Source of the DNA: Thauera sp.
Lineage (GTDB): Bacteria; Pseudomonadota; Gammaproteobacteria; Burkholderiales; Rhodocyclaceae
Length of the DNA: 64,000 nt
Assembly: GCA_024235615.1 (NCBI GenBank)
Contig: JACKMB010000001.1
Span: 1,178,001 to 1,242,000, forward strand
Direction: 5' to 3'
How positions within the stretch are numbered: position 1 is the first letter of the stretch; each line of letters opens with the position of its first letter. The notes under the pieces are model-generated. The model ran no database searches. It saw only the letters and a list, made by a program, of their open reading frames with translations, and had not been told where the DNA came from. The translations under genes and the position numbers were made by a program. This document shows, one piece after another, positions 1 to 64,000 of the stretch.

Positions 1-1
1 A

Positions 2-3000
2 GTCGGTGCAGCTGCCGACGTGGCACTCGACGATCGGGCAAGCGTGGTCGAGCGCGCGAATGCCCAGGCCGCCGCACCGAAGAACGAGAACCTGCGCGCC
101 TTTGAAGGTGCGATCGAAAACCGCCGCGCCGCACTGGGCACCGACGACCCGGGTTTGCTGGATGCGCTGGGTGTGGTCGGCGGCGCGGTGCTCGCCCAGC
201 CGAAGGGCGCCGGTTACGCGGTGCTCGAGCAGGCGCCGAACGCCGTGGCCGCCCTCGCCCCAGCTTGGGCAGGTGCGAAGCTGGGCGCCACCGCAGGCGC
301 AGCTATTCCGCTGCCGGGCGCAGCACCCGCGCTCGGTGTGGTCGGCGGCCTGGCTGGCCTGTTCTTGGGTAACACCGCGCTCGAGGTCGGGCACAAGGCT
401 ATGGAAAAGGCGACCGACGGCCAGTTCACCGCCGCCGAGCGCGAGACCGCATTCGTCGAAGGCGGAACGAAGGCTGCCACGATCACCGGCATCGATGCCG
501 CGACGCTGGGCCTGTCGAAATGGATCATGGGTGCGACCTCTCGCGCCGTCGAGCGCGCCACCACGCGCGCCCTGACCGATGCCGGCGTCGATGTCGGCAA
601 CGAGGTGGCCGTGATGGCCGCCCGCCGATCGCCTGAGATGGTGAAGGCGGTGCGACAGGCACAAGAGGCAGCCATCGACACCACCGCCACGTTCGGCCGC
701 AAGGCTGCCCGCGCTGGCGCAGCGCTCGGCCTCGAGACGATCGGTGAAGGCCTCGGCGAATACCTCGGCGAGCTCGCTGCAACGGGGAAGGCCGACGCGA
801 TCGACGCCGTGCTCGAGAGCGTGCTCAGCCTCGGCCAGTCGGGCGCAGAGGTCGCTTGGGGCGCATCGCGCAACGCCGCATCGATGGCCGCCGCTCGCCT
901 CAACCCGAACGCAGGGCCGAACAGCCGCGCCGCCATCGTCGCGTTGAACCAGCAGGCGCAGGGCAATTTGCCGCCGACCGAAGGCCCCGCCGCGGGAACG
1001 ATGCAGCAGGCTGCTGCAGCCGGGCAAATGGGCGGCGATTTGAATAACCAAGTCCCGGCCGACTGGGCGCAGCAGATCGACGCTGCACTCGGCACCGCGC
1101 CCGCACAGCAAGAAGTGCAACCGATGGTGTCGCCCTGGCTCGATTACGAGCAACAGGCACCGGCGACGGACTGGTCGGGCTTCGTGCCCGATGCAGTCCC
1201 GGCCGGGTTCGTGCCGGACGCGAACCAGAACACCATCGAGACCTCCCCCGGCACCGCGCCGACCGCCACCACCAGCCCCGCGGCACCGAACGGCCAGCAG
1301 GATCAGCAGCAGACGCCGCGCCTCGTGCCGATGAAGGACGAGGCCGCCGCCGCACGTCGCGCTGAAGTGGTCGCAAAGCGAACCGGCACGCCCCAGGTCG
1401 TGATCAGCCACCCGACCGTGGCCGGGCGCTTTGCTGTGGTGCCGGCCGACTCGCCGCTGGCCATCTCAGCCGCGCCGACTGCCCAGGCCGAAGGGCTCGA
1501 CACTGCCGGCCTCTTCCAGACCCAGGCACCGATCCCGCTGAAGAACGCGCGCAACCTCGCCGGCATGATGTCGATGGCCGGTGGTGTCGAGCATGCCGTC
1601 GTGCCCGCCCCGACGGGTGACGGCTTCGGCGTGGCGCCCGTCGATCAACTTTCGCCCGCCCAGCTCCAGCAGTGGGCGGGCTTTCAACCCGGAGCGCGGC
1701 GCGGTGCGGCCCGCCGAGTTCCAGGCCCGTCGGCCGCACCGACGGCAACGGCAGCGCCGGCCACTTCGGCGAGCACGACCAGCAGCACGGCCACCCCGCA
1801 AGGGACGCCGGACGCTGGCCCGGAGCTCGCCCAGGTGACCGGCGCCACGCCGGCAGCACCCGCAGTCCCGGAAGGCGCGCAGGGCTTCAACACCGAGGCC
1901 CAGCGCGCTGCACCGGCTCTCCCCCAGATCAACAACAGCACCTTCACCAGCGCCATCGGCAACGCACAGGCGACGATCCGCCGCGAACGTTGGACCATCG
2001 ACGGCGGCCGACGCTTCGAGGGGCGTATTCGCGCCGAGCTCGAGCGGGCAGGCGTGCCGGCGAACGCGGCCCAGGCAGTGATTGACCTGGCCAAGCAGCA
2101 GACCCCGACCGACGCATTCGTGAGCGGTGACGCACTGGCACAGGCGGCGCGTACGCTGGGTGTGGTCAGCTCCGCATCGACGACCACGACGCCGGACATT
2201 TCGCCGGACGCCGAGCAGATCGAAGCCGCGCCGCAGCAGGCACCCCAGGCAGACACGCAGCAGGACAAACCGACCACCACCCGCGCCATCGTTCCCGGCC
2301 AGACCGCCAAGGGGCGCGACGTGCTCCTCGCGCAAGTCGAGCAGCTTAAGCAGCGCACCGCGCCCGCCGACCTCGTCGCGGACTACAATGAACTCAAGGC
2401 GCGCATCGCTGACGCCCGCCGCCGCGCGAGCCTGAAGGCCACGAAGCGCACCGAGGCGGAGACGCTCACGAGCTGGGCGGACAATCAGGATCGCGAGCTC
2501 GAGCGGTTGCGCAACGAGATCGGGTTCGTAGAGCTGAAGGCCGGCACCGCGCGCTATCGGGTGCTCAACACGCCCGAGAACCTCGAGGCCTTCGCGCAGA
2601 AGCTGAAGAAGGCACCCGTCGGTCGCTGGACGGTTACCGTTCAACCGGAAGAGATCTATGACAACCTCGAAACCCGACCCGGCACAACCGAAAAGCAGCG
2701 CGAGACCGGCCGTTCCGCGGTGCGTGAGCTGGCCCGACGGGTCACGGCTCATCTACAGCGCCGAGGGAATCACCAAGATCGAGCCGCAATCGAGGTACTC
2801 GGCTCCCGCCTCTACGATGGATTCGCCTTCGACGGCGGCGTCGACCTCGTCGGCCAGCGAGTAGCCAGCGCGGAAGACCTCGCCACCCTGGCGCAGGTCT
2901 TCAGAGATCCGAGGTACGAAACTTTCAGGGTTTTCTACACCGACGCGCAGGGCGTTGTCGTCGGTGAGGGCGCTTATTCGAGCCGCCTGCCCGCGGCTGT

Positions 3001-6000
3001 CAATCTGCCGAACGACTTCGACGCCCACATCCGCCGCGATGTGGGGCGCTTCGGGGCGACCGGCTTCTGGGTGCTACACAACCACCCATCAGGCCGCGCT
3101 GCCCCGTCACCGGCCGACGTCAATCTGACGAAGTGGATCGCCAGCAGCGTGAACGGCTTCCGCGGTCACGTCGTGATCGATCACAACGAGTTCGCTACGA
3201 TCGGCGGACAGGGCGCGGTGCAGGTCATCCAGGCGCCGCAGCTCAACGGCACCGACTTCGGCAGCAAGCCCGAGGTCGATCATCACATGCTCGGCAGCAC
3301 GATCAACGGCGAGCAGGACGTCGTGCAGGCCGCCAAAGCGCTGCAGGTGAAGAGCGACCACGCGGCCCTGATCTTCTTGCGCCGCGACCAGAAAGTGCAG
3401 CTCGTGATGGATGTGCCGATGGCACTACTCCAGGACACCAGCCGCGCCGCCCTTGGCAAGCTGCGTGCCGTGGTGCGGGCGTTCGCGCGGGAGTCAGGCG
3501 CCGGCGGCTGGCGCTTCCTCGTGCTGCCCGATGGCGTCAGCCCTGAGCCGCTGAAGCGGCTGGTGCTCGACAACATCTTCACCGACATTGTGTCGGCGGA
3601 TGGCACGACCGCCGGCAATTTCGGCGCGGTCACCACTGGCGACTTTCTCGATTACAACATCCCAATCCGTCGCGTGAAGGAGGCCGACGGGCCCAGCCGC
3701 GCCCAGACCGAAACGCCGGCGTTCAAGCGCTGGTTCGGCAACAGCCAAGCCATCGACGACAACGGCCAGCCGCTGGTGATGTACCACGGCACGAACAAAG
3801 ACATCACCGCGTTCAAAGCCGGCCGCGGTGGCGGGGCAATCTGGTTCGCCACCGACCCCACCCTCGCGAACATGTTCGTCGCCGGCGGCCGCCAGCGCAT
3901 GGCCGAGGGCAACCGCAAAGGCTCGGCGGTCTATCCGGTGTATCTCTCGGTGCAGCAGCCGCTCGACTTGGGCGACGCATCGCCCCAGGACAACAGCCCC
4001 TATTCGTACGTGCTGAAGGCCGCCGGCCTGCCCGCGAATTACGACGCGGTCGCAGAAATCGCCCGCCGCAACCTTGAAAGCGGGTATGCAGGCGTAAGCC
4101 CGTCGGCGAAGGATCCGGTCGCGACCCTGACCGAGCAGTACATGGCGCGCTACAACCGGCTATCCGACATCCTCGATAACCCCGATCTGGTCGAGGTGCT
4201 GCAGGAAGCCGGCTTCGATGGGATCAAGATGCAGGAACAGGGCGTGACCACCTTCGCGGTGTTCGCGCCCGAGCAGATCAAGAGCGCCACCGGCAACGCC
4301 GGCACCTTCGATCCGACCGATCCGTCGATCGTGCGCGAGGACGACGGCGACCCCTACGCCGCCGGCCTCGAAATTCGCCCGGGCAGCACCGCCGCCCAGC
4401 TCGACACCGGCCGCGCCGCCCTCGCCGACGTGCAGCGCCGCATTCTCAGCTTGCGCGGTCAGAAGATCGGCGCGGCGGTGCTGGGCTCGCGTCTGGCCGC
4501 CGACCTCGCCACCACGGGCGGCGCGCAACTGATCGGTCAGGAGGTTCGTGACGCGAGCGACCTGGCGGTGTTGGGGCAGATCTTCAGAGATCCCCGCTTC
4601 GAGACCTGGCGCATCTTCTTTGCGAAGGACGGCAAGGTCGTCGGCGAGCACGCATACAGCAGCCGCCTGCCCTCCTCGGTGCTCCTGCCGCGCGGGATCG
4701 AGCAGTGGGTCAAGACCCAATCGGAGAAGTACGGCGCGGACGCCGTATTTACCCTGCATAACCACCCAAACGGCACGGCGATGCCCTCAGCGGGTGACAT
4801 GCACATGGCGGCCCGCCTGCGTCGCGAGGTGCCCGGCTGGAAGGGCGAGATCATCATCGACACGCGGGAATTCGCGGTTCTCACCGGCGATGGTGTGCCA
4901 CCGCGCGAGGGCTTCGAGGATCTCGGCCCGCGCGACCTGGCCGAATACGGCGCGACGGTAACCTCTGCCCCGGGCCTGGCATCGGTCGATTTCAACAGCG
5001 CGCCCGAGCTCGAGCACCGCCTCCTCGGCTTGCCGATTGGCGACGCGGCGAACATCGCCAAGCTGGGCAAGGCTCTGCAAGTTCCGGGCGGGCATGCCGC
5101 GATGATCGTGACGAGTGAAGGCCGAGTGCAGGCCCTGCTTGACGTACCTGTCGCCCCGCTGCTCGACACGAAAACGAAGCTGGGCCGCGCGAAGATCATG
5201 GCCATGGTTCGCCGGATCGCCCGCGCAACCGGCGGCGAGTCGCGTTTCCTCGTGACGCCGAAGGGTGTGAAGTTGGATCCATGGTTGATCAGGTTCGGCG
5301 TCTTTCAAGACGTCGTGTCGGAGAACGGCACATCGATGCTCGCCACCGTGCGCAAGCGTGCTGGAAACCCTGACCTCGTGCCGCTGGACCAGATCGCGCG
5401 CAACGCCGGCCGCAGCGCCCGCCTGCTGTACGAGCCCAGCGGCCCCGGCTACGACGCCGCAGAGCCCGGCACGCGCCGCAGCCGCGCCGCCGAGCCGCAG
5501 CAGACGGAGGCGGTCGAGGACTTCACGCCTGAGCGGGCGACCGTCGGCGAGTGGATCGCGCACCAGCTCCGGCAGAACCGCGGCTGGGCGATGGGTGCGC
5601 TGACGCGTGACCAGCTCGCCGACATCTACGGCAACAGCATGCCGGCCGTGGAGCAGTTCGACCGCACCGTGCAGGCGATGGACCTCGTGCGCAACCGGAT
5701 GATGGAACAGGCCGACGCGCTGGTCGAGCGCTGGCGCAAGCTGCCCAGCAAGGAGGCCGACCGCCTCGCCGACGTGATGCACGCGGCCACCCTAGCGCAG
5801 TTCGACCCGGCAGAAATGAACGCGACCACGCCCGAGGAGCAGCAGATCGCCTCCGACTTCGACGCGCTGTCGATGCCCGCGCAGGAGGTGTACCGGGACG
5901 TTCGCGACCAGTACCGTGCGACGTTGATCGCGATCCGCGACAGCCTCGCCGGCCGCGCCGAACGCACGGGCAGCACCGGACGGGCCATCGCAGACGAGAT

Positions 6001-8137
6001 CCGGCTCAAGTTCGATCGCTACCTCAGCGAAGGCCCGTATTTCAGCCTCGCGCGATTCGGCGAGTTCATTTTGATCGCGGATCGGGACGGCGAACGCATC
6101 GTCGAGGCCTTCGAATCGAGCCTGCAGCGCGAGAAACGCGCCCGCGGACTGCGCGCCCAGGGCTTCACGGTGAAGCTGACCGCCAAGCAGCAGTATTCTG
6201 CAACCAAGGACGGGGCGGCCGGCTCCTTCATCGGCGACGTACTCGAAAAGGTCGATGCGCTCGACATGGATGCCGAGCAGAAAGGCGCGCTGATGGACCA
6301 GCTCAACCAGTTGGCCATTTCCGCCTTGCCGGACGCGAGCTATCGCAAGCACTTCGCGCACCGAAAAGGCACGCCGGGCTTCTCGAACGACGCGATGCGC
6401 GCCTTCGCCTCGTCGCAAATGCACGCAGCCCACCACCTGGCGCGGATCAAGCACGCCGACGAGCTCGCGCTACTCATCGACGAAATGCGCGCGGATATTC
6501 AGGCCCAGCGCGGCGACGTCGACACCACCGAGCAGCAGCAAGTGGTGAACGAACTGACGCGCCGTCTGGACCTCATGATGAACCCGGTCACGCACCCGAT
6601 CACCGCAGCGCTCGGGCAGGTGGGCTTCGTCATGTCGCTCGGCGGATCGATCGCGGCCGGTATCACCAACCTGACGCAAACCCCGCTTGTGACCTACCCC
6701 TGGCTGGGCTCGCGATCCGGCTTTGATGCCGCCGCCGGTGCCCTGCTGAAGGCCTCGAAGGATTACTTCGGCGGCCGATGGGATAAGTGGTCCGGCTTCG
6801 TCATGGCCGATAACCCCAACCTCAAGGACGACGAGCGCGCCGCCCTGCGCCACCTCGAGGAAACCGGCTTGATCAACCTGACCCAGGCATCGGACCTGGC
6901 CGGCACGGCGAACACCGACTCGACGGTGAGCAAGCGCGCATTCGCGATCAACCGGGCGATGAAGATCGTCGGCTGGACCTTCCACACGCCGGAAGTCTTC
7001 AACCGGCAGGTTTCCGCCTTGGCCGCGTATCGCCTGGCGCGCGACGCCGGACAGACCCACGACACCGCCATCGAATCGGCACGGCAAGCGCTGATCAGGA
7101 CGCATTTCGACTACAGCGCCAGCAACCGCGCCCGCTTCATGTCAGGGAATGTCACGCGGGTAATCACGATGTTCAAGCAGTACAGCCAGAACGTGACCTA
7201 CCTGATGTGGCGCAACGCCTACCAAGCCCTCAAAGGCGAATCGGCCGATGTGCGCCGCGAGGCCCGCCGCATGCTGCTGGGTGTGGCGACGATGCACTTC
7301 GCCGCGGCCGGCACGATGGGCTTGCCGCTCGGGATCTTCGGCGTTACGCCCCTGCTGGCGCTACTCAGCATGGGCATGGGCGACGGGGACGATCCGTGGG
7401 ATTGGGAAACCGAGTACCGCAACATGCTCGCCGACACCTTCGGCAAGGAGGGCGGGGAAGCCATCGCAAAGGGGCCGATCCGCATGCTGCTGAACGTGGA
7501 TCTGGCGTCGCGCGTCGGACTCGGTGACCTCTGGATTCGCCCGCCGCAGAAGGAAGCCGAGGGGCGTGACCTCGTTGAGGCATGGCTGATCAGCCTGCTC
7601 GGCCCCGTCGCCGGTTACGCCGGGCAGATGGGCACCGCTGCGAAGGCCTTCGAAGAGGGCAAGTTCGCCCGGGGCGTTGAGGCGATGCTGCCCAAGTTCC
7701 TGGCGTCGCCGCTCAAGGCGATCCGGTATGAAGCGGAGGGCGTGCGCAGCTGGAAGGGTGCCGACCTTGGCATCACGCTCACCGAGGCGGACATCGCGGG
7801 CACGGCGCTGGGCTTCAATCCGGCACGCGTCGCCGAGATGTACGAGGGTCGCAGCGCGGTGAAGGGGCGCGAAGCACGGCTCCAGGCGCGGCGCGAGGAA
7901 CTCACGAACATGTGGTGGGAGTCGCAGCAGGCCGGCGACCGCACAGGTGTCGCCGAGGCGTTCGACCAGATCCGCAAGTTCAACCAGCGCAACCCGCCCT
8001 TCGCTATCACGATGAAAACCTTGCGCCAGTCGGCGATGGCTCGGCGACGTGCCCAGCTCCAGACCGCACAGGGCTACTTCCTGAACCGCCGCCGCGACGA
8101 GCTCCGCGAGTTCAGCCGCTTCGCCAACATCGACTGA
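2..8137 (+). CDS. Large phage polyvalent protein (partial, N-terminus outside window)
   Basis: The frame is open to the window edge; the GTG at 20 has no ribosome binding site, so the true start lies upstream. Residues below are counted from 20. A glycine/alanine-rich hydrophobic stretch lies at about 55-125. A JAMM/RadC-like domain follows, with HNHP at 1020-1023 and the full HxH-x7-S-x2-D pattern (S1030, D1033) after an upstream GEGAYSS. An ADP-ribosyltransferase-like segment starts at MYHGT (1254-1258). A second complete JAMM domain has H1580, H1582, S1590 and D1593. The last 500 or so residues resemble the PLxRFG/LPD38 module of phage polyvalent proteins, with hydrophobic helices. Such proteins are thought to be packaged in the virion and ejected into the host. 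The two JAMM regions share long similarity and look like a duplication. Family is fairly sure; exact substrates are unknown. Confidence 0.85.
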   Translation, partial: VGAAADVALDDRASVVERANAQAAAPKNENLRAFEGAIENRRAALGTDDPGLLDALGVVGGAVLAQPKGAGYAVLEQAPNAVAALAPAWAGAKLGATAGAAIPLPGAAPALGVVGGLAGLFLGNTALEVGHKAMEKATDGQFTAAERETAFVEGGTKAATITGIDAATLGLSKWIMGATSRAVERATTRALTDAGVDVGNEVAVMAARRSPEMVKAVRQAQEAAIDTTATFGRKAARAGAALGLETIGEGLGEYLGELAATGKADAIDAVLESVLSLGQSGAEVAWGASRNAASMAAARLNPNAGPNSRAAIVALNQQAQGNLPPTEGPAAGTMQQAAAAGQMGGDLNNQVPADWAQQIDAALGTAPAQQEVQPMVSPWLDYEQQAPATDWSGFVPDAVPAGFVPDANQNTIETSPGTAPTATTSPAAPNGQQDQQQTPRLVPMKDEAAAARRAEVVAKRTGTPQVVISHPTVAGRFAVVPADSPLAISAAPTAQAEGLDTAGLFQTQAPIPLKNARNLAGMMSMAGGVEHAVVPAPTGDGFGVAPVDQLSPAQLQQWAGFQPGARRGAARRVPGPSAAPTATAAPATSASTTSSTATPQGTPDAGPELAQVTGATPAAPAVPEGAQGFNTEAQRAAPALPQINNSTFTSAIGNAQATIRRERWTIDGGRRFEGRIRAELERAGVPANAAQAVIDLAKQQTPTDAFVSGDALAQAARTLGVVSSASTTTTPDISPDAEQIEAAPQQAPQADTQQDKPTTTRAIVPGQTAKGRDVLLAQVEQLKQRTAPADLVADYNELKARIADARRRASLKATKRTEAETLTSWADNQDRELERLRNEIGFVELKAGTARYRVLNTPENLEAFAQKLKKAPVGRWTVTVQPEEIYDNLETRPGTTEKQRETGRSAVRELARRVTAHLQRRGNHQDRAAIEVLGSRLYDGFAFDGGVDLVGQRVASAEDLATLAQVFRDPRYETFRVFYTDAQGVVVGEGAYSSRLPAAVNLPNDFDAHIRRDVGRFGATGFWVLHNHPSGRAAPSPADVNLTKWIASSVNGFRGHVVIDHNEFATIGGQGAVQVIQAPQLNGTDFGSKPEVDHHMLGSTINGEQDVVQAAKALQVKSDHAALIFLRRDQKVQLVMDVPMALLQDTSRAALGKLRAVVRAFARESGAGGWRFLVLPDGVSPEPLKRLVLDNIFTDIVSADGTTAGNFGAVTTGDFLDYNIPIRRVKEADGPSRAQTETPAFKRWFGNSQAIDDNGQPLVMYHGTNKDITAFKAGRGGGAIWFATDPTLANMFVAGGRQRMAEGNRKGSAVYPVYLSVQQPLDLGDASPQDNSPYSYVLKAAGLPANYDAVAEIARRNLESGYAGVSPSAKDPVATLTEQYMARYNRLSDILDNPDLVEVLQEAGFDGIKMQEQGVTTFAVFAPEQIKSATGNAGTFDPTDPSIVREDDGDPYAAGLEIRPGSTAAQLDTGRAALADVQRRILSLRGQKIGAAVLGSRLAADLATTGGAQLIGQEVRDASDLAVLGQIFRDPRFETWRIFFAKDGKVVGEHAYSSRLPSSVLLPRGIEQWVKTQSEKYGADAVFTLHNHPNGTAMPSAGDMHMAARLRREVPGWKGEIIIDTREFAVLTGDGVPPREGFEDLGPRDLAEYGATVTSAPGLASVDFNSAPELEHRLLGLPIGDAANIAKLGKALQVPGGHAAMIVTSEGRVQALLDVPVAPLLDTKTKLGRAKIMAMVRRIARATGGESRFLVTPKGVKLDPWLIRFGVFQDVVSENGTSMLATVRKRAGNPDLVPLDQIARNAGRSARLLYEPSGPGYDAAEPGTRRSRAAEPQQTEAVEDFTPERATVGEWIAHQLRQNRGWAMGALTRDQLADIYGNSMPAVEQFDRTVQAMDLVRNRMMEQADALVERWRKLPSKEADRLADVMHAATLAQFDPAEMNATTPEEQQIASDFDALSMPAQEVYRDVRDQYRATLIAIRDSLAGRAERTGSTGRAIADEIRLKFDRYLSEGPYFSLARFGEFILIADRDGERIVEAFESSLQREKRARGLRAQGFTVKLTAKQQYSATKDGAAGSFIGDVLEKVDALDMDAEQKGALMDQLNQLAISALPDASYRKHFAHRKGTPGFSNDAMRAFASSQMHAAHHLARIKHADELALLIDEMRADIQAQRGDVDTTEQQQVVNELTRRLDLMMNPVTHPITAALGQVGFVMSLGGSIAAGITNLTQTPLVTYPWLGSRSGFDAAAGALLKASKDYFGGRWDKWSGFVMADNPNLKDDERAALRHLEETGLINLTQASDLAGTANTDSTVSKRAFAINRAMKIVGWTFHTPEVFNRQVSALAAYRLARDAGQTHDTAIESARQALIRTHFDYSASNRARFMSGNVTRVITMFKQYSQNVTYLMWRNAYQALKGESADVRREARRMLLGVATMHFAAAGTMGLPLGIFGVTPLLALLSMGMGDGDDPWDWETEYRNMLADTFGKEGGEAIAKGPIRMLLNVDLASRVGLGDLWIRPPQKEAEGRDLVEAWLISLLGPVAGYAGQMGTAAKAFEEGKFARGVEAMLPKFLASPLKAIRYEAEGVRSWKGADLGITLTEADIAGTALGFNPARVAEMYEGRSAVKGREARLQARREELTNMWWESQQAGDRTGVAEAFDQIRKFNQRNPPFAITMKTLRQSAMARRRAQLQTAQGYFLNRRRDELREFSRFANID

Positions 8138-8162
8138 CCCCCTACTCCCGGAGAACGACACC

Positions 8163-8735
8163 ATGACCACCGACTACTTCGGCCTCAAGTCCAAGCTGAT
8201 CGAGGCCTTGCCCGAGCGCCTGATCGAAGGGCACCCGACCTACGCGAACGCGCGCTCAGCCTTCGACGAGGTCGCCGCCCGCTACGAGCGCGCGACGGCT
8301 GCCTGCGCCAAGTCGAACAAGATCGCTGCGCAACTCGAGCGCAGCATCGAGCGCCTTCGGTCGGAACACGCGGAGCTGAAGGCCCGCCTGCCCGCCCTGG
8401 CGATGCAGGCGATCGAGGCGACGGACACCAAGTTCACCGCCGCCGTGGATGCGCGCGCTGAGCTGCAGCGGATCCTGTGGGAGATCGAGGCGCGCACCGA
8501 TGCGCTTGCCGGCGTGCGACGCGCGCACACCTTGAACAACCTGCACGGGGCTGCAGAGTCGGCCGCCATATCGCACACGGCCGCCCAGGAGCGGTTCGAC
8601 CGTGTGCAGGCCAACGTGCGAAACCGCGTGGCCAGCGCGCTCGCCGCCACCTTATGCGAGGAAAAGGTCGAGGTCGAGGTCGAGGACTGGCCCGAGCGCG
8701 AGGAGGCAGAGTCGTTCGCGCGGTCGATGATGTGA
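8163..8735 (+). CDS. Phage hypothetical protein, coiled-coil
   Basis: A 190-residue protein, 25 bases after the polyvalent gene, preceded by GGAG eight bases before the ATG. The sequence is rich in Ala, Glu, Arg and Lys with heptad-like stretches at about 35-75 and 85-125, suggesting a long helical or coiled-coil protein. The C-terminus is very acidic (repeated Val-Glu). No catalytic motif is visible. Its position suggests the end of the late (virion) operon. I do not recognise the family. Confidence 0.7.
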   Translation: MTTDYFGLKSKLIEALPERLIEGHPTYANARSAFDEVAARYERATAACAKSNKIAAQLERSIERLRSEHAELKARLPALAMQAIEATDTKFTAAVDARAELQRILWEIEARTDALAGVRRAHTLNNLHGAAESAAISHTAAQERFDRVQANVRNRVASALAATLCEEKVEVEVEDWPEREEAESFARSMM

Positions 8736-8742
8736 CGCTGCC

Positions 8743-9294
8743 GTGATCGAGGCGCCGATGCTGCTCTTCACCACCGTCGACACGTCGGCACCCGCACCCG
8801 CGCGCCACTCCGTTCCGCAAATCCCGAGGAGCGCCGAGACCATCGACCGCGCGCTCCTCGATCAGCCGGCGAGCTGGGCGTGCTTCCCGTCGGCGTGGCA
8901 CCTGGCCGCCTGGCGTGCAGAGGCGGGTGAACACTTCGCCCCGTGCGTTGATTGCCTGCCGGACTTTCAGGCGCGCATGCAGCGCCTGCACCGCTGCCGG
9001 CACCCCGACGTGATCTTCATCGAGGAAGACGGCGAGGTCGTCGGCCGGCTGCCCACGCCCGCGGGCTTGTCGCGCTACGGCTCCAGATCGGATGTTGATC
9101 CGGCCGCTTCCGCTTTTTCTGTGGTCCTGGCGTGCCGCTTCTTGGGCGTCGATGGCGTTGTCGCCCTGCTCGGGATCTCGGCGCCCTCGCTGCCGCACTA
9201 TCGTAATGGCAACAGAACGCTGCCGCCCGCGAAGTTTCTCGCGCTGCAGGCGGCCGTGCGCGCGGCGGCGCGGTTCATCACCTCGAGGAGCTGA
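8743..9294 (+). CDS. Phage hypothetical protein with C-terminal HTH-like segment
   Basis: A 183-residue protein starting at a GTG just after the previous stop; an ATG at 8758 is an alternative start. A CVDC pair and nearby Cys/His residues (about 58-75) may bind metal. The last 55 residues, including ALLGISAPSLPHYRNGNRTL, have the spacing of a helix-turn-helix (a recognition-helix-like segment followed by a leucine-rich helix). A DNA-binding role is therefore possible but not shown. It sits in a tight rightward series with its neighbours. Confidence 0.6.
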   Translation: MIEAPMLLFTTVDTSAPAPARHSVPQIPRSAETIDRALLDQPASWACFPSAWHLAAWRAEAGEHFAPCVDCLPDFQARMQRLHRCRHPDVIFIEEDGEVVGRLPTPAGLSRYGSRSDVDPAASAFSVVLACRFLGVDGVVALLGISAPSLPHYRNGNRTLPPAKFLALQAAVRAAARFITSRS

Positions 9295-9298
9295 CCTC

Positions 9299-10114
9299 AT
9301 GCACACACCCTGCTTTGCTGCCCAGGTAGAGCGCGCGCTCGGCATCGCCGCCGATGAACTCGCCGCCGCTGGCAACCCGGGTGCTGCGTTTGCCCAAGCG
9401 ATCGTGCGCGCGATTCCCCAGGCGCAACACTTCACGCTGCCAGCGGGCGGCCGACTCTTCGATGATGGCCTGCGCGGGCTCGACACCGACCTGCACGCGA
9501 TCCGCCTGCCCTACCCGGTCATCACGCTTTCCTTCGCTGACGGCGCGCGGCGGACACTCGTTGTCGCCCAGGAATTGCACGAGGCAGGACAGAACACCAT
9601 CGTGGTGCGAGTCGCGGTGGACACGGGCGGCGGTCAGGGGTGGGGCTTTTTCCCGTGCACCGCCCAGCCGGAGCAGCGCCACGACGACGGCTCGGTCGCG
9701 TGGGTGTGCTTCGACAGCGTCGGCGGCCGACTGGACCGCACGCCGATGCACGAGGCGGTCATGGCTGCCGGGCGCAGCGTCCTCGAGCTGGTCGAAGCGC
9801 TCTCATGCAACAACGTTGCGGCAGAGGTCGTCGAGCGCGTGGATCCGGCGGTGAATGCGCGCCGCCGCCGACAGGGGAAACTTGCGCTCTACGAAACGCG
9901 CGTTCTGGTCGTGAGGGTGGGCGACGTGGCGCACGCGATCGGTGCGCCAGTCGGAGATCGGAACGGACCGCGCGAACACCTGCGCCGCGGTCATGTGCGT
10001 CGCCTGCCGGACGGTCGGAAGACTTGGGTGCAGGCCTGCGTTGTCGGCTCTCGGGCGCTGGGCGTGGTGCGGAAAAGCGCCTACGTGATCGAGGTTGAGC
10101 GCGCGCTCGCATAG
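9299..10114 (+). CDS. Phage hypothetical protein
   Basis: A 271-residue protein. The ATG at 9299 is chosen because GAGGAG lies directly before it; an upstream in-frame extension to 9092 would overlap the previous gene by 200 bases. The product is soluble-looking, with no signal peptide, membrane helix or known catalytic motif. A basic stretch (NARRRRQGK, about 188-196) and an RRGHVRRLPDGR segment near 240 could contact nucleic acid. It is the last gene of the rightward late series. Confidence 0.65.
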   Translation: MHTPCFAAQVERALGIAADELAAAGNPGAAFAQAIVRAIPQAQHFTLPAGGRLFDDGLRGLDTDLHAIRLPYPVITLSFADGARRTLVVAQELHEAGQNTIVVRVAVDTGGGQGWGFFPCTAQPEQRHDDGSVAWVCFDSVGGRLDRTPMHEAVMAAGRSVLELVEALSCNNVAAEVVERVDPAVNARRRRQGKLALYETRVLVVRVGDVAHAIGAPVGDRNGPREHLRRGHVRRLPDGRKTWVQACVVGSRALGVVRKSAYVIEVERALA

Positions 10115-10468
10115 GGTTTCAGCACCCTGCACGCGACCTCGAAGGGCACCCGCTGTTGATCGAACACCTCGGCCGCCTTGTGCAACGGCATCCGCCCCGC
10201 CGCCCCCTAGCCGGAGATCCGGGAGATCATGGCGCGCATCTCGTGGCGCTGACTCTGATCGATCATCGACGGGACACGCAGATGTGGATATGCGATTAGC
10301 GTAACTGGAGACCGTCACGTAATCCACAGGAGGGGCAACGCGTCGGCGATCGGGTTGCCCAGACTGGGGTAATGTTCTGTGAAGAGGTGGTCCGCTGTGT
10401 GGACTGGTCGCCGGTACAGGTAATCTGATTTACCAGCCGCTGCAGCGTGTCGCCGATGCGCTCGGACG
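10115..10468. other. Intergenic region without convincing gene
   Basis: About 350 bases between the last late gene and a small leftward ORF. Several short frames are open on the minus strand (one begins MIDQSQRHEMRAM, stopping after 19 codons near 10200), but none has length plus a ribosome site. It may be a decayed gene. No terminator-grade hairpin with a T-run was seen. Confidence 0.4.
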
Positions 10469-10630
10469 TCACGGGATCGTCAAGGGGTTTGCTGGTGGAT
10501 TACTGGGGGCACATGGGGTGCTGCGGGGCGCGGTGCTGAGTTCGGCGCCATCGCCCAGTAAGTTGTGCACGCGGGCCGGCGGCTGGCCGTAGCGGTTTTT
10601 GGTGTGCTTGACGAGCAGGGTACGGTGCAT
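10469..10630 (-). CDS. Small phage protein (53 aa), unknown
   Basis: A 53-codon frame beginning MHRTLLVKHTKNRYG. It is supported by a strong AGGAGG Shine-Dalgarno sequence three bases before the ATG and by a promoter-like pair upstream on the same strand (TTGAAT at 10706-10701 and TATGTT at 10684-10679, 16-base spacer). The -35 element overlaps an operator-like repeat. The N-terminus is basic and the C-terminus Pro-rich. It is divergent from the methyltransferase gene. Function unknown; lysogeny-associated expression is an inference from the operator. Confidence 0.55.
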   Translation of the reverse strand: MHRTLLVKHTKNRYGQPPARVHNLLGDGAELSTAPRSTPCAPSNPPANPLTIP

Positions 10631-10693
10631 AGCTTCCTCCTTCGCTCTGCCGCCCGGGGTGGGCGGTGCGTCGGAGACAACATATCCGCATAA

Positions 10694-10720
10694 GGGTACA
10701 ATTCAAACCCGTAAACGGGT
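10694..10720. promoter_or_regulatory. Operator-like triple half-site upstream of the methyltransferase
   Basis: The pattern GGGT-N9-ACCC-N6-GGGT occurs here: a 17-base imperfect inverted repeat (10694-10710) overlapping a 14-base inverted repeat with six-base perfect arms (ACCCGT/ACGGGT, 10707-10720). The same pattern with identical spacing is found between the CI-like and Cro-like genes at 14892-14918. It overlaps the -35 of the leftward small ORF and lies about 75 bases before the methyltransferase start. Rightward, TAGAAT at 10765 is a possible -10 without a clear -35. Confidence 0.65.
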
Positions 10721-10791
10721 ACTCTTGACGCCAGACCATCAGCCCATCGGCACTGTTGTTTGGGTAGAATTCGCGCCGGAAAAGGAGCGTT

Positions 10792-11793
10792 ATGCCTAAA
10801 GCAGTGTCTTTGTTCTCGGGGTGCGGCGGATCGGACGCGGGCGTGATCGCGGCCGGGTTCGATGTCGTCATGGCGAATGACATAATCGCCTACGCGCGCG
10901 ACGCCTATCTGGCCAACCTGCCCAAGACCGACTACGTGCTCGGCGATGTGGCCAAGATCGAGGACAGCGCATTCCCGAGCGCCGAGCTTCTAGTGGGATG
11001 CTATCCGTGCCAGGGCTTTAGCCAGGGTGGCGCCCGCGAGGCCGACCGCCGCATCAATACACTGTATCTGGAATTCGCCCGCGCTTTGCGGGCCATCCAG
11101 CCCAAAGCCTTTATTGCCGAGAACGTCTCGGGCTTGCGCCGCAGCACGTACAAGCATCTGCTCGACGACCAGATCGTGCAGTTCAGTTCGGCCGGCGAGC
11201 ACGGCTATGACGTGGTGTGGCAAGAGCTCAAAGCCCACGAATACGGCGTGCCACAAGAGCGCAAACGGCTGGTCATCGTCGGCATTCGGCGGGATCTGGG
11301 CGTGCGCTATGGCTTCCCGGCGCCCACCCATGGGCCGAGCGCGGACCAGCCCTACCTGACGATCGGGAAGGCGCTCGAAGGCTTGCCCGAATGGCCGGAA
11401 GGGGAATACTGCGACGACCCCTTCCACTGGTATTACCTTTCACGCAACCGCCGGCGCGGCGCGGACGAGATCAGCAAGACGATCGTCAGCCACATGCGCC
11501 ACATGCCCTTGCATCCGGTGAGCCCCTCGCTCAAGCGCATCCACACCGACAAGTGGGAGTTCGAGGAGGACAAGCCCGCCCGCCGCTTTTCCTACCGCGA
11601 GGCTGCGCGGCTGCAGGGCTTCACCGGGAAATACCTCAAGCACGGCGGCGATTTTGTCTTTCCAGAGGCGTGCACCCATGCATCCGGGCAGGAAGGCAAC
11701 CTGTTGCGCTATCGGTACAAGGTCATCGGCAATGCGGTGCCGCCCCCGCTTTTCGAGGCGGTGGCAAAGGCGTTGCCGGATGTCTGGGACTGA
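10792..11793 (+). CDS. DNA (cytosine-5-)-methyltransferase
   Basis: A 333-residue C5-cytosine methyltransferase, which transfers methyl from S-adenosylmethionine to a cytosine in a short DNA target. Visible motifs in order are SAM-binding motif I (SLFSGCGGSDAG, 6-17), motif IV with the catalytic Cys (GCYPCQGFSQ, C73), motif VI ENV (110-112), motif VIII-like QERKR, and the C-terminal motif X IGNAVPPPLFEAVAKAL. The variable target-recognition region is short. AAGGAG stands before the ATG. It is followed at 28 bases by a Vsr nuclease gene and faces a ParB-like/nuclease operon. An operator matching the CI/Cro switch lies upstream, so repression in the lysogen is possible. Target sequence cannot be read from the protein. 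Confidence 0.95.
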   Translation: MPKAVSLFSGCGGSDAGVIAAGFDVVMANDIIAYARDAYLANLPKTDYVLGDVAKIEDSAFPSAELLVGCYPCQGFSQGGAREADRRINTLYLEFARALRAIQPKAFIAENVSGLRRSTYKHLLDDQIVQFSSAGEHGYDVVWQELKAHEYGVPQERKRLVIVGIRRDLGVRYGFPAPTHGPSADQPYLTIGKALEGLPEWPEGEYCDDPFHWYYLSRNRRRGADEISKTIVSHMRHMPLHPVSPSLKRIHTDKWEFEEDKPARRFSYREAARLQGFTGKYLKHGGDFVFPEACTHASGQEGNLLRYRYKVIGNAVPPPLFEAVAKALPDVWD

Positions 11794-11821
11794 CTGAGCG
11801 CGCGCGGAGCGGCGTGGGGTC

Positions 11822-12244
11822 ATGGCGGACCGCTTTTCCTCCGCAGCCCGCGACCGTGTGATGTCCCGCATCAAACAGCGTGACACTGCGCCGGAAATGG
11901 CGCTGTGGCGGGCGCTTTGGGCTGCGGGGCTTCGCTATCGGCTGAAGCTAAAGCAGAAGCTACCAGGCAAGCCCGATTTGATATTTGCGGCGGTCAAGGT
12001 CGCGATCTTTGTCCATGGCTGCTTCTGGCACGGGTGCCCAGAGCACGGCCGCAAGCCTAAGAGCCATGAAGCGTATTGGACGCCGAAACTCTCGAGGAAC
12101 CTGCGCAGGGATGCCGAGGTGAATGCCGCGCTCGAGGCGATGGGCTGGCAGGTTGTCCGATTCTGGGAACACCAGATCACAGCGGACCTGGCCGGCTGCA
12201 TTGCACGAGTGGCCGTGTTGGTCAGGCCATGCACAACTGCATGA
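11822..12244 (+). CDS. vsr: Very short patch repair endonuclease (Vsr)
   Basis: A 140-residue Vsr-type nuclease that nicks DNA next to T:G mismatches formed when 5-methylcytosine deaminates. The usual partner is a C5 methyltransferase, here the gene directly upstream. Key positions match the family: D52 in GKPDLIF, H65 and H70 in FVHGCFWHGC, and the WEHQI motif near the end. Length is normal (E. coli Vsr is 156 residues). The 3' end overlaps the convergent nuclease-like gene by 23 bases, so the two operons meet tail to tail. Confidence 0.93.
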   Translation: MADRFSSAARDRVMSRIKQRDTAPEMALWRALWAAGLRYRLKLKQKLPGKPDLIFAAVKVAIFVHGCFWHGCPEHGRKPKSHEAYWTPKLSRNLRRDAEVNAALEAMGWQVVRFWEHQITADLAGCIARVAVLVRPCTTA

Positions 12245-13163
12245 CGTGCTGCATGCGTGCGTTTTCAGCGAGCAGCACGGTCGCGGCCTTTTCCCGTTTG
12301 GCAAGCAGCGTCAGGCGGACCCGGTCGAAAACGATGCCTCCATGCCGCGAAATGAAAGGGAGCTTTTCATCCAGCGCATGGCGCGGGGTGAAGATCGCGC
12401 GGACAGGATCAACGTTGGCGATTTCGCTCACCCATTCATTCAGAATCTTAATGTTGAGGTCCTGCAGCTTCGCGTCCGTGTGCCAGTTCTTACCGCAGGC
12501 GCACTGCCCCAACAGGTAAAGCTGCCCGGCGCGGCCATCGACGCTCTTCTTCCAAGCGACGATGTCGAGGCCCTGTTCCTTTGCCCGTTGAGGGGATGGG
12601 TCTTCCGGGTTGCCTTCCTTTGGGCCCCATTTCCATTCGCCGCACTGATCGCCAGTGGCCTTGCGCAATTCTTCGATCGCGCCTTTAAGCGTGGTTGCAC
12701 TGCCCCGTGGGCGGGGCCAGCCAATGCGGTAGGAAGCCGCGTCGTCGCCCAGGTAGGCTTCGGCGATCAGGCACGACAGCGCCTCGAACGTGCGGGGGAG
12801 AAGCCGCTTTCGACCGGTCGAGTAGTCCTCCGCCAGACTCACTAGCAGAAGAAGTTCGTACAGTTGAGGATCTGCGGGGACGTGAATCAAACGGCTTCCC
12901 ACGTGGCGAAAGGGGTAAGCGTCGCCCAAGAGCCGGGCACGGCGTTCGATCTCCGTCGCAGCTTCGGCCTCTGCCTCCTCAAGGGCCTTGTCGCGCTCCA
13001 ATGCATTGTTGCCGCGTGGATAGTCATCATCGGCGCCAGAGAGCTTCTCATCGATGATGCCGGCGCTTATAGGGGCCTCACCCATCCGCAGCGCAGCAAG
13101 CTCGGCCTGATCTGCATTTTCGGTCGGGTCGGTGCGCCGTGGCGCGCGTTTGCGCCTAGCCAT
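12222..13163 (-). CDS. Putative nuclease / restriction-type protein
   Basis: A 313-residue protein. The ATG at 13163 is preferred because it overlaps the upstream stop (ATGGCTAG) and has GAGGAGG nine bases before it; an ATG at 13184 would add seven residues. The N-terminus is very basic. The central segment GLDIVAW (Asp near 201) followed by GQLYLLGQCACGKNW (Gln near 221) has the look of a PD-(D/E)XK fold core, with an Asp strand then a Gln strand, and Cys residues nearby. It is translationally coupled to the ParB-like gene and convergent with dcm-vsr, which suggests it is the restriction or effector half of the cassette. The function is inferred; I do not recognise a named family. Confidence 0.6.
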   Translation of the reverse strand: MARRKRAPRRTDPTENADQAELAALRMGEAPISAGIIDEKLSGADDDYPRGNNALERDKALEEAEAEAATEIERRARLLGDAYPFRHVGSRLIHVPADPQLYELLLLVSLAEDYSTGRKRLLPRTFEALSCLIAEAYLGDDAASYRIGWPRPRGSATTLKGAIEELRKATGDQCGEWKWGPKEGNPEDPSPQRAKEQGLDIVAWKKSVDGRAGQLYLLGQCACGKNWHTDAKLQDLNIKILNEWVSEIANVDPVRAIFTPRHALDEKLPFISRHGGIVFDRVRLTLLAKREKAATVLLAENARMQHVMQLCMA

Positions 13164-14346
13164 TCGGCATCGCCTCCTCGCCATCGTCCAACGCTTTCAT
13201 GACCGCGGCTTGCAGGGCGCTTGCCATGTTCCGGATCTTCAGCACTTGCGACAGCAATTCCGCCGCTTGCGCAGAGCTTGGCGGAGACTCCGCAACCAGC
13301 TTTACCAGATCCCCAAGGTTCTTTTCAGCTTCATCGAAGCCTTCCGAAATGCGCTCGTTTGCCGGCTGCAGTTCGGCCTCGATTTCGTCGACCGTGTAAC
13401 CCTTGCGAACCAGCTTGAAGCGGGTATCGTCCGCAATTGCGGCCGCGTAGTCTCCGATCTGCCGGGAGTCGTCGATTGCGGGGTGGCCATCTGGCACGTC
13501 ACGGTTGCCGAGCAGGCGCAGAAACACAACTCTGGCGTCTTCGAGGTGACTTTCCGGAATAGGGTCGGGGCGGGGAATGTCCGAGATTCCAAGCCGCTTG
13601 CGCACTGCCGGATAGCCCAAGAGGGTGTAGACCCACGAGAAGGCAAAATCGGCATTGCTGCCCCGTCCCTTTCTGTAGCTGGCCTCGGGGTTGAACAGTC
13701 CGCATTTGATCAACTGATCGACCACGTTGTAGCCATGCAGAAGCCGGGCGATCGTCTTGTGCTGGTCGCCTGTCATCCGCGAAATGTCGTCGAGGGAGAG
13801 ATCTCCGTCGCGTACGACCCGCGCGATCCATGCGGCTTTCGCATAGGAATCCCACGGCATCGATGCGGCCAGGTGCCGCACGCCCAGATAGGAGATCAGC
13901 TCTTTGGGCGACTCACCTTCATTGAACCAGATGACTGGAATCTGGGTGATCGGCGGTTGTTGGTGGCTCTCCTGCAGTTCCTGGTAGCTCTGCGTCCGCT
14001 TGGCCTGATTCTTTGCACGCGGCTCGCCGGCAAGGACGAGGCATGCGGCCAGGCGGCGGTTGCCCTCTACGACGCGGTACTTGCTGGATTTCTTCTGCTT
14101 GATGGCAATTACCGGTTCGGCCGGAAAGTAGCCGTTGACCGCCAGCGAGCTGATCACGTCCTCGATGCCGTAGTCGCCGACGATGCTGTCGAGGATTTCA
14201 ATCTGGCTCGTCTTGGTTCCATCCGCATTGCCAAAGCGTGGGTTCTCGGGATCGAGCTCGAGTTTGTCGAGCTCGATCATGTCGATCGGCTTTTCGTCCT
14301 TAGCAAAGATTGATTGCTGGCCCGCCGGGGCTGCCTTCTTGGCCAT
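13156..14346 (-). CDS. ParB/sulfiredoxin-like N-terminal domain protein
   Basis: A 396-residue protein. ATG 14346 is chosen over the GTG at 14388 because AGGA lies before it. The N-terminal third resembles the ParB/Srx fold, with the motif VEGNRR at 93-98, where ParB proteins carry the GERR CTP-binding motif. A helix-rich middle (DISRMTGDQHKTIARLLHG) looks like the ParB HTH. No ParA gene is next to it, so plasmid-type partition is unlikely. Its coupling to the nuclease-like gene and opposition to dcm-vsr suggest a role in restriction, defence or DNA recognition. Expression probably starts in the gap at 14347-14464. Confidence 0.7.
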   Translation of the reverse strand: MAKKAAPAGQQSIFAKDEKPIDMIELDKLELDPENPRFGNADGTKTSQIEILDSIVGDYGIEDVISSLAVNGYFPAEPVIAIKQKKSSKYRVVEGNRRLAACLVLAGEPRAKNQAKRTQSYQELQESHQQPPITQIPVIWFNEGESPKELISYLGVRHLAASMPWDSYAKAAWIARVVRDGDLSLDDISRMTGDQHKTIARLLHGYNVVDQLIKCGLFNPEASYRKGRGSNADFAFSWVYTLLGYPAVRKRLGISDIPRPDPIPESHLEDARVVFLRLLGNRDVPDGHPAIDDSRQIGDYAAAIADDTRFKLVRKGYTVDEIEAELQPANERISEGFDEAEKNLGDLVKLVAESPPSSAQAAELLSQVLKIRNMASALQAAVMKALDDGEEAMPNG

Positions 14347-14464
14347 TTGCGTTCCTGGTCTTGACGTGCCATTGGGCAAATCGCCCACTCTGAATTATGG
14401 CAATGGTCTATGTTTTTTTGACTTTCCGGGAATAATATCTGCCGGCGCCTAGTGTCAAAGTCAA

Positions 14465-14857
14465 TTACAGCGCACTTTCCTGACGCCGCGCCGGGTAGTC
14501 GCGGGCGGCATCCTTTGCTTTCTCGAGCACGGCCACGACGCCGAAGTCGTCGGTCTGAGTGAGCAAGGCATTGATCTGCTCGATGCGCTCCTCGCGTTGG
14601 GTCTTGGGGCGAAGTTCGAGCACCTCTCCCGCGCTCGCCGGGCCCGGGGCCACCAGTAGCTCGGCGGGCTGGCGACCGAATGCCGCCGCGATGGCCGTGA
14701 GTTTTTCCACGGTGATGTTTCCATCGCCGTTCTTCGCCCGTTGTACCGTCCCAAACCCCACACCCGACTTCACTGCGATCTTCTTGAGCGTATCCAGCGC
14801 CGGGGTCGCCGCCATCCAGGCGGTGAGGTTCGCTGCGATGACTTGTGCAGTGTCCAT
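14465..14857 (-). CDS. CI-like phage repressor (XRE-family HTH)
   Basis: A 130-residue protein with an XRE-type HTH at about 20-65 (LKKIAVKSGVGFGTVQRAKN, then the ITVEKLTAIAAAFG helix). A short, polar C-terminal region of 65 residues follows; it is too short for a LexA/CI peptidase domain, so RecA-driven self-cleavage is unlikely. It is divergent from a small HTH gene with palindromic operators between them, the standard layout of a lysogeny switch. It is the best candidate for binding the GGGT/ACCC operators here and in front of the methyltransferase. Confidence 0.85.
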   Translation of the reverse strand: MDTAQVIAANLTAWMAATPALDTLKKIAVKSGVGFGTVQRAKNGDGNITVEKLTAIAAAFGRQPAELLVAPGPASAGEVLELRPKTQREERIEQINALLTQTDDFGVVAVLEKAKDAARDYPARRQESAL

Positions 14858-14891
14858 AAATGGATTGTCCGCAAACTTTCAATCCATGTGC

Positions 14892-14925
14892 GGGTATTGA
14901 GAATACCCATATCTGGGTCTAGCAT
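14892..14925 (+). promoter_or_regulatory. Lysogeny switch operator and rightward promoter
   Basis: A perfect 17-base inverted repeat, GGGTATT/AATACCC around GAG (14892-14908), overlaps a 14-base one ending in TGGGT (14918). The rightward promoter is TTGAGA (14897-14902), a 17-base spacer and TAGCAT (14920-14925), so the operator covers the -35 and spacer. The expected transcription start falls at or one to two bases before the ATG at 14934, implying a leaderless or nearly leaderless mRNA. Confidence 0.75.
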
Positions 14926-14933
14926 CGATCCCC

Positions 14934-15194
14934 ATGAACACCTTGCCTTCTCTCTACGGCTACGTGATGGCTTGGCTGCGCTCGCGTGCGATACCTCAAC
15001 GTGAGGTGGCGCGCGGCTCGGAGGTTCCGTTGTCGACCGTCACCAAGATCGCCCAAGACGTAATCGCTAATCCCTCCGTGCCCACCATCCAGAAGCTCTA
15101 CGACTACTTCCGCGGTCGCGGGCTCGCAGGTGGAAAGGACGAGCGGTCCTGCGCGGGCCACTACACACCGGGGTCATCGGAGGACGCCGCGTGA
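14934..15194 (+). CDS. Cro-like HTH regulator
   Basis: An 86-residue protein with an HTH at about 19-55 (IPQREVARGSEVPLSTVTKI followed by NPSVPTIQKLYDYF). It is divergent from the CI-like gene and lies directly after a promoter covered by the operator, which fits a Cro-type early regulator. The last 20 residues are polar and probably disordered. There is no Shine-Dalgarno sequence, consistent with leaderless translation. The stop overlaps the following non-coding or short-frame stretch. Confidence 0.75.
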   Translation: MNTLPSLYGYVMAWLRSRAIPQREVARGSEVPLSTVTKIAQDVIANPSVPTIQKLYDYFRGRGLAGGKDERSCAGHYTPGSSEDAA

Positions 15195-15346
15195 CTCCTG
15201 TGCAATCGGTGAAGCGGGAACGGTTCGCAGCGAAGACTTGCGCCCCGACATGGACTGCGCCTACCTGCGGGGCACCGGTCGCCGGTCGATCGCGAACGAA
15301 CACCATGAGGCCGCGTGACGCGGCACAACCCCCGAGGATCAATCGC

Positions 15347-15697
15347 ATGTCTAGCATCGTCGTCATCCATGGCCCGCAAGGCTGCGGCAAGACCCGCAAC
15401 GCGCAGGCGCTCGCCGCGCACTCCGGCTATAGTCGCATCGTCGATGACTGGGACGGCCGGTCGAAGATCGAGGATGGCTGTCTTGTCCTGATCAACTCGA
15501 TTCCCTTCGGATTCAAGGTGCCCCCATTGCCCGTCGGCTTTCGGGGCGCGGCGCTGGTCGATGAAGCGAGCGCTCACCATGGTTTGCACAGGGTGCGCTC
15601 GAGCATGGTCGCGGGTGGCGCGACATTCGGTGAAAAGGAGTTTCAGCGAGGTGCGGTGTGCTTTCGATGGGGGGGCAGCCGGACGGTCGGAGAGTAG
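15347..15697 (+). CDS. Small P-loop ATPase-like phage protein
   Basis: A 116-residue protein. The ATG at 15347 is chosen for the GAGGAT before it; the in-frame extension to 15191 has a composition unlike coding sequence. A Walker A motif stands near the N-terminus (IVVIHGPQGCGKT), followed by DDWDG, which could serve as the Walker B region. A region around EASAHHGLHRV is unassigned. The length is about half that of a normal P-loop kinase or AAA protein, so it may be truncated or a minimal form. It is downstream of the Cro-like gene in the early rightward transcript. The role is unknown; a replication or nucleotide-related function is a guess. Confidence 0.6.
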   Translation: MSSIVVIHGPQGCGKTRNAQALAAHSGYSRIVDDWDGRSKIEDGCLVLINSIPFGFKVPPLPVGFRGAALVDEASAHHGLHRVRSSMVAGGATFGEKEFQRGAVCFRWGGSRTVGE

Positions 15698-15975
15698 AGC
15701 AGAACAGCCAAGTAGAGCAGTTCTTCGACTGCTCTACCGGCCTCAAACCAAGCAACCATGCGGGTTCCAGCGGTTTGAGTAGAGCAGTAGTGCAGTTTTT
15801 GAGAAAAGGTCAGTCGGGGAAAATCCTGACCGCCCAATCCCCCTCTACCTTCCTTTTCCCTCCTTCCTCCTCTTTCTCTATTTCTCCTCTACTCTCCTCT
15901 ACTTTCTTCTTCAAACCCTTATAGATAAAGGGATTGAGAGGAGTAGAGGAGAGAGTAGAGCAGTAGAGCAGAAGG
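15695..15975. repeat. Iteron-like repeats and large palindrome (possible replication origin)
   Basis: The octamer TAGAGCAG occurs exactly in direct orientation at 15695, 15713, 15780, 15956 and 15964 and inverted at 15729-15736; TAGTGCAG at 15788 is a one-base variant. One direct and the inverted copy form a hairpin with nine-base arms (15712-15737). A nearly pure pyrimidine stretch (15841-15912) leads into a palindrome whose 11-base arms are CTCTCCTCTAC (15892-15902) and its complement (15943-15953), with an inner CCCTT/AAGGG pair. The 358-base gap holds no gene, is far more AT-rich and strand-biased than its neighbours, and abuts the 3' end of the PrimPol-VirE gene. Confidence 0.65.
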
Positions 15976-16055
15976 GGGCAGCCGCCTACCCCGTCGAAGA
16001 AAAAACCGGACACCCGTTCCCAGGCGCAGGCTCATGGCCTGCGGACTGTCCGGCC

Positions 16056-18530
16056 TCACCCCTCGAGGAGGTCGCTGCCGCGATTCTCGAACTTGAGCGG
16101 CGGCACCCACCAGCACGGAGAGCCGTTGGTGTAGCCGCACTTGTCGCCTACCAGCATCTTCAGCGCCGCGGCGGCATCTTTGGATTGCGGGTTGGTCGGC
16201 GTCTTCACCCCCAACAGCTTCAGCACGCCGCTCGCCGACAACCTCTTCCATTCAGTTTTCGGCGCGGTCATGTCCAGTACCGAGGCGAGCATGTCATGGA
16301 TCGCGCTCCGCACGACGTGGCCGGCATTGCAGGCCTCGAGCTGCGCCTCCTCCTCACGGACCAACCACCAGCGCTCACCCTCCTCGTACGCAGCCGCGAC
16401 CTGTGCCCACAGCTGCTGCAGGTCGAGACCATGCTCGTAGTCGACCGCGGTGACCGGCACCGTCCACCAGCGCACGTTACCTGTGTCGTCGCGCAGGAAC
16501 TCCTCGGGGTTCACCGACGCGAAGAACACGGTGCGTCGCGGGAATTCGGAATCGACCCGTGCGTAGGGCAACCGGACCTTGTCGGTGCGCTGGCTGATGA
16601 AGGCCTTGAGCATCGCCACGTCGGCGCGGTTCATGGTGGAATCGACCTCACCCAGCTCGACGATCCAGTGACTGACGGCCGTCTTCACGCTGTCGCGATT
16701 GCTCGGGTCCAGGTGCATGCCGAGGTGGACGTAGTCGGCGAAGGTGTCCGGCAAGAGGTTGGCCACCCAAGGCGTTTTCCCGATGGACTGCGGACCCTGA
16801 AGCACCAGCACGCCCTTGGAGTAGAAGCCGGCGGGCTTCATTGCCGCAGCCACCGCGCTGATCAACCAGCGACGCACAACCAGATCCCGCAGCGACTGCG
16901 GAAAGCCCGGACGCACGGTCAGGGTGTTGCACAGCTGCGCGACTCGGTCTTTGCCATCCCAGGGCTTCGACTTGATCCAGTCGGCGACCGTGTTGCGCGG
17001 CCGCTGGAACGCCGTGGTCACCGCGTACTCGGCGGCCTTCTCCCCGTTCAGGTCGTTGAGCGCGGCGAGGGATGTCACCCAGGACAGCGCGGCATTGTCG
17101 GCCTGGTCGGGACACACCTTGAGGCCCGGAAGACTGAGCGAGGCCTTTTTCCGGATCACGTCGTAGAACACAGTAATGCCGTAGGCCTCGAGCAGCCGCT
17201 GCGTGTTCTCCATCGTGTTTTTCAGGCTGATCGTGTTCTCCGTCATCGTGCAATGCGGAAACGCCGCCGGACTCAACGCCGGCACAGGGAGCCCATACGG
17301 AATGAACTCCTTCAGATCCACGTCACCCGGACGCGTCAGCACATCACGGGGGGCGGCCACGAGGCGCCGCGCAGCCGCAATCCCCGTCGGCCGGCCGAGG
17401 TTCGCAAAGCGCCTGCTGATCGCGTGGGCAAGCTGCTCGCGCTGCGTACTCGACACATCCGCGGCCCGGATCTCTGCGGAGATAGGCCCCTCGATCTCGA
17501 CCTGGTCGGCCGAGGCGATGCGGGCGAACCAATCGCGCTCCTGCACCACTGCTGCGCTGGCTGCTGCCTTGCGCTGCGCCTGGTAGGCCTTCCACTCGCC
17601 GTCCTTGCCGTCCTCCTTCAACCAGTGCAGGACCGTCCGCATCGTAATGACGCCTGTAGGCCGGTCACGATTGGCGTTATCCCAGATCGCCTCAGTCTCA
17701 CCGTTGACGAATGGCCCCCACTGCATCGCCCAATTCGCCGTTGCCTCTCGCGCCTCGAGATTCAGCTCTGTGTGAGAGAACTGATGGTGCACGGCGCAGA
17801 TGCCTCTGAACCAGTCGTCACGTTCCGAGTATCGATGCGCTGGCAGCAGTTCCAGGGCCTTGATGCACTCCTCGATCGTCAGATCCGTTTCGGGTTGGAA
17901 CCACGACATGTCGTCATCCGATCCAGCCAGCGCCCCGGCCGAGCCCGCCCCCTTCTGCACCCAGTCCGGCGGCATCAGCGCCGGCAACTCGGTGTTGATC
18001 CAGTCGGCGACCTCATCGCGCCGAACAGCCGGCAGCATCCACAGCTCCAGGTCGGCGATGTTGTCGCCCTTCCAGGCGTAGGGCTGGTGGGTGTCCGGGT
18101 GAATGCCTGCGGCGACGAACTGCTGCCCGATGCCGAGCACTTCGACGCGGTGCTCCTTGCCGTCCGGGCTCACCCAGATCGGGCTGGTGATCTTGGTGCC
18201 GGGTTCGACGGCCGCGTAGAGCAGCAGCGCCTTGGGCGGCATGCCGACACGCTCGGGCGCATCGCCGAAGCGAGCACGAGCCGCGGCCACCACCCGGGCG
18301 GAAACCTCGGCGTCGTAGATGTCGACGTCGATCGGGGCAAGGCCGGCGGTGCGCAGGCCGACGTTGAGGTCACCCTGCCCGTTCTGCGCCCAGTAGGCGA
18401 CCTGGTCTCGGTGTAGCACAGCTTCCTGCCAGCGCTTGACGGCCGGCGCTTTGCCGGCGACGGGGATAGGCTCGAAGCCCTGGGCAAGCAACCTCGGGCC
18501 GAGAGTTGCGTAATTCTGCGGCGCGTTCAT
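16056..18530 (-). CDS. Phage/element replication protein: PrimPol plus VirE-type helicase
   Basis: An 824-residue protein. The ATG at 18530 overlaps the previous stop (ATGA); a TTG two codons earlier is less likely. The N-terminal 200 residues resemble a bifunctional primase/polymerase, with the acidic motif APIDVDIYD near 66-74 and GIGQQFVAAGIHP further on. A PriCT-2-like segment (LTIEECIKALELLPAHRY) follows near 220-300. The C-terminal half is a virulence-associated E (VirE) P-loop domain with Walker A GPQSIGKTPW near 580 and the downstream ELGEVDSTMNRADVAMLKAF. The protein likely primes and unwinds element DNA. It is the third gene of a leftward operon and ends beside the iteron region. 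Confidence 0.88.
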   Translation of the reverse strand: MNAPQNYATLGPRLLAQGFEPIPVAGKAPAVKRWQEAVLHRDQVAYWAQNGQGDLNVGLRTAGLAPIDVDIYDAEVSARVVAAARARFGDAPERVGMPPKALLLYAAVEPGTKITSPIWVSPDGKEHRVEVLGIGQQFVAAGIHPDTHQPYAWKGDNIADLELWMLPAVRRDEVADWINTELPALMPPDWVQKGAGSAGALAGSDDDMSWFQPETDLTIEECIKALELLPAHRYSERDDWFRGICAVHHQFSHTELNLEAREATANWAMQWGPFVNGETEAIWDNANRDRPTGVITMRTVLHWLKEDGKDGEWKAYQAQRKAAASAAVVQERDWFARIASADQVEIEGPISAEIRAADVSSTQREQLAHAISRRFANLGRPTGIAAARRLVAAPRDVLTRPGDVDLKEFIPYGLPVPALSPAAFPHCTMTENTISLKNTMENTQRLLEAYGITVFYDVIRKKASLSLPGLKVCPDQADNAALSWVTSLAALNDLNGEKAAEYAVTTAFQRPRNTVADWIKSKPWDGKDRVAQLCNTLTVRPGFPQSLRDLVVRRWLISAVAAAMKPAGFYSKGVLVLQGPQSIGKTPWVANLLPDTFADYVHLGMHLDPSNRDSVKTAVSHWIVELGEVDSTMNRADVAMLKAFISQRTDKVRLPYARVDSEFPRRTVFFASVNPEEFLRDDTGNVRWWTVPVTAVDYEHGLDLQQLWAQVAAAYEEGERWWLVREEEAQLEACNAGHVVRSAIHDMLASVLDMTAPKTEWKRLSASGVLKLLGVKTPTNPQSKDAAAALKMLVGDKCGYTNGSPCWWVPPLKFENRGSDLLEG

Positions 18531-18946
18531 AGCCAACCCCCCGCCGCCAGCTCGGCCGCCGCGACAAACACCCTCTCCGGCTCTCCGATGGTAATGTCGC
18601 CGAGCCGGTAAACCCCGTAGCGAACCCGTTCGAACTTGTTCGCACCCGAGACCAGTTCCGTGTCGATGGGCCAGCCGGCGGCGCGCAAGCGCTTCACATA
18701 CACGGCACCCCGCATCGACCCCGCACGCCCGTCGAAACGACGATGCGTCACGCCAGCCTCAACGAGGAGCTGGCCGAGAAGTTGGCCGGCGCAAGTCCAG
18801 GGCCGCGGGAAGATCAGACCATCCGACGACACACCCCATGCGGCGGTGTGTGCTAGGATTCCGGTGTGAATTGTGCTCACTTGTGGGCTTTGCGGCTGCT
18901 CCGGTCTCCCCCCGGTGCAGCCGTTTTCATTGGTGGTGGTGGTCAT
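18527..18946 (-). CDS. Small element protein, winged-helix-like
   Basis: A 139-residue protein with ATGA overlaps on both sides, so it is translationally coupled to the AlpA-like gene before it and the replication gene after it. The centre (GQLLGQLLVEAGVTHRRF, then VYVKRLRAAGWPIDTEL) resembles the winged-helix fold common in small phage proteins, ending in a YGVYRLG strand. The first 25 residues are polar. DNA binding is likely but not proven. Confidence 0.6.
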   Translation of the reverse strand: MTTTTNENGCTGGRPEQPQSPQVSTIHTGILAHTAAWGVSSDGLIFPRPWTCAGQLLGQLLVEAGVTHRRFDGRAGSMRGAVYVKRLRAAGWPIDTELVSGANKFERVRYGVYRLGDITIGEPERVFVAAAELAAGGWL

Positions 18947-19206
18947 GCTGCACCCTCCCCCGCGAGTTCAGGCGGAAGGAGCGCATCGACCTGCGCCGCT
19001 GGCCAGAGCAGCCGCGCGCTTTTCCCGGATCCGGTCTTGATCGGGACGATGTTCATGAAGTGGCCGCGCCGCCAGACGGCGGTGCGAATCGACGCGGGGA
19101 GAATGCCGCGGATGTCGGCGAACTCGCTCGTTGTATAGCAGCGGCGAGGCAACGAGACCCCCTCGCGACGCTTCGCGGTCGGGGCGGATTGAACTGCTTG
19201 GGGCAT
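18943..19206 (-). CDS. AlpA/excisionase-like HTH protein
   Basis: An 87-residue protein. The start at 19206 is chosen because GGAG lies before it; a longer frame to 19266 lacks one. The core YTTSEFADIRGILPASIRTAVWRRGHFMN is a MerR-type HTH as in AlpA and excisionases, followed by WPAAQVDALL. It heads the leftward operon ahead of the replication gene and lies near the integrase, so it could act as excisionase, as a regulator, or both. The ribosome binding site lies inside a hairpin (19212-19229). Confidence 0.65.
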   Translation of the reverse strand: MPQAVQSAPTAKRREGVSLPRRCYTTSEFADIRGILPASIRTAVWRRGHFMNIVPIKTGSGKSARLLWPAAQVDALLPPELAGEGAA

Positions 19207-19509
19207 GGTAGGGACTCCGGATGGAGTCCGCCGGGTGCCGCGGCTGCCGGTGAGCCGGGCGTGCACGCTCTACGCTTCAACCACTACCTGCGCGGCGAAC
19301 GGTGCGCAGTGGCTCGTGGTGAAGTCGTGCCGTAGGCGCCAGGACGGCCGCCGCAATCCTACGTGCTTACTCGAGTCGGTAGTCGGAACTGCGCGTCCTT
19401 CGCATGTGTCCCGGTCCAACGGCCGGGCGCTGTCGATGGCCCCCGGTAAGCGCAGTCTATAACGTTCGACATAGACCGCGCAAGCCATTGAATGCAAAGT
19501 GAGTTTCGC
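19207..19509 (-). promoter_or_regulatory. Leader region of the replication operon with an RBS hairpin; int 3' hairpin
   Basis: There is no gene in these 303 bases. Next to the AlpA-like start, GGACTCC/GGAGTCC arms (19212-19218, 19223-19229, four-base loop) fold so that the leftward Shine-Dalgarno GGAG sits in the stem. At the other end AAGTGAG/CTCACTT arms (19497-19515) overlap the integrase stop and may terminate it weakly. No convincing -35/-10 pair was identified between them. Confidence 0.45.
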
Positions 19510-20922
19510 TCACTTCCCCGCACCGACCGCCACGAGGGCGGGCGCTTCCCCCGCGGCAGGCTGCTCGACGCCCGCCTCGGCCAGGATCCAGGCTTCGATC
19601 TTGGTGTGCCACTGGCGCAGCAGGTCGAGCGGGCGCCTGCGATAGTGCTTCTCGGCGGTCGCGCTGGGCTTGTGCCCCATGATCTGCGCCACCACCCCTG
19701 TCGGCACCTCGCACCACTCGGCCAGGGTGCCAAACGATCGGCGCAGCCCGTGAATCGTGAGCCCATCGATACCCGCCTCGTCGCACGCCTTCTTGTGCTG
19801 AATGCGGGGCTCCTGCAGGTAGCCGGCCGCGGCCGTCGGGCTGCTGAACACCCACGGTGCCGGCTCCCAGCTCTCGAGGTCGTTGCGGACCTTCTTCCCG
19901 TGCAGGATCCGCCATTCAGCCGGCGGTGTGTCGTTGCGGCGCTTGAGGTCGCGCAGCAGCTGGGCGACGTAGGGCGTAAGCGGAATGACACGCTCCCCTT
20001 CGACCTTGTCGCGGATCCGCAGGGCTGCCCACTGGAAGTCGACATCCTCCCAGCGCAGCGCGGCGAGTTCCTCGCGGCGAGCACCGGTCAGAAGCGCAGC
20101 CTGCAGGTAGGCGGCGATGGCAGGGTTCTTGATCGCGCGCACCTTTGCGAACCACGGCTTCAACTGTTCGCGCTGCAGGCAGTCATCCTTGGCGGCGCGC
20201 TTCGGCAACTCCTCGCGCACCTTGCGGCCCGCGCACGCGCCCGCCTGCACCTGGTTGGCGAGCTCCGGCTGCTCGGCACACCAGTTGAGGAAGCCCCGCA
20301 GCAGGCGGAAGGCGAGCGCGGCATGCGTCGGGCGCTTGGCGGCCTCGGCCTGCAGCCACGCATGCACCGCCACGGCATCGATTTCGGCCAGCGGACGCAG
20401 CAGGAGCGCACGCAGGGCACCGGGCTGGGTCGTGCCGTCCTCGGTGGCCTTCTTGCCTCGCGTGATCGGTTGTCCGCCCTCCTGACTCACCCGCTCATGG
20501 TCGCGCAGCGTCAGAGCTCCCCACTTTGAGCGGCGCGCGGTGACGTAGGCGGCCCACGCTTCGATGGCAGGTGCTGCTCTCCGCTCCGCCTCGCGTGCAG
20601 CGGCCTCGGCGGCAACCTTCGCGGCCTCTTTCGCCTCTTCCTTCTGGCGGTCGAGCTCTCGCGGATCCGTGCCCGACTCGACGAGCACCTGCAGCCGGTT
20701 CGCCTCGGCGCGTGCTTGCTCGAGGTTCCAGACGTTGGCGTCGCCGATCGTGCGGCGAATGGTCTTGCGGTTGAGCTTGGCCTCGAAGATGAAAGACTTC
20801 GCGCCCGTGGTCGCGCGCACAGCCAGGCGAGGCGCTACTGAATCCCAGAGGAACACCTGCTTCACACCATCGGGACAGGTGAAGCGCCGAATGCGGTCCA
20901 GGGTGAGGCGTTCGCGTTGCAT
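19510..20922 (-). CDS. Tyrosine recombinase (phage integrase)
   Basis: A 469-residue integrase of the P4/CP4-57 type, which integrates and excises the element at the adjacent tRNA. The ATG at 20922 follows TGGAG; the frame extends to 20964 but would run through binding-site repeats. An N-terminal DUF4102-like domain (SVAPRLAVRATTGAKSFIFE) is followed by a coiled-coil, Ala/Glu-rich linker near 90-120 and the catalytic domain, with R282 (GARREEL), H391 and R394 (IHGLRRSFG), H417 (GHKPSATAEKHYRRR) and the nucleophile Y427. All catalytic residues are present, so it should be active. Confidence 0.95.
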   Translation of the reverse strand: MQRERLTLDRIRRFTCPDGVKQVFLWDSVAPRLAVRATTGAKSFIFEAKLNRKTIRRTIGDANVWNLEQARAEANRLQVLVESGTDPRELDRQKEEAKEAAKVAAEAAAREAERRAAPAIEAWAAYVTARRSKWGALTLRDHERVSQEGGQPITRGKKATEDGTTQPGALRALLLRPLAEIDAVAVHAWLQAEAAKRPTHAALAFRLLRGFLNWCAEQPELANQVQAGACAGRKVREELPKRAAKDDCLQREQLKPWFAKVRAIKNPAIAAYLQAALLTGARREELAALRWEDVDFQWAALRIRDKVEGERVIPLTPYVAQLLRDLKRRNDTPPAEWRILHGKKVRNDLESWEPAPWVFSSPTAAAGYLQEPRIQHKKACDEAGIDGLTIHGLRRSFGTLAEWCEVPTGVVAQIMGHKPSATAEKHYRRRPLDLLRQWHTKIEAWILAEAGVEQPAAGEAPALVAVGAGK

Positions 20923-20939
20923 GGCATCGGCTCCAGGTT

Positions 20940-20973
20940 GGCTACACCGAAGCCGTGTAGCCACGGTGTAGCC
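20940..20973. repeat. GTGTAGCC repeats upstream of the integrase
   Basis: GTGTAGCC occurs at 20955-20962 and 20966-20973, with its complement GGCTACAC at 20940-20947. A shorter match (TGTAGCCG) lies near the attachment core at about 21092. They lie between the integrase start and the attachment site, where arm-type integrase sites or an autoregulatory operator would be expected. Confidence 0.5.
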
Positions 20974-21113
20974 AAATTATACCGATGTTGGGCTATGTCC
21001 GTCTATGTCAGCGAGAGCACCCGATCACGCTGAAGCCCTTGCAAATGCTGGATTTCAAGCGACTTCGCCCGCTTCAATCGCGCTTTGTCTATGTAGCCGA
21101 AAGGCCAATTTTC

Positions 21114-21163
21114 GGGGACTCATAATCCTTTGGTTGCGGGTTCGAATCCCGCAGGGCCCACCA
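21114..21163 (+). other. Attachment site: displaced 3' part of tRNA-Met(CAT)
   Basis: This segment matches the anticodon arm (loop CTCATAA, anticodon CAT), variable loop, T-arm and CCA end of an elongator tRNA-Met gene, without the 5' half (the bases before it do not form a D-arm or acceptor strand). It lies next to the integrase, as expected for the attR of an element inserted in a tRNA gene. The intact tRNA-Met should be at the left end, outside the window. The anticodon stem contains G-T pairs. Confidence 0.85.
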
Positions 21164-21172
21164 ATGGAATCC

Positions 21173-21202
21173 GGGGCTCAGGAGAAATCCTGGGCCCCTT
21201 TT
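21173..21202 (+). terminator. Rho-independent terminator (former tRNA terminator)
   Basis: Eleven-base arms GGGGCTCAGGA (21173-21183) and TCCTGGGCCCC (21188-21198) pair with one G-T pair around a GAAA loop, followed by TTTT. It is probably the original chromosomal terminator of the tRNA gene. Confidence 0.85.
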
Positions 21203-21570
21203 CATTGCCTGGCGAAAGCAGGGCGACGAACGGAGCACCTTAGGGACGACGGCATCCGTACCACCTGTCGATTCCCGCCCGTTGATCGACATGAGAAGCG
21301 ATCGCGTCGAATCCATCGAGCCATCGCGGGGATCCGCAGACCCGGCACGCGTTCGTGGCGCGCGAGGATTGCGCCGCCGATCGAGCCCCTGTCGGCGATT
21401 TTTACAATCCCGACCAAAGTGCACTCGCCGATCAAGTCACGAATCTGCACTAATCCATACTTTTCATACACTTGCCATCACCACCACAAAGTAGGCACAG
21501 CATTTGCTTGACACTCTTCGAACCCCCGAACGCCGGAAATGTTGCTCGGGATCCGAAAGGAGTGAAGATC
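21203..21570. other. Intergenic region before the PEP-CTERM gene
   Basis: About 370 bases of lower GC toward the end (21430-21510). No credible gene is present. It presumably carries the promoter of the fibro-slime gene; the region CTTGACACTCTTCG near 21515 contains a TTGACA -35-like hexamer, but I see no clear -10 at the right distance. Confidence 0.4.
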
Positions 21571-22386
21571 ATGCAAGTCAAACCTCTCTGCGCTGCGCTC
21601 ACCCTGTTGGCGATCGCCTCCACCGCCTCGGCCGCGACGACCACCCTATCCGGGACCATCCGCGATTTTTGCGCACCGTCGATCGTCGATAGCACTGGCG
21701 CTCCGGTGTGCACCCAACTGTCCGATTTCGAAGGCGGCATCCCCGGGGTGGTGGCGAACATGACCGGAACGAACCTGAGCGGCGGCCTCCCCGTTGCCGG
21801 TGCAAACATCGTTACCGGCGCCTCGACGGCGGACAACTTCGCAAAATGGTACGTGGACAGCCCGGGCTACAACCTGAGCCAGGCCTTGTCGCTGACGCTG
21901 AACGAAACCACACCGGGTAGCGGTGTTTATTCGTACGCTTCGTCGAGCTTCTTCCCGATCGACGGGCAGCTCTACGGCAACCAGGGGCGCAGCCACAACT
22001 ACCACTTCACGCTGCACCTCGAGGGCCAGCTGTCCTTCGCCGACCCCACCGCCGGTGCCGACAATTCCTTCAGCTTCACCGGCGACGACGATCTGTGGGT
22101 GTTCGTGAACGGCATCCGGTTCATCGATCTCGGCGGCGTGCATGGTGCGGCCAACGCCTCCTTCACCGAGGAAACGCTGAAGGCCGCCGGCCTCGCCGCT
22201 GGCACCGCCTACGACCTCGACATCTTCTTCGCCGAGCGCCATACCAGCGAATCGAACTTCAACATCACCACCACCTTCGCGATCAAGCCGCCTTCGAACG
22301 ACGTGCCGGAGCCAGGCGGACTCGCGCTGCTGGGTCTTGGACTCGCCGGCCTTGGTGCGCTGCGGCGCCGGTCACCGGGGCGCTGA
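21571..22386 (+). CDS. Fibro-slime domain protein with PEP-CTERM sorting signal
   Basis: A 271-residue exported protein. The ATG at 21571 has AAAGGAG ahead of it and starts a signal peptide (MQVKPLCAALTLLAIASTASA, cleavage near residue 21). The body carries fibro-slime/PA14-like signatures (SFSFTGDDDLWVFVNGIRFIDLGGVHG, then YDLDIFFAERHT). The C-terminus is a classic PEP-CTERM: VPEPGG, a hydrophobic helix and a final RRR cluster, the signal cut by an exosortase in exopolysaccharide-producing bacteria. No exosortase gene is in the window. It is a single gene with its own terminator downstream. Confidence 0.88.
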   Translation: MQVKPLCAALTLLAIASTASAATTTLSGTIRDFCAPSIVDSTGAPVCTQLSDFEGGIPGVVANMTGTNLSGGLPVAGANIVTGASTADNFAKWYVDSPGYNLSQALSLTLNETTPGSGVYSYASSSFFPIDGQLYGNQGRSHNYHFTLHLEGQLSFADPTAGADNSFSFTGDDDLWVFVNGIRFIDLGGVHGAANASFTEETLKAAGLAAGTAYDLDIFFAERHTSESNFNITTTFAIKPPSNDVPEPGGLALLGLGLAGLGALRRRSPGR

Positions 22387-22413
22387 ACCCGGGGAAGGTA
22401 GCGCAGGAAACCG

Positions 22414-22443
22414 AAACGGCCGCCCGAAGGGTGGCCGTTTTTT
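22414..22443 (+). terminator. Rho-independent terminator after the PEP-CTERM gene
   Basis: Arms AAACGGCCGCCC and GGGTGGCCGTTT pair around GAA and are followed by a T-run (22438-22443). It lies 28 bases after the stop codon. Confidence 0.88.
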
Positions 22444-22497
22444 CATGAGGGTCCGGACCCACCGGACGCTGCGGCGCACGCAAGCGCGGGATTGCGC

Positions 22498-22840
22498 AAA
22501 AACCGGCTGTGTAGACGTGACGATGGGGACCGAAGTCCCCACCGGCTTTTCTTTGGTAACAAGGCTCAAGCAGCCTCGGCATAGGCCTTAAGCGGCCAGT
22601 GCGAAACGCTCATCGTTGGCGTTTATGGATTTGCGCGGATTACGTCCGTCGCCTCTCGGGTTGCCTGCTCACCTTTGCCCGCCCTGTCGAAACCGGTACA
22701 CCCCCACCCAAGCACACTCCCGAATGCACTTGGGTGGAGGTGAGGGGAATCGAACCCCTGTCCAGAACGCCTCCAGATTGCCGGGATTACAACCATGCCC
22801 GCGATCTTACGCAGGTCGGCCGCCGCATTCAATGCCTGGG
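22498..22840 (-). ncRNA. ssrA: tmRNA, circularly permuted (two-piece)
   Basis: On the minus strand the usual 3' part comes first: a T-arm (22759-22743) and acceptor strand CACCTCC (22742-22736). A short self-complementary spacer with CCCAAG/CTTGGG arms follows, then the usual 5' part, GGGGGTG (22705-22699) and TACCGGTTTCGACAGG. GGGGGTG pairs with CACCTCC over seven bases with one G-T. The tag frame is 22620-22588 and encodes ANDERFALAA followed by TAA. A terminator with AAAAGCCGG/CCGGTTTTT arms and an inner TTCG-loop hairpin ends at 22498. The 5' border of the acceptor piece is approximate. The RNA rescues stalled ribosomes with SmpB. Confidence 0.92.
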
Positions 22841-22932
22841 TGGGGAGAAGGCGCGATCCGTTTGTAAGCAATTGCACCGCGCCAGGCGAAATCCCCGCCC
22901 GACGCGCCCCCAGCCCGCGAGCGCCTCACGCC

Positions 22933-23511
22933 TCACGCCTTCGGCACCCTACCCATCAGGTAGAAGGGGTCGTTGGGCGGCGTGCCGGTGAGATGCACCA
23001 GCCGGTTGCTCATGCTGAAGAAGGCGGTGATCGCACCGATATCCCAGATCGCCTCGTCGTCGAAGCCATGCGCGCGCAGCGCCGCAAGGTCGGCGTCATC
23101 GACCTCGGCCCCGTGCGTACTCAGCTTGATCGCGAAGTCGAGCATCGCGCGCTGGCGCGGGCTGATCTCGGCCTTGCGATGGTTGGTGGCGAGCTGGTCG
23201 GCGAGACGCGGGTTCTTCGCACGGATGCGCAGGATGGCGCCATGGGCGATGACGCAGTACAGGCACTGGCCGGCAGCCGAGGTGGCGACGACGATCATCT
23301 CGCGCTCGGCCTTGCTCAAGCCGACGTCCTTCTCCATGAGAGCGTCGTGATAGTCGAAGAAGGCGCGGAACTCGGCCGGACGGTGGGCGAGCATCAGGAA
23401 CACGTTGGGCACGAAGCCCGCCTTCTCCTGCACGGCGAGGATGCGCTCGCGCACGTCCTCGGCGAGCTCCGCGAGCTCGGGCACCTTGAAGCGGCTGATG
23501 GTTGCGCTCAT
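22933..23511 (-). CDS. Peroxidase-related protein, carboxymuconolactone decarboxylase (AhpD-like) family
   Basis: A 192-residue protein of the alkylhydroperoxidase/CMD fold. The redox motif CLYCVIAHG (CxxC with a following His) is at about 83-91, as in uncharacterised peroxidase-related enzymes. The N-terminus (FKVPELAELAEDVRERI) and the C-terminal FYLMGRVPK match this subfamily in length and layout. It lies 36 bases downstream of the AcuI-like gene on the same strand and is probably co-transcribed. It likely reduces peroxides with a thiol partner; the substrate is unknown. Confidence 0.85.
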   Translation of the reverse strand: MSATISRFKVPELAELAEDVRERILAVQEKAGFVPNVFLMLAHRPAEFRAFFDYHDALMEKDVGLSKAEREMIVVATSAAGQCLYCVIAHGAILRIRAKNPRLADQLATNHRKAEISPRQRAMLDFAIKLSTHGAEVDDADLAALRAHGFDDEAIWDIGAITAFFSMSNRLVHLTGTPPNDPFYLMGRVPKA

Positions 23512-23547
23512 TGGAAGTCTCCTCCTGTGATGTTCTTGTGATGAAGC

Positions 23548-24531
23548 TCAGCGATCGACGTTGACGACGATGCGCCCGCGCTCCTTGCCGTCGAGCAGCG
23601 CGGCGGCGGTATCGACCACCTCGCCGAGACCGATCTCGCGCGTCATGCGCTCGAGCTTGCCCACGTCGAGGTCGCGGGCGAGGCGGCTCCAGGCCTCGAT
23701 GCGCTCCTCGCGCGGGGCCATCACGCAGTCGATGCCGACGAGGGTGACGCCGCGCAGGATGAAGGGTGCGACCGAGGCCGGGAAGTCCAGGCCCTGCGCC
23801 AGGCCGCAGGCCGCGACCGTGCCGCGGTACAGCGTGGTGGCGCAGGCGTTGGCCAGGGTGTGGCTGCCCACGGTGTCGACCACGCCCGCCCAGCGCTCCT
23901 TGCCAAGGGCGCGCCCGGGCTGGCCGAGCTCGCTGCGGTCGATGATGCTGGCCGCGCCCAGTTCGCGCAGGTAATCGGCCTCCTGCGGGCGGCCGGTGGA
24001 GGCGACCACGGTGAAGCCGAGCCGGGACAGCAGCGCGATCGCCACGCTGCCCACGCCACCGCTGGCGCCGGTGACCAGCACCTCGCCGCGCTGCGGGACG
24101 ACCCCGTGGCGCTCCAGCGCCATCACGCACAGCATCGCCGTATAGCCGGCCGTCCCGATCGCCATCGCCTGGAGCGGAGTGAAGGCCGCGGGCAGCGGCA
24201 CCAGCCACTCGCCGCGCACGCGCGCACGCTGCGCCAGTCCGCCCCAGTGCACCTCGCTCGTGCCCCAGCCGTTGAGGATGACCTTGTCGCCCACCGCCAC
24301 GCCCGGGTGCGCGCTGGACTCGACCGTGCCGACCAGGTCGATGCCCGCCACCATCGGAAACTTGCGCACCACCGCGCCGCGCCCGGTGATCGCCAGGCCG
24401 TCCTTGTAGTTGAGCGAGGAATATTCCACCCGGACGCCGACGTCGCCTTCGGGCAGCGAGGCCTCGTCGAGCTCCTTCACCGCCGCGCGGTAGCCGGCAT
24501 CATCCTTCTCGATCAGCACTGCCTTGAACAT
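23548..24531 (-). CDS. acuI: Acrylyl-CoA reductase (NADPH) / YhdH-type oxidoreductase
   Basis: A 327-residue medium-chain dehydrogenase/reductase without structural zinc. The signatures are [14 protein letters not shown] (about 38-51), GIDLVGTVE (68-76) and the NADPH-binding [16 protein letters not shown] (about 153-168). The overall sequence fits AcuI/YhdH, which reduces acrylyl-CoA to propionyl-CoA or related enones. It is followed by the peroxidase-related gene, presumably in one operon. Family assignment is sure; the exact substrate in this organism is inferred. Confidence 0.88.
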
Positions 24532-24671
24532 TTTTCTCCCCCTGGGCGCACCACGCGCCGTTTTTGCAGTCGAAGCCCCATGTTAAACGATGACCGCCGC
24601 GCGCTCGAACTTGGGTGCAAGGGGGCTCTCGGGTGATAATGTCGGACTGCCGAATCAACGGACTCCAAGCA

Positions 24672-25916
24672 ATGAAGCGTGTAGATGACTTCCGCCTGAA
24701 ACTGGGCTCCCAGGAACTCGTGCCGATCATGGTGGGCGGGATGGGGGTGGACATTTCCACCTCCGACCTGGCGCTCGAGGCCGCCCGGCTGGGCGGGGTC
24801 GGGCACATCTCCGACGCGATGCTGCCGACGGTGTCCGACCGGCGCTACAACACCAAGTACGTCAAGAACAAGCTGCAGCAGTACAAGTTCAACGTCGCCA
24901 ACGCCGACAAGTCGGTGGTGCAGTTCGACCTCGGCCTCATCGCGGAGGCCACCGCGACCCACGTCAGCCGCACCATGGAGCGCAAGCGCGGGCCGGGCAT
25001 GGTGTTCATCAACTGCATGGAAAAGCTGACGATGAACGCGCCCAAGGACACCCTGCGCGTTCGCCTGCGCACCGCGATGGACCATGGCATCGACGGCATC
25101 ACGCTGGCCGCCGGCCTGCACCTGGGCTCGTTCGCGCTCATCGAGGACCACCCGCGCTTCCGCGACGTGCAGCTCGGCATCATCGTCAGCTCGCTGCGCG
25201 CGCTGCAGCTCTTCCTCAAGAAGAGCGCACGCACCGGCCGCATGCCCGACTACGTGGTCGTCGAAGGCCCGCTCGCCGGCGGCCACCTCGGCTTCGGCAT
25301 GGACTGGGCGCAGTACGACCTCGCCACCATCGTCGCCGAGATCCGCGACTGGATGCGCGAGCAGCAGCTCGACATCCCGCTGATCCCCGCCGGCGGCATC
25401 TTCACCGGCACCGACGCGGCGAACTTCCTCGAAGCCGGCGCCGCGGCCGTCCAGGTCGCGACCCGCTTCACGATCACCAAGGAGTGCGGCCTCCCCGACG
25501 AGGTCAAGCAGGACTACTTCAAGGCCGACGAAGACGAAATCGAGGTCAATCAGATCTCGCCCACCGGCTATCCGATGCGCATGCTCAAGAGCAGCCCGGC
25601 GATCGGCAGCGGCATCCGGCCCAACTGCGAGGCCTACGGCTACCTGCTCGACTCCAGCGGCAACTGCCAGTACATCGAGGCCTACAATCGCGAGGTCGCG
25701 GCCCACCCCGACGCCAAGAAGATCAAGGTCTTCGACAAGACCTGCCTCTGTACGCACATGCGCAACTTCGACTGCTGGACCTGCGGCCACTACACCTACC
25801 GGCTCAAGGACACCACGGTGCGCGAAGAAGATGGCGACTACCGCATCCTGTCGGCCGAGCACGTGTTCAAGGACTACCAGTTCAGCACCGAAGGCCGCAT
25901 CGCCCTGCCCGAATGA
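24672..25916 (+). CDS. Nitronate monooxygenase-like flavoprotein
   Basis: A 414-residue protein of the 2-nitropropane dioxygenase/NMO TIM-barrel family, FMN-dependent. Evidence includes VPIMVGGMGVDIST near the N-terminus, EGPLAGGHLGFGMDW and the phosphate-binding PAGGIFTGTDAANFLEAGAAAVQVATRF. A C-terminal extension has a Cys-rich segment (KTCLCTHMRNFDCWTCGHY), which could bind metal and is unusual for plain NMOs. The ATG at 24672 starts the conserved sequence; ATGs at 24639 and 24615 would add 11 or 19 residues without a good ribosome site. It is divergent from acuI. It may be an enoyl reductase-like or nitronate-oxidising enzyme. Confidence 0.8.
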   Translation: MKRVDDFRLKLGSQELVPIMVGGMGVDISTSDLALEAARLGGVGHISDAMLPTVSDRRYNTKYVKNKLQQYKFNVANADKSVVQFDLGLIAEATATHVSRTMERKRGPGMVFINCMEKLTMNAPKDTLRVRLRTAMDHGIDGITLAAGLHLGSFALIEDHPRFRDVQLGIIVSSLRALQLFLKKSARTGRMPDYVVVEGPLAGGHLGFGMDWAQYDLATIVAEIRDWMREQQLDIPLIPAGGIFTGTDAANFLEAGAAAVQVATRFTITKECGLPDEVKQDYFKADEDEIEVNQISPTGYPMRMLKSSPAIGSGIRPNCEAYGYLLDSSGNCQYIEAYNREVAAHPDAKKIKVFDKTCLCTHMRNFDCWTCGHYTYRLKDTTVREEDGDYRILSAEHVFKDYQFSTEGRIALPE

Positions 25917-25993
25917 GCCAGGGATGCGCGGACGCGACGGCGTCCGCGCAATAGTTCCTCGGTGCCGGCCCCGAGGACGCCGATACTGACTGG

Positions 25994-27094
25994 ATGAATT
26001 TCCCACTCGATCCTCGGATGCAGGTCGCAGTGGTCGATGACACGCAGCTCAACCTGACGCTGATCGGCAAGCTCGTCGACCGCACGCCCAATGCGCGCGC
26101 CCACAACTTCGAGCGCCCTACCCCGGCGCTCGAGTGGTGCCTGGCCAACGCGCCCGACCTCATCATCGTCGACTACATGATGCCGGAGATGGACGGGCTG
26201 GAGTTCATACGCCGCATCCGCGCGCACCGCGACCGCGACGACCTGCCCATCCTGATGGTGACCGCCAGCCACGAGCGCGACGTGCGTTACGCCGCCCTCG
26301 ACTGTGGGGCGAGCGATTTCCTCACCAAGCCGATCGATGCGCGCGAGTTCGAGGCGCGCGTGCGCAATATGCTCAAGCTGCGCGAAGCCCATCTTGCCGG
26401 CAAGCACCGCGCCGAGACCCTCGCCGCCGAGGTGCGCCGGGCAACGGCCGACATCCTCGACCGCGAGCGCGAGACCATCACCCGGCTGTCACGCGCCGCC
26501 GAGTTCCGCGACCCCGAGACCGGCGCCCACATCCAGCGCATGTGGCATTTTTCCGCCCTGATCGCGCGCCGACTCGGCCTCGGCGACGCTTTCGCCGAAG
26601 ACCTGCTGATGGCCGCGCCGATGCACGACGTCGGCAAGCTCGGCATCCCCGACTCCATCCTGCTCAAGCCGGGCCGGCTGACGCCGGAAGAGTTCGCGGT
26701 GATGAAGCGCCACCCGCAGATCGGCCACGACATCCTAAAGGACTCCTCGTCGAGCATCCTGCGCTTGGGCGCGACCATCGCCCTCACCCACCACGAGAAG
26801 TTCGACGGCAGCGGCTACCCGCACGGACTCGCCGGCGAGTCGATCCCGATCGAAGGGCGCATCGTCGCGGTCGCCGACGTCTTCGACGCGCTCACCTCGG
26901 CGCGGCCCTACAAACCAGCGTGGCCGATGTCGCGTGCGGTCGCGCTGCTGCGCGAGGGCCGCGGCACGCACTTCGACCCCGCCTGCGTGGATGCGCTCTT
27001 CCATGCCTGGGACCAGGTGCTCTCCGTGCAGATGCGCTATCAGGACGAGCACGAACCCGAAGCGCCCGACTCTCCGTTCGCGCCCGCCCACTGA
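25994..27094 (+). CDS. Response regulator with HD-GYP domain (cyclic-di-GMP phosphodiesterase)
   Basis: A 366-residue two-domain regulator. The receiver domain (about 8-130) has the phosphoacceptor D59 in IIVDYMMPEMDG and the TKP lysine. A linker helix leads to an HD-GYP domain with HDVGKLGIPDSILLKPG (HD near 211-212), HHEKFDGSGYPHGLAGE (GYP near 273) and DVFDALTSARPYK. All the metal-binding residues appear to be present. It likely hydrolyses c-di-GMP on phosphorylation, which affects motility and biofilm formation. No histidine kinase gene is adjacent. Confidence 0.92.
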   Translation: MNFPLDPRMQVAVVDDTQLNLTLIGKLVDRTPNARAHNFERPTPALEWCLANAPDLIIVDYMMPEMDGLEFIRRIRAHRDRDDLPILMVTASHERDVRYAALDCGASDFLTKPIDAREFEARVRNMLKLREAHLAGKHRAETLAAEVRRATADILDRERETITRLSRAAEFRDPETGAHIQRMWHFSALIARRLGLGDAFAEDLLMAAPMHDVGKLGIPDSILLKPGRLTPEEFAVMKRHPQIGHDILKDSSSSILRLGATIALTHHEKFDGSGYPHGLAGESIPIEGRIVAVADVFDALTSARPYKPAWPMSRAVALLREGRGTHFDPACVDALFHAWDQVLSVQMRYQDEHEPEAPDSPFAPAH

Positions 27095-27139
27095 GGCCCG
27101 GCCCCGGGGCCAGACATGCCGACGCGGGCACGCCCCGCG

Positions 27140-27526
27140 TCAGGCCTTGCGTTCGATCAGCTCGACCTTGTAGCCGTCCGGATCCTCGACGAAGGCGATC
27201 ACGGTGGTGCCGTGCTTCATCGGCCCCGCCTCGCGCACGACCTTGCCGCCGCGCGCGCGGATGTCGTCACAGGCCTTCCTGGCATCCTCGACCTCGAGCG
27301 CGATGTGGCCGTAGGCGGTGCCGAGCTCGTAGGTGTCCACGCCCCAGTTGTGGGTCAGCTCCAGCACCGCGCCGTCGGCCTCGTCGTGGTAGCCGACGAA
27401 GGCGAGGGTGAACTTGCCGTCCGGGTAGTCGTGGCGGCGCAGCAGCCGCATGCCCAGCACCTCGGTATAGAAGGCGAGCGAGCGCTCGAGATCGCCGACG
27501 CGCAGCATGGTGTGAAGGATTCGCAT
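27140..27526 (-). CDS. gloA: Lactoylglutathione lyase (glyoxalase I)
   Basis: A 128-residue protein. ATG 27526 follows AGGAAG; a frame to 27577 lacks conservation. The sequence is typical of Glo[27 protein letters not shown], the metal ligand Glu in [20 protein letters not shown]-like AYGHIALEV and the C-terminal [14 protein letters not shown]. It converts the hemithioacetal of methylglyoxal and glutathione to S-lactoylglutathione, a detoxification step in the cytoplasm. It lies 25 bases downstream of the YgjP-like gene... counted in the other direction it precedes nothing on its strand, so it is the last gene of the leftward series. Confidence 0.95.
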
Positions 27527-27551
27527 GGGTTTCTTCCTGTGTTGGAGGGGT

Positions 27552-28316
27552 TCAGTCTTCGCTGGCGAAGCGGCCACGGTCGGCCGCTGCGGTCGCGATC
27601 ACCGGCAGGGTCGCCGCGGCGCGGCGCAGCGCGGCTCGCGCCTCACGCCAGTCCGGATAGAGGCGCTCCACCACCGCCCAGAAGCGCGGCGAGTGGTTCA
27701 TCTCGGCCAGATGCGCGACCTCGTGCGCGACAACATAGTCGATCAAGGCCGGCTCGAGGTGGATCAGCCGCCAGTGCAGGCGGATGCCGGAGCGGGTGCT
27801 GCAGCTGCCCCAGCGCGTGGCCGCGCTCGAAAGACTCACGGCGGAGACCGGGACACCGAGGCGATGGCAGAACTCCTCCACCCGTCCGCGGTACCAGGCC
27901 AGCGCCCGCGCACGCAGCGCACGCACCAGCGCCCGCTGCGGATCGACGCCCGCGGGCAACAGGAGTTCCTCGCCACCGTCCGCCGCCCGCCAGCGCGCCG
28001 CTCGCGCCGACACGAGGCGCAGCACCAGTGCACGCCCGAAGAGCGGCAGGCGCACGCCCTCGGCCACCTCCAGCCGCGGCGGCTGCGGCGCCTGCGCCCG
28101 CGCGCGCAGGCGGTCGAGCAGCCAGGACCCATGGCTGTGCACGAAGCGCTCGACTTCGCCGAGCGGCGTGCGCAGCGGCACCGACACGCGCGCGCCGCGA
28201 TGGTCCACCTGGAGCGTGAACGAGCGTCGCGCCGAGCGGCGCAGCACCAGATCGACCCGGGTACCCTCGACGAGCAGGCTGTGCGGCTCTTCCGAGGCCG
28301 CCGCCCGAGCGCTCAA
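27552..28316 (-). CDS. YgjP-like zinc metallopeptidase domain protein
   Basis: A 254-residue protein with a YgjP/WLM (M48-like) fold, marked by the zinc motif [16 protein letters not shown] (HExxH near residue 193) and the preceding [23 protein letters not shown]-type strand region. The proposed start is a TTG at 28316 that overlaps the upstream cinA-like stop (TTGA), in frame and consistent with coupling; no ATG is available nearby. It is probably a cytosolic metal-dependent hydrolase of unknown substrate. The neighbours form a tight leftward cluster with the cinA-like and cysZ-like genes. Confidence 0.78.
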
Positions 28317-29062
28317 GCCTTGTCTTCCCACTCCAGCCCGCGTGCGGAGAGGTCTGCCTTGATCACCGCCATCGCCGCCGCGACGCGCGCCGCCGTACCC
28401 TTCATGCCGAGCTCGAGCGAACGCCGCTGGCCCTCGGCCGCGATCGTGGGCAGGCTGAACAGCGTGGTGTCGGGGAAGTCGGCGGTGACCTGGCGCATCA
28501 GGCCGATCAGCTGACCCTCGTAGGCATCCCACACCGTCACCGCCTGCTCGACGTAGTCCTCGGCGTGGTGCAGGTGGGCGTATTTCGTGTCGAGCACCCA
28601 CTCCACCATCGGCCACGCCATCACCGGAAAGCCGGGGGTGAAGTAGTGCTGGCGGATCGAGAAGCCCGGGATGCGGTTGAAGCTGTTGGGGATGATCTCG
28701 CTGCCCACCGGATACACGCCCATCTGCAGGCGCTCGGGGGTGATCTCGGCGCCGAAGCGGGCGCGGATCTCGGCCTCGGCCTCGGGGTGCAGCGCGAGCT
28801 CCAGGCCGAGCGCAGCGCCCGCGGCCTCGCGGGTGCGGTCGTCTGGCGTGGCACCGATGCCGCCGAAGCTGAACACCACGTCGCCGGTGGCGAAGGTCTG
28901 GCGCAGGGTGTCGGCGAGGCGGTCGAAGTCGTCGCCGGCGTAGCGCGCCCACGACAGCTTGAGCCCGCGCGCGCCGAGCAGCTCGATCAGCTTGGCGAGG
29001 TGTTTGTCGCTGCGACGGCCGGAGAGGATCTCGTCGCCGATGATCAGGGCACCGAAGTTCAT
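28313..29062 (-). CDS. CinA-like molybdopterin-binding domain protein
   Basis: A 249-residue protein containing the MoCF/CinA N-terminal domain: GALIIGDEILSGRRSDKH at the start, then VVFSFGGIGATPDDRTREAAGAALG (about 62-86) and a YPVGSEIIPNSFN segment. It lacks the C-terminal deamidase domain of full-length CinA, as is usual for this short form in betaproteobacteria. The ATG at 29062 overlaps the upstream stop (ATGA). It is likely a nucleotide or cofactor pyrophosphatase-type protein; the molecular substrate is uncertain. Confidence 0.85.
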   Translation of the reverse strand: MNFGALIIGDEILSGRRSDKHLAKLIELLGARGLKLSWARYAGDDFDRLADTLRQTFATGDVVFSFGGIGATPDDRTREAAGAALGLELALHPEAEAEIRARFGAEITPERLQMGVYPVGSEIIPNSFNRIPGFSIRQHYFTPGFPVMAWPMVEWVLDTKYAHLHHAEDYVEQAVTVWDAYEGQLIGLMRQVTADFPDTTLFSLPTIAAEGQRRSLELGMKGTAARVAAAMAVIKADLSARGLEWEDKA

Positions 29063-29835
29063 TTCAGTTTCCGCAGGTCGGCGCCCGGCTCGGCGTCGAG
29101 CACGGTGATCCCGTACTGGATGCGGTGCCGGCGCAGGGTCTCGAGCATGTAGTGGACGAAGGCGAGGCCGGCGAAGGCCGGCGCCACCAGGTTGATCACG
29201 GGCACGTAGGCAAGCAGGGCCGTGCCGCCGCCGAGCAGCAGCATCTGCGGCCGCCAGTCCTCGCGCAGGCGCTTCAGCTCTCCCCTGTCGGCGTGGTACA
29301 TGAGCGCGTCGTAGCCGAAGGCGCGCTGGTTGAGCCAGCCGGTGAGCGTGACCGAGATCAGCAGGCCGGCGCCCGGGATCAGCCACAGCGGCAGCGACAG
29401 CACCAGCGCGATCAGGAAGAGCACGCCGGCGAGGATGGAGTTCCACGCACTGCCCAGGTTGGAACCGCCGCGACGCTGCTCGAGGTCGGTGTAGTCGATG
29501 CGCGCGACGCGCTCGAGCATCAGCGGCAAGGCCACCGTCGCCACCAGCATCGCGGCGGTGACATAGACCAGGGGCACGACCAGCAGCGCGGTGGCGATCT
29601 GGATCAGCACCAGCACGATCGCCGCGGTGGTCTCGGAGGCCGACAGCCAGCCGCCGATGAAGGACCAGCCGCTCACCGTGGCGTACAGCCACTCGGTGAC
29701 CGGCGTCCATGCGTAGAACGCCACGCCGGCCCAGATCACCATGGAAAGCAGGCCGGGCCACAGCAGGTGCCAGAAGATGTCGCGCCGCCCGAGGCTGCGA
29801 CCGGCGCGCCCGAAGGCGACGAGGATGTCCTTCAT
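29059..29835 (-). CDS. EI24/CysZ-family inner membrane protein
   Basis: A 258-residue polytopic membrane protein of the EI24 domain family that includes the sulfate transporter CysZ. At least four hydrophobic segments are visible (about 25-45, 65-110 as a long double, 135-165 and 200-230), with SLGRRDIFWHLLWPGLL at the N-terminus and WLNQRAFGYDALMYHAD in the loop. It is coupled by ATGA overlap to the cinA-like gene and begins 14 bases after the ffh stop. Sulfate transport is not certain; many members are uncharacterised. Confidence 0.82.
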   Translation of the reverse strand: MKDILVAFGRAGRSLGRRDIFWHLLWPGLLSMVIWAGVAFYAWTPVTEWLYATVSGWSFIGGWLSASETTAAIVLVLIQIATALLVVPLVYVTAAMLVATVALPLMLERVARIDYTDLEQRRGGSNLGSAWNSILAGVLFLIALVLSLPLWLIPGAGLLISVTLTGWLNQRAFGYDALMYHADRGELKRLREDWRPQMLLLGGGTALLAYVPVINLVAPAFAGLAFVHYMLETLRRHRIQYGITVLDAEPGADLRKLK

Positions 29836-29848
29836 GCGTCCGTCCCCC

Positions 29849-31219
29849 TCAGCGCGGCATGCCCGGCAGACCGCCCGGCATCATGCCCTTCATCGCCCGC
29901 ATCATCTTGTTCATGCCCCCCTTCGAGAACTGCTTCATGACCTTCTGCGTCTGCTCGAACTGGTTGAGCAGGCGGTTGACCTCCTGCACCGTCACCCCGG
30001 CGCCGGCGGCGATGCGGCGCTTGCGGCTGGCCTTGAGGATCTCGGGCTTGGCGCGCTCGAGCGGGGTCATCGAGTTGATGATGCCCTCGATGCGCGAGAT
30101 CGCCTTCTCCTCGGCCCCGCCCTGCAGCTTGCCCGCCGCCTGGGCGAACTGCGCCGGCAGCTTGTCCATCATCGAAGACAGCCCGCCCATCTTGCGCATC
30201 TGGGCGATCTGCTCCTTGAAGTCGTCGAGGTCGAAGCCCTTGCCGGTCTTCAGCTTCTGCGCGAAGGCCTTGGCCTTCTCCTCGTCGACGCCGCGGCGGG
30301 CGTCCTCGACCAGGCCGAGGATGTCGCCCATGCCGAGGATGCGGCTGGCCATGCGGTCCGGGTGGAAGGGCTCGAGGCCGGAGAGCTTCTCGCCGACGCC
30401 GGCGAACTTGAGCGGCTTGCCGGTGACGTGGCGTACCGACAGCGCCGCGCCGCCACGCGAGTCGCCGTCGAGCTTGGTCAGCACCACGCCGGTAAGCGGC
30501 AGCGCCTCGTTGAAGGCGCGCGCGGTGTTCACCGCATCCTGGCCGAGCATGGCGTCGACCACGAACAGGGTCTCGATCGGCTTGACTGCGGCATGCAGGG
30601 CCTGGATCTCGGCCATCATGGCCTCGTCCACCGCGAGCCGGCCAGCGGTGTCGACCAGCAGCACGTCGATGTGGTGCTTGCGCGCGTAGTCGAGCGCGGC
30701 AACCGCGATGTCGACCGGCTTCTGCGCGGTCTCGGAGGGGAAGAAGCCGACCCCCGCCTGCGCCGCCACGGTCTTCAGCTGCTCGATCGCCGCCGGGCGA
30801 TAGACGTCGGTGGACACCACCAGCACCTTCTTCTTCTGCTGCTCGTGGAGCAGCTTGGCGAGCTTGCCGGTGGTGGTGGTCTTGCCCGCGCCCTGCAGGC
30901 CGGCCATCAGCACCACGGCGGGCGGCTGGGTGGACAGGTCCAGGCCCTCGTGGGCGCCGCCCATCAGCGCCTTGAGCTCGTCGTGCACCACGCCGACCAG
31001 AGCCTGGCCGGGGGTCAGCGAGCCGATCACCTCCTGGCCGACGGCCTTCTCCCTGACCTTGGCGACGAAGTCCTTCACCACCGGCAGCGCGACGTCGGCC
31101 TCGAGCAGCGCCATGCGCACCTCGCGCATGGCCTCCTGGATGTTTTCTTCCGTCAGGCGGGCCTGGCCGCGGAGGGTCTTGACGACCTTGGACAGGCGTT
31201 GGGTCAGATTGTCGAGCAT
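29849..31219 (-). CDS. ffh: Signal recognition particle protein Ffh
   Basis: A 456-residue SRP GTPase that binds 4.5S RNA (gene at 46378-46480 in this window) and targets membrane proteins to SecYEG through FtsY. It has the N-domain, the G-domain with P-loop GLQGAGKTTTTGKLA near 106-120, DTAGR near 190, TKLDGDSRGG near 247, and a Met-rich M-domain ending in GGMNKMMRAMKGMMPGG, which holds the signal-peptide and RNA site. It is full-length. It is divergent from the CcsA-like gene, sharing a 48-base promoter gap. Confidence 0.97.
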   Translation of the reverse strand: MLDNLTQRLSKVVKTLRGQARLTEENIQEAMREVRMALLEADVALPVVKDFVAKVREKAVGQEVIGSLTPGQALVGVVHDELKALMGGAHEGLDLSTQPPAVVLMAGLQGAGKTTTTGKLAKLLHEQQKKKVLVVSTDVYRPAAIEQLKTVAAQAGVGFFPSETAQKPVDIAVAALDYARKHHIDVLLVDTAGRLAVDEAMMAEIQALHAAVKPIETLFVVDAMLGQDAVNTARAFNEALPLTGVVLTKLDGDSRGGAALSVRHVTGKPLKFAGVGEKLSGLEPFHPDRMASRILGMGDILGLVEDARRGVDEEKAKAFAQKLKTGKGFDLDDFKEQIAQMRKMGGLSSMMDKLPAQFAQAAGKLQGGAEEKAISRIEGIINSMTPLERAKPEILKASRKRRIAAGAGVTVQEVNRLLNQFEQTQKVMKQFSKGGMNKMMRAMKGMMPGGLPGMPR

Positions 31220-31267
31220 GTTGGGGCAGGCCTTGGGCGCGTGACTTGGAGTAAACTGCGGCTACGT

Positions 31268-32098
31268 ATGCGCACAATTCTACTTCATCTCCTCCCCGCC
31301 TCGCTTTACGCTGGTCTGGGCGTGTTCTTCTGGCGCACCTGCATGACGCGCGGATCCGCGCTGCAGCCGCGCCGCGAATGCATGAGCATGCGCGAGCGCC
31401 TGCTGCTGCTCGGCGCGATCGTCGCGCACGGCGCGGCGCTGCACCTGGCGATCTTCCCCGGCAGCGAGATGCGCTTCGGCTTCGGCGTCGCGGTCTCGCT
31501 GATGGTCTGGCTGGCGGTGTGCTTCTACTGGGTCGAGACCCTCTACACCCGGCTCGACGGCCTGCACGCCGCGGTGATGCCCGCGGGCGCGATCGGCAGC
31601 CTCGTGCCCATGCTGTTCCCCGGCGACCACGTGCTCGCCAACGCCACCTCCCCGGCCTTCCGCGCCCACTTCGTGGTGGCCATGCTGGCCTACAGCCTGT
31701 TCACCCTGGCCGCCCTGCACGCGATGCTGATGGCCGTGGCCGGGCGCCAGCTGCACAACGCGCGCTTCAGCCGCCTGCTCTCCGGCCTGCCGCCCCTGCT
31801 CACCATGGAAGCGCTGCTGTTCCGCCTGATCTCGATCGCCTTCGTGCTGCTCACCCTGACGCTGGCGAGCGGCCTGCTGTTCTCCGAGACGCTCTTCGGC
31901 CAGGCCTTCCGCGTCGATCACAAGACGATCTTCGCCTTCGTGTCCTGGTTCCTCTTCGGCGGCCTGCTGCTCGGTCGCCACCTCTGGGGCTGGCGTGGCC
32001 GCCTCGCGCTGCGCTGGACCCTGGCCGGTTTCGTGGCGCTGATGCTCGCCTACGTGGGCAGCCGTTTCGTCATCGAAGTGGTGCTGCATCGCACCTGA
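31268..32098 (+). CDS. CcsA/ResC-like cytochrome c biogenesis membrane protein (YpjD type)
   Basis: A 276-residue membrane protein with about eight hydrophobic helices starting MRTILLHLLPASLYAGLGVFF. It resembles the CcsA haem-handling domain in the short form (YpjD) that occurs next to ffh in many proteobacteria. Conserved His residues lie in helices (AHGAALHL near 58-65; VDHKTIFAFVSWFLFGGLLLGRHLWGW near 215-240), but the WWD signature of true CcsA is not clear. It is divergent from ffh. The role is possibly in haem or cytochrome assembly, unproven for YpjD. Confidence 0.82.
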   Translation: MRTILLHLLPASLYAGLGVFFWRTCMTRGSALQPRRECMSMRERLLLLGAIVAHGAALHLAIFPGSEMRFGFGVAVSLMVWLAVCFYWVETLYTRLDGLHAAVMPAGAIGSLVPMLFPGDHVLANATSPAFRAHFVVAMLAYSLFTLAALHAMLMAVAGRQLHNARFSRLLSGLPPLLTMEALLFRLISIAFVLLTLTLASGLLFSETLFGQAFRVDHKTIFAFVSWFLFGGLLLGRHLWGWRGRLALRWTLAGFVALMLAYVGSRFVIEVVLHRT

Positions 32099-32182
32099 GT
32101 CCGGCGCGCGGGCGTTCGCGCGTATTGACAGCGTCCTGAGGGGCTCCAATACTCGGGGCCCCTCTCCTCGCCACCGCCCCTC

Positions 32183-33463
32183 GTGACGGACCTCACCCTC
32201 ACGCTTCAGTTCGTCGCCCTCGTCGTGCTGCTGACCCTGTCGGGATGCTTCTCGATGTCGGAGACGGTCATGATGGCGGCCAACCGCTACCGCCTGCGCG
32301 CGCTCGCCAGCCAGGGCAACCGTGGCGCCGGGCTCGCCCTCGACCTGCTCGCCCGCACCGACCGCCTGCTCGGGGTGATCCTGCTGTTCAACAACCTGGT
32401 CAACACCGGCGCCGCGACCCTGGTGAGCGTGATCACGCTCGAGCTGTTCGGCAACGAGAGCTGGGCGCTCGGCATCGCGACCCTGCTCGTCACCTTCGCG
32501 ATCCTCGTCTTCTCCGAGATCACCCCGAAGGTGATCGGCGCCAACCACGCCGACCGCCTCGCGCCCTTCGTCGCCTATCCGCTCACCGGACTGCTGCGCG
32601 CATCGTATTTCGCGGTGTGGTTCATCAACCTGTTCTCGCGCGGGCTGCTGAACCTGATGCGCCTGCAACCGAAGGAAGAGGCCCAGTCGGCGCTGTCGGT
32701 CGAGGAACTGCGCGCGATGGTGATCGACTCGGGCCAGTACATCCCGCACAAGCACCGCAGCATGCTGCTCAACCTCTTCGACCTCGAGAGCATCACGGTC
32801 GAGGACGTGATGACGCCACGCGGCGCGATCGAGAGCATCGACCTGTCCGACCCCGAGGACGTCGTGCGCCGCCAGATCGCCACCAGCTTCCACACCCGGC
32901 TGGCGGTCTACGACGGCGACAGCGAGCACGTGATCGGCGTGCTGCACCAGCGCAAGCTGCTCGGCAGCACGCTCGAGGACGACTTCAGCGTCGAACGCAT
33001 CCGCGAGCTCCTCGCGCGCCCCTACTTCGTGCCGTCCGACACCCCGCTCTACTCGCAGATCCAGTTCTTCCAGGAAAACCAGCAGCGCCTCGGCTTCGTG
33101 GTGGACGAATACGGCGAGATCCTCGGCCTGATCACGCTCGAGGACATCATCGAGGAGCTCATCGGCAAGTTCACCACCAGCACTCCGGACGTGGGCGACC
33201 GCATGCACTGGGGCGAGGACGGCAGCGTGCTGGTCGACGGCACGTCCAACCTGCGCGAGCTCAACCGCCGGCTCGAGCTCGCCCTCCCCACCGACGGCCC
33301 GAAGACGCTCAACGGACTCATCCTCGAGCACCTGCAGGACATCCCCGAGACCGGCGTTTCGATGAAGATCGCCGACACGCCGATCGAGGTCGTGCAGACC
33401 CAGGACCGCATGGTGCGCACCGCGCGCATCTTCCGGCCGCTGATCGACGACACCGAGCAATGA
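32183..33463 (+). CDS. CNNM/CorC-type transporter (DUF21 plus CBS domains)
   Basis: A 426-residue protein starting at GTG. The N-terminal DUF21/CNNM domain (about 1-190) has several membrane helices and the SGCFSMSETVMMAANR motif. A CBS pair (about 205-330, starting VEDVMTPRGAIESIDL) is followed by the CorC/HlyC C-terminal domain (GEDGSVLVDGTSNLRELNRRL). Family members export magnesium or cobalt; older names call them haemolysins. It lies 84 bases after the CcsA-like gene and 88 bases before pilB, so it may share transcription with either. Confidence 0.9.
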   Translation: MTDLTLTLQFVALVVLLTLSGCFSMSETVMMAANRYRLRALASQGNRGAGLALDLLARTDRLLGVILLFNNLVNTGAATLVSVITLELFGNESWALGIATLLVTFAILVFSEITPKVIGANHADRLAPFVAYPLTGLLRASYFAVWFINLFSRGLLNLMRLQPKEEAQSALSVEELRAMVIDSGQYIPHKHRSMLLNLFDLESITVEDVMTPRGAIESIDLSDPEDVVRRQIATSFHTRLAVYDGDSEHVIGVLHQRKLLGSTLEDDFSVERIRELLARPYFVPSDTPLYSQIQFFQENQQRLGFVVDEYGEILGLITLEDIIEELIGKFTTSTPDVGDRMHWGEDGSVLVDGTSNLRELNRRLELALPTDGPKTLNGLILEHLQDIPETGVSMKIADTPIEVVQTQDRMVRTARIFRPLIDDTEQ

Positions 33464-33551
33464 GTCCCGACGCCCCGGCGCCGGCCGCACGCATCTTTAC
33501 AAGGCGGGGGGCGGCGGGCAACATCGGCCGCACTCCGGACACGAGCAAGGC

Positions 33552-35267
33552 ATGGCGGCAACCTCCAAACCGGCCCTGAGCGGCTTCGCCAGGGCGCTGA
33601 TCCAGCATGGCCACCTGAAAGAGGCGGACGCGGTCGCGTGCACCCTGCAAGCGGGCGAGACTGCGACCGCCTTCATCCTCGAGGTCGCCAACCGCGGCCT
33701 GATGAGTTGCGCGGCCATGGCCCGCTTCGCCGCCGAGACCTTCGGCTACCCCCTGCTCGACCTCGCCGCCTTCGATGCGGCGATGTTCGCGCGCGAGGCG
33801 GTCGACCGCAAGCTGCTCGCCAAGCATCAGGTCGCGCCGCTTGCCAAGCGCCAGAACCGCATCACGCTCGCCACCGCCGACCCCTCGAACCTGCGCGCGC
33901 TCGACGAGATCCGCTTCCAGACCGGCCTGCAGCTCGAGCTCGTGATCGTCGAGGCGGACAAGCTCAAGCGTGTGGTCGAAGCCTTGTCCGAGTCGGCTGC
34001 CGACACCTTGAAGGAGCTGACCGGCGAAGCCTTCGACATGGACCTGCTGCAGCAGGACAGCCCCACGCAATCGCGCGACGAGGAGGAAGCCAACGAAGTC
34101 GATGACGCGCCGGTCGTCAAGTTCATCCAGAAGGTGCTGATCGACGCGATCAACGAGGGCGCCTCCGACGTCCATTTCGAGCCCTACGAGAAGTTCTACC
34201 GCATCCGCGTGCGCACCGACGGCATCCTGCGCGACATCGCGCAGCCACCGCTGGTGCTCAAGGAGAAGATCGCCGCGCGTATCAAGGTGATCTCGCGCCT
34301 CGACATCTCCGAGAAGCGCGTACCGCAGGACGGCCGCATGAAGCTCGTGCTGTCGAAGAACAAGGCGATCGACTTCCGCGTCTCGACGCTGCCGACCCTG
34401 CACGGCGAGAAGATCGTGATGCGCATCCTCGACCCGAGCTCGGCCATGCTCGGCATCGACGCGCTCGGCTACGATCCGGACCAGCGCGAGGCGCTGCTCG
34501 CCGCGGTCGAGCGCCCTTACGGCATGATCCTGGTCACCGGCCCCACCGGCTCGGGCAAGACCGTGTCCCTGTACACCTGCCTCAACCTGCTCAACAAGCC
34601 GGGGGTGAACATCTCCACCGCCGAGGACCCGGCCGAGATCAACCTCGCCGGCATCAACCAGGTCAACGTCAACGAGAAGGCCGGCCTGACCTTCTCCGCC
34701 GCCCTGCGCGCCTTCCTGCGCCAGGACCCGGACGTGATCATGGTGGGTGAGATCCGCGACCTCGAAACCGCCGAGATCGCGATCAAGGCGGCACAGACCG
34801 GCCATCTGGTGATGTCCACCCTGCACACCAACGACGCACCCTCCACGCTCGAGCGCCTCAAGAACATGGGCGTGGCGCCGTTCAATATCGCATCCTCGGT
34901 GATCCTGATCACGGCCCAGCGCCTCGCGCGCCGGCTATGCTCGTGCAAGAAGGCGGTGGATATTCCACTGCAGGCGCTCGTCGAGGCCGGATTCGAGCCC
35001 GAGGAACTCGACGGCAGCTGGGAGCCGATGGGCCCGGTGGGTTGCGAGCGCTGCAAGGGCAGCGGCTACAAGGGCCGGGTGGGCATCTACCAGGTCATGC
35101 CGATCAGCGAGGAGATCGCCCGCATCATCATGACCGGCGGCAACTCCATGGACATCGCTGCCCAGGCTCGCCGCGAGGGTGTGCTCGACCTGCGCCAGTC
35201 GGGCCTGCGCAAGGTGCGCCAGGGCATCACCTCGCTCGAAGAAGTGCTGGCGACGACCAACGAATAA
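33552..35267 (+). CDS. pilB: Type IV pilus assembly ATPase PilB
   Basis: A 571-residue GspE/PilB-family hexameric ATPase that powers pilus extension. An N-terminal GSPII_E_N domain (about 1-150) precedes the ATPase domain, with Walker A GPTGSGKT near 330, the Asp box region ISTAEDPAEINLAGINQV, Walker B VIMVGEIRDLETA and the His box TGHLVMSTLHTNDA. The zinc-binding tetracysteine is present (CSCKK ... CERCKGSGYKGRVGI). It is followed after 15 bases by pilC and then pilD, the classic order. Confidence 0.97.
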   Translation: MAATSKPALSGFARALIQHGHLKEADAVACTLQAGETATAFILEVANRGLMSCAAMARFAAETFGYPLLDLAAFDAAMFAREAVDRKLLAKHQVAPLAKRQNRITLATADPSNLRALDEIRFQTGLQLELVIVEADKLKRVVEALSESAADTLKELTGEAFDMDLLQQDSPTQSRDEEEANEVDDAPVVKFIQKVLIDAINEGASDVHFEPYEKFYRIRVRTDGILRDIAQPPLVLKEKIAARIKVISRLDISEKRVPQDGRMKLVLSKNKAIDFRVSTLPTLHGEKIVMRILDPSSAMLGIDALGYDPDQREALLAAVERPYGMILVTGPTGSGKTVSLYTCLNLLNKPGVNISTAEDPAEINLAGINQVNVNEKAGLTFSAALRAFLRQDPDVIMVGEIRDLETAEIAIKAAQTGHLVMSTLHTNDAPSTLERLKNMGVAPFNIASSVILITAQRLARRLCSCKKAVDIPLQALVEAGFEPEELDGSWEPMGPVGCERCKGSGYKGRVGIYQVMPISEEIARIIMTGGNSMDIAAQARREGVLDLRQSGLRKVRQGITSLEEVLATTNE

Positions 35268-35282
35268 AGGACGTTCGATTTC

Positions 35283-36512
35283 ATGGCCACTGCAAGCCGC
35301 GCGGCACGTGCCACCGGTCCCAAGGAGGACCTGTACATCTGGGAAGGCAAGGACAAGACCGGCAAGGTCATCCGCGGCGAGATCCGCGCCACCGGCGACG
35401 CCATGGTGCAGGCCATGCTGCGACGCCAGGGCATCCAGGTGATCAAGGTGCGCAAGCAGAAGATGGCGCGCGGCGGCCGCATCTCCGAGAAGGACATCGC
35501 GCTGTTCACCCGCCAGCTCGCCACGATGATGAAGTCCGGCGTGCCGCTGCTGCAGGCCTTCGACATCGCGATGAAGGGCTCGGCCAACGCGGCCTTGTCG
35601 CGCATGCTCAACGACATCCGCACCGACGTCGAGACCGGCTCCAACCTGTCGCAGGCCTTTGCCAAGCACCCCGCGCATTTCGACCGCCTGTTCTGCAACC
35701 TGGTCGCCGCCGGCGAGCAGGCGGGCATCCTCGACGGCCTGCTCGACCGCATCGCCACGTACAAGGAAAAGATCCTCGCGATCAAGAGCAAGATCAAGTC
35801 GGCGCTGTTCTACCCCACCGCGGTGGTCGTCGTCGCCGGCCTGGTGATCTCGGTGATGATGCTGTTCGTGATCCCCGAGTTCAAGAGCGTGTTCAAGAGC
35901 TTCGGCGCCGACCTTCCCGCGCCGACCTTGCTGGTGATCGCCATCTCGGATGCCTTCGTGGCGTACTGGTACCTGATCTTCGGTGCGATCATCGCGGCCA
36001 TCGTCTCGATCGCGTGGAGCTACAAGCGCTCGACGGCGATGCAGATCGCGGTCGACCGGCTGGTGCTGCGCATCCCGGTGGTCGGCGCGATCATCCGCAA
36101 GGCGACGGTGGCGCGCTGGACGCGCACGCTGTCGACCATGTTCGCCGCCGGCGTGCCGCTGGTCGAGGCGCTCGACTCGGTGGGCGGCGCATCCGGCAAC
36201 CACGTTTATCTGGTGGCGACACGCCAGATCCAGGGCGAGGTCAGCACCGGCACCAGCCTGACGGTGGCAATGCAGAACGCCGACGTGTTCCCCACCATGG
36301 TGGTGCAGATGGTCTCGATCGGTGAGGAGTCCGGCCAGCTCGACTCGATGCTGAGCAAGGTCGCAGACTTCTTCGAGCAGGAGGTGGACGACGCCGTCGC
36401 CGGCCTGTCGCAGCTGCTCGAGCCGCTGATCATGGTCTTCCTCGGCACCGTCATCGGCGGCCTGGTGGTCGCGATGTACCTGCCGATCTTCAAGCTCGGG
36501 GCGATCGTCTGA
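35283..36512 (+). CDS. pilC: Type IV pilus inner membrane platform protein PilC
   Basis: A 409-residue GspF/PilC-family protein, the inner-membrane platform of the pilus motor. Two GspF domains (about 75-200 and 278-400) each carry membrane helices, with the signatures LFTRQLATMMKSGVPLLQAF and WTRTLSTMFAAGVPLVEAL. The C-terminal hydrophobic helix (LEPLIMVFLGTVIGGLVVAM) is complete. It lies between pilB and pilD and is co-transcribed with them. Confidence 0.97.
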   Translation: MATASRAARATGPKEDLYIWEGKDKTGKVIRGEIRATGDAMVQAMLRRQGIQVIKVRKQKMARGGRISEKDIALFTRQLATMMKSGVPLLQAFDIAMKGSANAALSRMLNDIRTDVETGSNLSQAFAKHPAHFDRLFCNLVAAGEQAGILDGLLDRIATYKEKILAIKSKIKSALFYPTAVVVVAGLVISVMMLFVIPEFKSVFKSFGADLPAPTLLVIAISDAFVAYWYLIFGAIIAAIVSIAWSYKRSTAMQIAVDRLVLRIPVVGAIIRKATVARWTRTLSTMFAAGVPLVEALDSVGGASGNHVYLVATRQIQGEVSTGTSLTVAMQNADVFPTMVVQMVSIGEESGQLDSMLSKVADFFEQEVDDAVAGLSQLLEPLIMVFLGTVIGGLVVAMYLPIFKLGAIV

Positions 36513-36515
36513 GTC

Positions 36516-37367
36516 ATGCTCGGCTTCCTCTCCGACCCCATCGCCTTCACCACCCTGGCCGGCCTGCTCGGCCTGTTCGTGGGCAGCTTCCTCAACGTCG
36601 TGATCCATCGCCTGCCCAGGATGATGGAGCGCGACTGGCACGCCCAGGCCGCCGAGCTGCGCGGCGAGGAGCCCCCCGCCGGCGAGCGCTTCAACCTCGC
36701 CACGCCGCGCTCGCGCTGCCCGCACTGCGGCCACCAGATCACGCTTCTCGAGAACATCCCGCTGGTCAGCTACCTGGTGCTGCGCGGACGCTGCGGGCAT
36801 TGCGGCGCCGGCATCAGCAAGCGCTACCCGATCGTCGAGGCCGTCAGCGCGCTGCTGTCGGCCTACGCCGCCTGGCATTTCGGCTTCGGCGCCGCCGCGC
36901 TGGGGGCGCTGCTGTTCGTGTGGGCGATGGTCGCGCTCACCTTCATCGACCTCGACACCCAGCTGCTGCCTGACGACATCACCCTGCCGCTGCTGTGGCT
37001 GGGCCTCGCCTTCAACGTGGGCGGCACCTACACCGAGCTCCCCGCCGCGGTCATCGGCGCGATGGCGGGCTATCTCGCGCTGTGGTCCGTGTTCTGGCTG
37101 TTCAAGCTCGCCACCGGCAAGGAAGGCATGGGCTATGGCGACTTCAAGCTGCTGGCCGCGATCGGCGCCTGGCTGGGCTGGCAGATGTTGCCGCTCACCA
37201 TCCTGCTGTCCTCGCTGGTGGGTGCGGTGGTCGGCATCGTGCTGATCGTCGCCGCCCGCCACGGCCGCAACGTGCCGATCCCCTTCGGCCCCTATCTCGC
37301 CGCCGCCGGCCTGATCGCGCTGTTCTGGGGCGAGGGCATCACCGCGCGCTACCTCGGCCTGCTCTGA
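36516..37367 (+). CDS. pilD: Prepilin peptidase / N-methyltransferase PilD
   Basis: A 283-residue bifunctional enzyme that cleaves prepilins after Gly and methylates the new N-terminal Phe, in the inner membrane. The N-terminal cytoplasmic part has the two CPHCGH/CGHCG zinc pairs (about 68-95). The aspartate protease residues appear in FIDLDTQLLPDDITLP (about 147) and GYGDFKLLAAIG (about 206). Seven or so hydrophobic helices are visible. It is separated by three bases from pilC. Confidence 0.97.
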   Translation: MLGFLSDPIAFTTLAGLLGLFVGSFLNVVIHRLPRMMERDWHAQAAELRGEEPPAGERFNLATPRSRCPHCGHQITLLENIPLVSYLVLRGRCGHCGAGISKRYPIVEAVSALLSAYAAWHFGFGAAALGALLFVWAMVALTFIDLDTQLLPDDITLPLLWLGLAFNVGGTYTELPAAVIGAMAGYLALWSVFWLFKLATGKEGMGYGDFKLLAAIGAWLGWQMLPLTILLSSLVGAVVGIVLIVAARHGRNVPIPFGPYLAAAGLIALFWGEGITARYLGLL

Positions 37368-37524
37368 ACGCGCGACGCGCAAGCCCGCGCACGCGGTCCG
37401 CAGCGCGGGGCTTGAAGCCGCCCTCTCCCGCCCTCACCTGAAGCCTGCGCGCGCCGGTTCCGGACGCGCTTTTTCCTTATGCTGCGTTGCGTTAGACTTG
37501 CGCACTTGTTTTCGGGAGCACGTC

Positions 37525-37788
37525 ATGCCCATCTACGAATATCGTTGCCCGAGCTGTGGTTTCCAGAAAGAACACCTGCAGAAAATGAGCGACGAGCCCC
37601 TGTCCGTCTGTCCGTCCTGCGGCGCGGCCGGCTACGCCAAGCTGCTTTCGGCGGCCGGCTTCCAGCTCAAGGGCTCGGGCTGGTACGCCACCGACTTCAA
37701 GGGTGGCGCCAAGAGCGCCGCCCCGGCGGCCGAATCCACGCCCGCACCTGCAGCCGGTGGCTGCGGCGGCGGCTGCGCCTGCCACTGA
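37525..37788 (+). CDS. FmdB-family zinc ribbon protein
   Basis: An 87-residue protein. MPIYEYRCPSCG at the N-terminus with a second CPSCG pair (about 34-37) is the FmdB zinc ribbon. The tail is Ala/Pro-rich and ends in CGGGCACH. The start at 37525 is preceded by GGGAG. In betaproteobacteria this gene commonly stands before the DUF502 and aspS genes, as here. A regulatory or metal-handling role is suspected; function is unproven. Confidence 0.9.
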   Translation: MPIYEYRCPSCGFQKEHLQKMSDEPLSVCPSCGAAGYAKLLSAAGFQLKGSGWYATDFKGGAKSAAPAAESTPAPAAGGCGGGCACH

Positions 37789-37870
37789 GCGCACCGAACC
37801 ATCTCGCGGCAGGCCGGCCGCGGCGCGGCGGATGCCGGCAGCCGCGGCGTGTGGCGGCCAGGAACTGCAC

Positions 37871-38497
37871 TTGAAAAAATACTTCATCACCGGCCTGCTG
37901 ATCTGGCTCCCGCTGGCGATCACCTACATGGTGATCTCCTGGATCGTCGGCACGCTCGACGCGATCCTGCTGTGGCTCCCCGAGGAGTACCAGCCGAGCC
38001 GCTACCTCGGCGTGCACATCCCCGGCGTGGGCGTGATCGCCGGCCTGCTGCTGGTGTTCTTCACCGGCCTGGTCGCGGCCAACGTCATCGGCCAGAAGCT
38101 CGTGAAGCTTTGGGAGGCGCTGCTGGCACGCATCCCGGTGGTGAAGTCGATCTACTACAGCGTCAAGCAGGTCTCCGACACCGTCTTCTCCAGCAGCGGC
38201 CAGGCCTTCCGCAAGGCGCTGCTGGTGCAGTACCCGCGCGAGGGCGTGTGGACCATCGCCTTCCTCACCGGCCAGCCGGGCGGCGACGCGGCCGAGCACC
38301 TGCGCGGCGACTACGTCAGCGTGTATGTGCCGACCACGCCCAACCCGACCTCGGGCTTCTTCCTGATGATGCGGCGCAGCGAGGTCGTCGAGCTCGACAT
38401 GAGTGTCGACGACGCGCTCAAGTACATCATCTCGATGGGCGTCGTCGCGCCACCCATGCGCAGGCGGGAGCCGGCACCCGCGCTGCCCGAGTCCTGA
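37871..38497 (+). CDS. DUF502-family inner membrane protein
   Basis: A 208-residue protein. The start is a TTG at 37871 with AGGAA ahead of it, giving the family N-terminus LKKYFITGLLIWLPLAITYMVI; longer frames add an implausible Pro/Arg-rich leader. Two hydrophobic helices (about 4-28 and 57-78) are followed by IPVVKSIYYSVKQVSDTVFS and a cytoplasmic domain with PNPTSGFFLMMRRSEV. It sits between fmdB and aspS. Function unknown. Confidence 0.85.
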   Translation: MKKYFITGLLIWLPLAITYMVISWIVGTLDAILLWLPEEYQPSRYLGVHIPGVGVIAGLLLVFFTGLVAANVIGQKLVKLWEALLARIPVVKSIYYSVKQVSDTVFSSSGQAFRKALLVQYPREGVWTIAFLTGQPGGDAAEHLRGDYVSVYVPTTPNPTSGFFLMMRRSEVVELDMSVDDALKYIISMGVVAPPMRRREPAPALPES

Positions 38498-38584
38498 ACC
38501 CAGCACATCCGATCTTCCAGCCTCCCCACCCTGCCGAATCCTGAATCCCCGGGCGCAAGCGCCCCCGAACCTGCGGAACCCGAC

Positions 38585-40384
38585 ATGCGAACTCACTACT
38601 GCGGCAAAGTCACCGCCGCCGACCTCGACCAGATCGTCACCATTTGCGGCTGGGTGCATCGCCGCCGCGACCACGGCGGCGTCATCTTCATCGACCTGCG
38701 CGACCGCGAGGGCCTGGTGCAGGTGGTGTGCGACCCCGACCGCGCCGACATGTTCAAGACCGCCGAGTCGGTACGCAACGAGTTCGTGCTCAAGATGAGC
38801 GGCAAGGTGCGCCGCCGCCCGGCCGGCACCGAGAACGCCAACCTGACCTCGGGCGAGATCGAGATCCTCTGCCACGACATCGAGGTGCTCAACGCCGCCG
38901 CCACGCCGCCCTTCCAGCTCGACGACGAGAACCTGTCGGAGACCGTGCGCCTGACCAACCGCGTCATCGACCTGCGTCGCCCGCAGATGCAGAAGAACCT
39001 GATGCTGCGCTACAAGACCACGATGGCCTTCCGCCGCTTCCTCGACGGCGCCGGCTTCATCGACGTCGAGACGCCGATGCTCACCAAGAGCACGCCCGAA
39101 GGCGCGCGCGACTACCTGGTGCCCTCGCGCGTGCATCCGGGCCAGTTCTTCGCCCTGCCGCAGTCGCCGCAGCTCTTCAAGCAGCTGCTCATGGTGGCCG
39201 GCTACGACCGCTACTACCAGATCGTCAAGTGCTTCCGCGACGAGGACCTGCGCGCCGACCGCCAGCCCGAATTCACCCAGGTCGACCTCGAGACCTCGTT
39301 CATGAACGAGCACGAGATCACCGCGCTGGTGGAAGAGATGATCCGCTTCGTGTTCAAGGAAGCGATGGACGTCGAGCTGCCTGCGCCCTTCCCGCGCATG
39401 ACCTACGCCGAGGCGATGCGCCGCTACGGCTCGGACAAGCCCGACCTGCGCGTCACCCTCGAGCTCACCGATGTCACCGACGCCGTGCAGGACGTCGCCT
39501 TCAAGGTGTTCAGCGGCCCCGCCACCTCGGGCGGCCGCGTCGCCGCGATGCGCGTGCCGGGCGGCAACGCCCTCACCCGCGGCGAGATCGACGAGTTCAC
39601 CAAGTTCGTCGGCATCTACGGCGCCAAGGGCCTGGCCTACATCAAGGTCAATGACGTGACCCAGCCCAACGAGCAGGGCCTGCAGTCGCCGATCGTCAAG
39701 AACCTCCACGAGACCGCGCTGCGCACCATCCTCGAGCGCACCGGCGCGCAGTCGGGCGACCTGATCTTCTTCGGCGCCGACAAGACCAAGGTGGTCAACG
39801 ACGCCATGGGCGCGCTGCGCATCAAGCTCGGCCACGAGAAGGGCTACGTGACCGGCGAGGCCTGGCGCCCGCTGTGGGTGGTCGACTTCCCGATGTTCGA
39901 GTACGACGAGGACGACAAGCGCTGGACCGCCTGCCACCACCCCTTCACCAGCCCGAAGGACGAGCACATCGACCTGCTCGAATCCAACCCGGGCGAGTGC
40001 CTCGCCAAGGCCTACGACCTCGCGCTCAACGGCTGGGAGATCGGCGGCGGCTCGGTGCGTATCCACCGCGCCGACGTGCAGGCGCGCGTGTTCGAGGCGC
40101 TCAACATCGGCCCCGAGGAGCAGCAGGCCAAGTTCGGCTTCCTGCTCGACGCGCTCAAGTACGGCGCGCCCCCGCACGGCGGCCTGGCCTTCGGTCTCGA
40201 CCGCATCGTCACCATGATGACCGGCGCCGAGTCCATCCGCGACGTCATCGCCTTCCCCAAGACCCAGCGCGCCCAATGCCTGCTCACCGACGCGCCGAGC
40301 GGCGTGGACGAGAAGCAGCTGCGCGAGCTGCACATCCGCCTGCGCCAGAAGGTTGACACGCAGGTCGAGGTCGAGCGCGGCTGA
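38585..40384 (+). CDS. aspS: Aspartyl-tRNA synthetase
   Basis: A 599-residue class IIb synthetase, bacterial type, charging tRNA-Asp (possibly also tRNA-Asn if non-discriminating). The order is an OB-fold anticodon domain (about 1-110, [22 protein letters not shown]), the catalytic domain with motif 2 [16 protein letters not shown] near 218-233, a GAD insertion (about 285-425) and motif 3 [14 protein letters not shown] near 535. Length is normal. It is followed by a strong hairpin. Confidence 0.97.
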
Positions 40385-40429
40385 GCGCCCGACTGCGCTG
40401 GCAGGCTCGCTCCCGCAGGCCGTTCGCAC

Positions 40430-40479
40430 CTGAAGCCCCCGCGACGAAGAGCAGCATTTCTTCGTCGCGGGGGCTTCAG
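40430..40479 (+). terminator. Perfect 21-base-pair hairpin after aspS
   Basis: Arms 40430-40450 and 40459-40479 are exactly complementary over 21 bases with an eight-base loop (GCAGCATT). There is no real T-run after it on the plus strand (CCTTTG), so it may terminate inefficiently, protect mRNA 3' ends, or be a dispersed palindrome. Confidence 0.6.
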
Positions 40480-40546
40480 CCTTTGCGCCGCCTGCCGTAA
40501 TCTTCGGACATGGCACGCCGCCGGCGTGCGTCCGCCACGCCATCCG

Positions 40547-42196
40547 ATGCTCCTTCCCCACGGCCTGCAGGTCCTCGTCGTCGAATCCCAGTCGAGCATG
40601 CGCGCGCAGCTGCGCAACATGCTCGCCTCGATCGGCGTCGACGCGCCGCAGTTCGCGGTATCGGCGAGCATGGCGATGCGCCGCCTGCGCGCGCAGACCT
40701 ACGACCTCATCCTGTCCGAATACGACCTCGGCGAGGGCCAGGACGGCCAGCACCTGCTCGAGGACCTGCGCCAGCACGCCATCATTCCGCCCGAAACGGT
40801 GTTCGTGATGATCACCGGCGAGCGCAACTACGAGCGCGTGATCAGCGCCTGCGAGCTCATCCCCAACGACTACATCCTCAAGCCGCTCACCGCCGAGAGC
40901 CTGCGCGTGCGCCTGCTGCGCGCGTTCGAGAAGCGCGACGCCTTCCTGCCGGTGTGGCAGCTCATGAAGCTCGGCGATCCGGTTGGCGCGCTCGCCGCCT
41001 GCCGCGAGGCGCGCGACCGCCACCCCCAGTACCTGGTCGACTTCATGCGCCTGCAGGCCGAACTGCACGCCCAGATCGGCCAGGTCGACGAGGCCGCGGC
41101 CCTGTACCGCGAGATCCTCGCCGCACGCCCGATCCCCTGGGCCTCGCTCGGACTGGCGCGCATGCTGGTGGTGCGCGAGGCCTGGGTCGAGGCCGAACAC
41201 CTGCTCACCGACCTGGTCGCCCGGCACCCGCGCTTCATCGAGGCACACGAGCTGCTCGCCCGCGTGCAGGAAGAAACCGGCCGCCCCGCCGAGGCCTGCG
41301 AGACCCTGCAGCGCGCCACCGCGCTCTCGCCCTACCGCCTGCCGCGGCTGCGCAGGCTCGGCGAGCTCGCCCTGCAGGCCGGCGAGCTCGACCGCGCCGA
41401 GCACAGCCTTGCCGAGGCGGTGCGCCGCGGCGGCTACTCCGAATTCCGCGACCCCGAGGACCACGTCCGCCTGGTGCAGGCCCAACTCGCCCGCGAGCGC
41501 CCCGACGAAGCCCTGGCCACGCTCGCCGACCTCGAGCGCAACCTCGTCCGCCACCCCAAGGGCGAACTTTGCCTCGCCGTCGGCAACGCCCTGGTCGAGG
41601 GCCACCGCAACGACGCCGAAGGCCTGCGCGGCGCCATGGTGCGCGCGCTCTCCAGCCCCGAGCGCATCCGCGAGCTCTCCCCCGGGCTGCGCCGCGACCT
41701 GCTCGAGCTGTGCTACGACCGCAAGCTGGAGAACGAGGGTCGCCAGCTGCTTGCCGACCTGATGCGCACCCATGGCGACGACCGCAGCCTCGCGAGCACG
41801 CGCGCCGCGCTCGAGGCACGCGGCTTCGGCGGGCTCTCCGCCGAGGTCGAGCAGCAGGTGCAGACCGAGGTGAAGACCCTGGTCGGCGCCGGGGCCGAGA
41901 AGGCGCGCGCCGGCGACTACGACGGCGCGGTCGCCGAGATGATGAACGCCGCGCGCAAGATGCCGGGCAACCCGCACGTGCTCTTCAACGCCGCGCTCGC
42001 CTTGCTGCGCCACATCGAGCACCGCGGCTGGAACGAGGCCTTCGCGGCGCAGGCGCGCAGCCTGATCGAGCGCACCCAGCGCCTGGCGCCCACCAACCCG
42101 CGCCTGGCGGCGATCACCGAGTTCCGCCACGAGCTCATGAAGCGCTACGGCATCCGCCCCGAGCGCGCCCCGATCCCCCGCAACCGCCGCGCCTGA
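40547..42196 (+). CDS. Receiver-domain protein with TPR repeats
   Basis: A 549-residue protein. The N-terminal receiver domain (about 5-120) has LVVESQSSMRAQLRNML and the likely phosphoacceptor in ILSEYDLGEG; YILKPL supplies the conserved Lys. The rest is built of tetratricopeptide-like helical repeats (for example GQVDEAAALYREILAARP, GRPAEACETLQRATALSP, ARAGDYDGAVAEMMNAARKMPGNP), with no output enzyme. The ATG at 40547 opens the receiver strand; a GTG at 40526 is possible. It probably acts as a scaffold responding to phosphorylation. Partner unknown. Confidence 0.85.
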   Translation: MLLPHGLQVLVVESQSSMRAQLRNMLASIGVDAPQFAVSASMAMRRLRAQTYDLILSEYDLGEGQDGQHLLEDLRQHAIIPPETVFVMITGERNYERVISACELIPNDYILKPLTAESLRVRLLRAFEKRDAFLPVWQLMKLGDPVGALAACREARDRHPQYLVDFMRLQAELHAQIGQVDEAAALYREILAARPIPWASLGLARMLVVREAWVEAEHLLTDLVARHPRFIEAHELLARVQEETGRPAEACETLQRATALSPYRLPRLRRLGELALQAGELDRAEHSLAEAVRRGGYSEFRDPEDHVRLVQAQLARERPDEALATLADLERNLVRHPKGELCLAVGNALVEGHRNDAEGLRGAMVRALSSPERIRELSPGLRRDLLELCYDRKLENEGRQLLADLMRTHGDDRSLASTRAALEARGFGGLSAEVEQQVQTEVKTLVGAGAEKARAGDYDGAVAEMMNAARKMPGNPHVLFNAALALLRHIEHRGWNEAFAAQARSLIERTQRLAPTNPRLAAITEFRHELMKRYGIRPERAPIPRNRRA

Positions 42197-42202
42197 ACCC
42201 CG

Positions 42203-42607
42203 ATGCTGCGTACCGTCCTGCTCCGCCTGCTGCTCCTGCTCACGCTCGCCGCGGCCCTGCCCGCCTGCTCACCCGGCGCCACGCCCGCGGCCCCGCAAGC
42301 CGCGCAGGGGCTGCTGCAGCCCTCGCACGCCGGCCTGCCGCCCGAGGCGATCGAGACGCTGGCGCTCATCCAGCGCGGCGGCCCCTTCCCCTACCGCAAG
42401 GACGGCACCACCTTCCAGAACCGCGAACGCCTGCTGCCGGCACGACCGCGGGGCTATTACCGCGAGTACACCGTGCCCACGCCCGGCTCGCGCGATCGCG
42501 GCGCGCGCCGCATCGTCAGCGGCGGCGATCCGCCCGAGGTGTTCTACTACACCGCCGACCACTACCGCAGCTTCCGCGAGATCGCGCCGCTGCGCTCGCT
42601 GCCCTGA
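42203..42607 (+). CDS. Guanyl-specific ribonuclease (barnase/RNase Sa-like), exported
   Basis: A 134-residue protein, six bases after the TPR gene. A signal peptide with a lipobox-like LPAC (Cys near 22) leads to a microbial RNase N1/T1/Sa fold: IQRGGPFPYRKDGTTFQNRERLLP, the catalytic-type YYREYTVPTPG (Glu), RRIVSGG (Arg) and YYTADHYRSF (His). The gene for its likely inhibitor, a barstar-family protein, follows at 11 bases. Secreted RNases of this type serve in nutrient RNA breakdown or as toxins. Confidence 0.88.
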   Translation: MLRTVLLRLLLLLTLAAALPACSPGATPAAPQAAQGLLQPSHAGLPPEAIETLALIQRGGPFPYRKDGTTFQNRERLLPARPRGYYREYTVPTPGSRDRGARRIVSGGDPPEVFYYTADHYRSFREIAPLRSLP

Positions 42608-42618
42608 GCCGTCCGTCC

Positions 42619-42984
42619 ATGAGCCAAGCCCTGCAAGCGCCCGCCACGCCCCCGCTCCAGCCGCATCGCATCGACCTCGCCGGCTGCACCGACAAGGCCG
42701 AGCTGCTCGCACGCATCGCGCGCACGCTGCGCTTCCCGGACTGGTTCGGCCACAACTGGGACGCGCTCGCCGACTGCCTGTGCGACCTCTCCTGGCTGCC
42801 CGCCGATGCCTATCGGCTCGAGTTCGTGCACGCCGATGCGCTGCGCGCGGCCGCGCCCGAGACCGTGGCCACGCTGTGCGAGATCCTCGACGAAGCCGGG
42901 GATTTCTGGCGTGCCGAAGGCGTGGGCTTCGGCCACGCCTTCATCCCCGCGCCTCCCGAGGGACCTGGCGGCGCGCCTCGATGA
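42619..42984 (+). CDS. Barstar-family ribonuclease inhibitor
   Basis: A 121-residue cytoplasmic protein. The core HRIDLAGCTDKAELLARIARTLRFPDWFGHNWDALADCLCDLSWLP matches barstar, including the FGxNWDAL segment that plugs the RNase active site. It would protect the producing cell from the RNase encoded just upstream. The 3' end overlaps the convergent Cys-rich gene by 44 bases. Confidence 0.92.
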   Translation: MSQALQAPATPPLQPHRIDLAGCTDKAELLARIARTLRFPDWFGHNWDALADCLCDLSWLPADAYRLEFVHADALRAAAPETVATLCEILDEAGDFWRAEGVGFGHAFIPAPPEGPGGAPR

Positions 42985-43144
42985 GCTCGGCGAGGCAGCG
43001 CGGACAGTAGCATTCCCCCGTACCTTCAGCCGGCACCGCGAACGCGGCCGGCAGCGCCGCGCACCAGCACTCCGCCTCACCCGCGCGCATGCCGCAGGTG
43101 AAGCTCGCGCCGCAGCGCGGACAGACATTGGTGGTTTCGTTCAT
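42941..43144 (-). CDS. Cysteine-rich CWC-family small protein
   Basis: A 67-residue protein starting at 43144 after GGGAGG. Seven cysteines are arranged as CPRCG, FTCG, CWC and CYCPRC, the pattern of the cysteine-rich CWC family and probably a small metal-binding domain. The gene overlaps the barstar-like gene tail to tail. Function unknown. Confidence 0.82.
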   Translation of the reverse strand: MNETTNVCPRCGASFTCGMRAGEAECWCAALPAAFAVPAEGTGECYCPRCLAELIEARRQVPREARG

Positions 43145-43302
43145 CAGCGTTGCGCCTCCCAGGTTCGTTCGATTGCCGTCACGAGGAGGACGCCGCGATC
43201 GACGCCGCACGCACGCTCGCCCCTTGAAAACCCTTCCTGCGTGCCTATATTGGTCTTGAAGCCGGATCCCCCGGCAAGAACCCGGACACAGGAGGACACG
43301 AC

Positions 43303-43740
43303 ATGAGCAACCCTCTCACCCGTCGCACCGACCCGCTGGACGACTTCTTCCGCGGATTTTTCGTGCGCCCCGTAGATTTCGGCGGCCAGCAGCTTGCCAC
43401 GCCCGGCACCGACGCACCGCAGATGCGGGTCGACGTCAAGGAGACCGCGCAGGGCTATGAGGTGCATGCCGAGCTACCCGGTATGAAGAAGGAAGACATC
43501 CACGTCCATATCGACGGGCCGGTGGTGTCGATCAGCGCCGAGCGCAAGCAGGAGAAGGAGATCAAGGACGGCGAGAAGGTGCTGCGCACCGAGCGCTACT
43601 TCGGCAAGGTGTCGCGCAGCTTCCAGCTCGGCCAGGAGATCGACGAGGCCGCCGCGAGCGCGAAGTTCAACGACGGCGTGCTCGAGTTGCACCTGCCCAA
43701 GAAGGCCGAGGTGCAGGCCAGGCGGCTCACCATCGAGTAA
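43303..43740 (+). CDS. Hsp20/alpha-crystallin family small heat-shock protein
   Basis: A 145-residue chaperone. The alpha-crystallin domain (about 40-140) shows the signatures VDVKETAQGYEVHAELPGMKKEDIHV and FNDGVLELHLPKKAE, with a short N-terminal arm (LDDFFRGFFVRPVDF). It lacks a C-terminal I-x-I/V tail of normal length, ending RRLTIE. GGAGGA lies before the ATG. It holds unfolding proteins soluble under stress. It stands alone between the Cys-rich gene and a repeat array. Confidence 0.93.
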   Translation: MSNPLTRRTDPLDDFFRGFFVRPVDFGGQQLATPGTDAPQMRVDVKETAQGYEVHAELPGMKKEDIHVHIDGPVVSISAERKQEKEIKDGEKVLRTERYFGKVSRSFQLGQEIDEAAASAKFNDGVLELHLPKKAEVQARRLTIE

Positions 43741-43765
43741 GCGCCCTGCGCCAGACCCGCCGTCA

Positions 43766-44203
43766 TTCGCGCCTGCCGGCGCTCCTACATGACCCATCGT
43801 GCTTCCTCGGCCTCCTGTAGGAGCGGCGGCAGCCGCGAATCGTGCGGCGAAACAATTGGCGCGCCCGCAAACCCCCACCGCCGCCTTCGCGCCTGGCGGC
43901 GCTCCTACATGAACCGTCGTGCTTCCTCGGCCACCTGTAGGAGCGGCGTCAGCCGCGAATCGTGCGGCGAAACAATTGGCGCGCCCGCAAACCCCCGCCG
44001 CCGTCATTCGCGCCTGCCGGCGCTCCTGCATGAACCGTCGCGCTTCCTCGGCCTCCTGTAGGAGCGGCGGCAGCCGCGAATCGTGCGGAGAAACAATTGG
44101 CGCACCCGCAAACCCCCACTGCCGTCATTCGCGCCTGCCGGCGCTCCTACATGAACCGTCGTGCTTCCTCGGCCTCCTGTAGGAGCGCCGGCAGCCGCGC
44201 AGG
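43766..44203. repeat. Tandem array of paired REP-like palindromes (four units of 120-121 bases)
   Basis: Units begin at 43766, 43886, 44007 and 44128. Each has a left element starting TTCGCGCCTGCCGGCGCTCC and, about 50 bases on, a right element in inverted orientation beginning TGTAGGAGCGGCGGCAGCCG. Together they can form a long hairpin. The spacer (CAATTGGCGC and AAACCCCC segments) is almost identical between units. The 543-base gap to argB has no gene; a further partial element is seen near 44250. Confidence 0.85.
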
Positions 44204-44283
44204 CGGCGGTGCAGGGGGTGACATGATCGAGGCGGCTGGCTCGCCTCGTGCGCGCTTGCCGGCGCTCGATCGACCGCGCCGTC

Positions 44284-45216
<933 letters not shown>

Positions 45217-45310
45217 CTAGTGGCCAGCCCGCGGAACCGGAAGTGCACCGCAGCAAAGCCCCCCGCCACCGCGCTCTACATATCGAATTACTATTTAAAT
45301 CGTCGAAATG

Positions 45311-45329
45311 TTCAATTGGAACTATTGAA
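45311..45329. promoter_or_regulatory. Inverted repeat before the ZIP transporter gene
   Basis: TTCAAT and ATTGAA flank TGGAACT in a locally AT-rich stretch (45280-45330), 70 bases before the start codon. It could be a regulator site for the metal transporter or the divergent argB; no regulator is identified. Confidence 0.4.
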
Positions 45330-45398
45330 TCGCATCGCCGATACTGACTCCATCAGACAAGGCGGCCGTGCCGTCGAGCTCAGCGGAGGATTTCCATC

Positions 45399-46301
45399 AT
45401 GGTCGACAAGGTCGCTCGCCTGCATTTCCAGCCTGCCAGCCCGGCCGGTGCCCTGCGCGCGCTCAGCGGCTGGCTGATCGCGGTCACCGGACTTGCCCTG
45501 CTCGTCGCCCAGCTCGCGCGCAGCGTCGAGGGCTTCGAGCTTGCGGTGTCGGGTGCGGTGGCAGGGGGCGCGATGGCTGCGGCGGCGACCGCACTCGGTG
45601 CGGTGCCGCTTCTGGTCGTGCGCCGGATCGGCGCCAGCGTGCAGGGCATGCTGCTCGGCTTCGGCGCCGGCGTCATGCTCGCCGCGAGCGTGTTCTCGCT
45701 GCTGCTGCCCGGCTTCGAAGCCGCGCTCGCACAGACCGGCACGGAGACCGGCGCCGCGCTGCTGGTCGCGTGCGGCGTGCTGCTCGGCGCCGGCGGCCTG
45801 CTCGCGATGGACCGCGCCCTGCCGCACACGCATTTCCCCGAAGGCCGGCGCAGCGGCGCCGCGGTGTGGCTGTTCGTGTTCGCGATCGCCGTGCACAACA
45901 TCCCGGAGGGCCTGGCGATCGGCGTGGCCGCCGGCCTCGAGGGCACGGGCGCCGGCTCGGGCGACGCGGTCGCCGCCGGCATCTCGCTGCAGAACGTGCC
46001 CGAGGGACTGATCGTCGCGATCGCCCTGGTGGCGGCGGGTTACGGGCGCTGGCTCGCCTTCGGCGTCGCGGCGGTGTCGGGCCTGATCGAGCCGGTCGCG
46101 GCGATCGCCGGTTCGGTGATGGTGTCGGTCTCGGCGACCATCCTGCCCTGGGGCCTGGCCGGCGCGGCCGGCGCGATGCTCTTCGTGGTCAGCCACGAGA
46201 TCATCCCAGAGTCGCACCGCCGCGGTCACGAGACGCTCGCCACCGGTGGCCTGATGGTCGGCTTCGTGATGATGATGCTGATGGATACGCTGGTGGCGTG
46301 A
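45399..46301 (+). CDS. ZIP-family metal transporter
   Basis: A 300-residue inner-membrane transporter that takes up divalent metals (zinc, perhaps iron or manganese). Eight hydrophobic helices are visible. The hallmark helix IV HNIPEGLAIGVAAGLEGTG and helix V ISLQNVPEGLIVAIALV give the binuclear metal site; note that the second motif has QN in place of HN. A His-rich cytoplasmic loop is absent apart from LPHTHFPEG. The gene is followed by a bidirectional terminator shared with ffs. Confidence 0.92.
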   Translation: MVDKVARLHFQPASPAGALRALSGWLIAVTGLALLVAQLARSVEGFELAVSGAVAGGAMAAAATALGAVPLLVVRRIGASVQGMLLGFGAGVMLAASVFSLLLPGFEAALAQTGTETGAALLVACGVLLGAGGLLAMDRALPHTHFPEGRRSGAAVWLFVFAIAVHNIPEGLAIGVAAGLEGTGAGSGDAVAAGISLQNVPEGLIVAIALVAAGYGRWLAFGVAAVSGLIEPVAAIAGSVMVSVSATILPWGLAGAAGAMLFVVSHEIIPESHRRGHETLATGGLMVGFVMMMLMDTLVA

Positions 46302-46339
46302 AGGGTCAGGCGTGAGGCGCTGGGCGCACGCGCAAAGGA

Positions 46340-46367
46340 CGAAGGGCGCTCCGAGGAGCGCCCTTCG
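46340..46367. terminator. Bidirectional terminator between the ZIP gene and ffs
   Basis: Thirteen-base perfect arms CGAAGGGCGCTCC (46340-46352) and GGAGCGCCCTTCG (46355-46367). It lies between convergent transcripts; the leftward side runs into TCCTTT. Confidence 0.7.
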
Positions 46368-46377
46368 TGTGTTCGGG

Positions 46378-46480
<103 letters not shown>

Positions 46481-46555
46481 CGGCATTGTAGCAGCATGCC
46501 AGCCGCTGCGGTGCGGCAATGACGCCGCGCCGCACCGCAGCGATCAACCCCCCGG

Positions 46556-48247
46556 TCAGCCCTTGAGCTCGGGGAAGTCTTCTTCGAAGAACTCCAGCTC
46601 GCCACGGGCAGCCTCGCCGCGCGCCTCTTCGGCCTTGCGCAGCTCGACGCGGCGGATCTTGCCCGAGATGGTCTTGGGCAGGTCGGCGAAGGACAGGCGG
46701 CGGATGCGCTTGTACGGGGCCAGGCGTTCGCGGGTGAAGGCGAAGATGTCCTTCGCCAACTCGCGGCTCGGCTCCTGGCCGGCGACCAGGATCACGAAGG
46801 CCTTGGGCACCGCCAGGCGCAGCGGATCCGGGCTCGGCACCACCGCGGCTTCGGCCACGGCCGGGTGCTCGATGAGCACGCTCTCGAGCTCGAAGGGGCT
46901 GATGCGGTAGTCGGAGGCCTTGAACACGTCGTCGGCGCGGCCGACGTAGGTGATGTAGCCGTCCTCGTCGATGCTGGCGACGTCGCCGGTGCGGTAGTGG
47001 CCGTCGCGCATGACCTCGGCGGTCTTGGCGGGATCACCCGAGTAACCCACCATCAGGCCCACCGGGCGGTGCTCGCCCATCACCAGCGAAACCTCGCCCT
47101 CGACCGAGGGCTTGCTGTCGGCGTCGAGCAGGGCGATCTTGTAGCCAGGCAGCGGGCGGCCCATGGAGCCCGGCTTGAGCGGCTGGTCGGGGGTGTTGCC
47201 GATCTGCGCGGTGGTCTCGGTCTGGCCGAAACCGTCGCGGATGGTGATGCCCCAGGCCTTCTTCACCTGATCGATGACCTCCGGGTTGAGCGGCTCGCCG
47301 GCACCGATCAGCTCGCGCAGCTTGGTCTTGACCGCGGCGAGATCCTGCTGGATCAGCATGCGCCACACCGTCGGGGGCGCGCACATCGTGGTGACCTCGT
47401 ACTTGACCAGCACGTCGAGCAGGGCGGCGGCGTTGAAGCGGTTGTAGTTGTACAGGAACACGCAGGCGCCGGCGTTCCAGGGCGCGAAGAAGCAGCTCCA
47501 GGCGTGCTTGGCCCAGCCCGGCGAGGAGATGTTCATGTGACGGTCGTTGGGCTTGAGGCCGATCCAGTACATCGTCGACAGGTGGCCGACCGGATAGGAC
47601 TGGTGGGTGTGCAGCACCAGCTTGGGCTTGGAGGTGGTGCCCGAGGTGAAGTACAGCAGCAGCGGGTCGTCGACGCGGGTCACGCCGTCCGGGGTGAAGA
47701 CGTCGGACTCTGCCGCAGCCTCCTCGAAGGCCTTCCAGCCCGCGGGCGCGCCACCCACGGCGATGCGCCCGAAATTGCCCGGCAGGTTCTCGAACTTGTC
47801 GGTGTGCGCCTTGCCGATCACCACATGCCTGACCTGGCCGCGCTCGACGCGGTCGACGAGGTCTTCGGGGGTCAGCAGCGTGGTCGCGGGGATCACCACC
47901 GCGCCGAGCTTGATCGCGGCGAGCATGGTCTCCCACAGCGGCACTTCGTTGCCGAGCATGATCAGGATGCGCTCGCCGCGCTTGACGCCCTGCTTGCGCA
48001 GCCAGTTGGCGACGCGGTTCGAGCGCGCCGACATCTCGGCGAAGGACAGCCTGGATTCGCGGCCGTCTTCCTCGATGATCCACAGCGCCGGGTTGTCGTT
48101 GCCCTCGGCCATGGCATCGAAGTAGTCCAGCGCCCAGTTGAACTCCTTGAGCCTGGGCCACTTGAAGCCGGCGTAGGCGGTCGCGTAGTCGCTGCGGTGC
48201 TGCAGCAGGAAGTCGCGCGCCGCGAGAAATTCATTGACTGCACTCAT
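46556..48247 (-). CDS. AMP-forming acyl-CoA synthetase
   Basis: A 563-residue ANL-superfamily enzyme that activates a carboxylic acid through an acyl-adenylate to its CoA ester. Motifs are the P-loop LLYFTSGTTSKPKLV near 210-224, the A5-like DGFGQTET near 348, YRTGDVASIDEDGYITYVGR near 430 and the C-terminal catalytic Lys in LPKTISGKIRRVELR. It resembles medium-chain or aromatic acid ligases of Thauera/Azoarcus; the substrate cannot be fixed from sequence alone. A palindrome upstream may be its operator. Single gene. Confidence 0.88.
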   Translation of the reverse strand: MSAVNEFLAARDFLLQHRSDYATAYAGFKWPRLKEFNWALDYFDAMAEGNDNPALWIIEEDGRESRLSFAEMSARSNRVANWLRKQGVKRGERILIMLGNEVPLWETMLAAIKLGAVVIPATTLLTPEDLVDRVERGQVRHVVIGKAHTDKFENLPGNFGRIAVGGAPAGWKAFEEAAAESDVFTPDGVTRVDDPLLLYFTSGTTSKPKLVLHTHQSYPVGHLSTMYWIGLKPNDRHMNISSPGWAKHAWSCFFAPWNAGACVFLYNYNRFNAAALLDVLVKYEVTTMCAPPTVWRMLIQQDLAAVKTKLRELIGAGEPLNPEVIDQVKKAWGITIRDGFGQTETTAQIGNTPDQPLKPGSMGRPLPGYKIALLDADSKPSVEGEVSLVMGEHRPVGLMVGYSGDPAKTAEVMRDGHYRTGDVASIDEDGYITYVGRADDVFKASDYRISPFELESVLIEHPAVAEAAVVPSPDPLRLAVPKAFVILVAGQEPSRELAKDIFAFTRERLAPYKRIRRLSFADLPKTISGKIRRVELRKAEEARGEAARGELEFFEEDFPELKG

Positions 48248-48588
48248 GGGTTCTCTCCTCTCCAGGACGTCGTTGGAATGCTCGGGGCGGCTGCCTGCCC
48301 GCCCGATCCCGCTATTTTACGTTGACGTTAACGCAGCGCACCATTCTTGATCAAAATTATGTTTATGGAGGGGGTGGATTCCTCGCGGCGCCGGACACGA
48401 CCAACCTGCCCCACCCCTCGCCCTGCCCGCCTGAAAAGAGGGCCATCGCCTCGGCCGGCCCGCGACGGGCCGGCAGGTGGAGGAAATCGCCCATCGTGCC
48501 GGGAATCGGGCCGCCGAGCGCGGCATCCACTATCGATATACTTGCGGCAACCGGCCGAGTATCGCCGCCGACCGTGCAAGGAGCAAAC
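48248..48588. promoter_or_regulatory. Divergent promoter region with palindrome (acyl-CoA synthetase / nitroreductase)
   Basis: A gap of 341 bases. An ACGTT-rich element, TTTACGTTGACGTTAACG, at 48316-48333 resembles operators of MerR-type regulators of acyl-CoA or branched-chain acid catabolism (LiuR-type), 70 bases before the synthetase start. The rest, toward the nitroreductase, contains no gene; AAGGAG at 48578-48583 is the ribosome site of that gene. Confidence 0.45.
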
Positions 48589-49410
48589 ATGTCCCAGCCT
48601 TCGACCCGCCTGCAAGCCCGCTACGGCCAGGAATCCGTTCCTGCCGACATCGCCCTCAACCCGCTCATCGAGCACCTGCTCGACCACCGCTCGGTCCGGG
48701 CCTACCTGCCCGACCCGGTCACCGATGCCGAACTCGCCGCGATCGTCGCCGCCGCGCAGTCTGCGGCGAGCTCGTCCAACCTCAACGTGTGGAGCGTGGT
48801 CGCGGTGCGCGACGCCGAGCGCCGCGCCAGGCTGGCAGAGCTCGCCGGTAACCAGGCCCACGTGCGCGAGGCGCCGCTGCAGCTCGTGTGGCTCGCCGAC
48901 CTCGCCCGCCTGCGCCGCATCGCCGACGGCCTCGGGCGTCCGGCCGAGGGCCTCGACTACCTCGAGATGTTCCTCACCGGCGTCATCGACGCCGCGCTCG
49001 CCGCACAGAACGGCGCCGCTGCGGCCGAATCGCTCGGCCTGGGCATGGTGTACATCGGCGGCATGCGCAACCGTCCGGAAGAGGTCGCCGAGCTGCTCGG
49101 CCTGCCGCCCGGCGTGTTCGCGGTGTTCGGCATGTGCGTCGGCCGCCCCGATCCGGCGCGTCCGGCCGACATCAAGCCGCGTCCCCCGCAGGCCGTGGTG
49201 CTGCACCACGAGCGCTACGCGCTCGAAGCCCAGGACGCCGGCATCGCCGCCTACGACCGCGCGATGGAGCGCTTCTACGCGGAGCAGAAGATGAACGTCC
49301 ACGGCACCTGGAGCGTGCACTCGTCCAAGCGCATCGCCGGCCCCGAGACGCTGTCCGGCCGCCATCGCCTGATCGAGGCGCTCAACGCGCTCGGCTTCGC
49401 GCTCAAGTAA
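48589..49410 (+). CDS. NfsA-type FMN nitroreductase
   Basis: A 273-residue oxygen-insensitive nitroreductase family protein, NADPH-dependent. LLDHRSVRAYLPDPVTDAEL (about 29-48) is the FMN-phosphate region, followed by AAQSAASSSNLNVWSVVAVRD and the LGMVYIGGMRNRPEEVAELLGLP segment typical of NfsA. The ATG at 48589 has AAGGAG before it. It reduces nitro compounds or quinones by two electrons. It lies 44 bases before the uncharacterised 471-residue gene. Confidence 0.9.
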   Translation: MSQPSTRLQARYGQESVPADIALNPLIEHLLDHRSVRAYLPDPVTDAELAAIVAAAQSAASSSNLNVWSVVAVRDAERRARLAELAGNQAHVREAPLQLVWLADLARLRRIADGLGRPAEGLDYLEMFLTGVIDAALAAQNGAAAAESLGLGMVYIGGMRNRPEEVAELLGLPPGVFAVFGMCVGRPDPARPADIKPRPPQAVVLHHERYALEAQDAGIAAYDRAMERFYAEQKMNVHGTWSVHSSKRIAGPETLSGRHRLIEALNALGFALK

Positions 49411-49454
49411 TTTCGCCCCTCCCGCCCGTCCCTCCCGCCCACCAAGGACCTGCA

Positions 49455-50870
49455 ATGCGCAAACGCGACACGACGCTGACCACCGACCAGAAGGCGCTCG
49501 CCATCAACCTGGACAAGTACAAGTACGGCTCCATCGTCGAGATCGGCGCCGGGCAGGAGGTGGCACGCCGCTTCTTCCACGTCGGCGCCGCCGCCGGCAC
49601 CGTCGCCAAGACCATGTCGGCCTACGACATGGCGGTCAGCGACGACATCTACGGCCATGTCGACCGCTACGTCAGCCGCGCCCGCCTGCTGCAGATGCTG
49701 GACAAGGAGTTCACCCAGGTGGTCGCGCGGCTGGCCCACCTGCGGCCGAAGAACACCACCTTCTTCGCCTACGCCGCCACCGTCACCGCGCGCAGCTTCA
49801 AGCAGAAGAACGAATGCCACGGCTGGGTCGGCATCCGCCTGCAGCTGCACCCGGGCGCCGAGCCCAGCGACGTGGTCATGCACGTGCGCATGCTCGACAA
49901 CGACAACGCGCTGCAGTCCGAGGCGCTCGGCATCCTCGGCGTCAACCTCATCCACGGCGCCTTCTTCCACCACGACCAGCCCGAGTGGGTGGTGGAGGGC
50001 CTCGCCGACGGGCTCGGCTCCGAGCGCATCGAGGTCGACCTCATCCACTTCTCCGGCCCCTACTTCGAGGAGGTGGAGAACCGCCTGATGAACCTGCACC
50101 TGATCCGCAGCTGGCTCACGCGCGCGGTGGTGTTCAACCCGCAGGGCGAGGTGGTGGTGCCGGGCGAGCTCCTCTACCGCAAGCCGGTGATGGTGATGCG
50201 CGGCAGCTTCAAGCCGGTCACCCTGGTCAATGTGGACATGATGAGCGCCGGCGTGCGCCAGTTCAGCCAGCTCGCCGCCGTCGACGACGGCGAGATCGTC
50301 TCGCTCGCCGAGATCACCATGAACTCGCTGATCAGCGGCGACAACGTGGACGGCGCCGACTTCCTCGCCCGCATCGACCTGCTCGCCTCGCAGGGCTACA
50401 CGGTGATGATCTCGGACTACGTGCGCTTCTTCCGCCTGCGCGCCTACCTGCGCCGCTACACGCAGAAGCCGATCGGCATCGTGCTGTCGGTGCGCGACTT
50501 CGCCTTCCTGTTCGACGAGAAGTACTACGAGGGCCTGGAGGGCGGCATCCTCGAGGCCTTCGGCAAGCTCTTCCCCGACAACACCCACGTCTATGTGTAC
50601 CCGTCGCGCCCGCGCGGCACCGACGCCTCGGCTACGGTCACCCTCGACAACGTGGCCGTCCCCGCCAACCTGCGCCACCTGCTCGCCCACCTCAAGGAGA
50701 ACGACAAGCTGGTGGCGGTGCAGCCGCACGACGACACCCACCTGCACATCGACATCGGCGAGGTGCTGGCCGGCCTGCGCCGCGGCCGCGGCGAGTGGGA
50801 GGCCGACGTGCCCGAGGCGGTTGCGCAGCGCATCATCGACAAGCGCCTGCTCGGCTACGACACCGAGTGA
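49455..50870 (+). CDS. Conserved protein of unknown function (471 aa)
   Basis: A soluble protein starting MRKRDTTLTTDQKALAINLDKYKYGSIVEIGAGQEVARRFF, preceded by AAGGA. The N-terminal GSIVEIGAGQEVARRF recalls a nucleotide- or SAM-binding loop, but the remainder (for example QSEALGILGVNLIHGAFF, KPVMVMRGSFKPVTLVNVDMM and the HDDTHLHIDIGEVLAGL end) matches no family I know. No signal peptide or membrane helices are seen. It lies behind the nitroreductase gene and is followed by a terminator. Confidence 0.75.
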   Translation: MRKRDTTLTTDQKALAINLDKYKYGSIVEIGAGQEVARRFFHVGAAAGTVAKTMSAYDMAVSDDIYGHVDRYVSRARLLQMLDKEFTQVVARLAHLRPKNTTFFAYAATVTARSFKQKNECHGWVGIRLQLHPGAEPSDVVMHVRMLDNDNALQSEALGILGVNLIHGAFFHHDQPEWVVEGLADGLGSERIEVDLIHFSGPYFEEVENRLMNLHLIRSWLTRAVVFNPQGEVVVPGELLYRKPVMVMRGSFKPVTLVNVDMMSAGVRQFSQLAAVDDGEIVSLAEITMNSLISGDNVDGADFLARIDLLASQGYTVMISDYVRFFRLRAYLRRYTQKPIGIVLSVRDFAFLFDEKYYEGLEGGILEAFGKLFPDNTHVYVYPSRPRGTDASATVTLDNVAVPANLRHLLAHLKENDKLVAVQPHDDTHLHIDIGEVLAGLRRGRGEWEADVPEAVAQRIIDKRLLGYDTE

Positions 50871-50900
50871 GCCGCCCCCGCGCGCGCCTGCACACCCGAG

Positions 50901-50928
50901 GACCCTGCCCTGTGCGGGGTCTTTTTTT
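50901..50928 (+). terminator. Rho-independent terminator after the 471-residue gene
   Basis: Eight-base stem GACCCTGC/GCGGGGTC with one T-G pair and a five-base loop, followed by seven Ts (50922-50928). Confidence 0.85.
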
Positions 50929-51062
50929 GAACTTCGGCGGCCGGCGCGGTCTGTTTTAATGCGGCGCACCATCCGCGCCGCAGGCTTGCACCAGCCTCTT
51001 CCTTCTGAACCCGCGCGCGCCATCCTGTACGCAGCGCATCCGCACCGGCCCGGAGCACGGAC

Positions 51063-53765
51063 ATGAGCCCGCGAACCGCCCCGCTCTCCCTCCTCGAACA
51101 CGCCCACGCCCGCACGGCCGACGAGGTCCTGTCGGCGCTGGACAGCTGCCCGGCGGGCCTGTCCGCGGACGAGGCCGCGCGCCGCCTCGCCGAGGTCGGC
51201 CCCAACCGTCTGCCCGAGCCGCCCCGGGACGGGCTGCTGAAGCGCTTCTTCAAGCACTTCAACGACGTGCTGATCTACGTTCTGCTCGGCGCCGCGGCGA
51301 TCACCGCCAGCCTCGGCCACTGGATCGACACCGGCGTCATCCTCGGCGTGGTGGTCATCAACGCCATCATCGGCTTCATCCAGGAGGGCAAGGCCGAGGA
51401 GGCGCTCGCCGGCATCCGCAAGATGCTGTCGCTGCGCGCGGACGCCTGCCGCGACGGCCAATGGAGCGCCGTGGACGCCGACGGCCTGGTGCCGGGCGAC
51501 GTCGTGCGCCTGCGCTCGGGCGCGCGCGTGCCGGCCGACCTGCGCCTGATCGAGGCCACCAACCTGCGTATCGAGGAGTCCGCGCTCACCGGCGAGTCCG
51601 TGCCCGCCGACAAGACCACCGAGGCGGTCGCCGCCGATGCCGGCGTGGGCGACCGCCTCGGCATGGCCTACTCCGGCACCCTGGTCGCCGCCGGGCGCGG
51701 CACCGGCGTGGTCGTCGCCACCGGCCCCGACACCGAGCTCGGCCGCATCAACCGCCTGATCGCCGAGGTGCAGACCCTGCAGACCCCGCTCACCCGGCAG
51801 ATGGCGCGGTTCAGCAAGATCCTGTCGATCGTCATCGTCGGCCTGGCCGCGCTCATGCTGGGCGTCGGCCTCGCGGTGCACGAGCAGCCGCTGGCCGAGG
51901 TCTTCCTGGCCGCGATCGGCTTCGCGGTCGCGGCCATCCCCGAGGGCCTGCCCGCCATCCTCACCATCACGCTCGCGCTCGGCGTGCAGCGCATGGCGCA
52001 GCGCAACGCGATCACGCGCAAGCTGACCGCGGTCGAGGCGCTCGGCTCGGTCACCGTGATCTGCTCGGACAAGACCGGCACGCTGACAAAGAACGAGATG
52101 ACCGTGCGCCACGTGCTCACCCGCGGCGGCTTCTACGAGGTCAGCGGCACCGGCTACCGCCCCGAGGGCGAGATCACCCTCGAAGGCGAGGTCGCCAGCC
52201 TGGCCCGCCACGGCCACCTGCAAGCGCTGATCGAGGTCGTCGCGGTCGCCAACGACACCCACGTCGCCGAGGAAGACGGCCAGTGGAAGGTCACCGGCGA
52301 GCCCACCGAGGGCGCGCTGCGCACCCTCGCGCACAAGGCCGGCTTCGACGCCGGCGCCCACGAGCGCCACGCCAGCATCCCCTTCGAGTCGGCCAACAAG
52401 TTCATGGCCACGCTCAACACCGCCCCCGGCGGCCAGCGCCGCATCCTGCTCAAGGGCGCGCCCGACCGCCTGCTCGAGCGCTGCCGGCACGAGCTCGGCG
52501 CCGAAGGCGAACTCGAGGCGCTCGACCGCGCCTTCTGGGAAGCGCACATCGACGCGCTCAGCGGCGAGGGCCTGCGCGTGCTCGCCGCCGCCGCGCGCGA
52601 CGTGCCCGCCAGCAAGGACGCGCTCGCCGTCGAGGATCTCGAGGAGGACATGGTCTTCCTCGGCCTCATCGGCATCATCGACCCGCCGCGCCCGGAGGCG
52701 ATCGAGGCCATCCGCTCCTGCCACGAAGCCGGCATCCGCGTGAAGATGATCACCGGCGACCACGCCGGCACCGCGCGCGCGATCGGCATCGAGATGGGCC
52801 TGGGCGCGGCCGACACGCTGAAGGTGATCACCGGCGCCGAGATCGAGGCCGCCAGCGACGAGGAGCTGCAGCGAATCGCCCACGACTGCGACCTCTTCGC
52901 CCGCACCAGCCCCGAGCACAAGCTGCGCCTGGTCAAGGCCCTGCAGGCGCGCGGCGAGGTGGTGGCGATGACCGGCGACGGCGTCAACGACGCCCCCGCG
53001 CTCAAGCGCGCCGACGTCGGCGTGGCGATGGGCATCAAGGGCACCGAGGCCACCAAGGAGGCCGCCGAGATCGTGCTCGCCGACGACAACTTCTCCACCA
53101 TCGAGCGCGCGGTCGAGGAAGGCCGCACGATCTACGACAACCTGCGCAAGGCCATCCTGTTCACGCTGCCGACCAACGGTGCGCAGGGCCTGGTGATGCT
53201 CGCCGCGGTGGTGTTCGGGCTCACGCTGCCGCTCACCCCGGTGCAGATCCTGTGGGTGAACATGGTGGTGGCGGTCACGCTGGCGCTCGCACTCGCCTTC
53301 GAGCCTGCCGAGCCCGGCGTCATGCAGCGCCCGCCGCGCAAGCCCGGTGGCTCGATCATGGACGGCACGATGCTGATGCGCGTGGGTTTCGTGTCGCTGC
53401 TCATCGGCGGCGCCACCATCGCCTCGTTCGAATATTCGCTGCTGCAGGGCATGGAGCTCGGGACGGCGCGCACCATGGCGGTCAACACCCTGGTGGTGGC
53501 GCAGGCCTGGTACCTCTTCAACAGCCGCTTCCTCACCGCCTCCAGCCTCGCGCTCTCGCGCATGTTCACCAACCCGGGCGCGATCGTCTCGGTCGGCCTG
53601 CTCGGCCTGCTGCAGCTCGGCTTCGTCTACGTGCCGGCGATGAACACCTGGTTCGGCACCACGCCGCTGCCGCTCGAGGCCTGGGGGCCGCCGATGGCCA
53701 TCGGCGTGCTGGTGTTCCTGATCATCGAGGGCGAGAAGGCGCTGCTGCGCGCGCGGCGGCGCTGA
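51063..53765 (+). CDS. Cation-transporting P-type ATPase (P2 type)
   Basis: A 900-residue P-type ATPase like the calcium (SERCA/PMCA) group. An N-terminal cation-ATPase domain ([23 protein letters not shown]) is followed by the actuator loop with TGES near 178, the transport helix [18 protein letters not shown] near 285, the phosphorylation site DKTGTLT near 336, the nucleotide domain ([11 protein letters not shown]) and the hinge [20 protein letters not shown] near 640. A C-terminal cation-ATPase domain with about six helices completes it. All catalytic motifs are intact. The ion may be calcium or another cation. Confidence 0.92.
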
Positions 53766-53934
53766 CGAGACCGGAGACCGGCAGGACCGCACCGATCCGC
53801 ATGCGCGGCAGCATCGGGCTCGACTCGCGGCATTCCGCCCCGGAGATCGCCTCGCAGACGCGGCCCTCGTCGTCCTCGGCGAGGCGTCCGCAGAGGCCTT
53901 CCATCCACTCGGGATGGCTGGGGGCAGCGTGCAT
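53722..53934 (-). pseudogene. Possible truncated transporter N-terminus
   Basis: A leftward frame starting MHAAPSHPEWMEGLCGRLAED and continuing to VCEAISGAECRES resembles, by memory, the N-terminus of some MFS transporters of this bacterial group (which continue with a membrane helix after the CREV/CREI motif). Here the resemblance stops and the frame runs into the end of the P-type ATPase gene. It is probably a remnant. The gap 53766-54168 holds no other convincing gene. Confidence 0.3.
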
Positions 53935-54168
53935 GGCGGGTGGCGATGATCTCGGCATCGGGTGCGGGCGGCGTGCCACGGGGATTGCACGTGCCGCTTG
54001 GCGCAGCGCAGAATGCCCGCACATGCACGATCCAGGGGACCCGTGACGCGTGGCGCCTTCCCCTGCGCCGCGGGTCCGCCCGCACGGGGGCGGATGTCGC
54101 CCGTCCCGCCGCCCATCCCGCAGCCCCTCCCGCTGCTCCTCTCCCGCCCGTCTCGACGCCCCCGCCCG

Positions 54169-56094
54169 ATGACCCAGGATCCGCTGTTCGTCCTCGCCAT
54201 TCTCGCCGCCACCATGGGCATGTTCCTGTGGGGACGCTGGCGCCACGACATGGTGGCCGCAGGCGCACTGCTGGCCTGCGTGGTGGGCGGGCTGGTGGCG
54301 CCCGACGCGGCCTTCGCCGGCTTCGGCCATCCCGCGGTGATCACCGTGGCCTGCGTGCTGGTGCTGAGTCGTGCGCTGCAGACCTCGGGCGCGGTGGATG
54401 CGCTGAGCCGGCGCCTGCTGCCCTCCGGCGCCGGGCTGGCGGCGAGCCTGGCCGCACTGGTCGCGATGGGCGCGCTGCTGTCGGGCTTCATGAACAACGT
54501 CGGCGCCATGGCGCTGCTGATGCCGGTGGCGATGCAGCTGGCTGCCCGCCTCGAGTTGCCGCCCGGGCGCGTGCTCATGCCGCTCGCCTTCGGCACCATC
54601 CTCGGCGGCATGACCACGCTGATCGGCACCCCGCCCAACCTGATCGTGTCCGGCTTCCGTGCGCAGCAGGGCGCGGGCGCCTTCGGCATGTTCGACTTCG
54701 CCCCCATCGGCCTGGCGGTCGCGCTCGCCGGTGGCCTCTTCATCGTGCTGCTGGGCTGGCGCCTGGTGCCGGCCCGCGAGAAGGCCAGCACCGAAGGCTT
54801 CGAGACCGGCGCCTACGTCACCGAGGTGCGCGTGGGCCGGGAGAGCAAGGCCGCCGGCATGTTCCTGCGCGAGATCGAGGCCCGCCTCGACGATGCCGGC
54901 GCGCAGGTCATCGGCCTCGTGCGCAACGAGGTGCGCATGACCGCGCCGCAGTCTGGCCGCAAGGTGCACGCCGGCGACATCCTGGTCATCGAGGCCGACG
55001 TCGAGGCGCTCCCCGAGGTCCTGTCCGGGCTCGGGCTCGAGCTGGAAGAGGCCGGCTCGTCGAACGAGGATGAGCAGGCTGGATCAGCAGCAGCGACCGC
55101 CGATGCGGAGGGCGACGAGGCCCGCGCCGTGCAGCCGGCGTCGGCGAAGAAGGGAAAGAAGCAGGCGGACGGCCGTGACGAGGAAGCCCCCCCGGAAGCA
55201 GCGAGGGACAGCGACAAGCCCTCCCCCGACAACGAGATCGTGCTGATGGAACTGGTCGTCCGCCCCGAGGCCAGCCTGATCAACCGCTCGGCGCGGGACC
55301 TCGCGCTGCGCACGCGCTACGGGCTCAACCTGCTCGCGGTGTCGCGCGAGGGCACGCGCGCCAAGGCCCGGCTGCGCACGCTCAAGCTCAAGGCCGGCGA
55401 TCTGCTGCTGATGCAGGGGCCGGTCGAGGCGCTCAACGAGTTCGCTGCCGACCATGGCTGCGTCCCGCTCGCCGAGCGCGAGCTGTGGATCCCCGACCGG
55501 CGCAAGGCGTGGACGGCGGGGGTGATCATGGCCGCCGCGGTCGCTGCCGCCGCGCTCGGCCTGCTACCGGCCGCGATCGCCTTCGCGCTCGGCGTGCTGG
55601 CCTCGATGGCCCTGCGCACCGTGGCGCTGCGCTCGGTGTACGAGAGCATCGACTGGCCGGTGATCGTGCTGCTGGCGGCGCTGATCCCGGTCGCCGGTGC
55701 CATGGAGGCGAGCGGCGCCGCCAGCCTCGTCGCCCGCGTGCTGCTCGAGGACGTCGCGCGCGGCAACGCGGTGGTCGCCCTCGCCACGCTGCTCATCGTC
55801 ACCATGTTCCTGTCCGACGTCATGAACAACGCCGCCACCGCCGCGGTGATGTGTCCGATCGCCATCGGCACCGCCAACGCGCTCGGCGCGAGCGCCGACC
55901 CCTTCCTGATGGCGGTGGCGATCGGCGCCTCGTGCGCCTTCCTGACCCCGATCGGCCACCAGAACAACACCCTGATCCTCGGCCCGGGCGGGTTGCGCTT
56001 CGGCGACTACTGGCGCCTTGGCCTCCCGCTCGAAGTGCTGGTGGCCGCGGTCGCCATCCCCATGCTGCTGCTCGTGTGGCCCCTGCACGGATGA
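54169..56094 (+). CDS. SLC13/CitT-like anion permease with RCK_C (TrkA_C) domains
   Basis: A 641-residue permease. The N-terminal membrane half (about 1-215) includes LLSGFMNNVGAMALLMPVAMQL and TTLIGTPPNLIVSGF; the C-terminal half (about 445-640) includes MNNAATAAVMCPIA and GASCAFLTPIGHQNN. Both carry the family NN/N-P motifs. Between them are two TrkA_C-type regulatory domains (about 218-290 and 355-440), split by a 65-residue charged, low-complexity linker rich in Glu, Asp, Ala and Lys. Sulfate, dicarboxylate or another anion may be the substrate. Confidence 0.88.
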   Translation: MTQDPLFVLAILAATMGMFLWGRWRHDMVAAGALLACVVGGLVAPDAAFAGFGHPAVITVACVLVLSRALQTSGAVDALSRRLLPSGAGLAASLAALVAMGALLSGFMNNVGAMALLMPVAMQLAARLELPPGRVLMPLAFGTILGGMTTLIGTPPNLIVSGFRAQQGAGAFGMFDFAPIGLAVALAGGLFIVLLGWRLVPAREKASTEGFETGAYVTEVRVGRESKAAGMFLREIEARLDDAGAQVIGLVRNEVRMTAPQSGRKVHAGDILVIEADVEALPEVLSGLGLELEEAGSSNEDEQAGSAAATADAEGDEARAVQPASAKKGKKQADGRDEEAPPEAARDSDKPSPDNEIVLMELVVRPEASLINRSARDLALRTRYGLNLLAVSREGTRAKARLRTLKLKAGDLLLMQGPVEALNEFAADHGCVPLAERELWIPDRRKAWTAGVIMAAAVAAAALGLLPAAIAFALGVLASMALRTVALRSVYESIDWPVIVLLAALIPVAGAMEASGAASLVARVLLEDVARGNAVVALATLLIVTMFLSDVMNNAATAAVMCPIAIGTANALGASADPFLMAVAIGASCAFLTPIGHQNNTLILGPGGLRFGDYWRLGLPLEVLVAAVAIPMLLLVWPLHG

Positions 56095-56131
56095 TCGCCC
56101 CCATGCCTTCCCGAGAACTCGCCCACAAGCC

Positions 56132-57421
56132 ATGACGGACGCCAGCCATCCCCGCCGCGCACCACCCAGCCCGTGGCGGATCGTCACGCTCGACGAACAC
56201 GTCCGCCCGACCGACTCCCAGCCCGCGGCCATGCGCCGGCGCTGGCGCGCGCTGGCCCGGCTGCTGCGCAGCGAGGACCCGGACCAGGCCCATGCGCGCG
56301 CCGAGACCGAGCTGCGCAGCCTGCCCAACGTCCGCCTCGAGCACCTCGCCCCGGCGCTCGACTGGTCGGCCGCGGCCGAGGCGCTGGCGAGCTTCCTGCG
56401 CGACGAATCCGCACGGCCCCCCGACGCGTCGCACGCACGCGTGCGCGTGCTCGTGTGCCCGCCGCACTGCGCGCACGAGCAGATCCTCGCCCACTGGGCC
56501 GCGCGCCACGGCGCCCGCATCCTCGACCTGCCCGACGAGGCCGACGTGCTCGCCGACACGCCGCGCTGGCTCGAAAGCCTGCCCCCGCCACCCACGGACG
56601 ATCGCGACGCCCGCCCCTGGGTATTGCCCCGGCTGGAGCGCTGCTTCCTGCGCCACGCGCAGGGGCTGACGCTGCTGCGCAGCTTTCTGGCCGCCGCCTT
56701 CTCGGGCCGCCTCGGCCCGGGGCTGATCGGCTGCGACAGCTGGGCCTTCGCCTACGTGCAGCGCATCTGGCCCCTGCCCGCCGGCGTCGCGCTCACGCTG
56801 CAGGGTTTCGACGGCAGCGCACTCGCCGAGCACTTCATCCGCCCCTTCTGCAGCGGCGTGCATGCGGTGGAATTTCGCAGCGCACGCAGCGGCAAGCCGC
56901 TGCTGCCCGAGCCGGACAGCGATGGCGAGGACCGCGACGCCGCGATCGCCCCCGAACTGCGCCAGCTCGCCGCCCACGTCCGGGGCAACCCGGGCCTGGC
57001 CTGGCACTACTGGCGCGAGCGCCTGCGCAGCGCCCCGCAGGCACGGCCCGCGCAGGACGGCGAATCCGGCACCGCGCCCTCGGCTGCCGACACCGCGAGC
57101 CGGGGGATGACCCTGGGCGAGGACGTGGTCTGGCTGGGCGAGGACATCGCCCCGCCCGGCCTGCCGGCCGACTCGGGCGACGACCATGCCTTCATCTTCC
57201 ACGCCCTGCTGATTCACCGGAGCCTGCCCACCGCCCTGCTCGCCCACCTGCTGCCCACGCCCGAACCTCGCCTGCAGTCGCTGCTGCTGCGCCTCGAGGC
57301 GCTCGGCCTAGTCGCGCGTGATGGCGGCGGCGAGGCCGAGCGCTGGCAGGTGCCGCCGCTGGCCTACCTCACCGTGCGCGAATTCCTGCGCAGCCGCAGC
57401 TACCTGACGGACGCGTTCTGA
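56132..57421 (+). CDS. Hypothetical protein (429 aa)
   Basis: A soluble Arg/Ala/Leu/Pro-rich protein with good codon use and the frame start MTDASHPRRAPPSPWRIV. The segment QGLTLLRSFLAAAFSGRLGPGLIGCDSWAFAYVQRIW and the later GFDGSALAEHFIRPFC look conserved in character; the C-terminal 80 residues (FHALLIHRSLPTALLAHLLP, then LQSLLLRLEALGLVARDG) resemble a winged helix. I do not recognise the family. It lies 38 bases after the permease gene and three bases before the mscS-type gene, suggesting an operon with mscS and mgtE. Confidence 0.7.
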   Translation: MTDASHPRRAPPSPWRIVTLDEHVRPTDSQPAAMRRRWRALARLLRSEDPDQAHARAETELRSLPNVRLEHLAPALDWSAAAEALASFLRDESARPPDASHARVRVLVCPPHCAHEQILAHWAARHGARILDLPDEADVLADTPRWLESLPPPPTDDRDARPWVLPRLERCFLRHAQGLTLLRSFLAAAFSGRLGPGLIGCDSWAFAYVQRIWPLPAGVALTLQGFDGSALAEHFIRPFCSGVHAVEFRSARSGKPLLPEPDSDGEDRDAAIAPELRQLAAHVRGNPGLAWHYWRERLRSAPQARPAQDGESGTAPSAADTASRGMTLGEDVVWLGEDIAPPGLPADSGDDHAFIFHALLIHRSLPTALLAHLLPTPEPRLQSLLLRLEALGLVARDGGGEAERWQVPPLAYLTVREFLRSRSYLTDAF

Positions 57422-57423
57422 CC

Positions 57424-58233
57424 ATGCTCGAAGACAGCCCCAAGCTCGCCGGACTCTTCAACAGCCTCGACCGCAGCGCCTGGATCGAGATCGCGGCCAT
57501 CGCCGCCGTCGCCGTACTGCTGGTGCGCGCCTCGCAGCGCGCCCTGCCGTGGATCGCCAACCGCCTGCACGGCCGCGCCCGCCACTACCTGCTCGCCTCG
57601 GTGCCGTTGCTGCGCCTGGTGCTGATCGTCATCGCCTCAGGCCTGATCCTGCCCATCGTGATCGAGCCCTCGCTGCGCAACATGGTGGCGCTGCTCGGTG
57701 CCGCCGGGCTGGCGATCGGCTTCGCGCTCAAGGACTACGTGAGCAGCCTGATCGCCGGCGTGGTGTCGGCCTTCGAGCAACCCTACCGCCCCGGCGACTG
57801 GGTCGAGCTCGACGGCCATTACGGCGAGGTGGTCCATGTGGGCATGCGTACCGTCAGCCTCGTGACGGTCGACGACGACACCATCATCGTGCCGCACCTC
57901 AAGCTGTGGACCTCGGCCGTGCGCAACGCCAACAACGGCAGCCCGGTGCTGCAATGCGCGGCGAACTTCCTCGTCCACCCGCAGCACGATGCCCGCCGCG
58001 CGCGCGAGGTGCTCGAGGACGTCGCGCTGACCAGCCCCTTCCTGTATTTCGACGCCCCGGTCGTGGTCTCGATCGCGGAGGAGACCTGGGGCACGCGCTA
58101 CACGGTCCGCGCCTACCCGGTCGATCCGCGCCAGCAATACCGCTTCGTGTCCGACCTCACCGTGCGCGGCCGCGAGGCGCTCGCGCGGATCGGTGCCGAG
58201 GCGCTGCTGCCGCAGGTATCCGTCCTGTCATGA
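57424..58233 (+). CDS. Small-conductance mechanosensitive channel (MscS family)
   Basis: A 269-residue membrane channel. Two or three N-terminal helices (about 20-75) and the pore-lining region AGLAIGFALKDYVSSLIAGVVSAFEQPYRPGDWV near 97-130 are the MscS signature. The beta domain TVDDDTIIVPHLKLWTSAVRN follows, and a C-terminal part ends in LLPQVSVLS. It opens under membrane tension and releases osmolytes. Its stop overlaps the mgtE start (ATGA). Confidence 0.92.
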   Translation: MLEDSPKLAGLFNSLDRSAWIEIAAIAAVAVLLVRASQRALPWIANRLHGRARHYLLASVPLLRLVLIVIASGLILPIVIEPSLRNMVALLGAAGLAIGFALKDYVSSLIAGVVSAFEQPYRPGDWVELDGHYGEVVHVGMRTVSLVTVDDDTIIVPHLKLWTSAVRNANNGSPVLQCAANFLVHPQHDARRAREVLEDVALTSPFLYFDAPVVVSIAEETWGTRYTVRAYPVDPRQQYRFVSDLTVRGREALARIGAEALLPQVSVLS

Positions 58234-59903
58234 ACGACGAAATGCGAACCGACGACCGCCCTGCGGACGGCAAGGCTGCGAGCGCCGACACGCGCCCGCT
58301 CACGCTGAGCGAGCAGATCGTCAAGGCGCTCGGCGAAGGCCGCAACAAGCGCGTGCGCAAGCTGCTGCAGCGCCTGCATCCGGCCAAGACCGCCGCCCTG
58401 CTCGAGCATCTGTCGCCCAGGCAGCGCCTCGTGCTGTGGCAGCAGATCGGCGGCAGCCTGGAACAGCGTGTACTCGGCCACCTCAGCCCGGAGCTGCGCC
58501 CGGCCATGCTGCGCGAATCGCGCGAGGACGGCGAGGCCGCGCCCGCCAGACCGGAGGGCGAGCCGGAGGGCGCGAGCAGCGAACTGCAGGCCGTGCGCCA
58601 GGCGCTCGAGGCGGGCAAGCTCAAGCGCGTCGGCAAGCTGCTGCACCGCATGCATCCGGCCAAGGTCGCCGGCCTGCTCGAGGCCCTGCCGCCGGCCGAG
58701 CGCAGCCAGGCCTGGAGCATGGTCGAGACCGAGCGCGCCGGCCGCGTGCTCAGCTTCCTTCACGACGAGATCAGCACCACGCTCGCCCAGGAGCTCGACC
58801 TCGAGGACCTCATCGCTGCCGTCCAGCACCTCGAGCTCGACGACCTCGTCGACCTCATCCAGACCCTGCCGCCCGATCTCGGCAACCGCCTGGTGCATGC
58901 CACCAGCGGCGTGCGCCGGGAGCAGCTCGAGTCGATGCTGTCCTACCCGGAAGAGTCCGCCGGCGGCCTGATGAACGCCGACACCATCGAGGTGCGCGCC
59001 GAGGTGAAGGTCGGCACCGTGCTGCGCTACCTGCGCCTGCTCGACAAGCTGCCCCCGCGCACCGACGTGCTGATGGTGGTGGACCGCAGGGGTACGTACC
59101 AGGGCGTGCTGAGCCTGTCCGACCTGGTCACCGCCGAGCCCGACACGCACGTGGCCGACATCATGCGTACCGACGTGGCCGCGATCCCGGTCGACACCGG
59201 GAGCCTGGAGCTTGCGCGCATGTTCCAGGATCAGGATCTGCTCACTGCGCCGGTGGTCGATGCAGCCGGCCGCCTCGTCGGCCGCATCACCGCCGACGAC
59301 GTGGTCGACCTGATCCGCGAGGACTCCGACCGCGCGGTGATGCAGATGGCCGGCCTCGACGACGAGGCCGACATGTTCGCCCCGGTGCTGGTGAGCTCGC
59401 GCCGGCGCGCGGTGTGGCTGGGCATCAACCTGCTCACCGCCTTCCTCGCCGCGTGGGTGATCGGCCAGTTCCAGGGCACGCTCGAGCAGATCGTCGCGCT
59501 CGCGGTGCTGATGCCCATCGTCGCCAGCATGGGCGGCATCGCCGGCAGCCAGACGCTGACCCTGGTCATCCGCGGCCTCGCACTCAAGCAGGTGCAGAAG
59601 GGCAACATCCGCATCCTGCTCAACCGCGAGGTCGGCGTGTCGATCATCAACGGCCTGCTGTGGGCGCTGGTGGTGGCGGCGCTCGCCGTGGCGTGGTTCG
59701 GCGACTGGGGCATCGGCGGCGTGATCGCCGCCGCGATCCTGCTCAACCTGCTGTGCGCCGCGCTCGCCGGGCTGGCGATCCCGCTCATCCTCGAACGCAT
59801 GGGCATCGACCCCGCGCTCGCCGGCAGCGTCATTCTCACCACGGTCACCGACGTGGTCGGCTTCTTCGCCTTCCTCGGGCTGGCCACCGTCCTCCTGCTT
59901 TAG
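58230..59903 (+). CDS. mgtE: Magnesium transporter MgtE
   Basis: A 557-residue Mg2+ channel, about 100 residues longer than usual. The N-domain is preceded by an extra copy: [22 protein letters not shown] (about 40-60) and [22 protein letters not shown] (about 132-153) are clearly related, so the magnesium-sensing N-domain is partly duplicated. CBS domains (about 245-375) and the DUF1 membrane domain follow with five helices, including [22 protein letters not shown] and the pore [20 protein letters not shown]. The gene is coupled to the MscS gene by ATGA. Confidence 0.93.
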
Positions 59904-59982
59904 GGGCGGCCCCGACCCCCTTCTGCACACAAGGTCTCCGCCTCTTCCCTACCCCCCCGCAACCTTCCCCAGGGAGCACACC

Positions 59983-60873
59983 ATGAGCAAGCACAAACCG
60001 ATCGACATCGCCGAGTTCCGCGTCCGGGGCGGCAGGAAGATCGACCTCGCCGACTGGCCGACCAGGGTCCATGCCCTGTACGACTCGAAGAGCGACTACC
60101 AGGAACGCCTGGACGCGGGCACCGCTCGCATGGCCGAGTTGCAGGAGATGCTCTACGCCCACGACCGCTACTCGCTGCTGGTGATCTTCCAGGCCATGGA
60201 CGCGGCCGGCAAGGACGGCGCCATCCGCCACGTCATGTCGGGCATCAACCCGCAGGGCTGCCAGGTGTTCAGCTTCAAGCACCCGAGCGCCACCGAGCTC
60301 GACCACGACTTCATGTGGCGCACCCACTGCGCGCTGCCCGAGCGCGGCCGCATCGGCATCTTCAACCGCTCGTACTACGAGGAGGTGCTCATCGTGCGCG
60401 TGCTCCCCGAGATCCTGCGCGGCCAGAAGCTGCCCGACGAGACCCTCGCCGCGCGCGACTTCTGGGGCGACCGCTTCCAGTCCATCGTCGACGCCGAAGC
60501 CCACCTGCACCGCAACGGCACCCGCATCGTCAAGATCTTCCTGCACCTGTCCAAGGACGAGCAACGCGACCGCCTGATCGCGCGCATCGACGAGGAGGAC
60601 AAGAACTGGAAGTTCGACGAGGGCGACATCGAGCAGCGCAAGCACTGGGACAAGTACATGGCCGCCTACGCCGACTGCCTGCGCGCCACCAGCACGCCCG
60701 ACTGCCCGTGGTACGTGGTGCCCGCCGACGACAAGAAGAACGCCCGCCTGATCGTGTCGCAGATCCTGGTCGACACCCTCGCCGGGCTCGACCTGCACTA
60801 CCCCGAGACCACCGCCGCGCGCCGCGAGAAGCTGCTCGAGATCCGCCGTCAGCTCGAGTCCGGCGAGGTCTGA
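59983..60873 (+). CDS. Polyphosphate kinase 2 family (PPK2)
   Basis: A 296-residue polyphosphate:nucleotide phosphotransferase with a single PPK2 domain. The Walker A is [15 protein letters not shown] near 64-78; the lid region [30 protein letters not shown] near 107-136 and [15 protein letters not shown] and [21 protein letters not shown] follow. It uses polyphosphate to phosphorylate AMP or ADP (class cannot be decided). GGGAG stands before the ATG. It is transcribed alone, followed by a REP array. Confidence 0.93.
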
Positions 60874-60882
60874 CCCGCCCCG

Positions 60883-61205
60883 TTCGCGGCTGCCGCCGCT
60901 CCTACATGGGCCCGGGGCCCCGGTGGTTTCTGTAGGAGCGCCGGCAGGCGCGATAGCCGCGGCGATCACCCGCGACCCCGTCACCCTCCACGCAGCCCCA
61001 TTCGCGGCTGCCGCCGCTCCTACATGGCGCCGTGCCACCAGCCCGCGACCGTTCATGTAGGAGCGCCGGCAGGCGCGATAGCCGCGGCGATCACCCGCGA
61101 CCCCGTCACCCGCCGCACCGCCCCATTCGCGGCTGCCGCCGCTCCTGCATGGCGCCAAGCCACCAGCCCGCGACGGTTCATGTAGGAGCGCCGGCAGGCG
61201 CGATT
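60883..61205. repeat. Second array of paired REP-like palindromes (three units)
   Basis: Units begin at 60883, 61001 and 61126 (118-125 bases apart). Each begins TTCGCGGCTGCCGCCGCTCC and ends, inverted, with TGTAGGAGCGCCGGCAGGCG; the spacer after each unit (GCCGCGGCGATCACCCGCGA) repeats. The order of the two element types is opposite to that in the 43766-44203 array. The 376-base gap between the PPK2 gene and the dioxygenase gene has no gene. Confidence 0.85.
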
Positions 61206-61249
61206 GCCGAGCCGGGGACGGCATGCGCGTCGCTTCCCGTAAGCCGTCC

Positions 61250-61999
61250 TCAGCCCTGCACGGTCTCGCCGATCTGCGTGCAGTATTGCTGCAGGTCCTC
61301 GGGAACATCACCCGGACACCGACCACAGGCGCGGTTGCCCGGCACCGCGTAGTCGATGAACTTCGGATACGCCAGCCCGAGCTCCGCCATCAGCTTCTCG
61401 AAGGCCTCCAGGCTCTGCTCGCCACCCAGGCGCGGATTGCGCGCCTTCTCCTGGGAGATCGAGGATACCCGGCGCGCCTTGTAGTCGTGGCCGGGATACA
61501 CCAGGGTGTCGTCGGGCAGCGCAAAGAGCTTCCCGCGCACGCTGTGGTAGAGCGCACGCGCGTCGCCATTCTGGAAATCGGTGCGGCCGCAGCCCTCGAT
61601 CAGCAGCGCATCGCCGGTGAACACGCGCTCGCCCACCCGGTAGGCGTGGTGGCCGTCGGTGTGGCCGGGAGTGAAGATCGGCTCGATGCGCAGCCCGCCC
61701 ACCTGCAGCGGCACCCCCTCCTCCACGCCGAGGTCGGCGCAGGCGAGCGCGTCGATCGCCGGGTGTGCGACCTTGCTGCCCGTCTCCTCGCGCAGCTTGC
61801 GCGCGGCGGTGATGTGGTCGGCGTGGATGTGGGTGTCGAGCGTGAAGGCCAGCTTCAGCCCCAGCCGCTGCAGTTCCTCCAGGTCGCGCTGCCAGGCCGG
61901 CAGCACCGGGTCGATCAGCACTGCCAGCCCGCTGTCCTCGCAGCCGAGCAGATAGGTGTAGGTGCTCGAGACGGGCTCGAAGAGCTGGCGAAAGATCAT
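61250..61999 (-). CDS. Persulfide dioxygenase-like MBL-fold protein (ETHE1 family)
   Basis: A 249-residue metallo-beta-lactamase fold protein. THIHADHITAARKL (about 56-69) gives the HxHxDH iron ligands, followed by FTPGHTDGH near 109-117 and FTGDALLIEGCGRTDFQNGDA near 128-148, typical of ETHE1. The C-terminus ends with NRACGRCPGDVPEDLQQYC. It likely oxidises glutathione persulfide to sulfite with an iron cofactor, in sulfide detoxification. GGAGGA stands before the ATG. Single gene. Confidence 0.9.
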   Translation of the reverse strand: MIFRQLFEPVSSTYTYLLGCEDSGLAVLIDPVLPAWQRDLEELQRLGLKLAFTLDTHIHADHITAARKLREETGSKVAHPAIDALACADLGVEEGVPLQVGGLRIEPIFTPGHTDGHHAYRVGERVFTGDALLIEGCGRTDFQNGDARALYHSVRGKLFALPDDTLVYPGHDYKARRVSSISQEKARNPRLGGEQSLEAFEKLMAELGLAYPKFIDYAVPGNRACGRCPGDVPEDLQQYCTQIGETVQG

Positions 62000-62175
62000 G
62001 TGGTCCTCCTGTCGGGCTGGCGAGCGCCCAAGCCTATCCGCATGCGGCGGCCGATGCCAGGGTCTTGGGGCGGACGTGCGGCCCGGATGGCGGGCACGGC
62101 CCCGGCACGCGGCACGCCGGGCTCGACGCTGGCCGCCGCTCGTCCGTGACTGCTGCGGGGGCCTGCCTCACGCGC

Positions 62176-63192
62176 TCACCCCTCGCGCTCGCGCACGGCG
62201 CTGAAGCCGGCCTCGTTCCGGCGCGCCGCCTCACCCGACACCCAGCTCAACAGCGGGCCATCCGGGTTGTGCTGCTGGCTCTCGGCGCAGGCCTCCAGGC
62301 ACAGCGCGCACTGCGTGCAGGTGAACATGTGGCGCTTGATGCTGCGCGGCTTGAGCCGCATCGGACACACCGCGTTGCAGGCCGACTCGCGCTCGGGCAG
62401 GCAGGTGCTGCAGGCGCCCGCCCGCGCGCGGTCGAAGCCCACCACCAGCGCATCGCGGTTCTTCATCCAGACCAAGCTCTGGAACACGCCCACCGAGCAC
62501 ATGTAGCGGCAGAACAGATGGCGGGCGAAGAGGAAGTCCACGCTCAGCGCGGCGGTGACGATGGCGAGGAAGACGGTCTGGTTGCGCGTGAAGCTCAGGC
62601 CGGCGAGGTTGGCGTAGATCTCCGCCGGCGGCAGCACGTAGGTCAGCAGCACCACCGCCCACGAGAACGCCAGCCCCAAGCCGACCGGCGCCACCAGCAA
62701 CCACCAGCGCGGATCCCGCCGCAGGCGGGAGCCATCCGCCCGCACCGCGGGCAGCGGCGCCCTCTCCCACAGCGTCGGCTTGCCGCTGGCACGGACGAAC
62801 AGCGCGTTGAGCCCCTCGACGATGGAGAAATGCGGGCACAGCCAGCCACAGAACAGCCTCCCCCATTTCCACGAGATCCACAGCACCACCGCGGCCAGCC
62901 CGAACACCGGCAGGAACAGGCGCAGCAACAGGTTCGTCCCGGCCTCGACGTTGCTCGCACGCTTGGCGAGGAAGTCGTCCAGCCCCAGCCGCCACTCGAA
63001 GCCGAGCAGCCAGGCGTGGTCGGCGTCGAGATCGAAGCGGAACAGGTCGAACACCGGCGCGAGGATGAACAGCAGGTAGAAGCCGCCCTGGAACAGGCGG
63101 CGGCGCCATTGCAGCCGCCGCGCGGCGGGCAGCGCCGCGGGCGCGATCGGGATGACGCGGGGGGAAGGGGCGGAGGGCGGTTTCGGGCTCAT
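62176..63192 (-). CDS. Polyferredoxin-type membrane iron-sulfur protein (NapH/CcoG-like)
   Basis: A 338-residue protein, ATG 63192. Membrane helices at about 28-48, 80-102, 165-190 and 205-225 resemble the NapH/RdxA-CcoG group; WGRLFCGWLCPHFSIVEG near 109-126 and ARHLFCRYMCSVGVFQSLVWM near 230-250 provide Cys ligands. Two 4Fe-4S clusters are expected from ACSTCLPERESACNAVCP and CTQCALCLEACAESQQ. It could support cytochrome oxidase assembly or membrane electron transfer to a periplasmic reductase. No partner oxidase genes are in view. Confidence 0.85.
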   Translation of the reverse strand: MSPKPPSAPSPRVIPIAPAALPAARRLQWRRRLFQGGFYLLFILAPVFDLFRFDLDADHAWLLGFEWRLGLDDFLAKRASNVEAGTNLLLRLFLPVFGLAAVVLWISWKWGRLFCGWLCPHFSIVEGLNALFVRASGKPTLWERAPLPAVRADGSRLRRDPRWWLLVAPVGLGLAFSWAVVLLTYVLPPAEIYANLAGLSFTRNQTVFLAIVTAALSVDFLFARHLFCRYMCSVGVFQSLVWMKNRDALVVGFDRARAGACSTCLPERESACNAVCPMRLKPRSIKRHMFTCTQCALCLEACAESQQHNPDGPLLSWVSGEAARRNEAGFSAVREREG

Positions 63193-63492
63193 CGAGCGGA
63201 TTCGCGTGTGTGCGGCAAGCACCGGCGCACGCCGGCGGACCTGGAAATGCAAACACGATTCGTGCCAGTTCCACTGCGCACGCTCGAGGCCGGCGATTCG
63301 GCGCGAAAGATGGCAGCGGGAGGCGCACGCGCTGCCATTTCCTCTGCCAGCCACGCCAGCGCACACCGCCCGATCTGCCAGGCCGGCAGATCGAAATCGC
63401 CGCATGTGCGCCTTGCGACCCTCCCCACACGAAGCCCGTGCGTTGCCGGACCCCTGCAGGAGCGCCGCAAGGCGCGAACCGGCGCAGGGGGC
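63193..63492. other. Intergenic region with a single REP-like element
   Basis: About 300 bases. A palindromic CTGCAGGAGCGCCGCAAGG-type element at 63456-63480 resembles the elements of the two arrays; nothing else is recognised. It may hold the promoter of the polyferredoxin gene. Confidence 0.4.
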
Positions 63493-64000
63493 TCAGCGAA
63501 CCGCAGCGGCCTCGCGCACGGTCCAGTCGACCACCGCGGCCGACAGCCGGTCGGCGGCGGTACCGAAGGCCTGGACGACGGCCGGCACGGCCGGATCCTC
63601 GGTCGGCTGGCGCTGCTCGAAGGTCCGGCTGGCGACGATGCGGCGGCTGGCGGTGTGCACCAGGCGGGCGTCGAGGCGCAGCACCGCCTCGGGACGGCCG
63701 CCGCGGTATTCGCTCTGGAAGGCGCGCAGGTCGCTGTCGAGCTCGAAATCCGCATGCAGCTGGCGCTCGTCGCTGCTCAGCGCACCCACCCGGCCGTCGG
63801 CGCGGAAGGCCTCGAGCACGCGGTCGCGCACCAGCACGGGCGCCGGATCGCTCCAGCCCGCACCCTGATACACGCTCACCCGGTTGTCCTCGGGCATCAC
63901 CACGATGCGCTGCCCGGCCAGATGGACGCCGGCGGCCGGACGCACCACGCGCAGGGACCACGCCTGCGCGCCCGCGGCCGCCGGCACCGCGGTGGCGGAC
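63493..64000 (-). CDS. ABC-type transport auxiliary lipoprotein component (partial)
   Basis: The C-terminal part (at least 165 residues, N-terminus beyond the window) of an ABC_trans_aux/PqiC-like periplasmic lipoprotein: IVVMPEDNRVSVYQGAGWSDPAPVLVRDRVLEAFRADG, then a LRLDARLVHTASRRIVASRTFEQRQP strand pair and a final AVVDWTV helix. The frame is open to the edge (GTG at 63987 is not the start). It is usually the last gene of an Mla/Pqi-type lipid-transport operon whose other genes would lie to the right. Confidence 0.8.
   Translation of the reverse strand, partial: SATAVPAAAGAQAWSLRVVRPAAGVHLAGQRIVVMPEDNRVSVYQGAGWSDPAPVLVRDRVLEAFRADGRVGALSSDERQLHADFELDSDLRAFQSEYRGGRPEAVLRLDARLVHTASRRIVASRTFEQRQPTEDPAVPAVVQAFGTAADRLSAAVVDWTVREAAAVR

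Follow-up and report, generated by a model that had tools for sequence, protein, structure and literature searches.

In the window, by which we mean the whole 64,000-nucleotide stretch of Thauera DNA analyzed here, a cI-like repressor gene and a cro-like gene diverge from a predicted composite operator, designated OR, and a second composite of the same form, designated OL, lies on the far side of cI beyond a group of four genes that includes a C5-cytosine DNA methyltransferase (Table 1). A family search of the 130-residue CI protein returned a helix-turn-helix domain only, with no S24 self-cleavage/dimerization domain; its predicted recognition helix spans residues 35-43 and includes Gln39, and its AlphaFold2 model (mean pLDDT 75.9) has C-terminal helices of low to medium confidence (pLDDT 46-72). 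The Cro-like protein, for which an alignment of seven sequences was assembled, matched nothing in the phage collection. Between the -35 and -10 of PR, the promoter predicted for cro, sits the right OR 14-mer, and 8 nt separate the end of that -10 from the cro ATG; at the other composite, the -35 of the predicted leftward promoter, PL, falls inside the OL spacer.

Table 1. Features of the immunity region and adjoining cassette, in window coordinates
Feature	Position	Strand	Basis or remark
Small leftward ORF, 53 aa	10469..10630	-	similar to L004 ORF
Promoter-like GAGACA-N17-TACAAT	10674..10702	+	promoter scan; weak
Predicted leftward promoter PL, TTGAAT-N16-TATGTT	10679..10706	-	read from sequence
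OL, second composite operator (predicted)	10684..10720	.	counterpart beyond cI in 18/20 elements, 17 convincing
OL 14-mers	10684-10697 (ATCCGCATAAGGGT), 10707-10720 (ACCCGTAAACGGGT)
TAGAAT, probable methyltransferase -10	10765..10770	+	27 nt before ATG; 44 bp past OL
C5-cytosine DNA methyltransferase, cassette gene	10792..11793	+	DNA_methylase
Vsr-like mismatch endonuclease	11822..12244	+	vsr, E 2.7e-43
320-aa protein of unknown function, cassette gene	12222..13184	-	phrog_14650
ParB-like 410-aa protein, cassette gene	13156..14388	-	phrog_3694; PD-Lambda-5_A profiles
cI-like repressor, 130 aa	14465..14857	-	HTH_3 profile match
OR, composite operator between cI and cro (predicted)	14882..14918	.	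geometry common to 20 relatives examined
OR 14-mers	14882-14895 (ATCCATGTGCGGGT), 14905-14918 (ACCCATATCTGGGT)
Predicted cro promoter PR, TTGAGA-N17-TAGCAT	14897..14925	+	9/12 consensus matches; consensus match only
cro-like gene, 86 aa	14934..15194	+	HTH_3 E 0.00072, under Pfam cut-off; phrog_9425

The methyltransferase (nearest solved chain, M.HaeIII; 75% to phage D14A; best defense-profile match, DruM) has no helix-turn-helix extension, the DNA_methylase family covering residues 4-328 of 333 with no helix-turn-helix family matched. Going by M.HaeIII, its target might be guessed to be GGCC. It is convergent with the gene of unknown function and the ParB-like gene, an order also found in D14A and Wphi. 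Our comparison set held 81 methyltransferase loci (the best 80 of 98 plus one from a genome search); ParB relatives were present at 76 of these, relatives of the 320-aa protein were detected next to the methyltransferase at 29, and Vsr stood beside it at one. Of 59 distinct regions upstream of methyltransferase genes, 46 have a TATAAT placed 25-34 nt ahead of the ATG, against 0.37 in shuffles. Local alignments of the window's upstream region with those of D14A and Wphi scored no higher than shuffles, so the argument for a common -10 comes from where it lies in the larger set. The cassette is evidently mobile, and it usually travels with its own TATAAT promoter. No promoter common to the ParB upstream regions was seen by eye in nine cassettes. 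The ParB-like and 320-aa genes might ride the cI transcript, as rexAB does in lambda, and their products might act as a restriction partner for the methyltransferase.

The original prediction called attention to GGGT-N9-ACCC-N6-GGGT, occurring with identical spacing at 10694-10720 and 14892-14918 as a conserved pattern and not a copied block, and both observations stand: these are the two exact matches in the window, both on the plus strand, with no third on either strand, and the bases within and around them are not identical. A scan of the 4.01-Mb genome, which the same prediction proposed, added one match to these two, at G000:C2:702460 on a different contig, for a total of three; a reversed control pattern gave none. 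At both window sites a fourth half-site, ATCC, stands 6 bp left of the first GGGT, giving an extended 37-bp unit, ATCC-N6-GGGT-N9-ACCC-N6-GGGT, composed of two 14-bp near-palindromes. The 37-mer (AYCC...) was found in two of 29 genomes of the genus, in two copies per genome; in genome G009, CI and the operator sites are identical to the window's, which makes it the same element. Among viral contigs the 37-mer scan returned 36 loci, six of which (L019, L022, L035, L037, L040, and L042) contain relatives of cI or cro according to a tblastn search that used the window's proteins; the other 30, having none by that search, were treated as chance matches. A GGCT pattern allowing three mismatches was too permissive over whole genomes. 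The third genomic match might suggest that the pair in the window is itself accidental, but 100 dinucleotide-preserving shuffles of the window gave no matches, and relatives show composites at the same two positions with agreeing half-site type. Given the shuffles, the genome counts, and this recurrence, we reject chance as a vanishingly improbable origin.

Genome searches with CI matched 6 of 200, 4 of 399, 2 of 369, and 3 of 199 genomes, the window's own included and several of the matches weak; a plasmid search with positions 10000-15400 returned nothing. From the relatives we left out near-copies (L085, of L087, and one of L077/L078), the window's own element (L005/L012/L068), a phage with no clear cI (L022/L042), and L196, which falls outside the family. 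In all 20 related elements examined a composite of the same geometry lies between cI and cro, and a second was found beyond cI in 18, of which 17 are convincing, the match in L186 being counted in the larger figure and excluded from the smaller because it looks spurious; a control sequence gave three matches in 655,620 bases. OL was not found in L083, whose contig ends 1.4 kb upstream, or in the 2.9 kb searched in L067, and the OL of L091 has mixed half-sites. The second composite is present whatever gene adjoins it (genes of relatives were labeled HigB-like or lipoprotein-like by eye). Since it also occurs in elements with no methyltransferase at that place, we identify the site at 10684 as OL, not as a dedicated methyltransferase operator. 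The distance from OL to cro, usually 1.0-1.4 kb, is 4.25 kb in the window. Of the 17 relatives with a convincing OL, 15 have in its spacer TTGAC as the -35 of a promoter directed leftward; this TTGAC is absent in the window and in L081, and the window PL is weaker than the relatives' version and was not reported by our promoter scan. The original prediction also placed the site between the small leftward ORF and the methyltransferase gene, and by sequence the site does precede that ORF: the 53-aa ORF shares 62% identity, across 34 aa, with one of 75 aa in L004 (9783-10010) that sits leftward of that element's second composite, and it is probably a remnant of the PL operon.

Half-sites are of a GGGT type or a GGCT type, and the type is the same at the OL and OR of an element. 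Counted from the output of the second-composite search, the third base at OL is G 26, A 11, T 2, and C 1 among the 40 half-sites of 10 GGGT-type elements, and C 23, A 5, and G 0 among the 28 half-sites of seven GGCT-type elements. In 18 of the 20 elements the type tracks residue 39, in the recognition helix of CI; this residue is Gln in 8 of 10 GGGT-type and Arg in 10 of 10 GGCT-type elements, the exceptions being L081, which combines Arg with GGGT, and L091, which has Leu. No CI column is more strongly associated, and the value was equaled in none of 1000 permutations; columns 25 and 28 associate too (p 0.002 and 0.017), indicating that relatedness contributes to the signal. The rule holds in all four elements found later, in a test that was not formally blind, protein and operator having been printed together, and in the close pairs L082/L083 and L087/L086 residue and operator type change jointly. 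On a tree of low support there are about four type changes, only two of them forced. Among 19 Cro sequences, including a partial one from L186 and lacking L007, no column reached p < 0.1 (lowest, 0.116).

Because half-site type follows CI residue 39 and no Cro residue, CI is the likely reader, and we consider it likely that it reads both OL and OR. The suggestion that Cro and not CI reads both composites draws on L022/L042, whose records show a composite kept next to cro and no clear cI, but the association with residue 39, and with no Cro column in 19 sequences, renders it improbable. Cro might bind both half-site types without reading the third base. The earlier proposal of a shared regulator thus survives in part: half-site agreement and residue 39 make it very probable that one regulator reads both sites, while its corollary, a methyltransferase operator, does not follow. 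A more ambitious proposal, which we offer tentatively and think rather unlikely in its entirety, is an immunity code in which Gln or Arg at CI residue 39 would correspond to G or C at the third base of the half-site, with OL and OR switching jointly and the window's methyltransferase under early control through a promoter within OL. This proposal would have the residue and both operators switched together several times, the Cro recognition helix being unchanged; if it is true, sequence could serve to predict immunity groups.

What controls the methyltransferase is a separate matter. On the whole we find it probable that transcription comes mainly from the cassette's own promoter, with its -10 at 10765. 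The alternative is that the 10684 site is a methyltransferase operator through which CI or Cro would control modification, directly by way of GAGACA-N17-TACAAT, a sequence that overlaps the left OL 14-mer and is directed toward the methyltransferase. The sole two promoter-like sites reported in the 5.2 kb scanned (10100-15300) both overlap the operators, but chance alone predicts 1.2 such sites there; and the L022/L042 phage has another methyltransferase directly across the composite from cro, but no methyltransferase adjoins OL in the other elements whose neighboring genes were examined, and most cassette relatives carry their own -10. Moreover, it predicts repression in the lysogen and not lysogeny-linked modification. 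We consider a methyltransferase operator conceivable but unlikely. It may be added that, given the arrangement in L022/L042, where there is no clear cI, a methyltransferase under this operator is not without precedent. Any direct effect of CI on the window's methyltransferase, which seems doubtful to us, would be exerted by way of the promoter-like 10674-10702 sequence and would amount to repression in the lysogen.

The proximity of the methyltransferase ATG, only 71 bp past OL, invites one further explanation: that the doublet arrived with the cassette as a means of methyltransferase self-regulation, its likeness to the cI/cro site being convergence. None of 81 relatives' upstream regions holds the doublet (2 of 83 were too short), none contains an exact ACCC-N6-GGGT or AGCC-N6-GGCT 14-mer, and elements without the cassette have the doublet beyond cI. 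We rule this explanation out on the 81 upstream regions and the OL of cassette-free elements, regarding it as extremely improbable. The same two observations, together with the TATAAT promoter that the cassette usually has, leave the assignment of the site to the methyltransferase unsupported, and the original idea that modification is tied to the lysogenic state would be turned around, since CI control would mean early or induced expression.

It seems very probable, from the arrangement of these sequences, that the two sites form the OR/OL pair of an immunity region like that of lambda, with the cassette inserted beside OL. In a lysogen, CI would bind OL and OR, shutting PR and PL, and perhaps bridge the two. 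Insertion of the methyltransferase/Vsr/320-aa/ParB cassette between OL and cI would have stretched the OL-cro distance and brought the methyltransferase start codon near OL; the 53-aa ORF would be what is left of the PL operon, the methyltransferase would be driven mainly by the cassette promoter, and CI, if it acted on that gene directly, would repress it in the lysogen through 10674-10702. These assignments place operators in a little-studied group of temperate phages (Thauera, Zoogloea, and metagenome phage contigs), the co-variation points to the protein that probably reads them, and the residue-to-base rule can be tested with natural repressor pairs. In raw sequence, an operator serving a cargo gene looks like one next to which such a gene has simply come to lie, and here the two are separated. 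Open-licence PMC papers yielded nothing on this system with regard to a prophage repressor controlling a methyltransferase, recognition-helix co-variation, or Thauera prophage operators.

Several known systems resemble parts of this one. In its DNA-binding domain CI is homologous to the Rep protein of Salmonella phage SPC32H (5d4z; E 6.7e-11 over profile positions 5-70), which is described as having a tetramerization domain and an antirepressor, Ant (PMC9638917, PMC9986798). CI also shows 37% identity over 70 aa to the repressor of the epsilon15-like phage phiV10 (L092), whose cI is flanked on either side by TTACC-N5-GGTAA sites (3662/3679 and 4391/4453); the phiV10 half-site and spacing differ from the window's, and its left sites directly follow cI. 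The cassette shares gene order and orientation with P2-like phages (Wphi mth-gp96-gp98 and Pseudomonas phage D14A) and, unlike those cassettes, adds Vsr. It is near PD-lambda-5, the N-terminal part only of the ParB-like protein matching PD-Lambda-5_A (E 2.8e-17); the 320-aa protein matched no PADLOC profile and nothing in the phage collection, and its kinship to Wphi gp96 is by position only.

In the lambda immunity region the repressor gene is flanked by operator sets, facing cro and the leftward early promoter; rexAB is carried as cargo between cI and OL, and the operators, three 17-bp sites per set, lie inside promoters. The window likewise has its repressor gene between two operator sets, facing cro and a leftward promoter, with cargo between cI and OL and operators within predicted promoters: one set lies between the divergent repressor and cro genes, overlapping the predicted cro promoter, and a second of the same type lies across cI at a leftward promoter that is read from sequence and weak in the window. 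Unlike lambda, this group has two 14-bp operators per set, 9-10 bp apart, and the window repressor is 130 aa long, with no peptidase domain found. With these differences, we suggest that the window contains a lambda-like, two-operator immunity region.

The pattern GGGT-N9-ACCC-N6-GGGT occurs in the window once between cI and cro (OR) and once beyond cI (OL), with no third copy in the 64 kb and no match in 100 shuffles, and the original prediction of the pattern at both places is borne out. The genome scan proposed with it returned three matches in 4.01 Mb, the third on a separate contig. At both window sites an extra half-site lies to the left, giving a full unit, ATCC-N6-GGGT-N9-ACCC-N6-GGGT, of two 14-bp near-palindromes 23 bp apart from start to start. 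Of 29 genomes of the genus, two contain this 37-mer, in two copies each; the second genome (G009) encodes a CI identical to the window's.

Searches using CI, Cro, and the 37-mer yielded a working set of 20 elements (L numbers denote relatives' loci) carrying a CI of this family: the window, L081 (sharing a record with L004), L035, L082, L089, L084, L087, L090, L091, L198/L199, L076, L077/L078, L083, L086, L088, L065 (sharing a contig with L013), L007/L067, L186, L189, and L194. All 20 have a cI-cro composite of the window's geometry, ten of a GGGT and ten of a GGCT type, some of them imperfect (three half-site bases off in L067 and L189; two in L194, L084, L087, L090, and L091). In most, the cro -35 falls inside the composite spacer, the right 14-mer occupies the promoter spacer, and the predicted cro -10 ends about 7–10 nt before the cro start (8 nt before the ATG in the window), so that the cro transcript, given this similar spacing, is probably leaderless in the window and most relatives. 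In 15 of the 20, an ATCC precedes the cI ATG by exactly 8 nt and forms an ATCC-N6-GGA across the start codon. This is possibly a third operator, whose GGAT half-site does not vary; it overlaps a -10 resembling GACAAT, from which cI would be transcribed without a leader.

A second composite lies on the cI side in 18 of the 20 elements. The search ignored half-site type (it accepted GGNT halves, one error among the 12 fixed bases, and spacers of 8–11) and ran from cro-5000 to cro-300 over some 80,000 bases; in unrelated loci totalling 655,620 bases it had three matches. The match in L186 looks spurious, leaving 17 elements, and the search found no second site in L067 or in L083, where the contig stops 1.4 kb upstream. 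OL lies 0.98–1.38 kb from cro in 12 of the 17 and farther off in the window (4.25 kb), L199 (3.5), L081 (3.1), L194 (2.5), and L065 (2.4). In 15 of the 17 the last bases of its spacer are GTCA, with an A next; on the opposite strand this reads TTGAC, a -35 for a predicted promoter directed away from cI. Only the window and L081 lack this TTGAC, and the window's predicted leftward promoter is weaker (TTGAAT-N16-TATGTT). Small leftward ORFs lie beyond the second site in all three elements read for this. The window's leftward operon is probably reduced to one 53-aa ORF, which over 34 aa shares 62% identity with a 75-aa ORF lying leftward of L004's second site.

Half-site type agrees between the OL and OR of each element. 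The third base at OL is G 26, A 11, T 2, and C 1 times in the ten GGGT-type elements (40 half-sites) and C 23, A 5, and G 0 times in the seven GGCT-type elements with a usable OL (28 half-sites). CI residue 39, in the predicted recognition helix (35–43), is Gln in 8 of 10 GGGT-type and Arg in 10 of 10 GGCT-type elements, the strongest association with type among CI columns (none of 1000 permutations as high); since columns 25 and 28 associate as well (p 0.002 and 0.017), relatedness contributes. Among the Cro columns, none reached p < 0.1. The exceptions are L081, with Arg and a neighbouring Gly-to-Glu change, and the divergent L091, with Leu. Residue and operator differ jointly within two close pairs, L082 (Gln, GGGT)/L083 (Arg, GGCT) and L087 (Gln)/L086 (Arg), and four of four elements found later obey the rule, a check that was not formally blind. 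About four type changes are needed on the CI tree, two forced by well-supported branches, and five on the Cro tree, one forced. Type agreement and residue 39 together lend good support to the predicted single regulator of both sites, which is probably CI. The rule linking residue 39 to the half-site base is the part of this result most worth testing.

The window's methyltransferase, METHYLTRANSFERASE, is a C5-cytosine enzyme (nearest PDB chain, M.HaeIII), sharing 75% identity with one in Pseudomonas phage D14A and 62% with Wphi Mth; in both phages a convergent unknown gene and a ParB-like gene come next. Among 81 relatives (the best 80 of 98 viral loci and one locus from a genome), a ParB-like gene neighbours 76; a relative of the 320-aa protein could be detected beside 29, and a Vsr beside one. 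In that one (L177, 56% identical), Vsr lies just upstream of the methyltransferase, not downstream as in the window. The 320-aa and ParB-like genes are part of a methyltransferase cassette often seen in P2-like prophages. Its ParB part is similar to PD-Lambda-5_A, so it may be a defence system.

TATAAT lies 25–34 nt before the methyltransferase ATG in 46 of 59 distinct upstream regions (shuffle mean, 0.37); the window's counterpart is TAGAAT, 27 nt before the ATG and 44 bp past OL. Whole upstream regions aligned no better than shuffles, and the operator doublet is absent from all 81. With its own -10 and no doublet, the cassette appears to be a self-contained insert between OL and cI. The same interval holds a HigB-like gene, with its own promoter by eye, in L004 and lipoprotein-like genes in cI orientation in three other elements. 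The original prediction made OL the operator of the methyltransferase. A promoter-like GAGACA-N17-TACAAT does overlap OL, one of only two promoter-like sites in 5.2 kb (the other is the cro promoter; 1.2 expected by chance), and in the phage of L022 and L042 (11.8 kb at 100% identity) a different methyltransferase, 29% identical to the window's, stands next to cro in divergent orientation, with the same composite between them. Against the cassette's own -10 and the 81 regions lacking a doublet, we consider such a role possible but rather unlikely, and not the best account. Nor does the proposed tie between modification and lysogeny follow: this promoter-like sequence at OL, if used, would be repressed by CI in the lysogen, the opposite outcome. 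In the L022/L042 phage a C5 methyltransferase occupies the cI position, facing cro; its 28.6-kb record has no clear cI, the best trace being 34 aa at least 17 kb off (E 1.4e-4). Elsewhere in the window, one uninterrupted ORF of 2705 aa contains two repeated blocks that by eye look like JAB/RadC-type domains; it probably encodes a phage particle or ejection protein.

Positions of the features discussed
Feature	Record	Position	Strand
2705-aa ORF	window	20-8137	
OL, full unit	window	10684-10720	
OL, 27-bp pattern	window	10694-10720	
Methyltransferase	window	10792..11793	+
320-aa and ParB-like genes	window	12222-14388	
cI (130 aa)	window	14465..14857	-
ATCC-N6-GGA at cI start	window	14849-14865	
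OR, full unit	window	14882-14918	
OR, 27-bp pattern	window	14892-14918	
Predicted cro -10 to start	window	14920-14934	
cro (86 aa)	window	14934..15194	+
Third genomic match of the 27-bp pattern	G000 (window's genome), C2	702460-702496	
Methyltransferase facing cro	L022	13200-14820	
Methyltransferase facing cro	L042	930-2590	
Further TTACC-N5-GGTAA pair	L092 (phiV10)	1274-1350	

Among solved structures, the closest relative of CI is 5d4z ('Repressor'), which a portion of PMC9986798 gives as Rep of Salmonella phage SPC32H. The epsilon15-like phage phiV10 has a repressor related to the window's CI, with TTACC-N5-GGTAA sites flanking its cI on both sides. A further such pair, away from cI, is 62 bp apart, the spacing of the pair at 4391/4453. 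Because sites flank cI in phiV10, the two-sided layout is wider than the window's phage group. Operators on both sides of cI, OR and OL, are the layout of lambda, and the second site beyond cI, with its leftward -35, makes an arrangement like lambda's.
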